This document shows positions 1 through 49,745 of a stretch of 49,745 nucleotides of DNA, one piece after another. Under the pieces are notes generated by a model that made no database searches, had not been told where the DNA came from, and saw only the letters and a list, made by a program, of their open reading frames with translations. This stretch comes from Acidimicrobiales bacterium (lineage in GTDB: Bacteria; Actinomycetota; Acidimicrobiia; Acidimicrobiales; JAVJTC01), in the NCBI GenBank assembly GCA_040219085.1, contig JAVJTC010000006.1:1-49745 (forward strand), written 5' to 3'. Position numbers and translations under genes: made by a program. Positions within the stretch are counted from its first letter, which is position 1. The number at the start of each line of letters is the position of its first letter.

Positions 1-2
1 AC

Positions 3-137
3 AACCTGATCAAGCGCATCAAGCGGATCGGCTTCGGATTCCGGAAGTTCCGCAACTACCGGATCCGAGCCCTGCTCTACGCCGGCCGACCCAACTGGGA
101 CCTACTCGACACCCTCACCCCCGCCAGAATCCGATGA
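3..137 (+). CDS. ISL3-family transposase, 3' fragment
   Basis: Only the last 44 codons are in the window, ending in TGA at 135-137. The tail reads through GFGFRKFRNYRIRALLYAG and then an NWDLL segment. This is the conserved C-terminus of ISL3-type DDE transposases as I know the family. The gene runs off the left edge, so it cannot be judged intact. No inverted repeat could be identified with confidence between its stop and the tlyA promoter. The element therefore sits directly against the housekeeping run, and the window probably begins here because the insertion sequence is a repeated, hard-to-assemble element. Confidence 0.8.
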   Translation, partial: NLIKRIKRIGFGFRKFRNYRIRALLYAGRPNWDLLDTLTPARIR

Positions 138-186
138 GCCGGATTCTCGTCCTTGAGGGGGATCACGGCTCCGACGCTAGACGCCC

Positions 187-192
187 TAGCCT
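187..192 (+). promoter_or_regulatory. -10 box (TAGCCT), leaderless promoter of tlyA
   Basis: TAGCCT lies 7 nt before GTG 200. Transcription would start at or next to the start codon, which supports GTG 200 over the upstream ATG at 134. Confidence 0.5.
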
Positions 193-199
193 GCGGCCA

Positions 200-994
200 G
201 TGGCCGCTCGCCGACGTCTCGACGCGGAACTGGTCCGGCGTGGACTGGCGTCGGGCCGCGACGCCGCGCGCCGCCTGATCGACGACGGGGCGGTCCTCGT
301 CAACGGCTCACCCGCGGCGAAGCCGGCGAGCCAGGTGGATCCCGCCGACGCGATCGTTCTCGCGTCCGAACCCGAGCGCTACGTGGGTCGCGGTGGGACG
401 AAGCTCGAGGCGGCCATCGAGGCCTTCGCCATCGAGGTGGCGGGTCGGCGTTGCATCGACGTCGGCGCGTCCACCGGCGGGTTCACCGACTGTCTGCTCC
501 AACACGGGGCCGCCGCGGTGATCGCGGTCGACGTGGGAACCGCCCAACTCCACGAACGGCTCAGGTCCGACGAACGGGTCACGTCGCTCGAGAAGCGCGA
601 CGTCCGTGGGTTCGACCCCGGGCCGTGGGGCGGCCCCGCGCCGATCGTCGTGTGTGACGTGTCGTTCATCTCACTGCGCACGGTGTTCGGGGCCCTCAGC
701 GGACTCGTCGACGGCGCGGGTGACCTGGTGACGCTCGTGAAACCCCAGTTCGAGGTGGGGAAGGCCGCTGTCTCCCGCGGACGGGGCGTCATCACCGAGC
801 CCGGTCTGTGGCGCGAGGCCCTCGACGGGGTCGTCGCCGAGGCCGCGCGCAACGGGTTCGGGGTTCGCGGCGCGATCCGTTCACCCGTGACCGGCGGCGC
901 CGGCAACGTCGAGTTCCTCGTCTGCTTCCGCCGCGGGGAACCGGCCCGTGGGTGCGACATCGCAGACCTGTGTCATAGCGACGCCATAGCCTGA
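200..994 (+). CDS. tlyA: TlyA family rRNA 2'-O-methyltransferase
   Basis: TlyA methylates ribose 2'-OH groups in 16S and 23S rRNA and determines capreomycin sensitivity in mycobacteria. The protein has an N-terminal S4 RNA-binding domain (LDAELVRRGLASGRDAARRL) and an FtsJ/RrmJ-type Rossmann methyltransferase domain. The latter shows the SAM motif DVGASTGGFTDCLL and a KPQFEVG motif near the C-terminus. The frame is open from ATG 134, but that codon overlaps the transposase stop and would add 22 unrelated residues. GTG 200 gives the usual family N-terminus, a normal length (264 aa) and a -10 box at leaderless distance. nadK begins 4 nt downstream. Confidence 0.9.
   Translation: MAARRRLDAELVRRGLASGRDAARRLIDDGAVLVNGSPAAKPASQVDPADAIVLASEPERYVGRGGTKLEAAIEAFAIEVAGRRCIDVGASTGGFTDCLLQHGAAAVIAVDVGTAQLHERLRSDERVTSLEKRDVRGFDPGPWGGPAPIVVCDVSFISLRTVFGALSGLVDGAGDLVTLVKPQFEVGKAAVSRGRGVITEPGLWREALDGVVAEAARNGFGVRGAIRSPVTGGAGNVEFLVCFRRGEPARGCDIADLCHSDAIA
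987..992 (+). promoter_or_regulatory. -10 box (TAGCCT) of nadK inside the tlyA 3' end
   Basis: TAGCCT ends 6 nt before ATG 999 and lies within the last codons of tlyA. It could give an internal leaderless transcript for nadK-recN in addition to readthrough from tlyA. Confidence 0.45.
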
Positions 995-998
995 GCAG

Positions 999-1850
999 AT
1001 GGCCGTCGCGCTGATCGTCCACCAGGAGCGTCCCGAGGCCGCCGACGTGGCCCGGGACCTCGTCGGGTGGTTGCGCGCGCACGATCGCACGGTGTTGGTC
1101 ACCGGCCCCGACGCCGAGATCGCCGGGCTCGGTGAGTTCGCCTGCGACGAGGACGAGATCGGTCGACGGGCGGAACTGGCGGTGAGCCTCGGCGGTGACG
1201 GCTCGATGCTTCGGGCGATCGACCTCGTCGCGGATGACGACGTCCCCGTTCTGGGCGTCAACTTCGGGAGCCTCGGCTACCTCACCGAGGTCGATCCGGC
1301 TGACGTCACCGACGCGCTGTCGCGTGTGTGGGCCGGCGACCACCAGATCGAGGAGCGGATGCGCGCCGCAGTGACGGTCGAACGGGCCGGAATCGCCGAG
1401 GACCCGGTGCGGGTCCTCAACGAGAGCGTGGTCGAGAAGATCGAATCGGGGCGCACCGTGCATCTGGCCGTGAGCATCGACGGCCGCTTCTTCACGACCT
1501 ACGCCGCCGACGGGCTCATCGTGGCCACCCCCACCGGTTCCACGGCCTATTCGATGTCCGCGCGCGGCCCGATCGTCGCGCCCACCCACCGTGCGTTGCT
1601 GCTGACCGCGGTGGCCCCCCACATGCTCTTCGATCGGACCCTGGTGCTCGAACCCGCCAGCCGGCTGCGGATCGAGGTGATCGACGACCGCCCGTGCCAA
1701 CTCGCGCTGGACGGCCAGGCGGGGGGAGTGTTGGAACCCGGTGACGCGGTGACGGTCACCGGTGCGGTGAAGTCCGCCAGGCTCGTCACCTTCGGAACCC
1801 GGGACTTCCAGGGGATCCTCAAGTCGAAGTTCGGTCTGAACGACCGGTAG
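999..1850 (+). CDS. nadK: NAD kinase
   Basis: Phosphorylates NAD+ to NADP+ in the cytosol using ATP or polyphosphate. The GGDGS nucleotide-binding motif is at residues 65-69. It is followed by NFGSLGYLTE and by the substrate-site block TGSTAYSMSARGPIV. Length (283 aa) is normal for bacterial NadK. It lies between tlyA and recN, a standard actinobacterial arrangement. The start ATG is the first in frame after tlyA and sits 6 nt from a TAGCCT -10 box. Confidence 0.95.
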   Translation: MAVALIVHQERPEAADVARDLVGWLRAHDRTVLVTGPDAEIAGLGEFACDEDEIGRRAELAVSLGGDGSMLRAIDLVADDDVPVLGVNFGSLGYLTEVDPADVTDALSRVWAGDHQIEERMRAAVTVERAGIAEDPVRVLNESVVEKIESGRTVHLAVSIDGRFFTTYAADGLIVATPTGSTAYSMSARGPIVAPTHRALLLTAVAPHMLFDRTLVLEPASRLRIEVIDDRPCQLALDGQAGGVLEPGDAVTVTGAVKSARLVTFGTRDFQGILKSKFGLNDR

Positions 1851-1864
1851 CCCGGGAGGGTCAC

Positions 1865-5148
<3,284 letters not shown>

Positions 5149-5154
5149 CATCCC

Positions 5155-5691
5155 GTGCCCGGGGGCTTCCGACGCCTCTCCGAAGAGGTCGTCCACACCG
5201 GTCCCGTCATCTCGGTCACGTCGGGCCGCTACGAGACACCTGACGGTGACACGGTCGAGCGCGAGGCGGTCCGCCATCCCGGTGCGGTCGTCGTCGTCCC
5301 CCTCGACGGCGACGAGGTCGTGATGATCCGCCAGTACCGGGCGCCCATCGACGCCGAGATCCTCGAAATTCCCGCCGGGAAGCGTGACGTGGAGGGCGAA
5401 CCGCCCGAGGTCACCGCTGCCCGTGAGCTGGCCGAGGAGATCGGTGCGACGGCTGCGTCGCTCGTGCCGCTGTGTGTCTTCCACAACTCCCCGGGCTTCT
5501 GTGACGAACTCTCGCATCTGTTCCTGGCGACGGGGCTGACGTTCGGTGAGGCCGACCTGCAGGGTGCCGAGGAGCGGCACATGACCATCGAGAGGGTCCC
5601 GCTGGCATCGGTCCCGAACATGATCGAGGAGGGCGAGATCAGCGACGGCAAGTCGATCATCGGGTTGCTGCTCACGCTCGGGCGTGTCTGA
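5155..5691 (+). CDS. NUDIX hydrolase, ADP-ribose pyrophosphatase-like
   Basis: Likely hydrolyses ADP-ribose or a related nucleoside diphosphate sugar. The Nudix box spans about residues 75-98, from [11 protein letters not shown] into [10 protein letters not shown]. It has one extra residue between the Gly and the first Glu; from memory, actinobacterial ADP-ribose pyrophosphatases can carry this. [19 protein letters not shown] before the box is characteristic of the ADPRase subgroup. The start is GTG 5155, 6 nt after the pyrG stop. The 3' end overlaps xerD by 8 nt, indicating translational coupling. Confidence 0.88.
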
Positions 5692-6619
5692 CACCGACGA
5701 GGCGCTCCTGCCGGCCGAGGCTGAGGAGTACCTGGTGTGGCTGACCGTGGAGAAGGGTCGTGCGCCCGCCACGATCGCCGCCTACAGACGTGACCTGCGT
5801 GCCTACGCGGCGCATCTCGACGACATCGGCGAGACCGTGGCCACCGTCGATCCCGAGGGGATCATCGCGTTCGTCCGCCGCCTCGAGAGCGAGGGCAGGG
5901 CCCGCTCGTCGGTGGCGCGGACTCTCGTCTCGGTGCGGGGGATGCACCGGTTCTGCGCCGTGGACGGGATCCGGGCCGACGACCCGGGGGCGGCCGTGGA
6001 GATGCCACGCGTACCGGCGGGACTGCCGAAGGCGCTGACGACCGCCGAGGTCTTCTCGCTGATCGACGCGGTCGAGGGCGATGACGGGCCCGCCCGGCGG
6101 GACAGGGCCATCCTCGAGATGCTCTACGGCACGGGCGTGCGGATCTCCGAGCTGGTCGGCCTGTCGTTGACCGACGTGGACCTCGAGGCGGCACTGATGC
6201 GCGTTCTGGGAAAGGGTTCGAAGGAGCGCATCGTGCCCGTCGGTCGCATGGCGATGCGGGCCCTGATCTCGTGGCTCGAGCCCGGCGGTCGCTCCGAGCT
6301 CGAGCCTCGACGGTGGCGGTCCCGCGACGACTCCGAGGCCGTGTTCCTCAACCAACGGGGTGGACGGCTCAGCCGTCAGGGAGCGTGGGGTGTCGTCAAG
6401 AAGCACGGGGCGAAGGTCGGCCTCGGCGCGAAACTGTCGCCGCACGTACTCCGCCATAGCTTCGCCACCCACCTGCTGGAGGGGGGAGCCGACATCCGCA
6501 CCGTTCAGGAACTCCTCGGGCACGCGTCGATCACGACCACGCAGATCTACACGAAGGTGACGACGGATCACCTCTGGTCGGTGTATGCGTCGGCTCATCC
6601 ACGGGCGAAGGGCCGATGA
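5684..6619 (+). CDS. xerD: Tyrosine recombinase XerD
   Basis: Site-specific recombinase that resolves chromosome dimers at dif with a XerC partner. The N-terminal SAM-like domain (about residues 8-95) is followed by the catalytic domain. Visible catalytic residues are Arg153 (GTGVRISEL), Lys in the GKGSKER turn near 177-180, His254 and Arg257 (HVLRHSF), His280 (LLGHASI) and nucleophile Tyr289 (TQIYTKV). Length 311 aa is normal. The GTG start lies inside the nudix gene. Position after pyrG-nudix is the standard actinobacterial xerD context rather than that of a phage integrase. Confidence 0.92.
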
Positions 6620-7176
6620 GTCGTCTCGGGGGTCCGCGCCACCTGATCCGGCGGTTCTTCTGGTCGTTGTGGCCCGGCGGTACCGATCCCGATGCCGAGG
6701 AACGTGTCGTAGCGGCGATGTCACCCGCCGAGCGGGCGCTCCACCAGCGCCTGTCGCCGGTCGACAGGCTTCACGGGGTGGCTGGAGTGGCGTCGGTGGT
6801 CTCCGATCTCGGGGAGCGGGCCACCGACGAGGTCGTCGTCGCGGCCGCGCTGCACGATGTCGGCAAGTTGGCGGCGGGCCTCGGCACGTCCGGGCGGGTG
6901 GGGGCCACCCTCGTCGCCGCGCTGGTGGGGGAGCGCCGTCTCGATATCTGGGCCGAACTCGGGGACGATCCGGCGGACGCCATCGACGACCCCCCGTGCT
7001 CCTGGCGCCGCCGGGTGGGCCGCTACGCCCGTCACGACGTCATCGGCGCGGCCGCGCTGCGCAGGGCCGGTTCGGCCGGACTCGTCGTGGACTGGGCCGC
7101 CTACCACCACGCCCCGGCCCGATGCCCCGGTGATCCCGAACTGATCGCCGCGCTATGCAGTGCGGACGAGGCCTGA
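6616..7176 (+). CDS. HD-domain protein of unknown substrate
   Basis: Its 186 aa contain an HD-type metal-binding core: a His near residue 53 (VDRLHG), the His80-Asp81 pair in AALHDVGK, and a later Tyr-His-His (AAYHHAPA). HD proteins are usually phosphohydrolases acting on nucleotides or signalling nucleotides, but the substrate cannot be read here. The N-terminus is arginine- and tryptophan-rich with no clear signal peptide. ATG 6616 overlaps the xerD stop in an ATGA arrangement, so it is translationally coupled and ends the pyrG operon. Small proteins of this kind often follow xerD in related actinobacteria. Confidence 0.75.
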
Positions 7177-7203
7177 GCGCCGCCTCGAGGCGGCGCGTCG
7201 CGT

Positions 7204-7209
7204 AGTCTC
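7204..7209 (+). promoter_or_regulatory. -10 box (TAGTCT) of the class II aldolase gene
   Basis: TAGTCT ends 6 nt before GTG 7216. It follows a short GC-rich inverted repeat (CCTCGAGG, 7181-7188) that lies just beyond the HD gene stop. Confidence 0.45.
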
Positions 7210-7215
7210 GGGGTG

Positions 7216-8067
7216 GTGAGCGATGCCGACGACAGGCCGGAACTGAAGTCGGACGTCGTCGCGATCGACGAGCGCGTCCTGAACAACCTCGAGTCGTTCG
7301 TCCCGCCCTCCTTCGACGATCCCGCCGACGCCCGCAGACACCGCAAGCAGCGCCTTGTCGGCGGGCTGCGCTTGCTGGCAGACCTCGGTCTGCAGACCGG
7401 GATCGCCGTCGCGGGTCACATCACCGTGCGGGACCCGGAGTTCGCCGACCGGTTCTGGGTGAATCCCATCAACCTCCCGTTCGACCGTGTGACGGTCGCT
7501 GACCTGCTCTGCGTCGACCACGGCGGCCAGATCCTCGAGGGGGAGCTGCCGTTGAACAACGCGGCGTTCGCCATCCACGCAGCGATCCACCGCCGATTCC
7601 CACACCTGGACGGCGCCTGTCACGCCCACGCCCCCAATGCGCGGCCCTTCTCGGCCTTCAGGCGGCGGGTCGAGCCGACGAGTCAGGACGCGTGCGCCTT
7701 CTACGAGTCACAGGCACTGTTCGATGACTACAGCGGCGTGGTGCTCGGCGAAGAGGGCGAGCGGATCGCGGAAGCTCTGGCGGAGCCCACCGGGGATCCG
7801 GCCGGCTACAAGGTGTGCATCCTCGCCAACCACGGCCACATCGGCGTCGGGGAGACGGTAGACGAGGCCGTGTTCTGGTTCGTGATGTTCGACCAGTTGT
7901 GCCGGGACCAGCTGATGCTCGAGGCGTCCGGGCGGACCTACCACGTGCTCGACCACGACGTCGCCGTGCACACCCGCGAGCAGGTCGGCACCCGCACGGC
8001 GGGCTACACGTCGTTCCAGGCGCTCTTCAAGAGCGTCCTCGCCCGCCACCCCGACATCGTCGCCTGA
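7216..8067 (+). CDS. Class II aldolase/adducin family protein
   Basis: Zn-dependent aldolase-fold protein of 283 aa. The metal-binding HAHAPNARPFSAF segment sits mid-protein and ILANHGHIGVGETVDEA supplies the distal His. The family includes L-fuculose-phosphate and ribulose-phosphate aldolases and decarboxylases. Substrate cannot be assigned, and the extended N-terminus resembles the family's less well characterised branch. Adjacent GTGs at 7213 and 7216 are both possible; 7216 fits the leaderless -10 spacing better. It ends 11 nt before the convergent glycosyltransferase. Confidence 0.85.
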   Translation: MSDADDRPELKSDVVAIDERVLNNLESFVPPSFDDPADARRHRKQRLVGGLRLLADLGLQTGIAVAGHITVRDPEFADRFWVNPINLPFDRVTVADLLCVDHGGQILEGELPLNNAAFAIHAAIHRRFPHLDGACHAHAPNARPFSAFRRRVEPTSQDACAFYESQALFDDYSGVVLGEEGERIAEALAEPTGDPAGYKVCILANHGHIGVGETVDEAVFWFVMFDQLCRDQLMLEASGRTYHVLDHDVAVHTREQVGTRTAGYTSFQALFKSVLARHPDIVA

Positions 8068-8078
8068 GGGCGGGTCGT

Positions 8079-9263
8079 TCAGGTGTCGATCGCGGCGAGC
8101 AGCCGCGAGACGACCACATCCGCCGAGAAATCCGCCCGGATCCGTTCGCGCAACTCGGCGCCGACCCGCAGTGCCTCGTCGGGATTCTCAGCGACACGCC
8201 GCATCAGCGCGCCGGCATGGGCGACGTCGGGCCGTGCCCACCGCCGATCGGGGGACAGTTCCAACCAGCCGTCGGGGTCGTCGTCGGACATCGGCACGAG
8301 GTCGTAGTCGACGAGGTACGGGTAGTCGGGACCGAGATAGTCGAGGGGACCGCTCCAGCCGGTGACGATCGCCGGCACGCCCCTTGCGCCGGCCTCGAAT
8401 GGAGTGAGGCCGAAGCCTTCACCCCGTGTCAGCGAGACGAAACACTGGCCGCGGGCATGGAGACCCTCGATCACCGAGCGCGGTTCGCCCTCTCGGGTCA
8501 TGAGGTGGATCTTGGGCGCAGTGGGGTAGCGGCCGGCGAGGCGCGCCAGAGACCACAATGAGCCGGTGCGGCGTGGGTCGGTCGCCTGGCGCCCCTTGTC
8601 GCGCCGGAGCCGCTCAGAGGCAATGTGGTCGTGGGGAGTCGTCTTCAGGGCGAACGCGACCCCGTCGTCGGCGGTGAAGGTGTCGAGGAAGGCGGTGAGG
8701 GTCTCCGGGACGGCCTTACGGGTGGTCCACGTGTTGACGGAGTAGAAGACGAACTCGTCGTCGATGTCGCCGAGGCGGCCCGGCGGAGCGGGTTCGGGCG
8801 GATCGGCCGGCGCGATGTGAGGGACGACCGAGACCGGTGTGGTGACGCCGGATGCGATGAACGAGTCCCTGTTGAACGACGATGGCACGAGTACCTGGTC
8901 GAAGCGGTTGAGGATCTTCGGCCAGTGCCGTGGGATGCGATCGGCTTCCCAAGTGCAGTAGATGACGAGGCGCTTGTCGCGAAGGTGGTTCAGCCACCCC
9001 TCCCACCGGCGGGGCGGCATGTGGACGATGACGGTGTCGTGATCGATCTCTGCGTTACAGATGTCGTCGTGGCGGCAGCCGCCGACCTCGTCACCTTCGA
9101 AGGGGGCGACGCGGACCTCCCCCCGGAATCGGCTGCCGTTCACAAGCGGGGTCCACGAAACCGGGATGCCGGTCGCTCTTAGCGCCGTGATGTACTCCTC
9201 GGCCGACTCGCCGTACCCGGTACCCGGTGCCACCGCCATGTACCTGATTCCCGCGACGGTCAT
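8079..9263 (-). CDS. Glycosyltransferase, GT4-like
   Basis: 394-aa GT-B fold enzyme. The C-terminal nucleotide-sugar site shows RGEGFGLTPFEAGARGVPAI, which fits the E-x7-E signature of GT4 retaining transferases. VFYSVNTWTTRKAVPE is the typical start of the second Rossmann domain. The N-terminus (GYGESAEEYITALRATGI) matches the acceptor domain of this group. Donor and acceptor are unknown. It starts 23 nt from the divergent PqqD-like gene, so the two share one very short promoter region. It is the left edge of accessory block A. Confidence 0.82.
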   Translation of the reverse strand: MTVAGIRYMAVAPGTGYGESAEEYITALRATGIPVSWTPLVNGSRFRGEVRVAPFEGDEVGGCRHDDICNAEIDHDTVIVHMPPRRWEGWLNHLRDKRLVIYCTWEADRIPRHWPKILNRFDQVLVPSSFNRDSFIASGVTTPVSVVPHIAPADPPEPAPPGRLGDIDDEFVFYSVNTWTTRKAVPETLTAFLDTFTADDGVAFALKTTPHDHIASERLRRDKGRQATDPRRTGSLWSLARLAGRYPTAPKIHLMTREGEPRSVIEGLHARGQCFVSLTRGEGFGLTPFEAGARGVPAIVTGWSGPLDYLGPDYPYLVDYDLVPMSDDDPDGWLELSPDRRWARPDVAHAGALMRRVAENPDEALRVGAELRERIRADFSADVVVSRLLAAIDT

Positions 9264-9286
9264 CGGCTGCTACCGTCGCTCGGACG
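9264..9286. promoter_or_regulatory. 23-bp divergent promoter region
   Basis: The start codons of the glycosyltransferase (-) and PqqD-like gene (+) are only 23 bp apart. TACCGT at 9271-9276 is a good + strand -10 box, 10 nt from ATG 9287. The minus strand has only a weak TAGCAG. The + strand -35 region must lie inside the glycosyltransferase coding sequence. Confidence 0.45.
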
Positions 9287-9547
9287 ATGAGCGGTGAGAA
9301 CCCTCAGCGGGTGGACGGAGCGGAGGTCCAGCGGACCGACGACGGGATCATCGTGCACGTGCGCGAGGCCGGTCGGGTTGCCTACCTCGATCCCACGGGA
9401 GCGATTCTGTTCGAGTTGGCGGACGGCACCCGCGACGTGGCTGCCCTGGCGGCGGCCGTGGGTGAGCTCTTCGACCTCGGCGAGCCCCCGGTCCAGAGGA
9501 CCCTCGACGGGCTCCGCAAGCTCGCCGAGGCAGGCCTCATAACCTGA
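9287..9547 (+). CDS. PqqD-like RiPP recognition element protein
   Basis: An 86-aa protein with the PqqD-type winged-helix layout: a beta-rich N-terminus (VHVREAGRVAYLDPTGAILFELADGTRDV) and a C-terminal helical pair ending in LRKLAEAGLI. PqqD-family domains bind leader peptides and present them to modifying enzymes, or occur in glycan loci. No radical-SAM partner lies beside it. Neighbours are a glycosyltransferase, two sulfotransferase-domain proteins and a small exported-peptide candidate about 2.6 kb away. It appears leaderless and is transcribed alone between two minus-strand genes. Confidence 0.75.
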   Translation: MSGENPQRVDGAEVQRTDDGIIVHVREAGRVAYLDPTGAILFELADGTRDVAALAAAVGELFDLGEPPVQRTLDGLRKLAEAGLIT

Positions 9548-9621
9548 CCGCCGGGTGGGGTGATGTGCCACGTTCGCTTCCCGGTGGGGGCCATCGCCCG
9601 CTCCGAGGGCATCCCTTCGGA
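9548..9621. other. Convergent intergenic gap
   Basis: Between the PqqD-like stop and the fusion-protein stop. It holds a short imperfect hairpin (CCGAGGG near 9604, then CCCTTCGG). No clear T-tract is present, so I do not call a terminator. Confidence 0.3.
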
Positions 9622-11382
9622 TCACCATGGTCTTGCGACGAGTTCGCCATAGGTGGTGTTGTGTGTCCGGAAGCGCGCGACGTCCGCTGGTGTGATGGCC
9701 ACCTGGCTCAGGCGCTCCTCGAACAGATCCACGGCGAACCCGTAGAGCTCGATGTCGAGACGGTTCGCCTCCGTGATCGTCGCCATGGTCTCGTCGTCGA
9801 TGACCTCGCTCGCACCGTTCGACCCGGCGGCGGGGGGTGTGACGTTGCGCCGGAGATAGAGGATCTCGTTCCATTTCAGGACCCTGTGGCACATGACGAG
9901 GAAAGCGTCGTACTGCTCGGTCAGACCGAACAGGGTGAACCGCGATGCGAGGTTCTCCTTTGCCCGGGCCAGCAATGCCTCGTCGGCCTCACCGCGCTGA
10001 GCCCGGGGCCCACCGGCCAGACGCCACGTCTGCCCGTTGGTTGTCTCGTGGGTACTCGTGTCGAGTACGAAGTCGCGGAGGTTCTTGTCCATCGCGAGAC
10101 GGTGCATGCCGTGGTTCGGCGAGGTGCGGAGGTAACGATGATGGGAGATCACCCGCCTGATCGGGTCGCGCAGGATGGTCATGTGCACGAACGGGGATCT
10201 GATCAGGCCGTAGATCTGGCCGTGGATGTGATGGTGGCCTGTGACCGCGAACTTTGCCGGCGGGCGCCCCGGGCCGCGGCTCTCACGAGCCAGGGCGGAC
10301 GCCGTGAGCGCCGCGACGGTCTGATCGCGGCTGAGTCGTGGAGCGTTCACATGCACGGTGTGGCCAGGAGCGTGGTTCCGGGCCATGATCGCCTGGAAGG
10401 TGGTGCCGCCGGTCTTGGGTATGTGGAGGTGCAGGCGCGACGCCTGCAGCGGATGAGGCTCGCGGCTGGGGCGGCCCGTGAGTTCTTCCCACGTGATGGC
10501 GAACTGGTCGAGCGTTTTCAGGTTCTCGACGAGACGCGCCGAATGTCGCGGTGGTCTCCGCCGGTGCGTCTTGGCTGGCGCCGGCGACCTCGGTGCGGTG
10601 GGCACGAGGTGCGAGGCGACGAGAGCTCGGACCGCGTCGACGTCGACGACGTCGCGCTTGTGCTCGACGACGAGACGCTCCACGCGCAGACCCAGAGTCG
10701 AGCCCAGGGCGGGGGCACCGAGGCGGGACAGTTTGGCGCGGGGTACGATCTCGACGACGAGCCCGCCCGGTTGCATCCAGCACATGTGGGCGGCTCCGGC
10801 CCCGTGCCCGAGGACGAGCACCGCCGCGTCCGCATGATCACGGATCTGTTCGAGAATCGACTTGTCGAGGGCGGACGTCAGCGACACGGGGGTCCCGCCG
10901 TGCTCGGCAGCGAGGGCCGAAGCAACGTCGTCGAGGTTCGTCACGTTCCTCCGGTCGGGTCCGTAGTTCTCCCGTCCCAGTGCTCGACCCGTGGCCGGAT
11001 CGGCATCTCGCCTTTGAACCACGATCGAGGTCGCTTCCGGTGGGCCCAGTCCGGTGGCCAGCTCGGTGGCCCAACGTCGCGCCGCATCCAGGTGCTCCCG
11101 GGTCAGCGTGGTGTTGCGGATGGACCGCCACGTGGCCCGGTCCCAGCGCGGGAGCTGCGCGACACCGGATCCGGCATTCTCGAGCGGGTGCACACGGACC
11201 TCGATGCCACCTGCGGTCAGCTCGTCGTAGAAGCCGAGGAATGGGAGCTGGTGTCCGCAGTAGAGGTCGACGGTGTCGGGCTCCTCCGTGGCGATGGTCG
11301 CCAGGAGCGGGACGAACTCGCCGAGCATGAAGTGCCAGAACCCGGCTGTCGGTACGGTCGATCGGACCGAGATCGTCGTCAT
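9622..11382 (-). CDS. GT61-like glycosyltransferase fused to a sulfotransferase domain
   Basis: 586-aa two-domain protein. Residues about 1-265 resemble DUF563/GT61 glycosyltransferases, with VLVLGHGAGAAHMCWMQPGG near the donor site. A Pro/Arg-rich linker (about 266-315) follows. The C-terminal part is a sulfotransferase: HIPKTGGTTF is the 5'-phosphosulfate loop binding PAPS, and MTILRDPIRRVISHH is the 3'-phosphate motif. It would transfer a sugar and a sulfate, perhaps to the same acceptor. The start overlaps the upstream sulfotransferase stop by 4 nt, so both are one operon. The fusion is unusual; acceptor unknown. Confidence 0.72.
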   Translation of the reverse strand: MTTISVRSTVPTAGFWHFMLGEFVPLLATIATEEPDTVDLYCGHQLPFLGFYDELTAGGIEVRVHPLENAGSGVAQLPRWDRATWRSIRNTTLTREHLDAARRWATELATGLGPPEATSIVVQRRDADPATGRALGRENYGPDRRNVTNLDDVASALAAEHGGTPVSLTSALDKSILEQIRDHADAAVLVLGHGAGAAHMCWMQPGGLVVEIVPRAKLSRLGAPALGSTLGLRVERLVVEHKRDVVDVDAVRALVASHLVPTAPRSPAPAKTHRRRPPRHSARLVENLKTLDQFAITWEELTGRPSREPHPLQASRLHLHIPKTGGTTFQAIMARNHAPGHTVHVNAPRLSRDQTVAALTASALARESRGPGRPPAKFAVTGHHHIHGQIYGLIRSPFVHMTILRDPIRRVISHHRYLRTSPNHGMHRLAMDKNLRDFVLDTSTHETTNGQTWRLAGGPRAQRGEADEALLARAKENLASRFTLFGLTEQYDAFLVMCHRVLKWNEILYLRRNVTPPAAGSNGASEVIDDETMATITEANRLDIELYGFAVDLFEERLSQVAITPADVARFRTHNTTYGELVARPW

Positions 11383-12098
11383 CTCAGGCCGGGGAACCGT
11401 TCGTAGAACGACGCGAAGCGCTCGACGATCCGCTCGGAGTCGGCCGCCGACATCTCGCTCTCGTGGCGGCGTTGGTGACCCTGGTTGAACTGGATGAACT
11501 CGTTCTCGGTCACGTGTGCGGTCGCCGCCTCGTGGTCGAAGGTCAGACCTGTCTGGTCACCGAGGACACTGGCGAACGATGCCGTGTCGGCAGTGACGGT
11601 CGCGTAGTCCACGGGCTCCACACCGGTGAGTCCCGTCCAGAGGTCGAAATTCGCGAGGTGCCTTTCGACGTGTTCGGTCGCGTCGTCGAGAGTGACGATC
11701 TCCGAGAAGGCCCGGCGCTCCTTCGCACGCGCGGCGCGCCCAGCGTCCATCAGGGACAGAGCCATGTCGCGAGGGTCCCGATACACAGCGTGCGCTGCCG
11801 CGACGCCGGACTCCAGGAGTTCGACTATGGGCCGGCTCGGCCGGGCGTGCGTCTTGAGCACAGGGACCGTGTGATGTCGCTGGGCTTCGGCTCTGAGGGC
11901 GTCGACGCGGTCCTCGTCCCACCTCGTCACGAAGTTGATGTTGTGCCCGGGTTCGACCGCGTCGTCGCTGAGCCGGGGCTGTTCGAAGCCGTTCTGTATG
12001 AACATGCGCTTCGTGAGCTCGAAAGCGAAGGTGCTCGCAGATTTGACCGTTCCGTAGCTCACGTAGATCTCGAGTGGACGTTCGGGACCGGGGACCAC
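11379..12098 (-). CDS. Sulfotransferase family protein
   Basis: 239-aa single-domain PAPS-dependent sulfotransferase. The PAPS 5'-phosphosulfate loop is GTVKSASTFAFELTKRMF near residue 16. The 3'-phosphate-binding block is YRDPRDMALSLMDAG near residue 107. The start is GTG 12098. It is the first gene of the minus-strand pair with the GT61-sulfotransferase fusion. It is divergent from the small Tat-signal protein across only 81 bp. That arrangement suggests co-regulation and raises the possibility that the small protein is its substrate. Sulfation target is inferred, not shown. Confidence 0.75.
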   Translation of the reverse strand: MVPGPERPLEIYVSYGTVKSASTFAFELTKRMFIQNGFEQPRLSDDAVEPGHNINFVTRWDEDRVDALRAEAQRHHTVPVLKTHARPSRPIVELLESGVAAAHAVYRDPRDMALSLMDAGRAARAKERRAFSEIVTLDDATEHVERHLANFDLWTGLTGVEPVDYATVTADTASFASVLGDQTGLTFDHEAATAHVTENEFIQFNQGHQRRHESEMSAADSERIVERFASFYERFPGLR

Positions 12099-12132
12099 GT
12101 CGAGATGGTGGCATGTGGGGTGATCAGTGGGC

Positions 12133-12172
12133 TAAATTGTCCTGGATTCGGGGACGGTTGACGAACGTGAGG
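12133..12172 (+). promoter_or_regulatory. Promoter and ribosome-binding site of the small exported protein
   Basis: TAAATT at 12133-12138 is a good -10 box in a locally AT-richer stretch. GTGAGG at 12167-12172 is a Shine-Dalgarno sequence 7 nt before ATG 12180. Unlike many genes here, this one would have a short 5' UTR of roughly 35 nt. Confidence 0.5.
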
Positions 12173-12179
12173 TATTGCG

Positions 12180-12458
12180 ATGGCGGACGAACACGGCTCT
12201 GATGACGAGCCCGCGGGAGTCGACAACCCACTGCGGGGCGTCGATCCGGACCGGCGCGAATTCCTGAAGAAGATGGCCGGCGTTGCCGGCGTGTTCGCAG
12301 TGCCCACGGTCGTGGCTGTGACACTGGACGACTCGGAGGCCGGTGCTCAGGTCAGCGACAGCAGCTGGCTCTACGACGACGAGGATCGCGGGATCCTCTT
12401 CTACCTCCGCCGCCTGTTGCACATCCTGCGACGTATCTTCGGCGGCTTCGGCCGCTAG
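12180..12458 (+). CDS. Small Tat-signal protein with cationic amphipathic C-terminus (candidate secreted peptide)
   Basis: 92 aa. Residues 25-31 are RREFLKK, matching the twin-arginine consensus. A hydrophobic stretch follows (32-49), then an AGA site at 54-56 that could be cleaved before Gln57. The predicted mature part is about 36 aa. It starts with an acidic segment around Tyr65 (WLYDDED) and ends in a helix (71-92) with Arg at 77, 78, 84, 85 and 92 spaced on a 7-residue period. This has the look of a membrane-active peptide. Divergent sulfotransferases and the acidic tyrosine context suggest tyrosine sulfation. I do not recognise a named family. The stop overlaps the convergent trpS stop. 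Confidence 0.6.
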   Translation: MADEHGSDDEPAGVDNPLRGVDPDRREFLKKMAGVAGVFAVPTVVAVTLDDSEAGAQVSDSSWLYDDEDRGILFYLRRLLHILRRIFGGFGR

Positions 12459-13435
12459 CCCGCCAGGAAACCGAGGTTCGCCTTGGCCCGCTCGACGGTC
12501 GCCGATGCGCGCTCGCGAGCGCGTTCAGCGCCCAGCCCCAGCAGCCGGCGCGTCTCGGCCGGATCGGCGGAGAGTTCCTCGTAACGGTCCTGGATGGGTG
12601 CGAGTAGCTCGATCACGGCCTCGGCGCAGTCCGACTTGAGTGGCCCGTACTGCTCGTACTCGTCGGCCAGGGCGACCGGATCGCGATCGGTGGCCGCTCC
12701 GAGGATGTCGAGCAGGTTAGAGACGCCGGCCTTTTCCGTCGGGTCGTAGAAGACCGCGTTGTCGCTGTCGGTGACGGCGCGCTTGATCTTCTTCTCGATG
12801 GTCTTCGGTGGGTCGAGCAGCCAGATGGTTCCGGGCGCGTCACCCGCGGACTTCGACATCTTGTTCGTCGGTTCCTGCAGGTCCATGATCCGTGCTCCCG
12901 CTGCGGGGATCACGTGCTCGGGAACCACGAAGGTCTGCCCCCAGCGGCTGTTGTAGCGCTCGGCGATGTCGCGGGTGAGCTCGATGTGTTGACGCTGGTC
13001 GTCGCCGACGGGCACCTTGTCCGTGTCGTAGAGCAGGATGTCGGCGGCCTGCAGAGCCGGGTACGTGAACAGGCCGGCCGAGACGAAGTCGGCGCCGTCG
13101 GACTTGTCCTTGAACTGCGTCATCCGGCGCAGCTCACCGAAGGCCACGGTGCACTGCAGGAGCCAGGCCAGCTCGGAGTGCTCACGGACGTGGCTCTGCA
13201 CGAACAACGTGGCCTTGGCCGGGTCGATGCCGACTGCGACGAGCACCTGCGACAGCTTCAGCGTGGCCGCCTCGAGGCCGTCGGCGCCGGCCGGCGTCGT
13301 CACCGCGTGAAGGTCGACGACGCAGTAGACGGCGTCGTGCTCGTCCTGGTCCCGCACCCAGTTGCGGAGCGCGCCGAGCAGGTTGCCGAGATGGACGTCG
13401 CCAGAAGGTTGGATACCGGAGAAGACTCGTGCCAC
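12455..13435 (-). CDS. trpS: Tryptophanyl-tRNA synthetase
   Basis: Class Ic synthetase charging tRNA-Trp. The N-terminus MARVFSGIQPSGDVHLGN holds the HIGH-like motif and KMSKSAGD is the KMSKS loop. Length 326 aa is normal. The GTG start sits 8 nt from a TACGCT box on the minus strand (13444-13449), again suggesting a leaderless mRNA. It is convergent with, and overlaps by 4 nt, the small Tat-signal gene, and marks the end of accessory block A. Confidence 0.96.
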   Translation of the reverse strand: MARVFSGIQPSGDVHLGNLLGALRNWVRDQDEHDAVYCVVDLHAVTTPAGADGLEAATLKLSQVLVAVGIDPAKATLFVQSHVREHSELAWLLQCTVAFGELRRMTQFKDKSDGADFVSAGLFTYPALQAADILLYDTDKVPVGDDQRQHIELTRDIAERYNSRWGQTFVVPEHVIPAAGARIMDLQEPTNKMSKSAGDAPGTIWLLDPPKTIEKKIKRAVTDSDNAVFYDPTEKAGVSNLLDILGAATDRDPVALADEYEQYGPLKSDCAEAVIELLAPIQDRYEELSADPAETRRLLGLGAERARERASATVERAKANLGFLAG

Positions 13436-13443
13436 GGGCGGCG

Positions 13444-13449
13444 AGCGTA
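13444..13449 (-). promoter_or_regulatory. -10 box (TACGCT) of trpS
   Basis: Reads TACGCT on the minus strand and ends 8 nt before the GTG at 13435. It lies in the 24-bp gap between photolyase and trpS. Confidence 0.45.
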
Positions 13450-13459
13450 CCCGCCCAGG

Positions 13460-14842
13460 TCAGTCGGCCCGCTCCCGGGCGGCCGCGTAGGTCTCCACCG
13501 CACGGTCCCGGGCCCAGGAATGGTCGACGATCGGCTCCGGGTAGTCCTCACCCAGGGTGACGCCGGCGGCGGCGAGTTCGAGCGGGCCGACCTCCCAGGG
13601 AGCGTGGATCGCCGAGCTGTCGAGGGAGCGCAACTCGGGCACCCAACGACGGATGTAGTCGCCGTCCCCATCGAACTTGCGACTCTGGGTGACCGGGTTG
13701 AACACCCGGAAGTAGGGCGCGGCGTCGTGGCCGGTGCCCGCCACCCACTGCCAGTTCCCGCTGTTCTGGGCGACATCACCGTCCACGAGGAGGTGGCGGA
13801 ACCAGCGCTCGCCGATCCGCCAGTCCACGAGCAGATCCTTCACGAGGAACGAGCCCACGATCATCCGCAGCCGGTTGTGCATCCACCCGGTGGCCGCGAG
13901 CTCACGCATCGCAGCATCGACGATCGGGTAGCCGGTGAGGCCCTGCTTCCAGGCGTCGATCTCGTCGGGGTCGTTGTTCCACTCGAGCGTCTCGTAGGCG
14001 TCGTTGGCCGGTCGTTCCACGAGTGTGGGATGGGCGGCGAGGAGGTGGGCATACCAGTCCCGCCACGCGAGTTGGCGGACGAACGCCGCCCGTCCGGGCG
14101 TGGCGTCGCCGACCTCGTCCGCGACGCGCCGCGCCGACAGCGTGCCGAAGTGCAGGTCCGCCGAGAGCTGCGAAGTCGCTTCCGCCGCCGGGATGTCATG
14201 TACCTCGCGGTAGTCGTCGACAGGACCCGCCGCCCACGCCTCCAGGCGGCTGAGAGCGGCCCGCTCGCCGCCCTCCATCGGCGGTTCGGCGTCCAGTTGT
14301 GGCAGCTCGTCGGTGGCGACGTCGGCAAGGACGGGAGCCTCTGCCCCCGCGGGCCACGGTGCCCGATCGGTCACCGCCCAGGTCTTGTGGAACGGGGTGA
14401 AGACCCGTGAGACGTGCCCGGCCTGCGTCAGAACGGCACCGGGTTCGTGGACCAGGTTTCCCCAGAAACGGTGAACCGGGCCGCCGGGACCTTCCGCGGC
14501 GAGGGCCTCGTCGACGGCGTCGTCACGGGCGACGGCCGTCGGGGTGACGTCCGCGTTGACCCAGACACCGGCGTCGAGCTCCGCGGCCAGAGTGGGCACG
14601 ATCTGGACGGGATCGCCGTGACGTATGACCAGCCGGCCGTCACGTTCGGCGACGTCGGCTGCCAGCGCGTGGAGGTGGGCGACCAGCTGGCGGCGACGGA
14701 ACGGCCCCGCCGCGTCGAAGAGCGCCGGATCCACGATGAAGAGCGCGACGATGTCGTCGCAGAGCGCGGATGCGGCATCCAGTGCGGGGTTGTCGTGAAG
14801 CCGCAGGTCCCGTCTGAACCACACGATGCCGGTCGTAGTCAC
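13460..14842 (-). CDS. phr: Deoxyribodipyrimidine photo-lyase
   Basis: Light-driven repair of cyclobutane pyrimidine dimers. The N-terminal antenna-binding Rossmann domain starts with [16 protein letters not shown]. The C-terminal FAD domain shows [24 protein letters not shown] and [18 protein letters not shown], all class I photolyase hallmarks. The frame is open 16 codons further upstream, but GTG 14842 gives the standard N-terminus (VTTTGIVWF) and sits 7 nt from a TACGGT -10 box. Length 460 aa is typical. It is divergent from scpA across 62 bp. Confidence 0.92.
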
Positions 14843-14904
14843 GGTGCCGACCGTAGGGGGCGGATCCGCGGCGCGTCGCCTCGGGGCCAATAGGGTCGTG
14901 GACG
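14843..14904. promoter_or_regulatory. Divergent leaderless promoters, photolyase/scpA
   Basis: Minus-strand TACGGT (14850-14855) is 7 nt from the photolyase GTG. Plus-strand TAGGGT (14891-14896) is 8 nt from the scpA ATG. The two -10 boxes are about 35 bp apart, so the -35 regions overlap in the centre. Confidence 0.5.
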
Positions 14905-15681
14905 ATGTCCGTAGATGTGCACACGTCTGTGTTCGAAGGTCCCTTCGACCTGCTGCTCCACCTCATCCTGCGCGACGAGGTGGACCTCTACGAAGTGTCG
15001 TTGTGCACGATCGTGGACGCCTATCTGGTCGAGCTCGGGCGCATGGAGAACATGGATCTCGAACTCGCGACCGAGTTCCTCCTGATCGCGTGCACCCTGG
15101 TCGAGCTGAAGAGCCGCCGCCTCCTGCCCGACGAGGTCGATGGTGACCTCGACGAGGAGCTGGCCCTCTGGGAGGAACGCGATCTCCTGCTGTCGCGGCT
15201 GCTGGAGTGCAAGACGTTCAAGGACGCCTCACGGGAGTTCGAGCGCCTCGCCGGGGTGGCCGGACGCTCCGTTCCCCGGCGAGCGGGGCTCGAGGAGGCC
15301 TTCGAGGGGCTCATGCCCGACCCGCTCGAGAACGTCGTGGCGGACGACATCCGCGCGGCCTACCTCAGAGCGATCGCGCCGAAGCCCCGCCAACAGGTCT
15401 CGCTGGATCACATCGCGCCGATCCGTCTCACCGTGGCGGACGCCGTCGGGGATCTCGCCACCGAACTGCACCGGCTTCGACGGGCCGGATTCCGTGAGCT
15501 GACCGCCCAGCTCGTGGACCGCGTCGAGGTTGTCATCTACTTCCTCGCGATCCTCGAGCTCTACAAGCAGGGAGCCGTGGAACTCGACCAGCTGAAGACG
15601 TTCGGCGACATCACCGTGCGCTGGACCGGCGGGGACGACGAAGACATCCTGGCCGGTGCCGTCGACACCTACGAGGGATGA
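14905..15681 (+). CDS. scpA: Segregation and condensation protein A
   Basis: Kleisin subunit of the Smc-ScpAB condensin. The N-terminal motif [24 protein letters not shown] is diagnostic, followed by [22 protein letters not shown]. The C-terminal winged helix ends near [17 protein letters not shown]. Length 258 aa is normal. It starts a run scpA-scpB-rluB. In many actinobacteria xerD and parA precede scpA directly; here about 7.7 kb of other genes lies between xerD and scpA. Confidence 0.95.
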
Positions 15682-15682
15682 C

Positions 15683-16288
15683 GTGACCGAGACGAACGAG
15701 GAATCCGTGACCAGCGACGACCATCGCACCGTCGAGGCCCGGCGCGCCATCGAGGCCGTGCTCATGGTGGCGACCGATCCCGTCGAGCCGTCGCTGTTCG
15801 CGCAGCTCCTCGAAATGCCCGTCACCGACGTCGAGGCGGTCTGTGCGGACCTGGCCGACTCCTATGAGGGACGCGGGTTCGTCCTGGCCCGGGTGGCCGG
15901 TGGCTACCGGTTCCAGTCGCACCCCGACATGGCGCCCTACGTCGAGCGCTTCGTCATCGACGGTCAGGCGGCCCGCCTGTCGGCCGCCGCGCTCGAGACG
16001 CTGGCGATCGTCGCCTACAAGCAGCCCATCTCGCGGGCCCAGGTCGCCGCCATCCGCGGGGTGAACGTCGACGGCGTGATGCGTACCCTCGCCCAGCGTG
16101 GTCTGGTGGCCGAACTCGGCCGTGACCCGGGACCGGGCAACGCGGCCCTCTTCGGCACCACCGATCTGTTCCTGGAGCGGCTCGGGCTCGACGATCTCGG
16201 TGAGTTGCCGCCGCTGGGGCAGTTCGTGCCCGACGCCGACGTGGTCGAGGCCCTCGAGCAGGGTCTGCGCCTCGACCCGGACGACTGA
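15683..16288 (+). CDS. scpB: Segregation and condensation protein B
   Basis: Winged-helix partner of ScpA in the Smc complex. LETLAIVAYKQPISRAQVAAIRGVNVDGVMRTL is the ScpB core, followed by LFGTTDLFLERLGL. The frame is open from 15656, but GTG 15683, 1 nt past the scpA stop with GAGGGA upstream, is the likely start and gives 201 aa. A 20-residue acidic N-terminus precedes the first helix. Translationally coupled to scpA. Confidence 0.93.
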   Translation: MTETNEESVTSDDHRTVEARRAIEAVLMVATDPVEPSLFAQLLEMPVTDVEAVCADLADSYEGRGFVLARVAGGYRFQSHPDMAPYVERFVIDGQAARLSAAALETLAIVAYKQPISRAQVAAIRGVNVDGVMRTLAQRGLVAELGRDPGPGNAALFGTTDLFLERLGLDDLGELPPLGQFVPDADVVEALEQGLRLDPDD

Positions 16289-16296
16289 TCACGGCG

Positions 16297-17079
16297 ATGA
16301 CCGTTCCCCGCGACGGTGAGCGCCTGCAGAAGGTGGTCGCCCGGGCGGGTTTCGCGAGTCGGCGCGTCACCGAGGACCTGATCGCCGAAGGGCGGATCTC
16401 GGTGAACGGCGAGGTTGCGGAACTGGGCCGCCGGGTGGACCCCGACACCGATCTCATCGAGGTCGACGGTGTCCCCCTGGCCACCAGGGCGGACCTGGTC
16501 CACTACCTGTTGAACAAGCAGTCGGGCGTCGTGACGACCACCGTGGACACCCACGGGCGGCCCACGGTTCTCGACGCGGTGCCCGCCGAGCCGAGGGTCT
16601 TCCCGGTCGGTCGCCTCGACATGGACACCGAGGGCCTCCTGATCCTCACCAACGACGGAGACCTCACCCACCGGCTGACGCACCCGAGCTTCGGGGTGGA
16701 CAAGGAGTACATCGCGGAGGTCGACGGTGAGGTGTCGCGTGGCGCCCTGCGGAGACTGCGTGAGGGTGTGGAACTCGACGACGGGGTGACGGCTCCCGCG
16801 AAGGCGTCGCTCGTGGCTCCCGGCGTCATCCGGCTCGTCATCCACGAGGGTCGCAACCGGCAGGTCCGCCGCATGTGCGAGGCCGTCGGACACCCGGTGC
16901 GCCGCCTCGTCCGCTCCCGGATCGGCCCGCTCGTCGACCGTTCCCTCAAGCCGGGGGAGTGGCGTGCGTTGACCCCCGCCGAGGTGCGCTCCCTCGCCGT
17001 GGCGGCCGCTCCCACCGGGGAGGGTGAATCCACGCCGGGCGCGCCTGACACCGAACCCACTGCAGGGTCCGAGGGGTAG
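16297..17079 (+). CDS. rluB: Pseudouridine synthase, RluB/RsuA family
   Basis: Isomerises a uridine in 23S (or 16S) rRNA. The N-terminal S4 domain (LQKVVARAGFASRRVTEDLI) is followed by the catalytic domain with GRLDMDTEGLLILTNDG, containing the catalytic Asp, and HEGRNRQVRRMCEAVGHPV. Length 260 aa. The C-terminal 25 residues are a disordered Pro/Thr/Glu tail. It lies 8 nt after scpB, the usual scpA-scpB-rluB order. The RluB-versus-RsuA choice rests mainly on context. Confidence 0.9.
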   Translation: MTVPRDGERLQKVVARAGFASRRVTEDLIAEGRISVNGEVAELGRRVDPDTDLIEVDGVPLATRADLVHYLLNKQSGVVTTTVDTHGRPTVLDAVPAEPRVFPVGRLDMDTEGLLILTNDGDLTHRLTHPSFGVDKEYIAEVDGEVSRGALRRLREGVELDDGVTAPAKASLVAPGVIRLVIHEGRNRQVRRMCEAVGHPVRRLVRSRIGPLVDRSLKPGEWRALTPAEVRSLAVAAAPTGEGESTPGAPDTEPTAGSEG

Positions 17080-17084
17080 GGCAG

Positions 17085-17090
17085 TAGCAT
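17085..17090 (+). promoter_or_regulatory. -10 box (TAGCAT) of aroH
   Basis: TAGCAT ends 7 nt before GTG 17098 and just follows the rluB stop. It probably separates the aromatic-biosynthesis run from the scp operon. Confidence 0.5.
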
Positions 17091-17097
17091 TCCGGCC

Positions 17098-17463
17098 GTG
17101 TCGCGAGCCCTTCGCGCCGTGCGAGGCGCAACGACGATCGACGAGGACACCACCGAGCAGATCGACGCCCGCGTGCGGGAGGTGCTCCGCCGGATCTTCG
17201 CGGAGAACGACATCGACGACGACGACCTCGTCAGCATGATCTTCACGACCACCGACGACGTCAACGCGATGTTCCCGGCCACCGCGGCCCGCAACATGGG
17301 ACTCGACGACGTGCCGCTTCTCGGCGCGCGGGAGATGGCCGTCCCCGGCTCCACACCACTGTGCATCCGGGTCATGGTGCACTTCCACACAGAGCGGTCG
17401 CGGGCCGAGGTCCGTCACGTCTACCTGCACGCCGCAGCCGCGCTCCGACCCGATCTGTCGTGA
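17098..17463 (+). CDS. aroH: Chorismate mutase, AroH type
   Basis: Converts chorismate to prephenate. At 121 aa with RAVRGATTIDEDT at the N-terminus, AMFPATAARNMGLDDVPLLGAREM in the middle and RVMVHFHT near the end, it matches the trimeric AroH fold of Bacillus rather than the all-helical AroQ type. GTG start, leaderless -10 box. The stop overlaps the tyrA start (GTGA). It supplies prephenate for the next gene. Confidence 0.92.
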   Translation: MSRALRAVRGATTIDEDTTEQIDARVREVLRRIFAENDIDDDDLVSMIFTTTDDVNAMFPATAARNMGLDDVPLLGAREMAVPGSTPLCIRVMVHFHTERSRAEVRHVYLHAAAALRPDLS

Positions 17464-18539
17464 GCTCGCCCGGCGACAGGACCCCTCGCGCCAACATCGT
17501 GGGGACCGGGCTGATCGGCGGGTCGGTCGGCATGGCGCTGCGCGCCGCCGGGTGGCACGTGTCGGGTGTGGATCTCGACGACGCGCGGGCGGCGCGGGCA
17601 CTCGACGTCGGAGCGCTCGACGCGATCGGTCTCGACGCGGATGCCGACGTCACGGTGGTGGCCACGCCGGTCGGGTCCGTGGCGGCCGTCGTCGCGGATG
17701 TACTCGGGCGGGTCGCCGGGGTCGTGACCGACGTCGGCAGCGTCAAGGCGCCGGTGGTGGGTGCCGTGGACGATCCCCGCTTCGTCGGCGGGCATCCGAT
17801 GGCCGGCTCCGAACAGGACGGGATCGAAGGGGCGACGCCCGCGATGTTCGACGGTGCGGTGTGGGTCCTGACCCCGACCGACGTGACCGACGACGACGCC
17901 TACACGACGGTTCGGGCGATGGTCTCGTCTCTGGGAGCCGAGGTCATCGATCTCGAGCCGGCGTCACACGACGCGATCGTCGCAGACGTGTCCCACGTCC
18001 CCCACCTGACGGCCGCCGCACTCATGGCGATGGCGGCCGACCGCTCCGTCGAGCATCGTGCCCTTCTGCGCCTCGCCGCCGGGGGATTCCGGGACATGAC
18101 GCGGATCGCCGCGAGCCCGCCCGACATCTGGCCCGACATCTGCGCGGAGAACCGCAGCGCGATCACAGCGTCGCTGGATCGCCTCATCGGCTCGCTCGGG
18201 CAGGTGCGGTCGCTCGTGGCCGACGCCGACCGGGCGGGGATCGTCTCGCTGCTGGACGCCGCCCGCCAGGCCCGGGTCAACCTGCCCACCGGGATTCCCG
18301 CAGACGTCGCTCTCAGCGAGATCCGTGTGCCCATCTTCGACCGGCCGGGCGAACTCGCCCGGATCACCACGCTCGCTACCGAGATCGGCGTCAACATCTT
18401 CGACGTTGCGATCTCGCACTCCGGCGAGGGCGCGGCCGGCGTGTTGGAGATGATCGTCGAGACCAGTCTGGCCGAGCGTCTCACGGGCGCTCTGATGGCG
18501 AACTCGTACCGCCCGACCACCCGTGACATCGGCACATGA
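17460..18539 (+). CDS. tyrA: Prephenate dehydrogenase with C-terminal ACT domain
   Basis: Oxidises prephenate towards tyrosine. The N-terminal NAD(P) Rossmann motif is IVGTGLIGGSVGMAL. GGHPMAGSEQDGIEGA and VPHLTAAAL are family motifs. The last 75 residues (LSEIRVPIFDRPGELARITTLA onward) form an ACT domain, probably for tyrosine feedback. The frame is open 33 codons upstream, inside aroH, but GTG 17460 overlaps the aroH stop by 4 nt and gives the standard start; 359 aa. It ends in a 20-bp repeat array shared with the aroA leader. Confidence 0.92.
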   Translation: MSSPGDRTPRANIVGTGLIGGSVGMALRAAGWHVSGVDLDDARAARALDVGALDAIGLDADADVTVVATPVGSVAAVVADVLGRVAGVVTDVGSVKAPVVGAVDDPRFVGGHPMAGSEQDGIEGATPAMFDGAVWVLTPTDVTDDDAYTTVRAMVSSLGAEVIDLEPASHDAIVADVSHVPHLTAAALMAMAADRSVEHRALLRLAAGGFRDMTRIAASPPDIWPDICAENRSAITASLDRLIGSLGQVRSLVADADRAGIVSLLDAARQARVNLPTGIPADVALSEIRVPIFDRPGELARITTLATEIGVNIFDVAISHSGEGAAGVLEMIVETSLAERLTGALMANSYRPTTRDIGT

Positions 18540-18590
18540 CCCTGGACACCGGCAAGTGACCCCGGACGCCGCCGCATGAACCCGGGGAGC
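18531..18590 (+). repeat. Three imperfect 20-bp tandem units at the tyrA/aroA junction
   Basis: Units start at 18531, 18551 and 18571. Each has an ATG or GTG at offset 5 followed by an (A/C)CC(C/T)GG segment. The first contains the tyrA stop and the third contains the aroA start. Units 1 and 2 differ at 4 of 20 positions; unit 3 is more diverged. Confidence 0.6.
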
Positions 18591-19868
18591 GATCGTGTCG
18601 TGGTCACCGGCCCGGCAGCGGTGCGGGGAACTGTGCGCGTGCCGGGTGACAAGTCGATCTCGCATCGCGCGCTCATGCTGGCGGGTCTGGCCCCGGGTCG
18701 TTCGCGCATCACCGGCCTCTCGGGCGGGGAGGACGTGCGGCACACCGCAGCGGCGATGGCCGCGCTCGGCGCCCGCGTGGACGACTCCGCCGGATTCACG
18801 ACCGAGGTCGTCGTGGACGGCGGGACCCTGTCCGGCGCGGACCGCCCCATCGACGTCGGCAACAGCGGTACCGGGATCCGACTCCTCGCCGGTCTGTGTG
18901 CCGGGCTCCCGTTCACGACCACCCTCGACGGCGACGAGAGCATCCGCCGTCGCCCGATGGGCCGGATCGTGGAGCCGCTGCGGCAGATGGGCGCCGACAT
19001 CAGCGGACGTGACGAGGGCCGTCTCGCCCCCCTCGTGATCCGCCCGGCCGCGCTGCACGCCATCACCTACGAGCTGCCCGTCGCCTCGGCACAGGTCAAG
19101 AGCGCGGTCCTGTTCGCCGGTCTCTTCGCGCCGGGGGAGACGACGGTGGTCGAACCCACGCCCACCCGGGCCCACACCGAGGAGATGTTCGAGGTCTTCG
19201 GTGTGCCCGTGCACGCGCACGGAGGTCGGATCTCGGTGTCGGCCGCGATCCCGGTGGCCTGTGACGTGGCCGTGGCGGCCGACCCATCCCAGGCCGCCTT
19301 CTGGGTCGTCGCCGGGCTGATCGCCCCCGACAGCGAGGTCACGGTGCCGAACGTCTACCTCGGCCCGGCACGGGGCGAGTTCGTGGACGTCCTCGTCCGG
19401 ATGGGTGCCGATCTCGTCGTGGACCGGTCCGCCGGGACGCTCACCGCCCGCTCGAGCGACCTCCACGGCACGGACGTAGGCCCCGACGAGGTGCCGGGCC
19501 TCATCGACGAGATCCCGATCCTGGCGGTCGCCGCGGCCCGCGCTCACGGTGTCACCCGGTTCCGCGGGGTCGGTGAACTGCGCCACAAGGAATCCGATCG
19601 CCTCGCGACCACGAGCGAACTGGTCGCGGTGATGGGCGCCGGGGTCAGCGTGACCGACGACGAACTCCACGTGGTCGGCGTGACGGTCTCCGAGCCCGTC
19701 ACGATCGACTCCCACGGCGACCACCGCATCGCGATGGCCGCCGCCGTCGCCGCCCTCGTCGCCGACGGGGACTCGGTCATCGACGGGTTCGACGCCGTCG
19801 CCACGAGCTATCCGGACTTCCGGGCCCATCTGGCCTCCTTGACCGGTCACGGTGGTGACGCGTCGTGA
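18576..19868 (+). CDS. aroA: 3-phosphoshikimate 1-carboxyvinyltransferase (EPSP synthase)
   Basis: Sixth step of the shikimate pathway. Motifs: VPGDKSISHRALMLAGLA (shikimate-3-phosphate and PEP binding), GNSGTGIRLLAGL, DGDESIRRRPMGRI, DEIPILAVAAA and RHKESDRL. Length 430 aa is normal. The ATG at 18576 is in the third copy of a 20-bp repeat. The 3' end overlaps cmk (GTGA). The alanine in the GNSGTGIR-type loop is absent, which is the usual form in class I-like enzymes; sensitivity class cannot be settled by eye. Confidence 0.95.
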   Translation: MNPGSDRVVVTGPAAVRGTVRVPGDKSISHRALMLAGLAPGRSRITGLSGGEDVRHTAAAMAALGARVDDSAGFTTEVVVDGGTLSGADRPIDVGNSGTGIRLLAGLCAGLPFTTTLDGDESIRRRPMGRIVEPLRQMGADISGRDEGRLAPLVIRPAALHAITYELPVASAQVKSAVLFAGLFAPGETTVVEPTPTRAHTEEMFEVFGVPVHAHGGRISVSAAIPVACDVAVAADPSQAAFWVVAGLIAPDSEVTVPNVYLGPARGEFVDVLVRMGADLVVDRSAGTLTARSSDLHGTDVGPDEVPGLIDEIPILAVAAARAHGVTRFRGVGELRHKESDRLATTSELVAVMGAGVSVTDDELHVVGVTVSEPVTIDSHGDHRIAMAAAVAALVADGDSVIDGFDAVATSYPDFRAHLASLTGHGGDAS

Positions 19869-20518
19869 GCGGTTCCCAGCGGGTGATCGCGGTGGACGGC
19901 CCCGCGGGTTCGGGTAAGTCCACCCTGTCTCGCCTGGTGGCCGCGGAGCTCGGACTGGACCACCTCGACACAGGCGCCATGTACCGGGCGGTCGCCTGCG
20001 CTGTCCTGCGCCGTGGCCTGGACCCCTCTGATACGGCTGCGGTGTCCGAGGCCGCTGCGGACGCGTCCATCGAGATCGATGCCGGCACGGTCGTCGTCGA
20101 CGGAACGGATGTCACCGCGGAGATCCGGGGCACCGAGGTGACCGGAGCGGTGAGCGCGGTCGCGGCCAATCCGCAGGTTCGCGAGATCCTCCGGGTACGA
20201 CAGCGCGAGTGGGGACTCGACCGAGAAGGCGGCGTCCTGGAGGGCCGCGACATCGGCACGGCGGTGTTTCCCGACGCCGGTCTGAAGATCTACGTGACAG
20301 CGTCGGCGCACGAGCGCGCGCGCCGTCGGGCGGCCGAGAGCGGGGGAGACGTCGCCGTAATCGAGGCGGAGATCACGGCCCGTGACCACGCGGACTCCAC
20401 CCGGGAGCACGATCCCCTGACCGTCGCGGCCGACGCCGTCACCATCGACACCACGGACCTCACCGTCGACGAAGTGGTTCAACGGGTGGTGGCACTGGCG
20501 CGCGAGGTCGTCCGGTGA
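19865..20518 (+). CDS. cmk: Cytidylate kinase
   Basis: Phosphorylates CMP and dCMP. The P-loop GPAGSGKST is at residues 12-20. LDTGAMYRAVA is the nucleotide-binding segment and EGRDIGTAVFPDAGLKIYV the catalytic core. Length 217 aa. GTG start overlaps the aroA stop by 4 nt, so it is in the aroH-tyrA-aroA-cmk-plsC run, where aroA-cmk adjacency is common across bacteria. Confidence 0.95.
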   Translation: MSGSQRVIAVDGPAGSGKSTLSRLVAAELGLDHLDTGAMYRAVACAVLRRGLDPSDTAAVSEAAADASIEIDAGTVVVDGTDVTAEIRGTEVTGAVSAVAANPQVREILRVRQREWGLDREGGVLEGRDIGTAVFPDAGLKIYVTASAHERARRRAAESGGDVAVIEAEITARDHADSTREHDPLTVAADAVTIDTTDLTVDEVVQRVVALAREVVR

Positions 20519-20531
20519 GGGAGGTGGACCC

Positions 20532-21245
20532 GTGAGCGACGACGAGGCCCGTTTCGGCGGCGTCGAGTTCGGGCGGCCCCAGTCGTGGCGCCAACGGATC
20601 GTCTACTTCGTGCTGCACCGGCTCGCGCAGATCGTGTTCCGGCTCTACTTCAGAACGTGGTCGCGCGGGCGTGAGCGGTTCCCCATGAAGGGACCGGTCA
20701 TCATCTGTCCGGCCGGGCACCGTTCCAATCTCGACACGCCGCTCGTCGGGTCCTACACGCACCGGCAGCTGCGCTACATGGCGAAGGACTCGTTGTTCAC
20801 GAGTCCGTTCTGGACGCGCTTCATCGTCGCCCTCGGCGGATTCCCCGTGCACCGCGACCGCCTCGACCGGAAAGCCCTCGGCTACGCCACGGCGTGCCTG
20901 GAGCGGGGCGAGGCGCTCGTCGTCTTCCCTGAGGGTGAACGCAAGCAGGGGCCGAGGGTGCAGCCCCTTCTCGAGGGCGCCGTGTGGTTGTCGGTACGCA
21001 CCGGCGTGCCCATCCTGCCCCTCGGCGTGGGCGGCAGCGAGCAGGCGATGCCGAAGGGCACCGTCGTCCCGCGGCCCCGTGCCATCCGCTTCGTCACGGG
21101 CGAGCTCACCTGGCCGCCCGAGCCCAACGAGAGGGGCCGGGTTTCGCGCGAGGCGATCACGAAGGCCACCGAGGACCTGCGCGAGACGCTCCAGGGCCTC
21201 TTCGACGAAGCGCAGGTCTGGGCGGGCTCGCCCAACGAGCGGTGA
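20532..21245 (+). CDS. plsC: 1-acyl-sn-glycerol-3-phosphate acyltransferase family protein
   Basis: Likely adds the second acyl chain in phosphatidic acid synthesis at the inner membrane face. The HX4D catalytic motif is His63-Asp68 (GHRSNLD) and FPEGERKQGP is the substrate-binding block. A hydrophobic N-terminal stretch (IVYFVLHRLAQIVFRLYF, about 23-40) would anchor it. GTG start, SD GGGAGG. Length 237 aa. It ends the aromatic/cmk run; acyl acceptor could differ from lysophosphatidate. Confidence 0.87.
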   Translation: MSDDEARFGGVEFGRPQSWRQRIVYFVLHRLAQIVFRLYFRTWSRGRERFPMKGPVIICPAGHRSNLDTPLVGSYTHRQLRYMAKDSLFTSPFWTRFIVALGGFPVHRDRLDRKALGYATACLERGEALVVFPEGERKQGPRVQPLLEGAVWLSVRTGVPILPLGVGGSEQAMPKGTVVPRPRAIRFVTGELTWPPEPNERGRVSREAITKATEDLRETLQGLFDEAQVWAGSPNER

Positions 21246-21248
21246 AAC

Positions 21249-21893
21249 ATGGTGGCTGATCAGATCGACCTCGTCATCGACGAGGCTGTGAAGATTCAGC
21301 TCGAGGAACTCATCACGACCGACGCAGTTCAGAACTTCCCGTTGTTCGAGTTGATTCTCCGCTGGCCTGATCGTGACGAGGTGTTTCGAACGGCCGCCGC
21401 TCTCCTCTCTGCCGCCCGTAAGGAACGTCGCCTGGTTGGGCTGCGGATCCTCCGGGAGATCGATACCCAGAGGGACTCTGCGGCGCAGCTGGTGCTGACC
21501 GCCCTGGACGTCAGCGCCGAAGCGGATGAACTCGCCATACACCTGAGCGCGGTCGCCTGGTTGGGCACCGCTGAAGCGGTGAAACCAACGATAGTGCTCG
21601 TTGATCACCCCGATCCCGGGGTTCGTCATGCCATGACCGAGGTGCTCTCATTCTGCTCGCCGACGCCCATGCCCGGCGAGGTGCGCGACGCGTTGATCGT
21701 CCTGTCGGCGGACCCCGTCGAGAGAATCCGATTTTCGGCGGTCTTCGAGATCAGGAGCTGGATCGAGTCCCGCGGTTTGGGTGGTGACGAGGTCTTGACG
21801 GCGATGAGGGCTCGGTTGGAGGACGAAGACGAAGATGTCCGGCGAACGGCTCATGAGGCAGTTGCCCAGTTGGAGACAAACGGAGCTAGCTAA
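21249..21893 (+). CDS. HEAT-repeat-like protein
   Basis: 214 aa, made of repeated helical pairs such as AAALLSAARKERRLVGLRIL, HPDPGVRHAMTEVLSF and DEDVRRTAHEAVAQLE, the look of a HEAT/PBS-lyase repeat scaffold. No catalytic motif. Base composition is visibly less GC-rich than neighbours, with codons such as TTT, GTT and ATA that are rare around it. This suggests transfer together with the toxin-antitoxin pair that follows. Function unknown; HEAT proteins usually mediate protein contacts. It starts 3 nt after the plsC stop. Confidence 0.65.
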   Translation: MVADQIDLVIDEAVKIQLEELITTDAVQNFPLFELILRWPDRDEVFRTAAALLSAARKERRLVGLRILREIDTQRDSAAQLVLTALDVSAEADELAIHLSAVAWLGTAEAVKPTIVLVDHPDPGVRHAMTEVLSFCSPTPMPGEVRDALIVLSADPVERIRFSAVFEIRSWIESRGLGGDEVLTAMRARLEDEDEDVRRTAHEAVAQLETNGAS

Positions 21894-21898
21894 GCTAG
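21886..21898. promoter_or_regulatory. 13-bp palindrome overlapping the antitoxin -10 box
   Basis: CTAGCT-A-AGCTAG, a perfect inverted repeat, spans the TAAGCT -10 box (21891-21896), which is 6 nt from ATG 21903. The position fits an operator for autorepression by the antitoxin or the toxin-antitoxin complex. Confidence 0.5.
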
Positions 21899-21902
21899 GA
21901 CC

Positions 21903-22169
21903 ATGCCAAGCCATGTGGTGAACACGCACGAGGCGAAGAGTCGGCTATCTGAGCTCATCCGCGAGGCTGAGAACGGGATCGAGGTCATCGTTGCTCGCAA
22001 CGGAGCGCCGGTGGCGAAGATCATTCCGTGGCCTCCGCCGCGGCCGCCAAGGGTGGCTGGCGGATGGGCGGGGCGCGTCGAGCTGCCCGACGACCCTGAC
22101 GAGATCGTCGGCTCGGATCCGGAGGTCGTGGCCGCCTTCGCCGCCTCGGCTGCTGCCGACGAACAGTGA
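21903..22169 (+). CDS. Antitoxin, Phd/YefM family
   Basis: 88 aa. The N-terminal VVNTHEAKSRLSELIREAENGIEVIVARNGAPVAKI is a typical Phd/YefM DNA-binding dimer domain. The C-terminal tail (VELPDDPDEIVGSDPEV) would wrap the toxin and block its active site. The stop overlaps the toxin start by 4 nt (GTGA). A 13-bp palindrome lies over its promoter, consistent with autoregulation. Confidence 0.87.
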   Translation: MPSHVVNTHEAKSRLSELIREAENGIEVIVARNGAPVAKIIPWPPPRPPRVAGGWAGRVELPDDPDEIVGSDPEVVAAFAASAAADEQ

Positions 22170-22546
22170 GGCTCCTGGTCGACAGTCACGTGGCGCTGTG
22201 GTGGCTCGCCGGGCACGAGGCCCTCGGTGAGAACTGCAGGGAGGCTCTGGCCGGCGCGGATCAGGTGCTGTTCTCGGCAGCTACTCCCTGGGAGTTGGCC
22301 ATCAAGAGAGCGAGCGGAAAGATCGGGTTTCCCGACGGACTCGTGGCCGAGCTCACCGACAGTGGATTCGAGGAACTCCCGATTCGCGCCGAGCACGGCT
22401 TGCATGCGGCGGACCTGCCGCCCCATCACGCCGACCCGTTCGACCGGATGCTCGTCGCCCAGGCCCAGATGGAGGCACTCGACCTTGTGACCGCCGACCG
22501 CAGCCTCGGGGCCTATGACGTGGGGCTGGTCGACGCCCGGGTCTGA
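22166..22546 (+). CDS. vapC: PIN-domain toxin, VapC-like
   Basis: 126-aa PIN-fold RNase. Acidic active-site residues: Asp6 (LLVDSHVALWWL), Glu in PWELAIKRASGKI, Asp in HHADPFDRMLVAQA and Asp in LVTADRSL. The set is complete, so it should be active. Target RNA unknown; VapC proteins usually cut tRNA or rRNA. GTG start inside the antitoxin stop. The pair sits between the cmk-plsC run and convergent ispH. Confidence 0.88.
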   Translation: MRLLVDSHVALWWLAGHEALGENCREALAGADQVLFSAATPWELAIKRASGKIGFPDGLVAELTDSGFEELPIRAEHGLHAADLPPHHADPFDRMLVAQAQMEALDLVTADRSLGAYDVGLVDARV

Positions 22547-22553
22547 ATCGGAG

Positions 22554-23612
22554 TCAGTCGGTGGCCGGGGTGGCGGCGAGGCCGCCGTCCATCGCCGACA
22601 GCACGTCGCTGGCCGCCATCGCCCTGTCAGCGGTGATTCCGGACGGTAGGGGTGCGCCGATGCCCGCCGCAGCGAAACCGGCGACGGCACCGATGAGGTC
22701 CCTCAGCTGGCGTGGCGGGGGGAAGTACTCGTCTTCGACGGTGGCGCCGAGTTCCTCGACCCCGTCGCGGGGGTTCAGGCGGGCCACCACGGCGTCCACG
22801 AGTTCCTCGGGAGCCGACGCACCGGCCGTCACGCCGACGACACCGTGGAGATCGTCGGGCAGTTCGTTCGCGGCGTTGACGCGCAGTACCAGCGGGCAGC
22901 CGATCTCGCGGGCGAGCTTCTCGAGTGCGAGCGTGTTGGAGGAGTTGGAGGAGCCGACGACGATGAACGCGTCGCAGCGCTCGGCGATGTCGAGCAGGGC
23001 CGCCTGGCGGTTCGTGGTGGCGAAGCACAGATCGCTGCGTCCGGGGGTCCACATCTCGGGAAAGCGTTCCCGCGCCGCCTTCGCCACGCCGGACCAGTCG
23101 CTGTGCGACAGCGTCGTCTGGGCCAGCAGCGCCACGGGCTCGTCGAAGTCGGGGAGCGCGGCCACGTCGTCGACCGACTCGACCCGGTGGATGGCCTCGG
23201 GGGCGACGGCCATGGTCCCCACAGCCTCCTCGTGGCCCTCGTGGCCGACGTAGACGATTCTGTAGCCCTTGCCGGCGCGGACCTTCACCTCGTGGTGGAC
23301 CTTGGTGACCAGCGGACAGACCGAGTCGACGACGTAACCGCCGGTGTCGCGGGCCGCCTGGACCACCTCGGGTGCGGATCCGTGCGCCGACAGCATCAGC
23401 GGCGACCCGGGAGGAACCTCGTCGATCGAGTCGACGAAGACGACGCCGAGCTTCTCGAAGCGCCGCACGACGGCCTTGTTGTGGACGATCTCGTGGTAGC
23501 AGTACACGGGCGCCTCGAACGTGCGCACCATCACGGCGAGTGCCTTGATCGCCATCTCCACCCCGGCACAGAAGCCGCGGGGCGTGGCGAGCAGAACCTT
23601 GTCGACGTCCAC
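22554..23612 (-). CDS. ispH: 4-hydroxy-3-methylbut-2-enyl diphosphate reductase
   Basis: Last enzyme of the MEP isoprenoid pathway, an [4Fe-4S] reductase giving IPP and DMAPP. Cys15 in PRGFCAGVEMAI, the Cys in VDSVCPLVTKVH and a third Cys in SDLCFATTNRQ are the cluster ligands. VGHEGHEEAVGTM and GVTAGASAPEELV are family motifs. Length 352 aa. GTG start sits 6 nt from a TAGGGT box on the minus strand. Convergent with the toxin gene and divergent from the DUF512 gene. Confidence 0.95.
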   Translation of the reverse strand: MDVDKVLLATPRGFCAGVEMAIKALAVMVRTFEAPVYCYHEIVHNKAVVRRFEKLGVVFVDSIDEVPPGSPLMLSAHGSAPEVVQAARDTGGYVVDSVCPLVTKVHHEVKVRAGKGYRIVYVGHEGHEEAVGTMAVAPEAIHRVESVDDVAALPDFDEPVALLAQTTLSHSDWSGVAKAARERFPEMWTPGRSDLCFATTNRQAALLDIAERCDAFIVVGSSNSSNTLALEKLAREIGCPLVLRVNAANELPDDLHGVVGVTAGASAPEELVDAVVARLNPRDGVEELGATVEDEYFPPPRQLRDLIGAVAGFAAAGIGAPLPSGITADRAMAASDVLSAMDGGLAATPATD

Positions 23613-23618
23613 GACCCA

Positions 23619-23624
23619 ACCCTA
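23619..23624 (-). promoter_or_regulatory. -10 box (TAGGGT) of ispH
   Basis: Reads TAGGGT on the minus strand and ends 6 nt before the ispH GTG. Confidence 0.5.
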
Positions 23625-23687
23625 GCGACGCGCCCGCCGTGCACCGGTGTCGGCGGGGCCCACGCGTCGGGTCGCCGGGCCCGTGGG

Positions 23688-23693
23688 TATCCT
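23688..23693 (+). promoter_or_regulatory. -10 box (TATCCT) of the DUF512 gene
   Basis: TATCCT ends 7 nt before ATG 23701. The position argues against the longer open frame from 23647. Confidence 0.5.
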
Positions 23694-23700
23694 CGCCCCC

Positions 23701-25137
23701 ATGTCCCGCCCGCGCGTCGTCGCGGTCGCGCCCGGGTCTCCCGCATCGGCCGCCGGCCTCGCCGTCGGTGACGAGATCGTCACGATCGACGGTCGGGTAC
23801 CGGCCGACGTGATCGAGTACCAACAGCTCGTCGACGAGCCCGATGTCGTCCTCGAGGTCGACTCGGGCGGGCTCGTGCGCGAGGTCACGGCGGTCAAGGC
23901 CGCCGGTGAGAGCCTGGGGATCGAGGTCGACGCAGCGATCTTCGACGCGGTCCGGACCTGCGACAACCACTGTGAGTTCTGCTTCATCTACCAGTTGCCC
24001 AAGGGCATGCGGCGCAGCCTCTACCTCAAGGACGACGACTACCGCCTGTCGTTCCTCTATGGGAACTTCACGACGCTGACCCGCTTCACCGAGATGGATC
24101 TCGAGCGGGTCGTAACCGAGCGACTGTCCCCGTTGTACGTCTCGATCCACGCCACCGACCCCGAGGTCCGTGCCGAGATGCTGCGCAACCGTCGGGGGGC
24201 GACCAGCCTCCGCTGGTTGCGCGCCCTGCTGGACCACGGGATCGAGGTCCGGGGCCAGGTCGTCGTGTGTCCCGGGGTCAACGACGGGGGTGTTCTCGAG
24301 GACACGATGGCCGGAGTGCTCGACGAGTACCCCGAACTGGCGTCGGTGGCGGTCGTGCCACTGGGGATCAGCGACCACTCGAACGAGGCCCGCATGCGCG
24401 CGCACACCGTCGCCGAGGCGCAGGCGGTTCTCGACACGGTCGAGGAATGGCAGGCGATCTTCAGTGCCGTGCTCGGCCGGCGGATGGTCTTCGCCGCCGA
24501 CGAGTACCACCTTCTCGCCGATCGCCCGTTTCCCACCGCCGAGGCCTACGAGGACTTCGGCATGCACGAGGACGGCATCGGGATGGTCCGCACGTTCGAA
24601 CGCGAGTTGCGCGGTGAGGTCGACGAGCCGACCGGGCCCGCTGCCGGCTTCTTCGCCTGGGTCGACGGTGCGCCCGCCGAGGGCTACCGGGCCCCGAGGG
24701 TCGCCCCGGCGGCGACGCCCAGCCTGCGTGCCGACGCCGATGGCGCCGTGCCTGTGATGCTGGGCCCTCGGGCCGACGCACCCGTGACCATCCTGACCGG
24801 GGACTACGGCGCACGGGTCCTGCCGCCGATGCTCGACGCGATCGGCCGCGACGACATCGAGGTGTGTGCCGTGCCCAACCGGTTCTTCGGCGGGAACATC
24901 GGCGTGGCCGGGCTCATGGTGGGCGCCGACGTCGCCTCCGTTCTCGCCGAATCGCCGACCGGCCGTCGGTACCTTCTCCCCGATGTCTGCCTGTCGGGGG
25001 GAACCTTTCTCGACGGCATGTCCGTCGCCGATCTTCCCCGTCCCGTCGAGGTCGTCGCCACCGACGGGCTCGCGCTACGCCGGGCTCTCGGCATGTCCGC
25101 GGCGCCCGTCCCCACCACCTCCGGAGCCAGCTCATGA
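23701..25137 (+). CDS. DUF512 family protein with PDZ-like and radical-SAM-like Fe-S region
   Basis: 478 aa. Residues 1-65 are a PDZ-like domain (VAPGSPASAAGLAVGDEIVT). A CDNHCEFC cysteine cluster follows near residue 84 with CxxxCxxC spacing of radical-SAM proteins. The rest (IYQLPKGMRRSLYLKDDDYR, CPGVNDG, PNRFFGGNIGVAGLM, LPDVCLSGGTFLDGM) is the DUF512 signature. The family is conserved next to der in many bacteria, but its reaction is not established to my knowledge. ATG 23701 is leaderless. The stop overlaps the der ATG, so the two are coupled. Confidence 0.85.
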   Translation: MSRPRVVAVAPGSPASAAGLAVGDEIVTIDGRVPADVIEYQQLVDEPDVVLEVDSGGLVREVTAVKAAGESLGIEVDAAIFDAVRTCDNHCEFCFIYQLPKGMRRSLYLKDDDYRLSFLYGNFTTLTRFTEMDLERVVTERLSPLYVSIHATDPEVRAEMLRNRRGATSLRWLRALLDHGIEVRGQVVVCPGVNDGGVLEDTMAGVLDEYPELASVAVVPLGISDHSNEARMRAHTVAEAQAVLDTVEEWQAIFSAVLGRRMVFAADEYHLLADRPFPTAEAYEDFGMHEDGIGMVRTFERELRGEVDEPTGPAAGFFAWVDGAPAEGYRAPRVAPAATPSLRADADGAVPVMLGPRADAPVTILTGDYGARVLPPMLDAIGRDDIEVCAVPNRFFGGNIGVAGLMVGADVASVLAESPTGRRYLLPDVCLSGGTFLDGMSVADLPRPVEVVATDGLALRRALGMSAAPVPTTSGASS

Positions 25138-26483
25138 CCACCCTTCCCACCGTGGCGATCGTCGGGCGCCCCAACGTGGGCAAGTCCACGCTGATGAACC
25201 GGGTACTCGGCCGCCGCGAGGCCATCGTCGAGGAGCGTCCCGGGGTCACCCGTGACCGCAAGGAGGTCGTCGCCGACTGGCAGGGTCGCTTCTTCGTCCT
25301 CGTCGACACGGGCGGCTGGTCGCTCGCGGGCGACGACCTCGACGACAAGGTGTCGCGCCAGAGCGAGCAGGCGATGTACGCGGCGGACGTGGCCGTGCTG
25401 GTCGTGGACGCAACCACGGGTGTGACGTCCGAGGACGATCGTGTCGCGGACCTCCTGAGGCGGCGGGAGGGCCCGACGCTGGTGGCGGTCAACAAGGTCG
25501 ACGACCAGAGCCGCGAATCGCTGATCTGGGAGTTCATGTCGCTCGGGTTCGGTGATCCGTTCCCTCTCAGCGCGCTGCACGGCCGCGGTTCCGGCGACCT
25601 TCTCGATGCGATCGTCGCCCTGCTGCCGCCGGCCGAGGGCGAAGAGCCCGACGACGAGTGGATCGGCGACGATGATCTCGCCGGCGACGCCCTCGGCGAG
25701 GACGCCGACGAGGACCTGATCTCGGTGGCGATCGTCGGGCGCCCCAACGTCGGGAAGTCGACCCTCTTCAACCGTCTCGTCGGTGAGGACCGCTCGGTCG
25801 TCCACGACATGCCCGGCACCACCCGGGACTCGGTGGACACAGTCATCGAGACCGAGGTCGGCACGGTCCGGATCGTCGACACGGCCGGCCTGCGCCGGCG
25901 TTCCCGCATCGACGACGGCACGGAGTACTACGCGATGACCCGGGCGCTGTCGTCCATCGACCGCGCCGACATCGCGCTGCTCGTGATCGACGCCACCCAG
26001 GGCGTGACCCACCAGGACCAGCGCCTGGCGGAGCGGATCGACGTGGCCGGCTGCCCGATCATCATCGTGATGAACAAGTGGGAGATGCTCGACGCCGACA
26101 GCCGTCCCGTGGTGGAGCGCTCCATGGAACGCAAGCTGCACTTCCTCGGCGAGGCACCCATCATGCGGATCTCGGCCATCAGCGGGCGGGGCGTGCAGCG
26201 GCTCATGCCCCTGCTGAGTCGATCCGTGGACGATTACCACCGCCGCGTCCCCACCCGCCAGGTCAACCAGGTGATCCGCGAAGCCCAGATCGCCCAGGCG
26301 GCACCCGGCGGCGCGCGGGTGCTCTATGCCACCCAGGGGGCGATCGATCCGCCGACGTTCACCCTGTTCGCCAACCGGCGGCTGCCCCAGACCTACGTCC
26401 GCTATCTCGAACGGGCGCTGCGGGAGGCCTTCGACCTCGGCTCGACGCCGATCAAGCTCCGGGTGCGTAACCGCTCGGAGTAG
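25134..26483 (+). CDS. der: Ribosome biogenesis GTPase Der (EngA)
   Basis: Two tandem G domains followed by a KH-like domain; acts in 50S subunit maturation. G1 motifs are GRPNVGKST near residue 10 and again near residue 205. NKVD and NKWE are the two G4 motifs. An acidic linker (EGEEPDDEWIGDDDLAG) separates the domains. The KH-like C-terminus ends with FDLGSTPIKLRVRNR. ATG 25134 overlaps the DUF512 stop; 449 aa, normal length. The open frame extends upstream to 24864 only as a shadow inside the preceding gene. Confidence 0.96.
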   Translation: MTTLPTVAIVGRPNVGKSTLMNRVLGRREAIVEERPGVTRDRKEVVADWQGRFFVLVDTGGWSLAGDDLDDKVSRQSEQAMYAADVAVLVVDATTGVTSEDDRVADLLRRREGPTLVAVNKVDDQSRESLIWEFMSLGFGDPFPLSALHGRGSGDLLDAIVALLPPAEGEEPDDEWIGDDDLAGDALGEDADEDLISVAIVGRPNVGKSTLFNRLVGEDRSVVHDMPGTTRDSVDTVIETEVGTVRIVDTAGLRRRSRIDDGTEYYAMTRALSSIDRADIALLVIDATQGVTHQDQRLAERIDVAGCPIIIVMNKWEMLDADSRPVVERSMERKLHFLGEAPIMRISAISGRGVQRLMPLLSRSVDDYHRRVPTRQVNQVIREAQIAQAAPGGARVLYATQGAIDPPTFTLFANRRLPQTYVRYLERALREAFDLGSTPIKLRVRNRSE

Positions 26484-26523
26484 CGCACGGACCGGTGCCC
26501 GGAGCACTCGTCCGCGTCGGGAC

Positions 26524-26529
26524 TACGAT
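26524..26529 (+). promoter_or_regulatory. -10 box (TACGAT) of the phosphatase gene
   Basis: TACGAT ends 9 nt before ATG 26539, placing the transcription start at or near the start codon. Confidence 0.45.
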
Positions 26530-26538
26530 GGAACCCTC

Positions 26539-27642
26539 ATGGAGACACCGATCCTGGTCGTCGTGGCCTGTGCGTGTCTCGTGGCGGCCGCCGTATGGGT
26601 GCGGTCCGCGAGACACCGGCTTCGCTTCGTGCGACAGATCGAACGTCAACGCCGTCAGGCGGACCTGGCGGACCGGGCCGAGTTCGACGAGGCGCTCGAG
26701 TTGGCCAACTCGGGTTTCCGCAAGGAGGTCCACGCAGCGGGCCTCTACGTCGTCATCGCCCTCGCCAGCCTGGTCGTCGCGGTCACCGAGAGCCGCGGAT
26801 GGCTCTCCCTGTACGTCCTGGTCGCCATTCCGGCCCTGATCTCGGCGACGTGGGGTCGCAACTCCGCCCGGGAGGCCCGCATCACCCAGCAGCGCTTCGA
26901 GATCGAGAAGCGCGCCGAGGAGACCCTCGCCCAGGAGGACCTCGCACCCCGGGCCTGGGCCGGACGGCTCGCTCCGGAGGACCTGCCGGCCTTCAAGGGG
27001 TTCGAGACCGGTCAGGTGTACCAGGCCGGTTCGGGCCTGATGGCCGGCGACTTCTTCGACGTGTTCAACGTGGCCGAGACACGGGTGGCTGCGGTCCTCG
27101 GCGACGTCGCCGGACACGGCATCGAGTCGTCCATCACGGCGTTCCAGGCGAAGTACCTGCTGCGGGTGTTCCTGCGCCAGTTCCGTGATCCCGCCCAGGC
27201 CCTCCAGGAGCTCAACCGGCAGATGTCGAGCGGTGACCGCGGCGAGGAGTTCATCTCTCTCGTGGTCGTCGTCTTCGACACGCAGGCCCAGACGGTCAGG
27301 TACGCGTCCGCAGGTCACCCCGCTGCGTGGCTGTGGCACGACCGAGAGGTCATGCCACTGAGGGCGACGGGTCCCCTCGTCATGCTCCACGGGAGCTCCG
27401 AGTACTACAGCCGCGAGATCGGGTTGAACTCGGGCGACATCGTGCTGATGTACACCGACGGTCTCGCCGAGGTGAAGCGCGGATCGGATCTCTTCGGCGA
27501 GGACCGGGTGGCGATGTTGCTACGGCGGGACCCCACGGTTTCCCCTGAGGTGCTGTGCAAGCAGATGTACGAGGCGGCGAGCGACTTCTCGGACGGGCCG
27601 ATCGCCGACGACGTGGCGATCCTCGCCATCCGCAAGGTCTGA
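26539..27642 (+). CDS. PP2C-type (SpoIIE/RsbU) serine phosphatase with N-terminal membrane helices
   Basis: 367 aa. Membrane segments lie at about 4-21 (LVVVACACLVAAAVWV) and about 73-110 in one or two passes (LYVVIALASLVVAV, LYVLVAIPALISA). The C-terminal SpoIIE-type domain has GDFFDVFNV, VLGDVAGHGIESS (metal-binding Asp and Gly) and SGDIVLMYTDGLAEVK. Such enzymes dephosphorylate anti-anti-sigma factors in general-stress cascades. No STAS or anti-sigma gene is adjacent, so its partner is elsewhere. A short cytoplasmic segment between membrane passes is coiled-coil-like. Confidence 0.82.
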   Translation: METPILVVVACACLVAAAVWVRSARHRLRFVRQIERQRRQADLADRAEFDEALELANSGFRKEVHAAGLYVVIALASLVVAVTESRGWLSLYVLVAIPALISATWGRNSAREARITQQRFEIEKRAEETLAQEDLAPRAWAGRLAPEDLPAFKGFETGQVYQAGSGLMAGDFFDVFNVAETRVAAVLGDVAGHGIESSITAFQAKYLLRVFLRQFRDPAQALQELNRQMSSGDRGEEFISLVVVVFDTQAQTVRYASAGHPAAWLWHDREVMPLRATGPLVMLHGSSEYYSREIGLNSGDIVLMYTDGLAEVKRGSDLFGEDRVAMLLRRDPTVSPEVLCKQMYEAASDFSDGPIADDVAILAIRKV

Positions 27643-27646
27643 TTAG

Positions 27647-27892
27647 GTGCCATGGTGCGGGTCCTGCGACCGCTATCACGCGCCCTCGGCGCTGGCCGCG
27701 GACCGAACATGTCCGGTATGTGGCGGTCCCGTCGACGACGGCGGGTCGGGTGACGGAGCCGACGAGAAGATCGCGAAGGCGCCGGCCCACACCCGCATCC
27801 CGTGGCACTTCTGGGTCCTGATCGTCGCGATCTCGATCTATCTGGGTTGGCGCCTGATCCAGGGCCTCATCGCCCTCGCCGGGCTCTTCTGA
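27647..27892 (+). CDS. Small zinc-ribbon membrane protein
   Basis: 81 aa. The N-terminus has two cysteine pairs (CGSC at 4-7 and CPVC at 22-25) forming a zinc ribbon. One C-terminal transmembrane helix (WHFWVLIVAISIYLGWRLI) follows. GTG 27647 is 4 nt after the phosphatase stop, so the two are probably cotranscribed. Function unknown. Confidence 0.7.
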   Translation: MPWCGSCDRYHAPSALAADRTCPVCGGPVDDGGSGDGADEKIAKAPAHTRIPWHFWVLIVAISIYLGWRLIQGLIALAGLF

Positions 27893-27957
27893 GTCTCCTT
27901 CCACGGGAGGAGGCGGAGACCGCACCGCGGTCCGACGACCCTGACCTGCGCGTTTCG

Positions 27958-27963
27958 TACACT
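27958..27963 (+). promoter_or_regulatory. -10 box (TACACT) of the histidine kinase gene
   Basis: TACACT ends 6 nt before ATG 27970. Confidence 0.5.
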
Positions 27964-27969
27964 CGGCGG

Positions 27970-29079
27970 ATGCGGTCCTGGATCGAGGACGAGGTCGACT
28001 TCGCCGGCGCCGGCGCCGCCCTGGGTGTCGCCGCGGGAGTTCTCGCCGTCGCCAACTCGTCGTCGTGGGCGTGGCTCTGCCTGGTGCCCGCGACGCTGCT
28101 GGTGGTCGTGAGGGCCCTGTGGCGGTCGATGCCGCCGTGGCTACTGCTCGCGGGGACCGCCGCGCCGGTCCTCGCCACCGAGGCGGCTGACGTCGGTAAG
28201 GACGGATGGTTCCTCGTGTGCGTGGCGTTGGTGGTCAGCGGCGCGGCCCGCCCGACGCGCCTCACGCTGGCTCTGATGGGCGCGATAGTGGTCGCGCCGT
28301 TCTGGTTGTGGGTCGGCCGTATCGACGACTACGTCGAGATGGGGCCATGGACCTGGATGATGGGCCTCGGGCTGTCGGCACTGTTCGGTGTGACCGCCGG
28401 CCGTCAGAGAGACCTGATCGGCCATCTCGAGTCGTCGCAGAAGCGCCTGGCGGAGGCCGCAGCCGACAACGAACGGCGACGCATCGCACGGGAACTCCAC
28501 GATGTCGTCGGACACTCCTTCAGCGTCGTGTTGTTGCACCTCTCGGGGGCACGCCGGATGCTCGACTCCGACCCCGCGCGTGCGCGTGAGGCCCTGGCCG
28601 AGGCCGAAGGTGTCGGACGGCGTTCGATGAACGACCTACGGGCCGCGCTGACGCTGTTGCGCGACGACGACGACAGCAGCGACCCGGTGCACGGCTACGA
28701 GGCGCTGCCTCGCCTCGTGGACGGATTCCGCCAGGCCGGAATGGACGTCTCGCTGACCACGAGCGGCGACCCTGACGCCGTCGATCCCGCCGCCGGCGTC
28801 GTTCTCTACGGCGTGGCCCGCGAGGCACTGACCAACGCGGTGAAACACGGGACGTCCGGTCCGGTGAGCATCGACGTGAGCCTTTCCGGAACTGCCGAGA
28901 TGCACATCCGCAACCCCGTCCCGCGCGGGACCGTCGTGAACGGGGCGGCCTCGGGCATCGGTCTCACCGGCATGAGCGAACGACTCCAGGCCGTCGGTGG
29001 GCGACTCGACGTGGACTGTGGCAACGGTGTCTGGGCCGTGTCCGCCTACCTGCCCGTGCATTCGGCTGCGGATGCGTGA
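27970..29079 (+). CDS. Sensor histidine kinase, NarL/LiaS/DesK type
   Basis: 369 aa. Five to six hydrophobic segments fill residues about 12-150. The HisKA_3 dimerisation motif RRRIARELHDVVGHSFSVVLLHL carries the phosphorylated His. A HATPase core follows with REALTNAVKHG (N box) and SGIGLTGMSERLQAVGG (G box). The partner regulator overlaps its stop. The MMPL exporter immediately downstream suggests the pair senses envelope stress or a hydrophobic compound. The frame is open from 27802, but ATG 27970 has the -10 box. Confidence 0.88.
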   Translation: MRSWIEDEVDFAGAGAALGVAAGVLAVANSSSWAWLCLVPATLLVVVRALWRSMPPWLLLAGTAAPVLATEAADVGKDGWFLVCVALVVSGAARPTRLTLALMGAIVVAPFWLWVGRIDDYVEMGPWTWMMGLGLSALFGVTAGRQRDLIGHLESSQKRLAEAAADNERRRIARELHDVVGHSFSVVLLHLSGARRMLDSDPARAREALAEAEGVGRRSMNDLRAALTLLRDDDDSSDPVHGYEALPRLVDGFRQAGMDVSLTTSGDPDAVDPAAGVVLYGVAREALTNAVKHGTSGPVSIDVSLSGTAEMHIRNPVPRGTVVNGAASGIGLTGMSERLQAVGGRLDVDCGNGVWAVSAYLPVHSAADA

Positions 29080-29090
29080 GGCCCGGTCAC

Positions 29091-29753
29091 ATGGGTGACA
29101 TCGGGATCGTCCTCGTCGACGACCAGCCCCTCATCCGCCAAGGGCTCAAGTTGATCCTGGACTCGGAGCCGGGCTTCGAGATCGTCGGCGAGGCCGATGA
29201 CGGTGCCGAGGCGCTCGTCATCGTCGATTCGGTGCCCTGTGACCTCGTGGTCATGGACATCCGGATGCCGGTCCTCGACGGCGTCGCAGCGACCCGGAGC
29301 ATCGCCGAAAGCGGTGGCCCGCCGGTGCTGGTGCTGACCACTTTCGGTGAGAACGAGATCCTCTGGGACGCACTCGACGCCGGCGCCGCCGGCTTCGCGC
29401 TGAAGAGTGCGAGTTCCGACGACCTGATCGGTGCAGTCCGATCGGTGGCCAGCGGCGGGTCGTGGCTCGATCCGACCCTCATGCCCGAGGTCCTGGAGTC
29501 CTACCGGCGGGTCGTCATCCCCCAGAAGCGTGACGCCGGTCTGCTCGATGATCTGACGCCGCGCGAACACGACGTCCTGCGTCTCATGGCGCGGGGTCGC
29601 ACCAACTCGGAGATCTCCAGCGATCTGTTCGTGGGGGAGACCACCGTCAAGACCCACGTCGGGGCGATCTTCTCCAAGCTGGGTGTGCGCGACCGGGCCG
29701 CGGCGATCGTCTACGCCTTCGATCACGGCGTCGTGACGCCCGGGGGCGGCTGA
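29091..29753 (+). CDS. LuxR-type response regulator
   Basis: 220 aa. Receiver domain: IVLVDDQPLIRQG (acidic pair), phosphoacceptor Asp in VVMDIRMPVLDG, and Thr/Lys switch residues at VLTTFGE and FALKSASS. The C-terminal helix-turn-helix reads LTPREHDVLRLMARGRTNSEIS then VKTHVGAIFSKLGVRDR. GTG 29076 also starts this frame and overlaps the kinase stop; ATG 29091 gives a more typical N-terminus. It probably controls the MMPL gene that follows. Confidence 0.9.
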   Translation: MGDIGIVLVDDQPLIRQGLKLILDSEPGFEIVGEADDGAEALVIVDSVPCDLVVMDIRMPVLDGVAATRSIAESGGPPVLVLTTFGENEILWDALDAGAAGFALKSASSDDLIGAVRSVASGGSWLDPTLMPEVLESYRRVVIPQKRDAGLLDDLTPREHDVLRLMARGRTNSEISSDLFVGETTVKTHVGAIFSKLGVRDRAAAIVYAFDHGVVTPGGG

Positions 29754-29773
29754 CCTCACGGTGGAGTGGGTCC

Positions 29774-29789
29774 TCCTACGACGGTAGGA
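29774..29789. promoter_or_regulatory. 16-bp inverted repeat upstream of the MMPL gene
   Basis: TCCTAC-GACG-GTAGGA, perfect 6-bp arms with a 4-nt spacer. It lies about 80 bp upstream of the TACGGT -10 box, a reasonable distance for an activator such as the preceding LuxR-type regulator. Confidence 0.45.
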
Positions 29790-29852
29790 AGAGCCGCCCG
29801 CATCCCCATCCGTGAGTGGAAGCGAAGAGGGTCCCGAAGCCTGGCGACGGTC

Positions 29853-29880
29853 CACCGACGGTTCTCTACGGTCGTCGGTG
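29853..29880. promoter_or_regulatory. 28-bp dyad around the -10 box of the MMPL gene
   Basis: CACCGACG and CGTCGGTG, perfect 8-bp arms, are separated by 12 nt that end in the -10 box TACGGT (29867-29872). A protein bound here would block the core promoter, so a repressor operator is likely. Confidence 0.5.
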
Positions 29881-29918
29881 TCGGTGGGAACGGCCCGCCC
29901 GGAGGAGGAACCCCCCAC

Positions 29919-32147
29919 ATGTTCACCCGTCTCGGCCATCTCGTCGTGAGGCGGCGCCGCGTGGTGCTCGTCTCGTCTCTCGTAGCCCTCGTGATCGCCG
30001 GCGTACTCGGGACAGGCGTCTTCGACCGTCTCTCCGGCGGTGGATTCGAGGATCCGGACTCGGAGTCCTTCCGGGCCGACGAGCTCCTCGAGACCGATTT
30101 CGATGCGGGTCGCTCGAACATTCTCCTGCTGGTCACCGCTGACGGCGGTGACGTTCGCAGCCCCGAGGTTGCGGCGGAGGCCGCCGCCGTGCAGGCCACG
30201 CTCGCGGAGATCGAGGGAGTGACCGACGTCGTTTCGTTCTGGTCGCTCGGCGAGCCGCCCTCGCTCGCCTCCGACGACGGGTCACGGGCGCTGATCCTCG
30301 CCCGGGTCCCCGGCGACGAGGACACCCAGGAGGAGGTGGCCGGCGTCGTCATCGAGGAGTTGACCGCCGACGGGGACGTCATCGAGGTGGCAGTCGGTGG
30401 TGAGCTGGCGGTCTACGATGCGATCGGGAGCACGATCGAAGGCGATCTCGCCACGGCCGAAGCGATCGCGATCCCGCTGACCCTGCTGCTGCTGGTGATC
30501 ATCTTCCGGGGGATCGTCGCCGCCCTGTTGCCCATCGCCGTCGGTGTCGCAGCGATCTTCGGGGCGTTCCTCGTGCTGTTCGGCGTGACGGCGTTCACCG
30601 ACGTGTCGATCTTCAGCCTCAACCTGGTCACGGCGCTCGGCCTGGGCCTCGCGATCGACTACAGCCTGCTGATCGTGTCGCGCTACCGGGAGGAACTCGC
30701 CGCCGGGCTCGACCCCGACCAGGCCGTGGTGCGCACGGTCGCAACCGCCGGGCGCACGGTGGCCTTCAGCGCCCTCACCGTTGCCGTGTCGCTGTCGGCG
30801 CTGCTGTTGTTCCCGCTGTACTTCCTGCGGAGCTTCGCCTACGCCGGCGTCGGCGTGATCCTGGTGGCGATGTTCGCCTCCGTCATCACGCTGCCTGCGC
30901 TGCTGGCGGCCCTCGGGACCCGGGTGAACAAGTGGTCCCTCGGTGGGCGCGCCCAGCGGTCGGCGGACTCGCCGTTCTGGGGGCGGGTGGCCACGTCGGT
31001 GATGGCCCGGCCGGGCGTCGTGACGGCCGCCGTGGTCGCTGTCCTGTTGTTCGTCGGGCTGCCCTTCCTGAACGTGAACTTCGGTGGCGCCGATGCCAGG
31101 TCGCTGCCCTCCGACGACGAGACGCGCATCACCAGCGAGATCATCGACACCGAGTTCCTCTCCGACGAGGGTGCGGCCTTTCCGGTGGTCGCCACCGGCA
31201 TCGGCGGGGACACGGAAGCCGTCGAGTCCTACGCGGCCGCCGTGTCGAACGTGACCGACATCGCCCGTGTCGACACGGTGACCGGCAGCTACGTCGACGG
31301 GATCCGGGTGGCGGAACCTGATCCGACGTCGGCCCGTTTCGACAACGGGGAGTCGGTGTGGCTGAGCGTCGTTCCCGAGTTCGAGCCCATCTCGTCGGCC
31401 GGTGAGGCGCGTATCGCCGAGATCCGTGACATCGACACGTCCTTCGACACACTGGTGGCGGGCGCGACGGCGAGCCTCGTGGACTCGAAGAGCGCGATCT
31501 TCGATCTGGTGCCTCTCGCCGGGCTGTGGATCGCCGTGGCCACGTTCATCCTGCTGTTCCTGATGTTCGGGAGCTTTCTCGTCCCGCTCAAGGCGATCGT
31601 GTTGAACAGTCTCAGCCTGACCGCCACGTTCGGGGCGATGGTGTGGATCTTCCAGGAGGGCAATGGCGCCGGCCTACTCGACTTCACCGCCACGGGACTG
31701 ACCGATACGACCACGCCGATCCTGATGTTCTGCATCGCCTTCGGGCTGAGCATGGACTACGAGGTCTTCCTCCTGTCGAGGATGAAGGAGGAGTACGACC
31801 GCACGGGGGACAACGACACCGCCGTGGCCGCCGGGCTCGCCAAGACGGGCGGGATCGTGACCGCAGCCGCGCTGGTGCTGTCGGTCACCTTCTTCGCCTT
31901 CGCCACGAGCGGGGTGACGTTCATCAAGCTGTTCGGTCTCGGGCTGGCGATCGCCATCCTGGCGGACGCCTTCGTCGTGCGGGCGACGCTCGTGCCGGCC
32001 CTGATGAAGATGGCGGGCGGCGCCAACTGGTGGGCTCCGGTCTGGGCGCGCCGTATCCACGACCGCTTCGGTCTCTCCGAAGGTGAGTCGGATCCGACGG
32101 GCGACGACGACGGGGCGTCCCGCGAGCCCGCACCGGTCACGGTTTGA
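29919..32147 (+). CDS. MMPL/RND-family membrane transporter
   Basis: 742 aa with 11-12 transmembrane segments and two extracytoplasmic loops, the layout of MMPL exporters of lipids or drugs. VTALGLGLAIDYSLLIVSRYREEL and the second-half copy FCIAFGLSMDYEVFLLSRMKEEY hold the Asp-Tyr pairs of the proton relay. The frame is open from 29766, but ATG 29919 has a strong GGAGGAGGA ribosome-binding site and begins the first membrane segment. It follows a kinase-regulator pair, an order that resembles Bacillus YdfHIJ. Substrate unknown. Confidence 0.9.
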   Translation: MFTRLGHLVVRRRRVVLVSSLVALVIAGVLGTGVFDRLSGGGFEDPDSESFRADELLETDFDAGRSNILLLVTADGGDVRSPEVAAEAAAVQATLAEIEGVTDVVSFWSLGEPPSLASDDGSRALILARVPGDEDTQEEVAGVVIEELTADGDVIEVAVGGELAVYDAIGSTIEGDLATAEAIAIPLTLLLLVIIFRGIVAALLPIAVGVAAIFGAFLVLFGVTAFTDVSIFSLNLVTALGLGLAIDYSLLIVSRYREELAAGLDPDQAVVRTVATAGRTVAFSALTVAVSLSALLLFPLYFLRSFAYAGVGVILVAMFASVITLPALLAALGTRVNKWSLGGRAQRSADSPFWGRVATSVMARPGVVTAAVVAVLLFVGLPFLNVNFGGADARSLPSDDETRITSEIIDTEFLSDEGAAFPVVATGIGGDTEAVESYAAAVSNVTDIARVDTVTGSYVDGIRVAEPDPTSARFDNGESVWLSVVPEFEPISSAGEARIAEIRDIDTSFDTLVAGATASLVDSKSAIFDLVPLAGLWIAVATFILLFLMFGSFLVPLKAIVLNSLSLTATFGAMVWIFQEGNGAGLLDFTATGLTDTTTPILMFCIAFGLSMDYEVFLLSRMKEEYDRTGDNDTAVAAGLAKTGGIVTAAALVLSVTFFAFATSGVTFIKLFGLGLAIAILADAFVVRATLVPALMKMAGGANWWAPVWARRIHDRFGLSEGESDPTGDDDGASREPAPVTV

Positions 32148-32201
32148 GCAGAGCAGACCCCGGACGCGAGTCCGGCCGGTAGGCGTGGGCGCGTGGCCCG
32201 G

Positions 32202-32207
32202 TAGAGT
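32202..32207 (+). promoter_or_regulatory. -10 box (TAGAGT) of tRNA-Pro
   Basis: TAGAGT ends 14 nt before the mature tRNA 5' end, a normal distance for a short 5' leader removed by RNase P. Confidence 0.45.
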
Positions 32208-32221
32208 GTGGCCTTCACAGA

Positions 32222-32296
32222 CGGGCTGTGGCGCAGCTTGGTTAGCGCGTCGGTCTGGGGGACCGAAGGTCGGAGGTTCAAATCCTCTCAGCCCGA
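32222..32296 (+). tRNA. tRNA-Pro (GGG)
   Basis: Folds as a complete cloverleaf. Acceptor CGGGCTG pairs with CAGCCCG. The D stem is GCGC/GCGC. The anticodon stem TCGGT/ACCGA encloses loop CTGGGGG with anticodon GGG. The T arm is GGAGG-TTCAAAT-CCTCT. The discriminator is A at 32296; CCA is not encoded. Accessory block B begins just downstream. Confidence 0.93.
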
Positions 32297-32299
32297 CAG

Positions 32300-32425
32300 A
32301 TGTGTCGACTCTTGAAGTCGGCGATGGTCGCCCTGGCAGAGGGCGACGACTCCTTAGCCATCCACGTCGACGCCAAGACGACCCGGATCGGTTTCTTCAG
32401 TGTCGCGAGGCCGTTCTACCGGTGA
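32300..32425 (+). CDS. Short open frame after tRNA-Pro (possible remnant)
   Basis: A 41-codon frame from ATG 32300 to TGA. The translated tail (DAKTTRIGFFSVARPFYR) looks protein-like, but no family is recognised. It runs through a strong hairpin at 32327-32347 and overlaps the convergent nucleotidyltransferase-like stop. It may be the decayed 3' end of a gene, a small gene, or chance. Confidence 0.25.
   Translation: MCRLLKSAMVALAEGDDSLAIHVDAKTTRIGFFSVARPFYR
32327..32347 (+). terminator. Stem-loop downstream of tRNA-Pro
   Basis: GTCGCCCT-GGCAG-AGGGCGAC: perfect 8-bp GC-rich stem with a 5-nt loop, 31 nt after the tRNA. No real T-tract follows, so intrinsic termination is plausible for a high-GC actinobacterium but not certain. 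It could also serve the convergent minus-strand operon. Confidence 0.45.
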
Positions 32426-33540
32426 ACCCACGCGCGGGCCGTACGTGTCGCACGACCGGGCTGGTCCCGCCACCGGAACGGTCGGCCGGTCAGGCGCTGC
32501 ATAGCAGGCGACGGCCGGCCGGTCATCCGCACCGCACGCCATCGGGACCTCGGATCGGGGAGGTGGGTTAGGAGCGAGCGCAGGTCCCCACCGACGGCCT
32601 CCCGGTAGGCCGCGACGGCCAGTTCTGCAGTCAGCGCGTCAGATCTCCCGGCGGACACGAGCCGCCCGGGTACGTCAGCGGGGATGTCAGCGCCGAGCTC
32701 ATCGCGCAGCAGTTGAGACGTCGACGCGATCACCGGCCCGAGCCGCCAGGAGACGCCCGTCTCGACGAAGTGATCCCAGTCGACTTCGCCTGTCTTCGCC
32801 ACGAGCACGGCATCGGCCGGCCAGCGGAGATGCCGCACACCCGGATGGCTCGAACAGAGCACGCAGAGTTCGAGCAGCGTGAGCGTCGGGTCGAGTGTGG
32901 CGACGGGCCGACCAGCCACGGTGACGACTTTGCGCTGCGCCGTCACCGATGATGCATCCACTGCGTGGAGCCGACCGGGGAACAGCGATGTGGCGATGAC
33001 GACCTCCAGGCCGGACGCGTGCTCCGACACCGCCCGGCCCGGCGCGCGCCCGAGGTGCCGGGTGACCGCTGCGACGCTCGCAGCCGCCGAGTCGAAGGCG
33101 CCGGGCTCTACGAGGATCTGGAGCGGGCCCGAGTGACGCAGGTCCGGATCGTGGTACGCCCACTCAGCGAGCGGCGGACCACGTAGGACCAGCGCATCGG
33201 AGTCAACTGCGTCGAGGACCTCGATCAGCACGGCCCTGTGGGCCTCCGCCCGGCGCCGTTCGCGGACCAGTGCCATCCGCAACAGGGTCGCGAGCTCCGC
33301 ATCCGTCTCGACCTGTGCCTCCCGCAGCCGCGATGACAGCATCGCCAGCATCCCGCGCTCGCGGCGGCGGCGTCCGCCGAACGACGACGCATGAGGCGGC
33401 CCAGTCGTCCCGCTCCACCTCTGCCAGGCTTCGCGGACCCCATCGGCGTCTGCGGCCGTGCAGCAACGCAGCAGATCGAGCCCGCCGCCGACCAGCCTGG
33501 CCAGGTCGAGCACGAGTTCGGCCGGGTGGCCGGGTTTCAC
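32416..33540 (-). CDS. Nucleotidyltransferase-fold protein lacking catalytic acids
   Basis: 374 aa. The middle and C-terminal parts match the uncharacterised nucleotidyltransferase family (PF14907-like): LVLRGPPLAEWAYHDPDLR (117-135) and later TLLELCVLCSSHP plus RWPADAVLVAKTGEVDWDHF. In active members the strand after this helix carries a D-x-D pair; here the equivalent stretch (about 138-144) reads GPLQILV, so both acids are missing. A pseudoenzyme or binding role is likely. The GTG start overlaps the PqqD-like stop by 4 nt; last gene of the minus operon of block B. Confidence 0.65.
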   Translation of the reverse strand: MKPGHPAELVLDLARLVGGGLDLLRCCTAADADGVREAWQRWSGTTGPPHASSFGGRRRRERGMLAMLSSRLREAQVETDAELATLLRMALVRERRRAEAHRAVLIEVLDAVDSDALVLRGPPLAEWAYHDPDLRHSGPLQILVEPGAFDSAAASVAAVTRHLGRAPGRAVSEHASGLEVVIATSLFPGRLHAVDASSVTAQRKVVTVAGRPVATLDPTLTLLELCVLCSSHPGVRHLRWPADAVLVAKTGEVDWDHFVETGVSWRLGPVIASTSQLLRDELGADIPADVPGRLVSAGRSDALTAELAVAAYREAVGGDLRSLLTHLPDPRSRWRAVRMTGRPSPAMQRLTGRPFRWRDQPGRATRTARAWVHR

Positions 33541-33959
33541 CCGTCGGTGGTCGGCATGCCCGACAAGCCGGGCAGTGGCGGGTCGAGCGCCAACAGGTCG
33601 GCCATGTCGTGGTAGGTGACGAGCTCCGGCGTGGCGTAGGAAGCGGTCGGCGGGTCCAGCCGGACCGCGGGCGGTGCCGCACGATCGGCCACCTCGACGA
33701 GAGACGCCTCGAGCAGACCCGACCGCAGCGCCGCTACGTCGGCCTCTGCGGTTTCGGGGTCGACGTCGTAGCGCCCGACCAGCACTTCGACGGTCTCGTC
33801 GACGGTCAGGCCCATCGCCGTCAGTAGCCAGATGTCGGACGCGACTCCCGCGAGGCTGTAGTAGGCGCCGCTGACCAGGTCGAGCGCGACGGTCTCGCCG
33901 TCGAGGGTCTCCGCGGCGATCGTGTCCTCGGGCACAACCAGTCGGGCCGGATTGCTCAT
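33537..33959 (-). CDS. PqqD-like protein with C-terminal extension
   Basis: 140 aa. Residues about 1-90 are a PqqD domain: LVVPEDTIAAETLDGETVALDLVSG, YYSLAGVASDIWLL and VEVLVGRYDVDPETAEADV. About 50 extra residues follow (LDPPTASYATPELVTYHDMADLL), absent from the PqqD-like protein at 9287 and possibly a docking tail. It lies in an operon GT2-GT4-PqqD-nucleotidyltransferase-like with 4-nt overlaps. PqqD-type domains bind peptides, but no radical-SAM gene is nearby. Confidence 0.78.
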   Translation of the reverse strand: MSNPARLVVPEDTIAAETLDGETVALDLVSGAYYSLAGVASDIWLLTAMGLTVDETVEVLVGRYDVDPETAEADVAALRSGLLEASLVEVADRAAPPAVRLDPPTASYATPELVTYHDMADLLALDPPLPGLSGMPTTDG

Positions 33960-35086
33960 GACTTCCTCCTCGATGTCACGACGTCTGTATACAAGGTCTC
34001 GTGTTCAGCGACGTAGCGGTCGAGCCCGAACCTCTCGAGTGCGTGGAGCCGCCCGGCGCGCCCGAGTTCGGTCGCCCACGCCGGGTCGTCCAGCAGGGAC
34101 GCCATCGCCGCGGCCAGAGCGTCGGGATCCTCCGGCGCAACGAGGAGCCCGGTCCGACCGTGCAGGACCACCTCGGGCAGGCCTCCGGTGTCCGAGGCGA
34201 TCACGGCCCGACCCGACAACATCGCCTCCACGGCGACCAGCCCGAACGCTTCGCGCCACCGCGACGGCATCACAACGAACGACGCCGCGGCGTGGAAGGA
34301 GCGGACCCGGTCCGGTGGGACCCAGCCCGGCAGATCCACGGCGCCGCCGACACCGAGCGCCCGGGCCCGGGCCGCGAGCGGGGTTCGTTCCGGGCCGTCG
34401 CCACCGATGACGAGTCGTGCCGAAGGGTGATCGGGCGCCACCTGCGCGAACGCGTCGACGGCGGTGTCGAAGCCCTTGTCTGTCACGAGCCGGCCGAGAC
34501 CTGCGATGACCGGCGGACCGGTCGGCGGGTCGGTTGGTTCCGGTCCGTCGGTGTCGAGGCCGTTGGGGATCACGACGCTGCGGGCGGCGACACCCGGAGC
34601 GAGCGCCTCGAGCTCGTCGACAACGGCACGTGACGCAACGCTGATAGCGGCGGCTCGCCGGAGGGCGTCACCGAGGATCGAGCCCGCTCCGGCGCCGGCG
34701 ACGTCGGGTGCGACGCGCATAGAGACGACCCACGGCGCGTCGCCGGCGGGGGTCGGGTGCCGAGCCCGCAGCAGGAAGAAGACGCTCGGATCCGTGATGT
34801 TGACATGGATCAGGTCCGGTCCGATGTCGTCGAGCAGCGTCCGGACCGTGCGAGCCGTCTCGAGGACGAGGGCGGGGTCACCGCATGTGAGGGCGTCGTG
34901 GAATGGCAACCGGTGGATCGGCGTGGCCTCGTGCACCTCGGTGTCGGGTCGGCGCCGAGGTCCGTGGCCTGTGACCACCACGGGCTCGTGGCCCCGCGCT
35001 CTCATCGCCGCCACGTACTTGGTCCCCAGCACCTCCACGCCGCCGACGAAGGGCCAGAACTGCTGGGTCCAGTATACGAAGCGCAC
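33956..35086 (-). CDS. Glycosyltransferase family 4 protein
   Basis: 376 aa GT-B enzyme. The N-terminus (WTQQFWPFVGGVEVLGTKYV) holds the GG loop of GT4 enzymes. The donor site reads VMPSRWREAFGLVAVEAMLSGRAVIASDTGGLPEVV, with the E-x7-E signature. GLGRLVTDKGFDTAVDAFA begins the second Rossmann half. The frame is open from 35137, but GTG 35086 lies 1 nt after the upstream GT2 stop and gives the usual start. Donor sugar unknown. Confidence 0.87.
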   Translation of the reverse strand: MRFVYWTQQFWPFVGGVEVLGTKYVAAMRARGHEPVVVTGHGPRRRPDTEVHEATPIHRLPFHDALTCGDPALVLETARTVRTLLDDIGPDLIHVNITDPSVFFLLRARHPTPAGDAPWVVSMRVAPDVAGAGAGSILGDALRRAAAISVASRAVVDELEALAPGVAARSVVIPNGLDTDGPEPTDPPTGPPVIAGLGRLVTDKGFDTAVDAFAQVAPDHPSARLVIGGDGPERTPLAARARALGVGGAVDLPGWVPPDRVRSFHAAASFVVMPSRWREAFGLVAVEAMLSGRAVIASDTGGLPEVVLHGRTGLLVAPEDPDALAAAMASLLDDPAWATELGRAGRLHALERFGLDRYVAEHETLYTDVVTSRRKS

Positions 35087-35087
35087 G

Positions 35088-35834
35088 TCAGCGATTCTCG
35101 GGTGTGGAGCGTGTCCCGAAGGTGTAGGGCGGTGCAACGGCCGTTCCGTCCCGTCGCCGCTGGCGCAGCGACGAACGGATCAACTCCAGGAACTCGCGGC
35201 GCGAGTCCTCGGTGCTACGTCGCGTCAGGTTGTCGCCGTGCATGCGGTGGAACGTGAGGACCCGCTCGACGACCTCCAGGCGCGCGCCGCTCTCCGAGGC
35301 CCGGATGAACCATTCGGGTGCGTCGCTGAACCGGCGCCGCGGGTCGAGTAGCCCGACGCGGTCGAAGATCTGGCGACGTGCCAGCATCGTCGTCGTGGCG
35401 AAGCCGGGGACGTCCCCTGCGCGTGGGCCGGCGTCGTCGCCGGGCCGCTCGTGGGCCACCTCGTCCTCCCAGAACATCCGGACCAGCGAGAGGCAGACGT
35501 CGAGGGTGGCGTCGGCGTTGAAACGTGCCGACTGCACCGCGAGCTTGTCGGGGTGCCAGCGGTCGTCGGGATCGAGGAACGCGACGAGATCGCCGCTCGC
35601 CGCGAGCAGCCCGGCGTTGCGCGTGGCCGCCGGGCCGACGTCGCCGTCGGTGGACACCACACGAACCGGGTCGACCCACCCGCTGCAGATCGCCAGCGTC
35701 TCGTCCGAAGATCCGTCGTCCGCGACCACGATCTCGATCGGACGGTACCGCTGGGCGCTGATGCTCTCAAGCGCTTCGGGCAGATAGCGGGCGGCGTTGA
35801 AGGTCGGCACGATGCAGCTGACGAGTACGGCCAC
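35088..35834 (-). CDS. Glycosyltransferase family 2 protein
   Basis: 248 aa GT-A enzyme. SCIVPTFNAARYLPEALES and VVADDGSSDETL bind the nucleotide sugar, and AFLDPDDRWHPDKLAVQ contains the DxD-type metal site. The open frame extends to 36128, but only GTG 35834 gives a proper start; the upstream part overlaps the divergent HPr-kinase-like gene. First gene of the minus operon of block B. It is similar in layout to the GT2 at 36996, which may be a paralogue on the opposite strand. Confidence 0.87.
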   Translation of the reverse strand: MAVLVSCIVPTFNAARYLPEALESISAQRYRPIEIVVADDGSSDETLAICSGWVDPVRVVSTDGDVGPAATRNAGLLAASGDLVAFLDPDDRWHPDKLAVQSARFNADATLDVCLSLVRMFWEDEVAHERPGDDAGPRAGDVPGFATTTMLARRQIFDRVGLLDPRRRFSDAPEWFIRASESGARLEVVERVLTFHRMHGDNLTRRSTEDSRREFLELIRSSLRQRRRDGTAVAPPYTFGTRSTPENR

Positions 35835-35880
35835 GGCGGTCGACGCTACTAGGCTGCGGACGGCGAATCGAGGAGTGGTG
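35835..35880. promoter_or_regulatory. Divergent promoter region of block B
   Basis: About 46 bp separate the GT2 start (-) and the start of the HPr-kinase-like frame (+). TAGGCT (35850-35855) is a + strand -10 box. A weaker TAGTAG on the minus strand (35846-35851) overlaps it. The ribosome-binding site AGGAG is at 35871-35875. The two operons are thus driven from one overlapping promoter. Confidence 0.45.
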
Positions 35881-36060
35881 GTGCCCGCGACGCCAATCGA
35901 CCTACGACCTTGCGGCTCCGAGCCACCCGAGGTGCTCCGAGAGTTCGTTGACGCCCTCCGCGTCGCATCCGGCCGTGCCGCGTCGTCGACGCCACGCGGC
36001 CGCGAGTTCGAGCTGTGTATCGCGGACGTGGGGTTGCTACTCCGCCTGCACCGCCGATAA
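35881..36060 (+). pseudogene. N-terminal part of the HPr-kinase-like gene, ending at an in-frame TAA
   Basis: 59 codons from GTG 35881 (good AGGAG upstream; GTG 35875 and 35878 are alternatives), ending in TAA 36058-36060. The end of the translation (GREFELCIADVGLLLRLH) looks like the first beta strand pair of HPr-kinase-related proteins. The next open frame at 36064 is in the same reading frame, 3 nt later. Either a single nonsense change has split one gene or two coupled peptides are made. A sequencing error is also possible. Confidence 0.5.
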
Positions 36061-36063
36061 CAC

Positions 36064-37005
36064 GTGTCCCTCGTCACCGATGCGCTCGGCCACCACAGGA
36101 GCGACCGGTCGCACGCCACTGCGGTCATCGACGTGTGGGACGTCGCCGAAACGGGAGCGAGCCGACCGGCAGGGCCGATGCCCGGGTCCTCCTGGACCGC
36201 CGGGTCCCGATCAGCGCGTTCTCACGGATCGGAGACCGTCCCGACCGTGCTGGCGGACTACCGCACGGACACCGACACCGTCTTCGCGTTCGACGTCGCC
36301 GGTTCCCAGGGTTTCGTCTGCACCGGGGACGCTGCGGCGATGCCCCGGTACGAGCGGAGCGCGCCGTTGCTCCCGGTGCTGCACTGGCTGCTGGCTCGCC
36401 ACGGCGTCCAGGTGGTCCACGGCGGCGCCGTCGTCCACAAGGGGAGGGCGGCGCTCGTCGTCGGTCCCGGAGGAGCAGGGAAGTCCACGACCTGCCTGTC
36501 GGCGATCGGTTCGGAGCTCGGCTGCCTCGCCGACGACTACTGCGCCCTCGAGCCTGTCGACGGCGGTTGGGTGGTACACGGGATCTCCGCGATCGCCAAG
36601 GTCGAGCCACAGGGGCTCCGGCTCCTGCCGGCCCTCGGCGGTCTGGTCGATCCGGTCGACCTGGCCGGCCGTACCGAGGCACATGACGAGAAGCTGCTCG
36701 TCCACCTCCGACGCGGGGCACGACCCCTCCCGCGACGGGCGCAGCTGGCTGCTGTCGTCGTGCCCGACCTGGCCGGTGCGGCACGACGAAGCGTCCCTTC
36801 GCTCGAACGGATCCCGCCGGCGGTCGCGTTCCGGGCGCTGGCGCCGAGCACGCTGAGCCAGCTGCCGGGCGCAGGTGCGGGCGCCGCGAAGGTCATCGCC
36901 AGGGCCCTCGCTGACACGCCCGCGTTCCGCCTGGAGCCGACGAGCGATCCGACCCGGCTCCCCGAGGTCATCGCCGCACTGCTCGACGGGAGCGCGTGGC
37001 GGTGA
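36064..37005 (+). CDS. HPr kinase-like (HprK-related) ATP-binding protein
   Basis: 313 aa. Walker A GPGGAGKST is at residues 134-142, preceded by VVHGGAVVHKGRAALVV as in HprK/PEP-carboxykinase-fold proteins. LADDYCALEP supplies the acidic catalytic segment. Proteins of this kind accompany PqqD-like proteins in peptide-modification loci (some phosphorylate a peptide Ser) and in glycan loci. GTG 36064 has no good ribosome-binding site, and an N-terminal segment is separated by a TAA. The stop lies inside the following GT2 start region. Confidence 0.75.
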   Translation: MSLVTDALGHHRSDRSHATAVIDVWDVAETGASRPAGPMPGSSWTAGSRSARSHGSETVPTVLADYRTDTDTVFAFDVAGSQGFVCTGDAAAMPRYERSAPLLPVLHWLLARHGVQVVHGGAVVHKGRAALVVGPGGAGKSTTCLSAIGSELGCLADDYCALEPVDGGWVVHGISAIAKVEPQGLRLLPALGGLVDPVDLAGRTEAHDEKLLVHLRRGARPLPRRAQLAAVVVPDLAGAARRSVPSLERIPPAVAFRALAPSTLSQLPGAGAGAAKVIARALADTPAFRLEPTSDPTRLPEVIAALLDGSAWR

Positions 37006-37700
37006 TCGAGACCGCCGACCTACCGCTCGTGACCGTCGTCGTGCCGGCTCACGATGCGGAGGCCTACCTCGCGGAGGCACTCGACAGCGCGCTTCGCCAG
37101 ACCTGGTCCCCGGTGGAGATCGTCGTCGTCGACGATGGATCGCGAGATCGCACGGCGGATGTCGCCGCTGCGGCGACTGGCGTGAAGCTGTTGCGTCAGC
37201 CCAACCGCGGGCCCGCAGCTGCCCGCAACGCAGCCGTCGCGCGAGCCACCGGGGACGTCGTCGCCTACCTGGACGCCGACGACATCTGGCCCGCGGACAA
37301 GCTGGAGGTCCAGGTCGGTTATCTGCTCCGCAATCCGGAATGCGACGCGGTCCTCGGTCGTGAGGAGGTCCTCCGCACCGACGGCGTCGAGCCCCCTCCG
37401 TGGGTCCAGCGGCTCGACGGCGGCGAGGTCGCCGACAGCCTCAGTCTCGTCACGATGGTCCTGTGGCGCCGCGTCCTCGACCGGGTCGGGCCCTTCGACG
37501 AGAGCTTCCGGGTGTCCGAGGACATGGAATGGCTCGTGCGGGCGCGGGCGCTCGGCGTGCGCGTCGACCGTGTCGACGAGGTCGTGCTCCGACGACGGAT
37601 CCACGGCGCGAACCTCTCGTACCGCGCCGACGAGCAGCGGCAGGGGCTGTTCCGCGCGCTACGCGGACGAGCCCGGCGCGACAGGGGTGATGCGCATTGA
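36996..37700 (+). CDS. Glycosyltransferase family 2 protein
   Basis: 234 aa GT-A enzyme. VTVVVPAHDAEAYLAEALDS and VVVDDGSRDRTADV bind the nucleotide, and VVAYLDADDIWPADKLEVQ holds the DxD motif. VSEDMEWLVRARALG near the C-terminus is the acceptor-side ED-type motif. The GTG start overlaps the HPr-kinase-like stop by 10 nt. It shares the DxDD-x-W-P/H-ADK pattern with the divergent GT2 at 35088-35834. Confidence 0.88.
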   Translation: MAVIETADLPLVTVVVPAHDAEAYLAEALDSALRQTWSPVEIVVVDDGSRDRTADVAAAATGVKLLRQPNRGPAAARNAAVARATGDVVAYLDADDIWPADKLEVQVGYLLRNPECDAVLGREEVLRTDGVEPPPWVQRLDGGEVADSLSLVTMVLWRRVLDRVGPFDESFRVSEDMEWLVRARALGVRVDRVDEVVLRRRIHGANLSYRADEQRQGLFRALRGRARRDRGDAH

Positions 37701-38782
37701 TCCGCGTCGTCGGCTCCATCCGTCACGGTGTCCGGCGGCTCCGCCACCACCTGGGGCGGGCGCGCTTCGTGCTCGGGCCACCCGAGCCGTTCGCCCCGTT
37801 CATGGTCGTGTGCTTCCGACCGGTCGTCGTCCACGCCAAGGACTGGGCGTTCCGGCACCCCCGTGCGCCGATCCACGGGCTGCTCAGCGGCCTCGCAGGT
37901 CGACCGGTCCACCTGTTGCTGTCGCCGTCGTGGACCTACGACCGTGACGACCTGGCAAAGCGCGCCCGCCGGATGGTCCGCCGCATCGAGCGGCGTCATC
38001 GCCACGTCGAGGTCGTCTTTTTGGCGCCGAACCGCGCCGAGGTCGAACGGCTGGTCGCCGCGGGCGTGCGGGTCGAACACGTCAATCAGAACGCGTTCTC
38101 CCACGAAGGGACCTACCGCCCCTTGGCGCACGTCGAGAAGCGTCACGACGCGATCTACGACGCGCGGCTGACGTCGTTCAAGCGGCACGAGCTCGCTGCC
38201 GAGATCGCCAGCCTGGCGTTGATCCCCTCGTTCTACGAAGGCCGAATAGATCCCGCTTACGAGGCGAAGGTGCGCACGCGCCTCGCCCACGCCCACCTCT
38301 ACGTGGACCCGTTCAGGGGCGAGCCGCGCCTCGCGCCGTCGGCGGTCAACCGTGCTCTCAACGAGTGCCGCGTCGGGCTGGCGCTGTCGGCGGTCGAGGG
38401 GTCGATGTTCGCCAGCATCCAGTACCTGCTCGCCGGACTACCCGTCGTCTCGACGCCGAGCAGCGGCGGACGCGACGAGTTCTTCCACCCCGACTACGTG
38501 AGGATCGTCCCGCCGACGCCCGAGGCGGTGGCGGAAGGGGTCGACGAGCTGGTGAGCTGTGCCGTGGGCCCCGAAGAGATCCGGTCGCGCACCTTGGAGC
38601 TCGTCTGGACCCATCGTCGACGGTTCGTGGATCTCGTCGACGGGTTCGCCGCCGCGGCGGGGCTCGATGCGCCGCGGTCCGGCGCGTGGCCGGACGCGTT
38701 CACGAACTACCTCCTCGACGGCCTCGAGCCACGCAACGCCGAGATCATCGCAGCGGTCGACCGCGCCTCAGCGAGTCCCTGA
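37697..38782 (+). CDS. Glycosyltransferase, GT4-like
   Basis: 361 aa. The C-terminal half reads LALSAVEGSMFASIQYLLAG then PVVSTPSSGGRDEFF, the donor-binding region of GT4-type enzymes. The N-terminal half (FRPVVVHAKDWAFRHP) is not obviously matched to a known acceptor domain. It starts with TTG 37697 overlapping the GT2 stop (TTGA), a rare start chosen because no in-frame ATG or GTG lies near. Convergent with the GT10-like gene, overlapping 15 nt. Confidence 0.7.
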   Translation: MIRVVGSIRHGVRRLRHHLGRARFVLGPPEPFAPFMVVCFRPVVVHAKDWAFRHPRAPIHGLLSGLAGRPVHLLLSPSWTYDRDDLAKRARRMVRRIERRHRHVEVVFLAPNRAEVERLVAAGVRVEHVNQNAFSHEGTYRPLAHVEKRHDAIYDARLTSFKRHELAAEIASLALIPSFYEGRIDPAYEAKVRTRLAHAHLYVDPFRGEPRLAPSAVNRALNECRVGLALSAVEGSMFASIQYLLAGLPVVSTPSSGGRDEFFHPDYVRIVPPTPEAVAEGVDELVSCAVGPEEIRSRTLELVWTHRRRFVDLVDGFAAAAGLDAPRSGAWPDAFTNYLLDGLEPRNAEIIAAVDRASASP

Positions 38783-39769
38783 CGCCGGGGCGAGCCGGGC
38801 GGCGACCTCGGCCCTCCAGTGAGCGGCGGTGAACCGCAGCGCGGCGCTCGACGAGAAGAAGCGCACGGCCGCCTCACGGCGTTGCATCACCTCGTCGTGT
38901 GACATGGTTTGGGCGATCTCGACCACCTCTCCGGGTCGCAGGCCGTTGCAGTCGACGTAGCAGTCCGGCGGGACGAGATCGGCCGCGAGCCCGCCGCCGC
39001 CGCGGTAGAGGGGGATCGAACCGGCGCGGAGGGCGTCCAGCATCTTCTCGGTGACGTAGCCGGCGACGTCGGCATTCTCGTAGGCGACGGTGAACGTGTA
39101 GCTGCGCAGCGTCGCGATCTTGTCGTCCACCGGACCCCTGTAACGGTCGTACGCGGTCCAGCGGTTGGTGCCGTCGCGGCCGGGATGGCCGAAGATGTCG
39201 ATGTTGCCACCGAAGGCCTCGACGACGGCGAGCCGCTCGTCGAGGAGGGACTCGGGTGCGTCGTTGCGGGCGTACCGGGCGACGATGGAGCAGAGGTGGG
39301 GTCGGATCGCCGCCACGGTCGGCGCGAGCCGTCCGGCGATCTCGGCGGGATCGAGTCCGCGCAGGACGGGGTAGACCATCCGTCGGGCCGGATCGGGATC
39401 GTCGCCGCGGTACCAGTGCGCTGCGACCTCGGCGGTCCCGAGGAGCCGCTTGGTCTCGTCGGTCATGAACATCGGCGGTTCGTAGGTGCAGAACACCCTC
39501 GGGCCGGCGAAGTCGACGAACTCCTCGTCGAGGTGGTTGAGGGCCACGAGGTACGAAGGAAGGATTCGACGGACCGGTGTGCGGGTCGCCAAACCCTGTC
39601 GGAAGAGCTCGAGGGTTCGAAACGACGCGCTTCGGTGCCGCTCGTTTCCGATGCCGTAGAGCCGGACCGGGTCGGGGCTGACGACGCTGCGCAGGTACCC
39701 GGGGTTCGTCATGCGGCGCCGCATCGCGTGCCCGATCCGGGTCGCCGTCGCGACGATGCGTCGTTCCAT
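38768..39769 (-). CDS. Fucosyltransferase-like protein, GT10 family
   Basis: 333 aa. The stretch YTFTVAYENADVAGYVTEKM continuing to LDALRAGSIPLYRG is the alpha-1,3-fucosyltransferase signature (GDP-fucose binding). It would add fucose or a similar deoxysugar to a surface or secreted glycan. The open frame extends to 40033, but upstream residues overlap the small gene at 39799. ATG 39769 is the first sensible start, 26 nt downstream of a minus-strand TACGGT box. It lies at the right edge of block B. Confidence 0.78.
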   Translation of the reverse strand: MERRIVATATRIGHAMRRRMTNPGYLRSVVSPDPVRLYGIGNERHRSASFRTLELFRQGLATRTPVRRILPSYLVALNHLDEEFVDFAGPRVFCTYEPPMFMTDETKRLLGTAEVAAHWYRGDDPDPARRMVYPVLRGLDPAEIAGRLAPTVAAIRPHLCSIVARYARNDAPESLLDERLAVVEAFGGNIDIFGHPGRDGTNRWTAYDRYRGPVDDKIATLRSYTFTVAYENADVAGYVTEKMLDALRAGSIPLYRGGGGLAADLVPPDCYVDCNGLRPGEVVEIAQTMSHDEVMQRREAAVRFFSSSAALRFTAAHWRAEVAARLAPASGTR

Positions 39770-39798
39770 CGTGCCCGTGAGCCTGAAGAAACCGTAGG

Positions 39799-40065
39799 TC
39801 AGCTGGGTGCCGCGCGGACGAGGCGTCCGAACTGGTAGAGCGCGTCGAGATGGTTCGCAAGACGCACCAGGTCGTCGTTCGACCACTCCTCGGACGCTTG
39901 GGAGAGGAGTGCCACGAAGTCGACGGGATCCTCGCGCCGCGTGCGGTGGGCGCGGGCGACGAATGCGGCGAATCTGTCCAGGTCGTCGGGTCGCAGCATC
40001 AGCAGATCCGCTTCTTCGATGAACTCTTCCCATCGTTCGGCGAGCGTCGGTGCGAGCGGCGACAT
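39799..40065 (-). CDS. Small hypothetical protein
   Basis: 88 aa, mostly helical and Glu/Asp/Arg/Leu-rich (AERWEEFIEEADLLMLRPDDLDRF), no signal peptide and no cysteine. It lies immediately upstream of the GT10-like gene, 29 nt apart, so it probably shares its transcript. Not recognised. A helper or regulator of the glycosyltransferase is possible from position only. Confidence 0.45.
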   Translation of the reverse strand: MSPLAPTLAERWEEFIEEADLLMLRPDDLDRFAAFVARAHRTRREDPVDFVALLSQASEEWSNDDLVRLANHLDALYQFGRLVRAAPS

Positions 40066-40194
40066 GGACGCGACCGTAGTCGGCGACAGTCCCGGCCGTC
40101 AGGGACCCACAGGCCCGTCGCGACGGGGATTCGGCTTCGGCGTCCCTGTTAGCGTGCGGTCTTCTGCATGTCCCCGAAGACGAAGAGGTATCCG

Positions 40195-40455
40195 ATGATC
40201 ACACTGATGGCGACCCACGAAGTCGATGACGTCGCCCACTGGAGCGCCTCGACCAAGCGCGAGGAGTTCTTCGGAGGCAGGGGAATGACGGTACGCACGT
40301 TCGTCGACCCGGGTGGTTCCAACCTCGTCGGGGTGCTCATCGACACTCCCGACATGGCGACCTTCGAGGCGGCCATGGCCACACCCGAGGCCGCCGAGGC
40401 GATGAAGCACGACGGCGTGCGTCCCGAGACCCTCCGGGTCTTCGCTGAGAGCTGA
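40195..40455 (+). CDS. Small antibiotic-biosynthesis-monooxygenase-like/EthD-like protein
   Basis: 86 aa from ATG 40195 (AGAGG ribosome-binding site at 40185-40189); an earlier in-frame ATG at 40168 has no such site. ITLMATHEVDDVAHW and TVRTFVDPGGSNLVGVLIDTPDMATFEAAM look like a dimeric alpha/beta-barrel fold. Function cannot be stated; such proteins are often small oxidoreductases or sensors. Stands alone. Confidence 0.5.
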   Translation: MITLMATHEVDDVAHWSASTKREEFFGGRGMTVRTFVDPGGSNLVGVLIDTPDMATFEAAMATPEAAEAMKHDGVRPETLRVFAES

Positions 40456-40557
40456 CGTCGGCGCCGACGAGCGCCGATGATCACCTGACTGATGGCTGAA
40501 GGGTCGGTTCCCGATCAGGGTGTTGCGCATCGGCGAGCGTTGGGCTCCGATGGAGCG

Positions 40558-41067
40558 ATGGAAGCCCGGTATCGGATGGCATCGGCGGTGCTCGCAGCGC
40601 TCGCGCTCGTCGGCGCGGCCGGCTGCACCGGGACGTCGCCCTCGGAGACCCGCGAGGCAGCCGTCTACGAGGAACTCGTGAGGTGGGCGGTCGGAGCCGA
40701 TCCAACGGCCGGAGCGGCCGGGGACGGGCCCAGTGTCTTCATCGACTCGCTCCACGAGGACGGCATCCCGCTCGAGGTTCAGGTCGACACGATCGACCGC
40801 CTCGGCGACGAGCTCGACGTCCGTTTCATCGACGACCAGGCCGAGGCGCTTTCGGACGACGAGGAGCTCTCGGTCCGTGACAACGGTGTCCTGATCGGGT
40901 TGGGCGCGGTCCCGGCGTCGTCGCCGGTGGTCGTGCGAGTCGAGGTCTACCGGAGCCTCGTCGACAACTCCGCGTTCCTGGTGGCCCTCGTCGGGGGTGG
41001 CGACAGTTGGCGGCTCGACGGGGAGCCCGAACCGCTGCCCGTCGCAGAGCTCGTCGAGGACGAGTGA
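40558..41067 (+). CDS. Predicted lipoprotein
   Basis: 169 aa. The N-terminus (MEARYRMASAVLAALALVGAAGC) is a lipoprotein signal with lipobox GAAGC; Cys23 would be acylated. The rest is acidic with no recognised domain. An in-frame ATG at 40492 exists, but 40558 fits the signal. Its stop overlaps the MFS transporter start by 4 nt, so the two are cotranscribed; it may assist the transporter. Confidence 0.7.
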   Translation: MEARYRMASAVLAALALVGAAGCTGTSPSETREAAVYEELVRWAVGADPTAGAAGDGPSVFIDSLHEDGIPLEVQVDTIDRLGDELDVRFIDDQAEALSDDEELSVRDNGVLIGLGAVPASSPVVVRVEVYRSLVDNSAFLVALVGGGDSWRLDGEPEPLPVAELVEDE

Positions 41068-42569
41068 GGTTCCGAGCACCGTCGCTGCCCTTCGAGGTCT
41101 CCCTGCGGGACCAGCTCGGCCGCCTCTCGCTCGTGCACGCGCTCCACAGCGGCGCGGAGACGATGTTTGCGATCTCCCTCGCCGGGTCGCTGTTCTTCAG
41201 CGTCTCGCTCGACGCGGCCCGCCCCCGGATCCTGCTCTATCTGGCGCTGACCCTGGCGCCCTTCGCCATCCTCGCGCCCCTCATCGGGCCGGTGATCGAC
41301 CGGATCGGCGGCGGCTACCGCATCGTCTTGTTCATCACCCTCCTCGGCCGGGCCGCACTGGCCGGTCTACTCGCAGGGCGCGAGCTGTCTCTGTGGCTGT
41401 ACCCACTTGCATTCGGCGTACTGGTCCTCGGGAAGACGTACTCGATCGCACGGAACTCGCTGGTTCCGTCGATCGCCTCGGGCCCCCACGAACTCGTGCG
41501 CGCCAACTCGCAGTTGGCGGTCATCGGCACGGTCGGCGGAGCCCTGGCCGCGGTCGCGGGGGCGGTACTGCTCGAGACAGCGGGGTCGACGGTCGTCCTG
41601 TGGGTGGCCATGGCGCCTTACGCGGCCGCAGCGTTCGCTGTCCTCGCCATCACGAAGGTGCCGGCGCCCGCTACAGCCCCGGTTGCGCCCGCCGCAGAGA
41701 TGGAAGCGATCGAGGAGTACATCGAGCTCGCGAGCCCGGCGATCCGCTCAGCGGGCATCGCCATGTCGGCACTGCGGGCAGCGGTGGGGTTCGTCACCTT
41801 CCACCTGGGCTTCGCGCTGAAGAGCTCGGGTGAACCCCTCTGGGTCTTCGGCCTCGTCCTGGTGGCCAACGGACTCGGCGGGATTCTCGGAACGTTGGCC
41901 TCTCCGGCCCTCCGCAAGAGGATCAGCGAGTACCGGATGTTGACCATCGCGCTCACGATCCCAGCGGTCGTCGCGTTCATCGCTGCGCTTCGCTTCCATC
42001 CGGTCAGCGTGGTCCTCGTCACCCTCGGGCTGGGCTCCGCGGTCGCGATCGGCCGGCGTGCGTTCGACAACGTCGTGCAGGAACGGGCCCCGCACGGCGC
42101 GCGCGGCGCTGCCTACGCCGGGCTCGAGACGAGGTTGGAACTGGGCTGGGTGACGGGGGCGCTCGCAGCGGTCCTCGCCCGTGCGCCCGGCTGGTTGGGT
42201 CTGCTCGCTCTCGCAGCGGCCCTGACGGCCATGGCGCTCAGCCGACTGTCACGGACCCGGTGGCAGACGAAGGTGACGAGCCTGATCGGGCGGTCTCCGC
42301 TGTCACGTCGGCTGCTGGTGACCGCAGAGCGCCTCGAGTCGGCGGGCGAGACCCGCCAGGCGGTCATCGTCGCGGCCGCAGCGATGGAAGCGGCGCTCGA
42401 AGAGGATGCGCCCGGTGGCGTCTCAGCGGGGAACGTAGACGAGACGCTCCAGTTCGTCGCGACCATGCGGGAGCGCGCCGTGGCCGGTGAGGTCGTCGAC
42501 TTCGCCGAGGTCCGCGCCGTGGTCGAGGGCGTCCTCGGCTCTGGGCATTCGGCGCCGGGTGATCCATGA
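41064..42569 (+). CDS. Major facilitator superfamily transporter
   Basis: 501 aa. About 12 membrane segments (ILLYLALTLAPFAILAPLIG, VTFHLGFALKSSGEPLWVFGLVLVANGL and others). The last 90 residues form a soluble, mostly helical tail (RLESAGETRQAVIVAAAAMEAALEE) not usual for MFS. GTG 41064 overlaps the lipoprotein stop. Its 3' end overlaps the convergent PAP2 gene by 147 nt. Substrate unknown; general layout resembles drug/metabolite exporters. Confidence 0.83.
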   Translation: MRFRAPSLPFEVSLRDQLGRLSLVHALHSGAETMFAISLAGSLFFSVSLDAARPRILLYLALTLAPFAILAPLIGPVIDRIGGGYRIVLFITLLGRAALAGLLAGRELSLWLYPLAFGVLVLGKTYSIARNSLVPSIASGPHELVRANSQLAVIGTVGGALAAVAGAVLLETAGSTVVLWVAMAPYAAAAFAVLAITKVPAPATAPVAPAAEMEAIEEYIELASPAIRSAGIAMSALRAAVGFVTFHLGFALKSSGEPLWVFGLVLVANGLGGILGTLASPALRKRISEYRMLTIALTIPAVVAFIAALRFHPVSVVLVTLGLGSAVAIGRRAFDNVVQERAPHGARGAAYAGLETRLELGWVTGALAAVLARAPGWLGLLALAAALTAMALSRLSRTRWQTKVTSLIGRSPLSRRLLVTAERLESAGETRQAVIVAAAAMEAALEEDAPGGVSAGNVDETLQFVATMRERAVAGEVVDFAEVRAVVEGVLGSGHSAPGDP

Positions 42570-43301
42570 ATCGGCGAAGGCGACCGCTGCCACCACGGTC
42601 ACCCCGGCGATCGCGTCGAGGACGTAGTGGTTCGCTGTCGACACGACCGCCAGGATCATGAGGGCCGGGTGTGCGAGTACGAGCCATCTCCAGCGGCTGC
42701 GGTACCCGGTGACCGCTGCGGCGGCGACGAGGGCCGCCCAGCCGACGTGGAAGCTCGGCATGGCGGCGAACTGGTTCACGACCGAGTCGAACCGATCGTC
42801 GCTGTAGACCTGTGGTCCGAAGCGGTCGAGAGTGTCGACGAGACCGCTGCGGGCCACCAGCCGCGGCGGAGCGAGGGGGTACGCCGCGTGCACGACGAGT
42901 CCGAGCATCGTCGCGACGACGAGTACCCGTCGCGTGCGTCGGTAGACCTCGGGCGCCGTCAACCACGTGAATACCAGCGCCGCCAAGGTGACGACCACGT
43001 GGGCGTACACGTAGTAGTGGTTGACGACGTCGACTGCCACTGGGTTCGACATCACCAGACGTTGGAGCTCGTCTTCGAACGACAGTCCGAAGTCGGATTC
43101 GAAGGCGAGCACGTCGTGGGCATTGCGGTAGGCCTCGACGACCTGGTCCCGGATGAGGAATCGGCCGAACCGGTACAGGTACCAGCACGCCGCGAGTCCT
43201 GCGATCTCGACCAGGATCCTCGGATGGAGCACGCGTTCTCGCAACCCATCACCTCCGGAGATGACGGCGATGCCCGCGCCGGACCAGGCTCGTGAACTCA
43301 C
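42423..43301 (-). CDS. PAP2 superfamily (phosphatidic acid phosphatase/inositolphosphotransferase-like) protein
   Basis: 292 aa, five to six membrane helices. The PAP2 catalytic motifs are PSFHVGWAALVAA (His) and STANHYVLDAIAGV (His, Asp), the arrangement of the Aur1/Ipt1-type branch. It probably acts on a lipid phosphate or transfers a phospho-head group at the outer membrane face. The open frame starts at TTG 43343; GTG 43301 lies downstream of a TATTTT box and is the better start. Its 3' end overlaps the MFS gene. Confidence 0.8.
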   Translation of the reverse strand: MSSRAWSGAGIAVISGGDGLRERVLHPRILVEIAGLAACWYLYRFGRFLIRDQVVEAYRNAHDVLAFESDFGLSFEDELQRLVMSNPVAVDVVNHYYVYAHVVVTLAALVFTWLTAPEVYRRTRRVLVVATMLGLVVHAAYPLAPPRLVARSGLVDTLDRFGPQVYSDDRFDSVVNQFAAMPSFHVGWAALVAAAAVTGYRSRWRWLVLAHPALMILAVVSTANHYVLDAIAGVTVVAAVAFADSWITRRRMPRAEDALDHGADLGEVDDLTGHGALPHGRDELERLVYVPR

Positions 43302-43420
43302 GAACGGCGCGCCATGAGCCCGGTCGAAGGTCAAAATACCCAAGAAATCCGGTCGTGTCAGCGCGGCCTGGCCTCCGCTCGGTCAGAGGTGTGTGCGTCT
43401 GCGGCGGCTAGAACCGGGCG

Positions 43421-44257
43421 ATGACGTTCGACGCCTTCGCAGTCTCCGGCCGCGGTGGCCCGCACGTCACGATGCAGGCGGGAACCGACTTCGTCGGCCG
43501 GTACTGGACGACGACGGCGCGGTCGTCCTACAAGGCCCGCGTTCTCGACGGTTCACCCGCCGCATGCGTGGCCCGTGGTGTCGGCGACTCGACGACGGTG
43601 ATCGGCGGCGCCGTCACGATCATCGACGCCCGGCGTGGTCGCCGGGCGCTTGCGGATCCGGTCGCCGTGGCGGCAGCCGGACCGGCGGTGACCCGCCTCG
43701 CGGGTACGAACGCACGCCAGGTTCGCGGCTATCTGCGGGACCGTCGGGATGTTCCCGTCGAGTGGTCGGCGGTCGGCCGGGTTCTCCTCGCCGTGAAGCC
43801 GAACAGGGACATGGTGATCGATGCGGCCGGACGGGTCGTCTCGGCCGCGGGAGCGTGGGACCGGCGGCCAGCGGCGCCGGCGACGACGGCATCGCCGGGC
43901 GTCTCCCTCCCGGCTGGATTCACGGACCTCGGCGACGATCACGAGGCGCTCGTGGTGACTCCCACGCGTGGAGCATGGCTCGGAGTGCTCGGCGTCGACG
44001 GGCCCGTCGTGATCCCGGCCGCGTGGGAACCCGACAGGGGAGTGACGGTGTCGCACGACGCGCTGGGTCTTGTCGCCGCGCGCCTGCCGGGCCCCGTCTG
44101 CGTGACCATCGACAGCGACGCAGGCTCGGGCCCCACCGACAAGGCGGGGGCGATACTGCGAGGTTCCGGGGCGGTCGCCGGACGCGAAGACGAGCTAGTC
44201 CTCGTGAGAATCGATGTGGTGCGCATCACCTGCTGGAGCGGCTTCGTCACCGGCTGA
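43421..44257 (+). CDS. Hypothetical protein
   Basis: 278 aa with no recognised family. It contains two rather similar halves (KPNRDMVIDAAGRVVSAAG and LGVLGVDGPVVIPAAWEPDRG), which could be a split-barrel flavin-type fold, but this is weak. No signal peptide or membrane segment. TAGAAC lies 6 nt before the ATG, a poor -10 box. Its 3' end overlaps the convergent TrkA-C protein by 63 nt. Confidence 0.55.
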   Translation: MTFDAFAVSGRGGPHVTMQAGTDFVGRYWTTTARSSYKARVLDGSPAACVARGVGDSTTVIGGAVTIIDARRGRRALADPVAVAAAGPAVTRLAGTNARQVRGYLRDRRDVPVEWSAVGRVLLAVKPNRDMVIDAAGRVVSAAGAWDRRPAAPATTASPGVSLPAGFTDLGDDHEALVVTPTRGAWLGVLGVDGPVVIPAAWEPDRGVTVSHDALGLVAARLPGPVCVTIDSDAGSGPTDKAGAILRGSGAVAGREDELVLVRIDVVRITCWSGFVTG

Positions 44258-45094
44258 GGGTGCTGTCTCCGGGCCCGTGTCGTCGATGACCAGTTCGGGC
44301 TCAGGGACGTGGGCGTCCTTCAGCTCTTCGCGCAGGCGCTCGAGTTCCTGCTGTTCGAGGTACTTCTCGGTGAACTCGATCTGCGACGCGATCCGGTCGA
44401 GTTCACCCTCGGCGCTGCGTTGGCGGCCGTCCAGGCGGTGGATCGCCTCCTTGGTCCCGTAGAGGACGGCGACGTCGCCGCCGTGCAGGGCCGACTTCCC
44501 CGAAGGGGCCCCGACCCAGCGCCCGTCGCGTCGGTCTATCCCCAGGACGACGACCCCCTCCTCGGGGAGGTCGAGGTCCCGCAGCGGTACGTCGCAGAGC
44601 CAGTCGCCGTCGCGCAACTCGATCTCGGAGACCACCCAGTCGCCTGCGAGTCGCAGAACAGCCACGTAGTCGCGGGCATCGAGGTCCGTGAACCGTCGCA
44701 GCGTCCGCTCGATGACCCGGGACAGCACCCGGTCCATCAGAGAGCTGCGTGCGAGCAACCAGACCAGTACGAGGCCCCCTGCGATGAGCCCCAGACGCTC
44801 GACCGCCGCGACGGAATCGTTCACCCCCCCGAAGGACAGCAGCAGGGATCCGACCACGGTGACCACGCCAGCGTTGCCCAGGAGGATGAGCGCCATGACG
44901 ATGCGGCGCCGCAGCGGGTGGTTGACCACCGACTCCGACTCCGACGTGGTGAACCCGACGCCGCTGAAGGCAGAGCGGGCCTGGAACTTCGCGGACTCCC
45001 TGGAGAGGCCGGTGAGCGTCAACATCACCGTGGCGACGCGCGTGATCAGCAGTGACGTGATGACGACGATGAAGAGGCTGATCAGGCCGACCAT
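44195..45094 (-). CDS. Membrane protein with TrkA-C (RCK_C) domain
   Basis: 299 aa. Three membrane helices (LISLFIVVITSLLITRVATV, VMALILLGNAGVVTVVGSLLL, LGLIAGGLVLVWLLA) are followed by a TrkA-C domain (WVVSEIELRDGDWLCDVPLRDL onward to VAVLYGTKEAIHRLDG). A coiled-coil, acidic tail follows (EYLEQQELERLREEL). The lack of a TrkA-N or ion-channel pore suggests a ligand-gated regulatory role in ion transport. ATG 45094; TTG 45100 is also in frame. Confidence 0.7.
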   Translation of the reverse strand: MVGLISLFIVVITSLLITRVATVMLTLTGLSRESAKFQARSAFSGVGFTTSESESVVNHPLRRRIVMALILLGNAGVVTVVGSLLLSFGGVNDSVAAVERLGLIAGGLVLVWLLARSSLMDRVLSRVIERTLRRFTDLDARDYVAVLRLAGDWVVSEIELRDGDWLCDVPLRDLDLPEEGVVVLGIDRRDGRWVGAPSGKSALHGGDVAVLYGTKEAIHRLDGRQRSAEGELDRIASQIEFTEKYLEQQELERLREELKDAHVPEPELVIDDTGPETAPSAGDEAAPAGDAHHIDSHED

Positions 45095-45176
45095 GGTCAA
45101 TGAGTCCGTATCGGGAGTCGGTTAGCGCCCCCGACCGTACCGAAACGCCACGATCATGCCCGGCACGGCGATCCGG

Positions 45177-46190
45177 TCACGGCGTCAGCCACTGCGAGCC
45201 GATCACGATCGGAACCTCGACGACGTTGATGGGCGAACCGTCACGGGCGGACTCTTCGAACACGATCACAGAAGCGACCCCCTCCCGTGCAAAGGCGGGG
45301 ATGTCGCCGATGTCGAGGGTGATCTCGAAGGTCCCCCAGGTGCCGGTGCCGGCGGTCGCGGTGGTGAAGGAATCGACCACGATGATCCCGTCGGTGTCGG
45401 TGACCTGGTAGCGCACGTTCGCCTCGAACGTGTTCGACAGTCCCGAGATGACGAGCGGTCGATCCACCGCCTCGCCGACGAAGGGGCTCTCCACGAGGAT
45501 CAGCGGCGTCGGTGCGTCGACGAAGTCGGCGACCAGGAAGTCGTCGCGGGTCAGATCCTGCCCCTGGAATCCCTCGCCGCCGATCGCATCGTCGGGCACG
45601 CCGTCGATGCTGATGTCCACCTCGTCGACGGTCGGGAACTGGGTGAGGGTGAACACGATCTGGGCGACGCGGCTGATCATGGAGAGCGAACCGCCGCCGG
45701 ATTCGAACTCGGCCGAAAGGTCGACTGTCGCCGTCCCGTCCTCGACGACGATCCCGTTGAGCGTCGTGCCCGCCGGGATCTCACTCGACCACCCGAGCTC
45801 ATCCGCGAGGCCCTGCGGTCCATCGAGGAGAGCGTTGACCGCCGTGGTGGCCACGCCGGTGTCCTCGGAGGTCCGGCCACCGACCACCAGTCGTGTGCCG
45901 TCGAGGAAGTAGACCAGGACGTCGATGTCCTCGTCGGGCGTCGGTTCGGCCGTGGGGTCGGGTGTGGCGGTCTGCGTCGGTTCGGTCGTCGCCGTCGGCT
46001 CCGGGGTGGTCGTCGGCGAGGGTTCGGCGGTGGGCGTCGGCTCGGATGTCGCCGTGGCCGTCGGAGTCGGCTCGGCGGTGGGCTCGGGCGTCCCCGTCGC
46101 GTCGTCGTCGTCATCGCCGCATGCGGTGGCGATCAGCGAGACGATCGCCAGCACGCCCAGCAGTGTCCGGAGGATCTTTCGCTTCGCCAT
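45177..46190 (-). CDS. Lipoprotein with GerMN and Gmad2-type domains
   Basis: 337 aa. The N-terminus (MAKRKILRTLLGVLAIVSLIATACG) is a lipoprotein signal, lipobox IATAC. A low-complexity PTPTA/EPTPT linker of about 55 residues follows. Then a GerMN-like domain (DVLVYFLDGTRLVVGG, WSSEIPAGTTLNGIVVEDGTATVDLS) and a C-terminal Ig-like domain of the Gmad2 type (DRPLVISGLSNTFEANVRY). In actinobacteria such proteins are cell-surface components; no spore role is implied. ATG 46190 with AGGACCAGAG upstream. Confidence 0.8.
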   Translation of the reverse strand: MAKRKILRTLLGVLAIVSLIATACGDDDDDATGTPEPTAEPTPTATATSEPTPTAEPSPTTTPEPTATTEPTQTATPDPTAEPTPDEDIDVLVYFLDGTRLVVGGRTSEDTGVATTAVNALLDGPQGLADELGWSSEIPAGTTLNGIVVEDGTATVDLSAEFESGGGSLSMISRVAQIVFTLTQFPTVDEVDISIDGVPDDAIGGEGFQGQDLTRDDFLVADFVDAPTPLILVESPFVGEAVDRPLVISGLSNTFEANVRYQVTDTDGIIVVDSFTTATAGTGTWGTFEITLDIGDIPAFAREGVASVIVFEESARDGSPINVVEVPIVIGSQWLTP

Positions 46191-46426
46191 CTCTGGTCCT
46201 TCGTGGTCGTCGCCGGGGAGTCGATCCGCCCCCGCGCGCATTGTGCACCCGCGCGGGGCTCGCGCCAGCGCGCCCAGCTGTCTGAATCCGACTGCTGTCG
46301 GGTTGCGACACGTCGCGGGTGCGTCGCGACCGCGCCCGTGAGGCTGCCGCTGCCTCCCAGGCGCTCACCACTACGATCTGTCCGCGCTGATCCGGCTGGG
46401 TCAGGTGTGACCTCGGGACGGTTCCG
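46191..46426. other. Intergenic region between lipoprotein and antiporter genes
   Basis: 236 bp with no gene. A GC-rich inverted segment lies around 46240-46280 and TACGAT at 46372-46377 is a possible -10 box for the antiporter, giving a 5' UTR near 43 nt. Confidence 0.4.
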
Positions 46427-47365
46427 ATGACGCTGGCGTTGATGGCCCTGGTCGGGGGTGTGGCCCTACTCGGCTTCGCCGCGGACCAGTTCGTGCTCGG
46501 CGCGGCGCGAATCGCCCTCATCGCCCGGATCTCGCCGCTGGTCGTCGGTGTCGTGATCGTCGGCTTCGGCACGAGCGCGCCCGAGATGCTGGTGTCGGCA
46601 CTCGCGGCCGCCGGCGATGAGCCCGCCGTGGCGGTCGGCAACATCGTCGGTTCGAACATCGCCAACCTGACCCTGCTTCTCGGGGTGGGGGCGATCCTCG
46701 TTCCGCTGACGGTCGATTCCCGCACGGTCCGCCGTGAGGGACCGCTCACCGTGGTGGCGATGGGAGCCTTCGCGATCGCCGTGCAGGGAGGCGGAGTGTC
46801 GTGGCCCGAGGGGTTGGGGCTCTTCGTGTTGATGGCCGCAACACTTTCGATCGTCATGCGTCGGAGTCCGAACGACACCTTGGCGGCCGATGTCGCCGAG
46901 TTCGCCGACGTCCCCGCCCACGGCCTGCGTCAGGAGGTGCTGAGGACCGTTCTCGGGCTCGTCGGGACCGTGGGCGGCGCGCAGCTGCTGCTGTGGGGCG
47001 CCCTCGACCTCGCCGACCGGGCCGGCCTCGAGGAGGGCTTCGTCGGGGCGACGATGGTGGCGGTGGGGACCTCGCTCCCTGAACTGGTGACGGTGATCCA
47101 GTCGGCGCGGCGCAACGAGGCGGACCTGATCGTCGGGAATCTGCTCGGGTCGAATCTCTTCAACGCCCTGGCCGTCGGGGGGCTCATCGGTGTGATCGGC
47201 ACCGACGGACTCGATTCCGTCGCGCTGAGCACGTTCGGGTCGCTCGCGGCGCTGGGCGCCGCCGCGCTGGCTGTCGTGGCGATGGGGACGGGTCACGTCG
47301 TGACCCGCCGTGAGGGGATCGCTCTCGTGGTCGGCTACGGGGCGCTCGTTCCCTTCCTCGCGTGA
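46427..47365 (+). CDS. Calcium/sodium antiporter (CaCA family)
   Basis: 312 aa, about 10 membrane helices in two inverted halves. The alpha repeats are [14 protein letters not shown] with [15 protein letters not shown], and [16 protein letters not shown] with [16 protein letters not shown]. Such proteins exchange Ca2+ (or K+) for Na+ across the inner membrane. ATG 46427. No associated regulator. Confidence 0.88.
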
Positions 47366-47396
47366 GTCGCAGGTCGGCCCGTGGTGCGTCGGCGTA

Positions 47397-47439
47397 TTCA
47401 CGACCCCGAAACACGGCTGTGACACCGTCGCCCTACCGT
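47397..47439 (+). promoter_or_regulatory. GlnR-box-like motif and -10 box upstream of type III glutamine synthetase
   Basis: TTCAC-n6-GAAAC-n6-GTGAC (47397-47423) matches three of the four parts of the actinobacterial GlnR consensus (GTNAC-n6-GAAAC repeated). The fourth position (GCCCT) matches poorly. TACCGT at 47434-47439 is a -10 box whose -35 would fall in the GAAAC half, the usual place for an activator. Ribosome-binding site GAGGGAG is at 47478-47484. Confidence 0.5.
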
Positions 47440-47490
47440 CTCCCACACCGCGAAGCCGCAGGTCACCGCACCTGCCGAGGGAGTCGACAC

Positions 47491-49668
47491 ATGAGTGGAA
47501 ACAGCGTGAGACGACGGGCGATCGACGCCGTCACCGAGTACCGGGCGCCCTACCACGAGTTCGAACTCCACGACGCGCCCGGTGAGCTCTTCGGGGCGAA
47601 CGTGTTCTCGAAGGCTGTCATGAAGAGCCGGCTGCCGAAGTCGGTATTCACATCCGTCATCGCCACGATCGAAGCGGGCGATCCACTCGATCCCGCGATC
47701 GCCGACGTCGTCGCCTCGGCGATGAAGGACTGGGCCCTCGAGAAGGGCGCCACCCACTACGCGCACGTGTTCTATCCCCTGACCGGGCTCACCGCGGAGA
47801 AGCACGACAGCTTCATGGAGCCCGACGGCAACGGGGCCGCCATCGCGGAGTTCGCCGGAAAGACCCTCGTGCAGGGTGAGCCCGACGCATCGAGCTTCCC
47901 CAACGGTGGACTCCGCCAGACCTTCGAGGCCCGTGGCTACACGGGATGGGACGTCACGAGCCCGGCGTACATCCTCGAGAACCCCAACGGGAACACGCTG
48001 TGCATCCCGACCGTGTTCATCTCGTGGACCGGTGAGGCGCTCGACAAGAAGACGCCGCTGCTGCGCTCGCAACAGGCCATGAACATCCAGGCCAGGCGGG
48101 TCCTCGAGCTGTTCGGTCACACCGACATCGGAGCGGTCTCGTCGTTCGCCGGCGCCGAACAGGAGTACTTCCTCATCGACCGGCACTTCGTGAGCGCCCG
48201 TCCCGACCTCATGGCATCGGGACGGACGCTGTTCGGTGCGCCCGCGCCGAAGGGCCAGGAGTTCGACGACCACTACTTCGGTGCGATTCCTGAGCGGGTT
48301 CTCGCTTTCATGTTCGAGGCGGAGCGGGAACTCTTCAAGCTCGGGATTCCGGCGAAGACCCGCCACAACGAGGTCGCCCCCGGTCAGTTCGAGATCGCGC
48401 CGGTGTTCGAGAAGGCGAACGTCGCCACCGACCACCAGCAGCTCATGATGGTGACCCTGCGCCGGGTGGCCCTCAAGTACGGCATGGAGTGCCTCATGCA
48501 CGAGAAGCCGTTCGCAGGTGTGAACGGTTCGGGCAAGCACGTCAACTTCTCGCTCGGCAACAGCACCCAGGGGAACCTCCTGAACCCGGGCGACACCCCC
48601 CACGAGAACGCGCAGTTCCTCGTGTTCTGCGCCGCGGTGATCCGCGCCGTCCACGTCCACGGCGGACTGCTGCGTGCCGTGATCGCCTCGGCATCCAACG
48701 ACCACCGCCTGGGTGCCAACGAGGCACCCCCGGCGATCATCTCGATCTTCCTGGGCGACCAGCTCGCCGACGTCTTCGACCAGGTCGCGAAGGGTGGGGT
48801 CACCAGCTCACGCGAGAAGGGGACCCTGACGATCGGGGTCGACACGCTGCCCGACCTGCCCAGCGACGCCGGGGACCGTAACCGGACCAGCCCGATGGCG
48901 TTCACAGGGAACCGCTTCGAGTTCCGCGCCGTGGGCTCCTCCCAGTCGATTGCCGGGCCGATGGTTGCGATCAACACGGCTCTCGCCGAGGCCCTCGACT
49001 TCATCGCGACCTCGCTCGAGGAGCTGACCGCCGCCGGCACGGACTTCAACGAGGCGGTCCAGAAGGTCCTCCAGGAGATCATCACCGTGCACGGCAACGT
49101 CGTGTTCAACGGAGACGGGTACTCCGAGGACTGGCAGGTCGAGGCCGAAGCCCGGGGGCTCAAGAACCTCCGCACCACGGTCGACGCCCTGCCCGAACTC
49201 GACACCGACGAGACACGGGAACTGTTCGCCCGTTACGACGTCCTCAACGATCGCGAGCTCGCGAGCCGCTACGAGGTCTACCTCGAGCAGTACACCCTGT
49301 CGGTGGCCGTCGAGGCCCGGACGACACTCGAGATGGCGAAAACGGTCGTGCTGCCAGCGGCCATGCGCTACCAGACAGAGCTCGCGGCCAACGCCGCCGG
49401 GCTCCAGGCGGTCGGCCAGAGCGCCGACATGACCGTGCTGGACGAGGTCTCCACAACGATCAACGAGCTCACCGCGGCACTGGCGACGTTGAGTACGGCT
49501 CTCGCCCACGAAGGCGACGAGGATGCCCTCGGCGAGGCGGCGCACGCCCGCGATGCCCTACTGCCGGCCATGATCGCCGTGCGGACCGCCGCCGACACCC
49601 TGGAAGGAATCGTCGCCGACGATCTCTGGCCGCTGCCGACCTATCAGGAGATGCTCTTCATCCGCTGA
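47491..49668 (+). CDS. glnN: Glutamine synthetase type III
   Basis: 725 aa, GSIII (GlnN) family: ATP-dependent ligation of ammonia to glutamate. The C-terminal catalytic half has the glutamate- and metal-binding segments ([70 protein letters not shown]). The N-terminal half contains [15 protein letters not shown], typical of GSIII. The frame is open upstream to 47362, but ATG 47491 has GAGGGA and is the standard start. A GlnR-type motif precedes it. Confidence 0.93.
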
Positions 49669-49745
49669 TCTCCGGAGGGGAGAGCGTGGTGGGGCCGGCC
49701 GGGGGCGCCGGGCCCCCCCCGAATATTAGGGGGGGCTGGTGGGAC
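49669..49745. other. Contig-end sequence
   Basis: After the stop there are long G and C runs and an isolated AATATTA. A possible GC hairpin (GGGGCC/GGCCCC, about 49691-49717) may belong to a terminator, but the homopolymer runs look like assembly or sequencing artefacts. Confidence 0.4.

Follow-up and report, generated by a model that had tools for sequence, protein, structure and literature searches.

What do enzymes of the peptide-tailoring kind do in an island of glycosyltransferase (GT) genes? The question is raised by positions 32416-40065 of a 49,745-nucleotide stretch of contig JAVJTC010000006.1 from an Acidimicrobiales bacterium (the whole stretch is referred to here as the window), where a PqqD-like protein, an HprK-like kinase and a nucleotidyltransferase (NTase) family protein are encoded among several GTs. 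RRE domains such as that of the PqqD-like protein are markers for hidden peptide natural products, and a first-pass annotation of the sequence had suggested that the island might act on a peptide encoded elsewhere. All the genes it named are present in 32416-40065 where it had placed them; it had overlooked that a leader-like sequence is part of the PqqD protein itself.

Organization of the Island

On the minus strand, genes for a GT2 glycosyltransferase with intact catalytic motifs (35088..35834; PF00535, 107 bits, above cut-off), a GT4 glycosyltransferase (33956..35086, with the start given by the gene caller; PF00534, 137.9 bits, above cut-off), the 140-aa PqqD/RRE protein (33537..33959; PF05402, 48.9 bits, above cut-off) and an NTP_transf_5-family protein of 374 aa from a GTG start (32416..33540; PF14907, 60.8 bits, above cut-off) follow one another in tight packing, with start/stop overlaps at PqqD. 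In the opposite direction, and sharing the intergenic region with this set, the plus strand encodes an HprK-like P-loop kinase of 313 aa from GTG (36064..37005; an alternative shorter start at 36247 is possible), a second GT2 (37002..37700; PF00535, 121 bits, above cut-off) and a 361-aa GT-like protein (37697..38782) with weak GT1-type similarity (PF13692, 21.1 bits, below cut-off). After this run come a convergent, accessory gene for a GT10-like (fucosyltransferase-type) GT (38768..39769, minus strand; PF00852, 34.7 bits, above cut-off) and an 88-aa orphan ORF of uncertain membership (39799..40065, minus strand) that has no Pfam or NCBIfam match. The domain calls of the first-pass annotation were thus confirmed by Pfam for the NTase, PqqD, GT4, GT2 and GT10 proteins, and not for the HprK-like and 361-aa proteins, which are sub-threshold. 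PDB relatives of the GT2 at 37002..37700 are chondroitin and heparosan synthases and other GT2s, and those of the GT10-like protein are fucosyltransferases (best E 7e-6); the 361-aa protein has no relative among the islands of its own genome and is not recurrent in other cassettes.

As had been noted from the sequence, the island holds no radical-SAM enzyme, cyclase, protease or separate precursor. Pfam searches of the island detected no B2 leader peptidase or Asn-synthase-like cyclase, nor a polymerase, flippase, exporter or initiating sugar transferase, and there is no SpI-like leader peptidase among the genes of 32416-40065. The neighbouring tRNA-Pro(GGG) (32222-32297) is real, and the island had been tied to it. 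Because no repeat of this tRNA of at least 14 bp occurs within the window, there is no sign of an integration site, and there is no GC shift; nothing speaks for a tRNA-borne mobile island, an idea that we rejected on these two grounds.

A Leader-like Tail at the C Terminus of PqqD

The PqqD protein ends in a tail (residues 108-140, YATPELVTYHDMADLLALDPPLPGLSGMPTTDG; 33540..33638, minus strand), backed by a predicted strand and helix, by conservation and by covariation with D74 of the RRE. Its motif, [FY]xxPxLxx[YF]xDMxxLLxLDP, begins like a lasso-peptide leader, here placed in cis to the RRE. Among 71 aligned homologues the consensus [FY]xxPxLxK[YF]TDMxDLL[LA]LDPIHxVDxxGWP follows an unconserved linker, and a second subtype, to which the window copy belongs, ends in LALDPPxPGL. 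The aromatic residue is F or Y in 69/71 tails, the Pro of F/YxxPxL is kept in 69/70, the Pro of DP in 71/71 and the Trp in 61/65. The scan for tailed loci used DMxxLLxLD as one of its patterns, so conservation within that stretch is biased, the named loci having been collected partly with it; F/YxxPxL, the DP Pro and GWP lie outside the pattern.

This leader-like tail is a new element of the system. A literature search, whose scope left most subscription journals outside, found no published description of it, and a leader in cis without a core, in a sugar cassette that crosses phyla, was not found described either; the enzymes, like the RRE, belong to known types. In a 2025 RRE survey, 21% of PF05402 proteins were larger than a discrete RRE and carried no other annotation (PMC12710340), and tailed PqqD proteins would belong to this oversized, unannotated group.

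The Tail Is Predicted to Fill the Leader Groove

In the AF2 model of the window PqqD (mean pLDDT 89.6, from a 63-sequence alignment), the tail folds as an extra strand, with strand 113-116 followed by helix 119-123, and confidence drops only beyond about residue 120. The closest solved folds are the RRE-leader complexes of TbiB1 and TfuB1 (Z 12.7 and 12.2, residues 5-93). YxxP is the recognition sequence of lasso RREs (PMC12710340), and in the LppB-LppA crystal D70 of LppB hydrogen-bonds the leader Tyr (PMC13381572). In an ungapped alignment residue n of LppB corresponds to residue n+4 of the window protein, and LppB D70 is therefore window D74.

A groove occupied by the tail would predict that this Asp is lost exactly where the Tyr hydroxyl is absent. 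Indeed, Asp74 is found with Tyr tails in 22/27 cases and with Phe tails in 1/47 (Fisher p 5e-13), and the link between the tail aromatic and position 74 holds under within-phylum permutation (p 1e-4). With added sequences the counts become 23/29 and 1/60, leaving 6/29 Tyr tails without Asp74, although the addition brought only two Tyr tails, one of them contrary to the Tyr-Asp rule. Self-binding, in which the PqqD/RRE would hold its own C-terminal YxxPxL tail in the leader groove, is thus well supported by model and covariation; a swap of tails between two subunits, instead of pairing in cis, is possible.

The Tailed RRE Travels with a Kinase and GT2s across Phyla

The genome to which the window belongs (3.77 Mb, 45 contigs) encodes 14 PqqDs, 13 found as family matches and one more by a custom profile. 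Four of the 14 are tailed, and each of these shares its island with an HprK-like kinase and GT2s (the window, L022, L025 and L026), so that HprK and GT2 occur together at 4/4 tailed versus 0/10 tail-less PqqDs. A scan of named genomes yielded 67 further tailed PqqD genes, in records titled Cyanobacteria, Chloroflexi, Gemmatimonadota, Acidobacteria, Proteobacteria, Actinomycetota and others, among them Spirosoma (Bacteroidota), Anammoxibacter (Planctomycetes) and Uhrbacteria (Patescibacteria). Nearly all of these 67 loci have a GT2 nearby, 53 have an HprK, most have an NTase and 24 have an ABC-transporter-type protein; the neighbour-cluster counts (GT2 60, HprK 57) include the islands of the own genome. 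Several gaps arise because contigs end early. Seven Chloroflexota loci have no nearby HprK, and we rejected their reading as HprK-less, all seven genomes having an HprK match elsewhere (six at E <1e-100). The tail is rare where genomes were sampled evenly, occurring in 9/396 of the own phylum besides the own genome (five of them strong) and in 21/292, 5/200, 5/231 and 10/227 of four other phyla; loci found by the tail alone in two phyla of these samples have HprK and GT2 alongside.

One genome carries three cassettes (L177-L179), and in L179 PqqD, tail and HprK are fused in one ORF, with the tail internal. Other fusions join HprK to GT2 (L086) and an ABC exporter to GT2 (L083). Distances in the PqqD and HprK trees correlate (r 0.81, against a permutation maximum of 0.29), which may come partly from shared descent. 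The tailed RRE therefore travels with HprK, NTP_transf_5 and GT2 proteins and sometimes with a glycan initiator or exporter. Since the set recurs across phyla, the association in the island is not due to chance; the earlier suggestions that the trio is recurrent, and that it connects peptide tailoring with glycan loci, hold.

These surroundings could also be those of an ordinary capsule or exopolysaccharide locus in which PqqD, HprK and NTase are unrelated passengers. The many GTs would fit, as would the ABC-2 permeases in L118 and L180 and the Bac_transf genes, one directly upstream of the tailed PqqD of L022 and another in L067; several AT-rich cassette copies are also adjoined by genes for what we take to be sugar-nucleotide enzymes. 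The GT2s of the cassettes retain DDGS and DxDD-type motifs (126 cassette GT2s). We nevertheless regard unrelated passengers as improbable, given that the trio accompanies GT2s across many phyla, gene fusions included, and that the PqqD and HprK trees are congruent. The first-pass annotation had itself named, as a counter-proposal, a standard capsule locus lacking any peptide link; of this the glycan-cassette appearance stands, but the adaptor retains a leader-binding groove, apparently filled by its own tail.

Search for a Separate Peptide

Searches of the own genome at E up to 10 gave no free-standing tail peptide, and across 30 other genomes a 228-aa frame provided the single, weak match (E 0.02). 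A 22-aa tail match in L215 was rejected as a free peptide, because the sequence around it is riddled with stops and it appears to be a remnant. Near 71 cassettes no conserved small ORF qualifies as a precursor; the only candidates, all of them rejected, were copies that three closely related Oscillatoria have in common and two small sets of short ORFs of antisense-like character. No peptidase or cyclase was recognised among the recurrent neighbour families. The modified peptide encoded elsewhere that had been postulated thus finds no counterpart in these searches, although an unlinked precursor unlike any known leader is possible.

Such a precursor is what a second explanation calls for, in which the tail is autoinhibitory and guards the groove until the true precursor displaces it. 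In its favour, the groove is conserved and so is the motif, an RRE can bind its leader tightly and selectively (PMC13381572), and a lasso-type leader (AYEVPAVTDFG) is encoded at L029 in the own genome. The idea that L029 is a complete lasso cluster was rejected, since the match of its 538-aa gene is to the impB/mucB/samB polymerase family and no cyclase turned up. A B2 leader peptidase and an Asn-synthase-like cyclase are present in the own genome at L023. However, the lasso-type clusters of this genome use separate, tail-less RREs of their own, and no conserved partner peptide occurs near the 71 cassettes, which makes a tail waiting to be displaced quite improbable.

The Kinase and the NTase

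The HprK-like protein of the window lies below the Pfam and NCBIfam cut-offs, and its AF2 model has the PEPCK/HprK fold. It keeps the His-Lys-Asp-Asp residues of the peptide-tailoring HprK kinases (H119, K140, D157 and D158), a motif defined for lasso-tailoring kinases (PMC9266682) and conserved in 42-43 of 43 cassette HprKs. Related HprK-like kinases phosphorylate peptide Ser.

Could the tail itself be the substrate? The PqqD would then be an RRE-precursor fusion, phosphorylated and glycosylated in place, and the product a modified protein or, once cleaved, a linear phospho-glycopeptide. The order of elements, first a leader motif and then a conserved segment, is consistent with this, as are the MsbA-type exporters in part of the cassettes (L070, for example) and the precedent of pseudomycoidin, where the HprK (PsmK) phosphorylates a peptide Ser and the NTase (PsmN) leads to the addition of a hexose (PMC9266682). 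However, only 39/84 tails contain a Ser C-terminal to the DM motif, while LppK requires Ser and accepts neither Thr nor Tyr (PMC13381572), and for these reasons the tail is unlikely to be a kinase substrate. Furthermore, the L179 fusion places the tail internally, the recurrent neighbours include no recognised peptidase, and the distal tail is conserved where RiPP cores are not. Modification of the tail in place is, in our view, unlikely.

The nucleotidyltransferase call of the first-pass annotation needs correction. The window protein keeps its PF14907 match, but the metal-binding DxD pair is gone (LRHSGPLQILV), and the same is true of the NTase of L025; all three NTases that adjoin tailed PqqDs in this genome are altered at DxD, which is intact in about two thirds of the NTase relatives with letters at these columns. 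Because of this loss, the window NTase is probably, to judge from its sequence, a pseudo-enzyme or binding subunit, or dependent on another copy. In the NT9 subfamily of NTases, 6/6 loci have the DPP tail subtype, a pairing that could reflect an NTase-tail contact or shared descent and is a hint rather than a test.

Discussion

We propose, with about even confidence, that the island encodes a captive-leader RRE that scaffolds the kinase, the NTase and the GT2s to build a phosphorylated surface glycan. Scaffolding is favoured because no separate tail peptide, small ORF, peptidase or cyclase was found and because the tail would be a poor kinase substrate. The RRE would permanently carry its own tail, in the groove where lasso and LPP systems accommodate the leader of a separate precursor. 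Presented by the RRE, the distal half of the tail (DMxxLLxLDP) would dock the kinase, the NTase and the GT2s, a step modelled on the supposed role of free leaders in RiPP pathways; in LPP, the distal leader is proposed to contact the modifying enzymes (PMC13381572). The complex would phosphorylate and elongate a surface glycan or glycolipid rather than a cleaved peptide, with the NTase of the window serving as a binding subunit or its function supplied by another copy. We infer the docking by the distal tail, the acceptor, the non-peptide substrate and the order of the steps.

In broader terms, and with confidence somewhat short of even, the cassette may represent a RiPP tailoring system minus its peptide, spread over many phyla, whose built-in leader permanently activates or scaffolds the kinase, NTase and GT2s while the glycan is made on a non-peptide acceptor. 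Peptide-modifying enzymes would then appear to have found a second use in sugar assembly. If so, widespread self-leader RREs could explain many 'orphan' PqqD-like genes that have no precursor, the HprK-like and NTP_transf_5 proteins of glycan loci, so far uncharacterised, would gain a testable role, and a route of a peptide-recognition module into polysaccharide biosynthesis would become apparent.

Several known systems invite comparison. An HprK-related kinase with PqqD-type and NTase genes is known from the HPr-rel-A system (TIGR04352), but the window kinase falls short of that family's cut-off (22.4 bits against 200). TbiB1 and TfuB1 (5v1v, 5v1u, 6jx3), the closest solved RRE structures, share the leader groove; unlike the window PqqD, they have no tail and bind their leader in trans. 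Paeninodin and pseudomycoidin (PadeK, PsmK/PsmN) have in common with the island an HKDD HprK-like kinase, a nucleotidyltransferase-type protein and an RRE, whereas their B2 protease, Asn-synthase-like cyclase and precursor are all missing from it. The nearest known system is LPP (the lpp clusters of Bacillota), whose core comprises an RRE, an HprK, an NTP transferase and an MsbA-like exporter, in capsule loci; its precursor is encoded separately, and a SpI-like peptidase is present (PMC13381572). Shared are the discrete RRE of the lasso/LPP type with YxxP recognition, the HprK-like kinase with HKDD and the NTP transferase gene, here with its DxD lost. The LPP precursor with its YxxP leader is separate and absent from the island, whereas the leader-like sequence of the cassette is fused to the RRE, with nothing long and variable after it; the MsbA-like exporter of the lpp core occurs in some cassette relatives and not in the window island; the SpI-like leader peptidase of LPP is likewise absent from the island; and the cassette has GT2s in its constant set. 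What the island does hold is a tailed RRE with HprK and GT2 neighbours, the combination that marks the captive-leader RRE cassette proposed here.

Other PqqD Proteins and Cassette Variants

The window encodes a second PqqD, a 78-aa protein without the C-terminal leader-like tail, which adjoins a GT4-like protein (window 8079-9547). A gene related to this GT4-like protein lies near another tail-less PqqD of the same Acidimicrobiales genome (contig C34, L031:8430-9045), where the adjoining 91-aa protein has a Tat-like N-terminus, carries GGNQT[WF] repeats and is a possible RRE-partner substrate. Elsewhere in this genome, PqqD domains are joined to enzymes. On contig C4 (L027:7251-11322), a PqqD domain forms the C-terminal part of a radical-SAM protein, which shares its locus with an HprK-like gene, a JmjC-type protein and a further PqqD encoded as a separate protein, and on contig C20 (L024:8047-9668), a 385-aa fusion consists of an HprK-like kinase followed by a C-terminal PqqD domain, with another PqqD-type protein adjoining it.

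The cassette (tailed PqqD, HprK-like kinase and GT2, often with an NTase) is also present at loci L172-L176, from AT-rich genomes of 1.6-2.1 Mb in the Oscillatoria phylum sample, which perhaps represent gut non-photosynthetic lineages. In most of these genomes, the HprK protein is ~500 aa long and includes an added RRE-like C-terminal part. At locus L179:6171-8042, a single 623-aa ORF combines PqqD and its tail with both HprK and a second RRE-like segment.

The Acidimicrobiales genome also carries a lasso-type cluster (contig C20, L023:8018-14296) comprising a tail-less PqqD, a Transglut_core3 protein (B2), two HprK-like genes, one NTase-like gene and an Asn synthase. A further locus (contig C29, L029:8413-10251), where no Asn-synthase-type cyclase was found among the genes checked, contains a tail-less PqqD, a Transglut_core3 protein, an HprK-like gene and a 44-aa peptide bearing a lasso-like YEVPAV leader motif.
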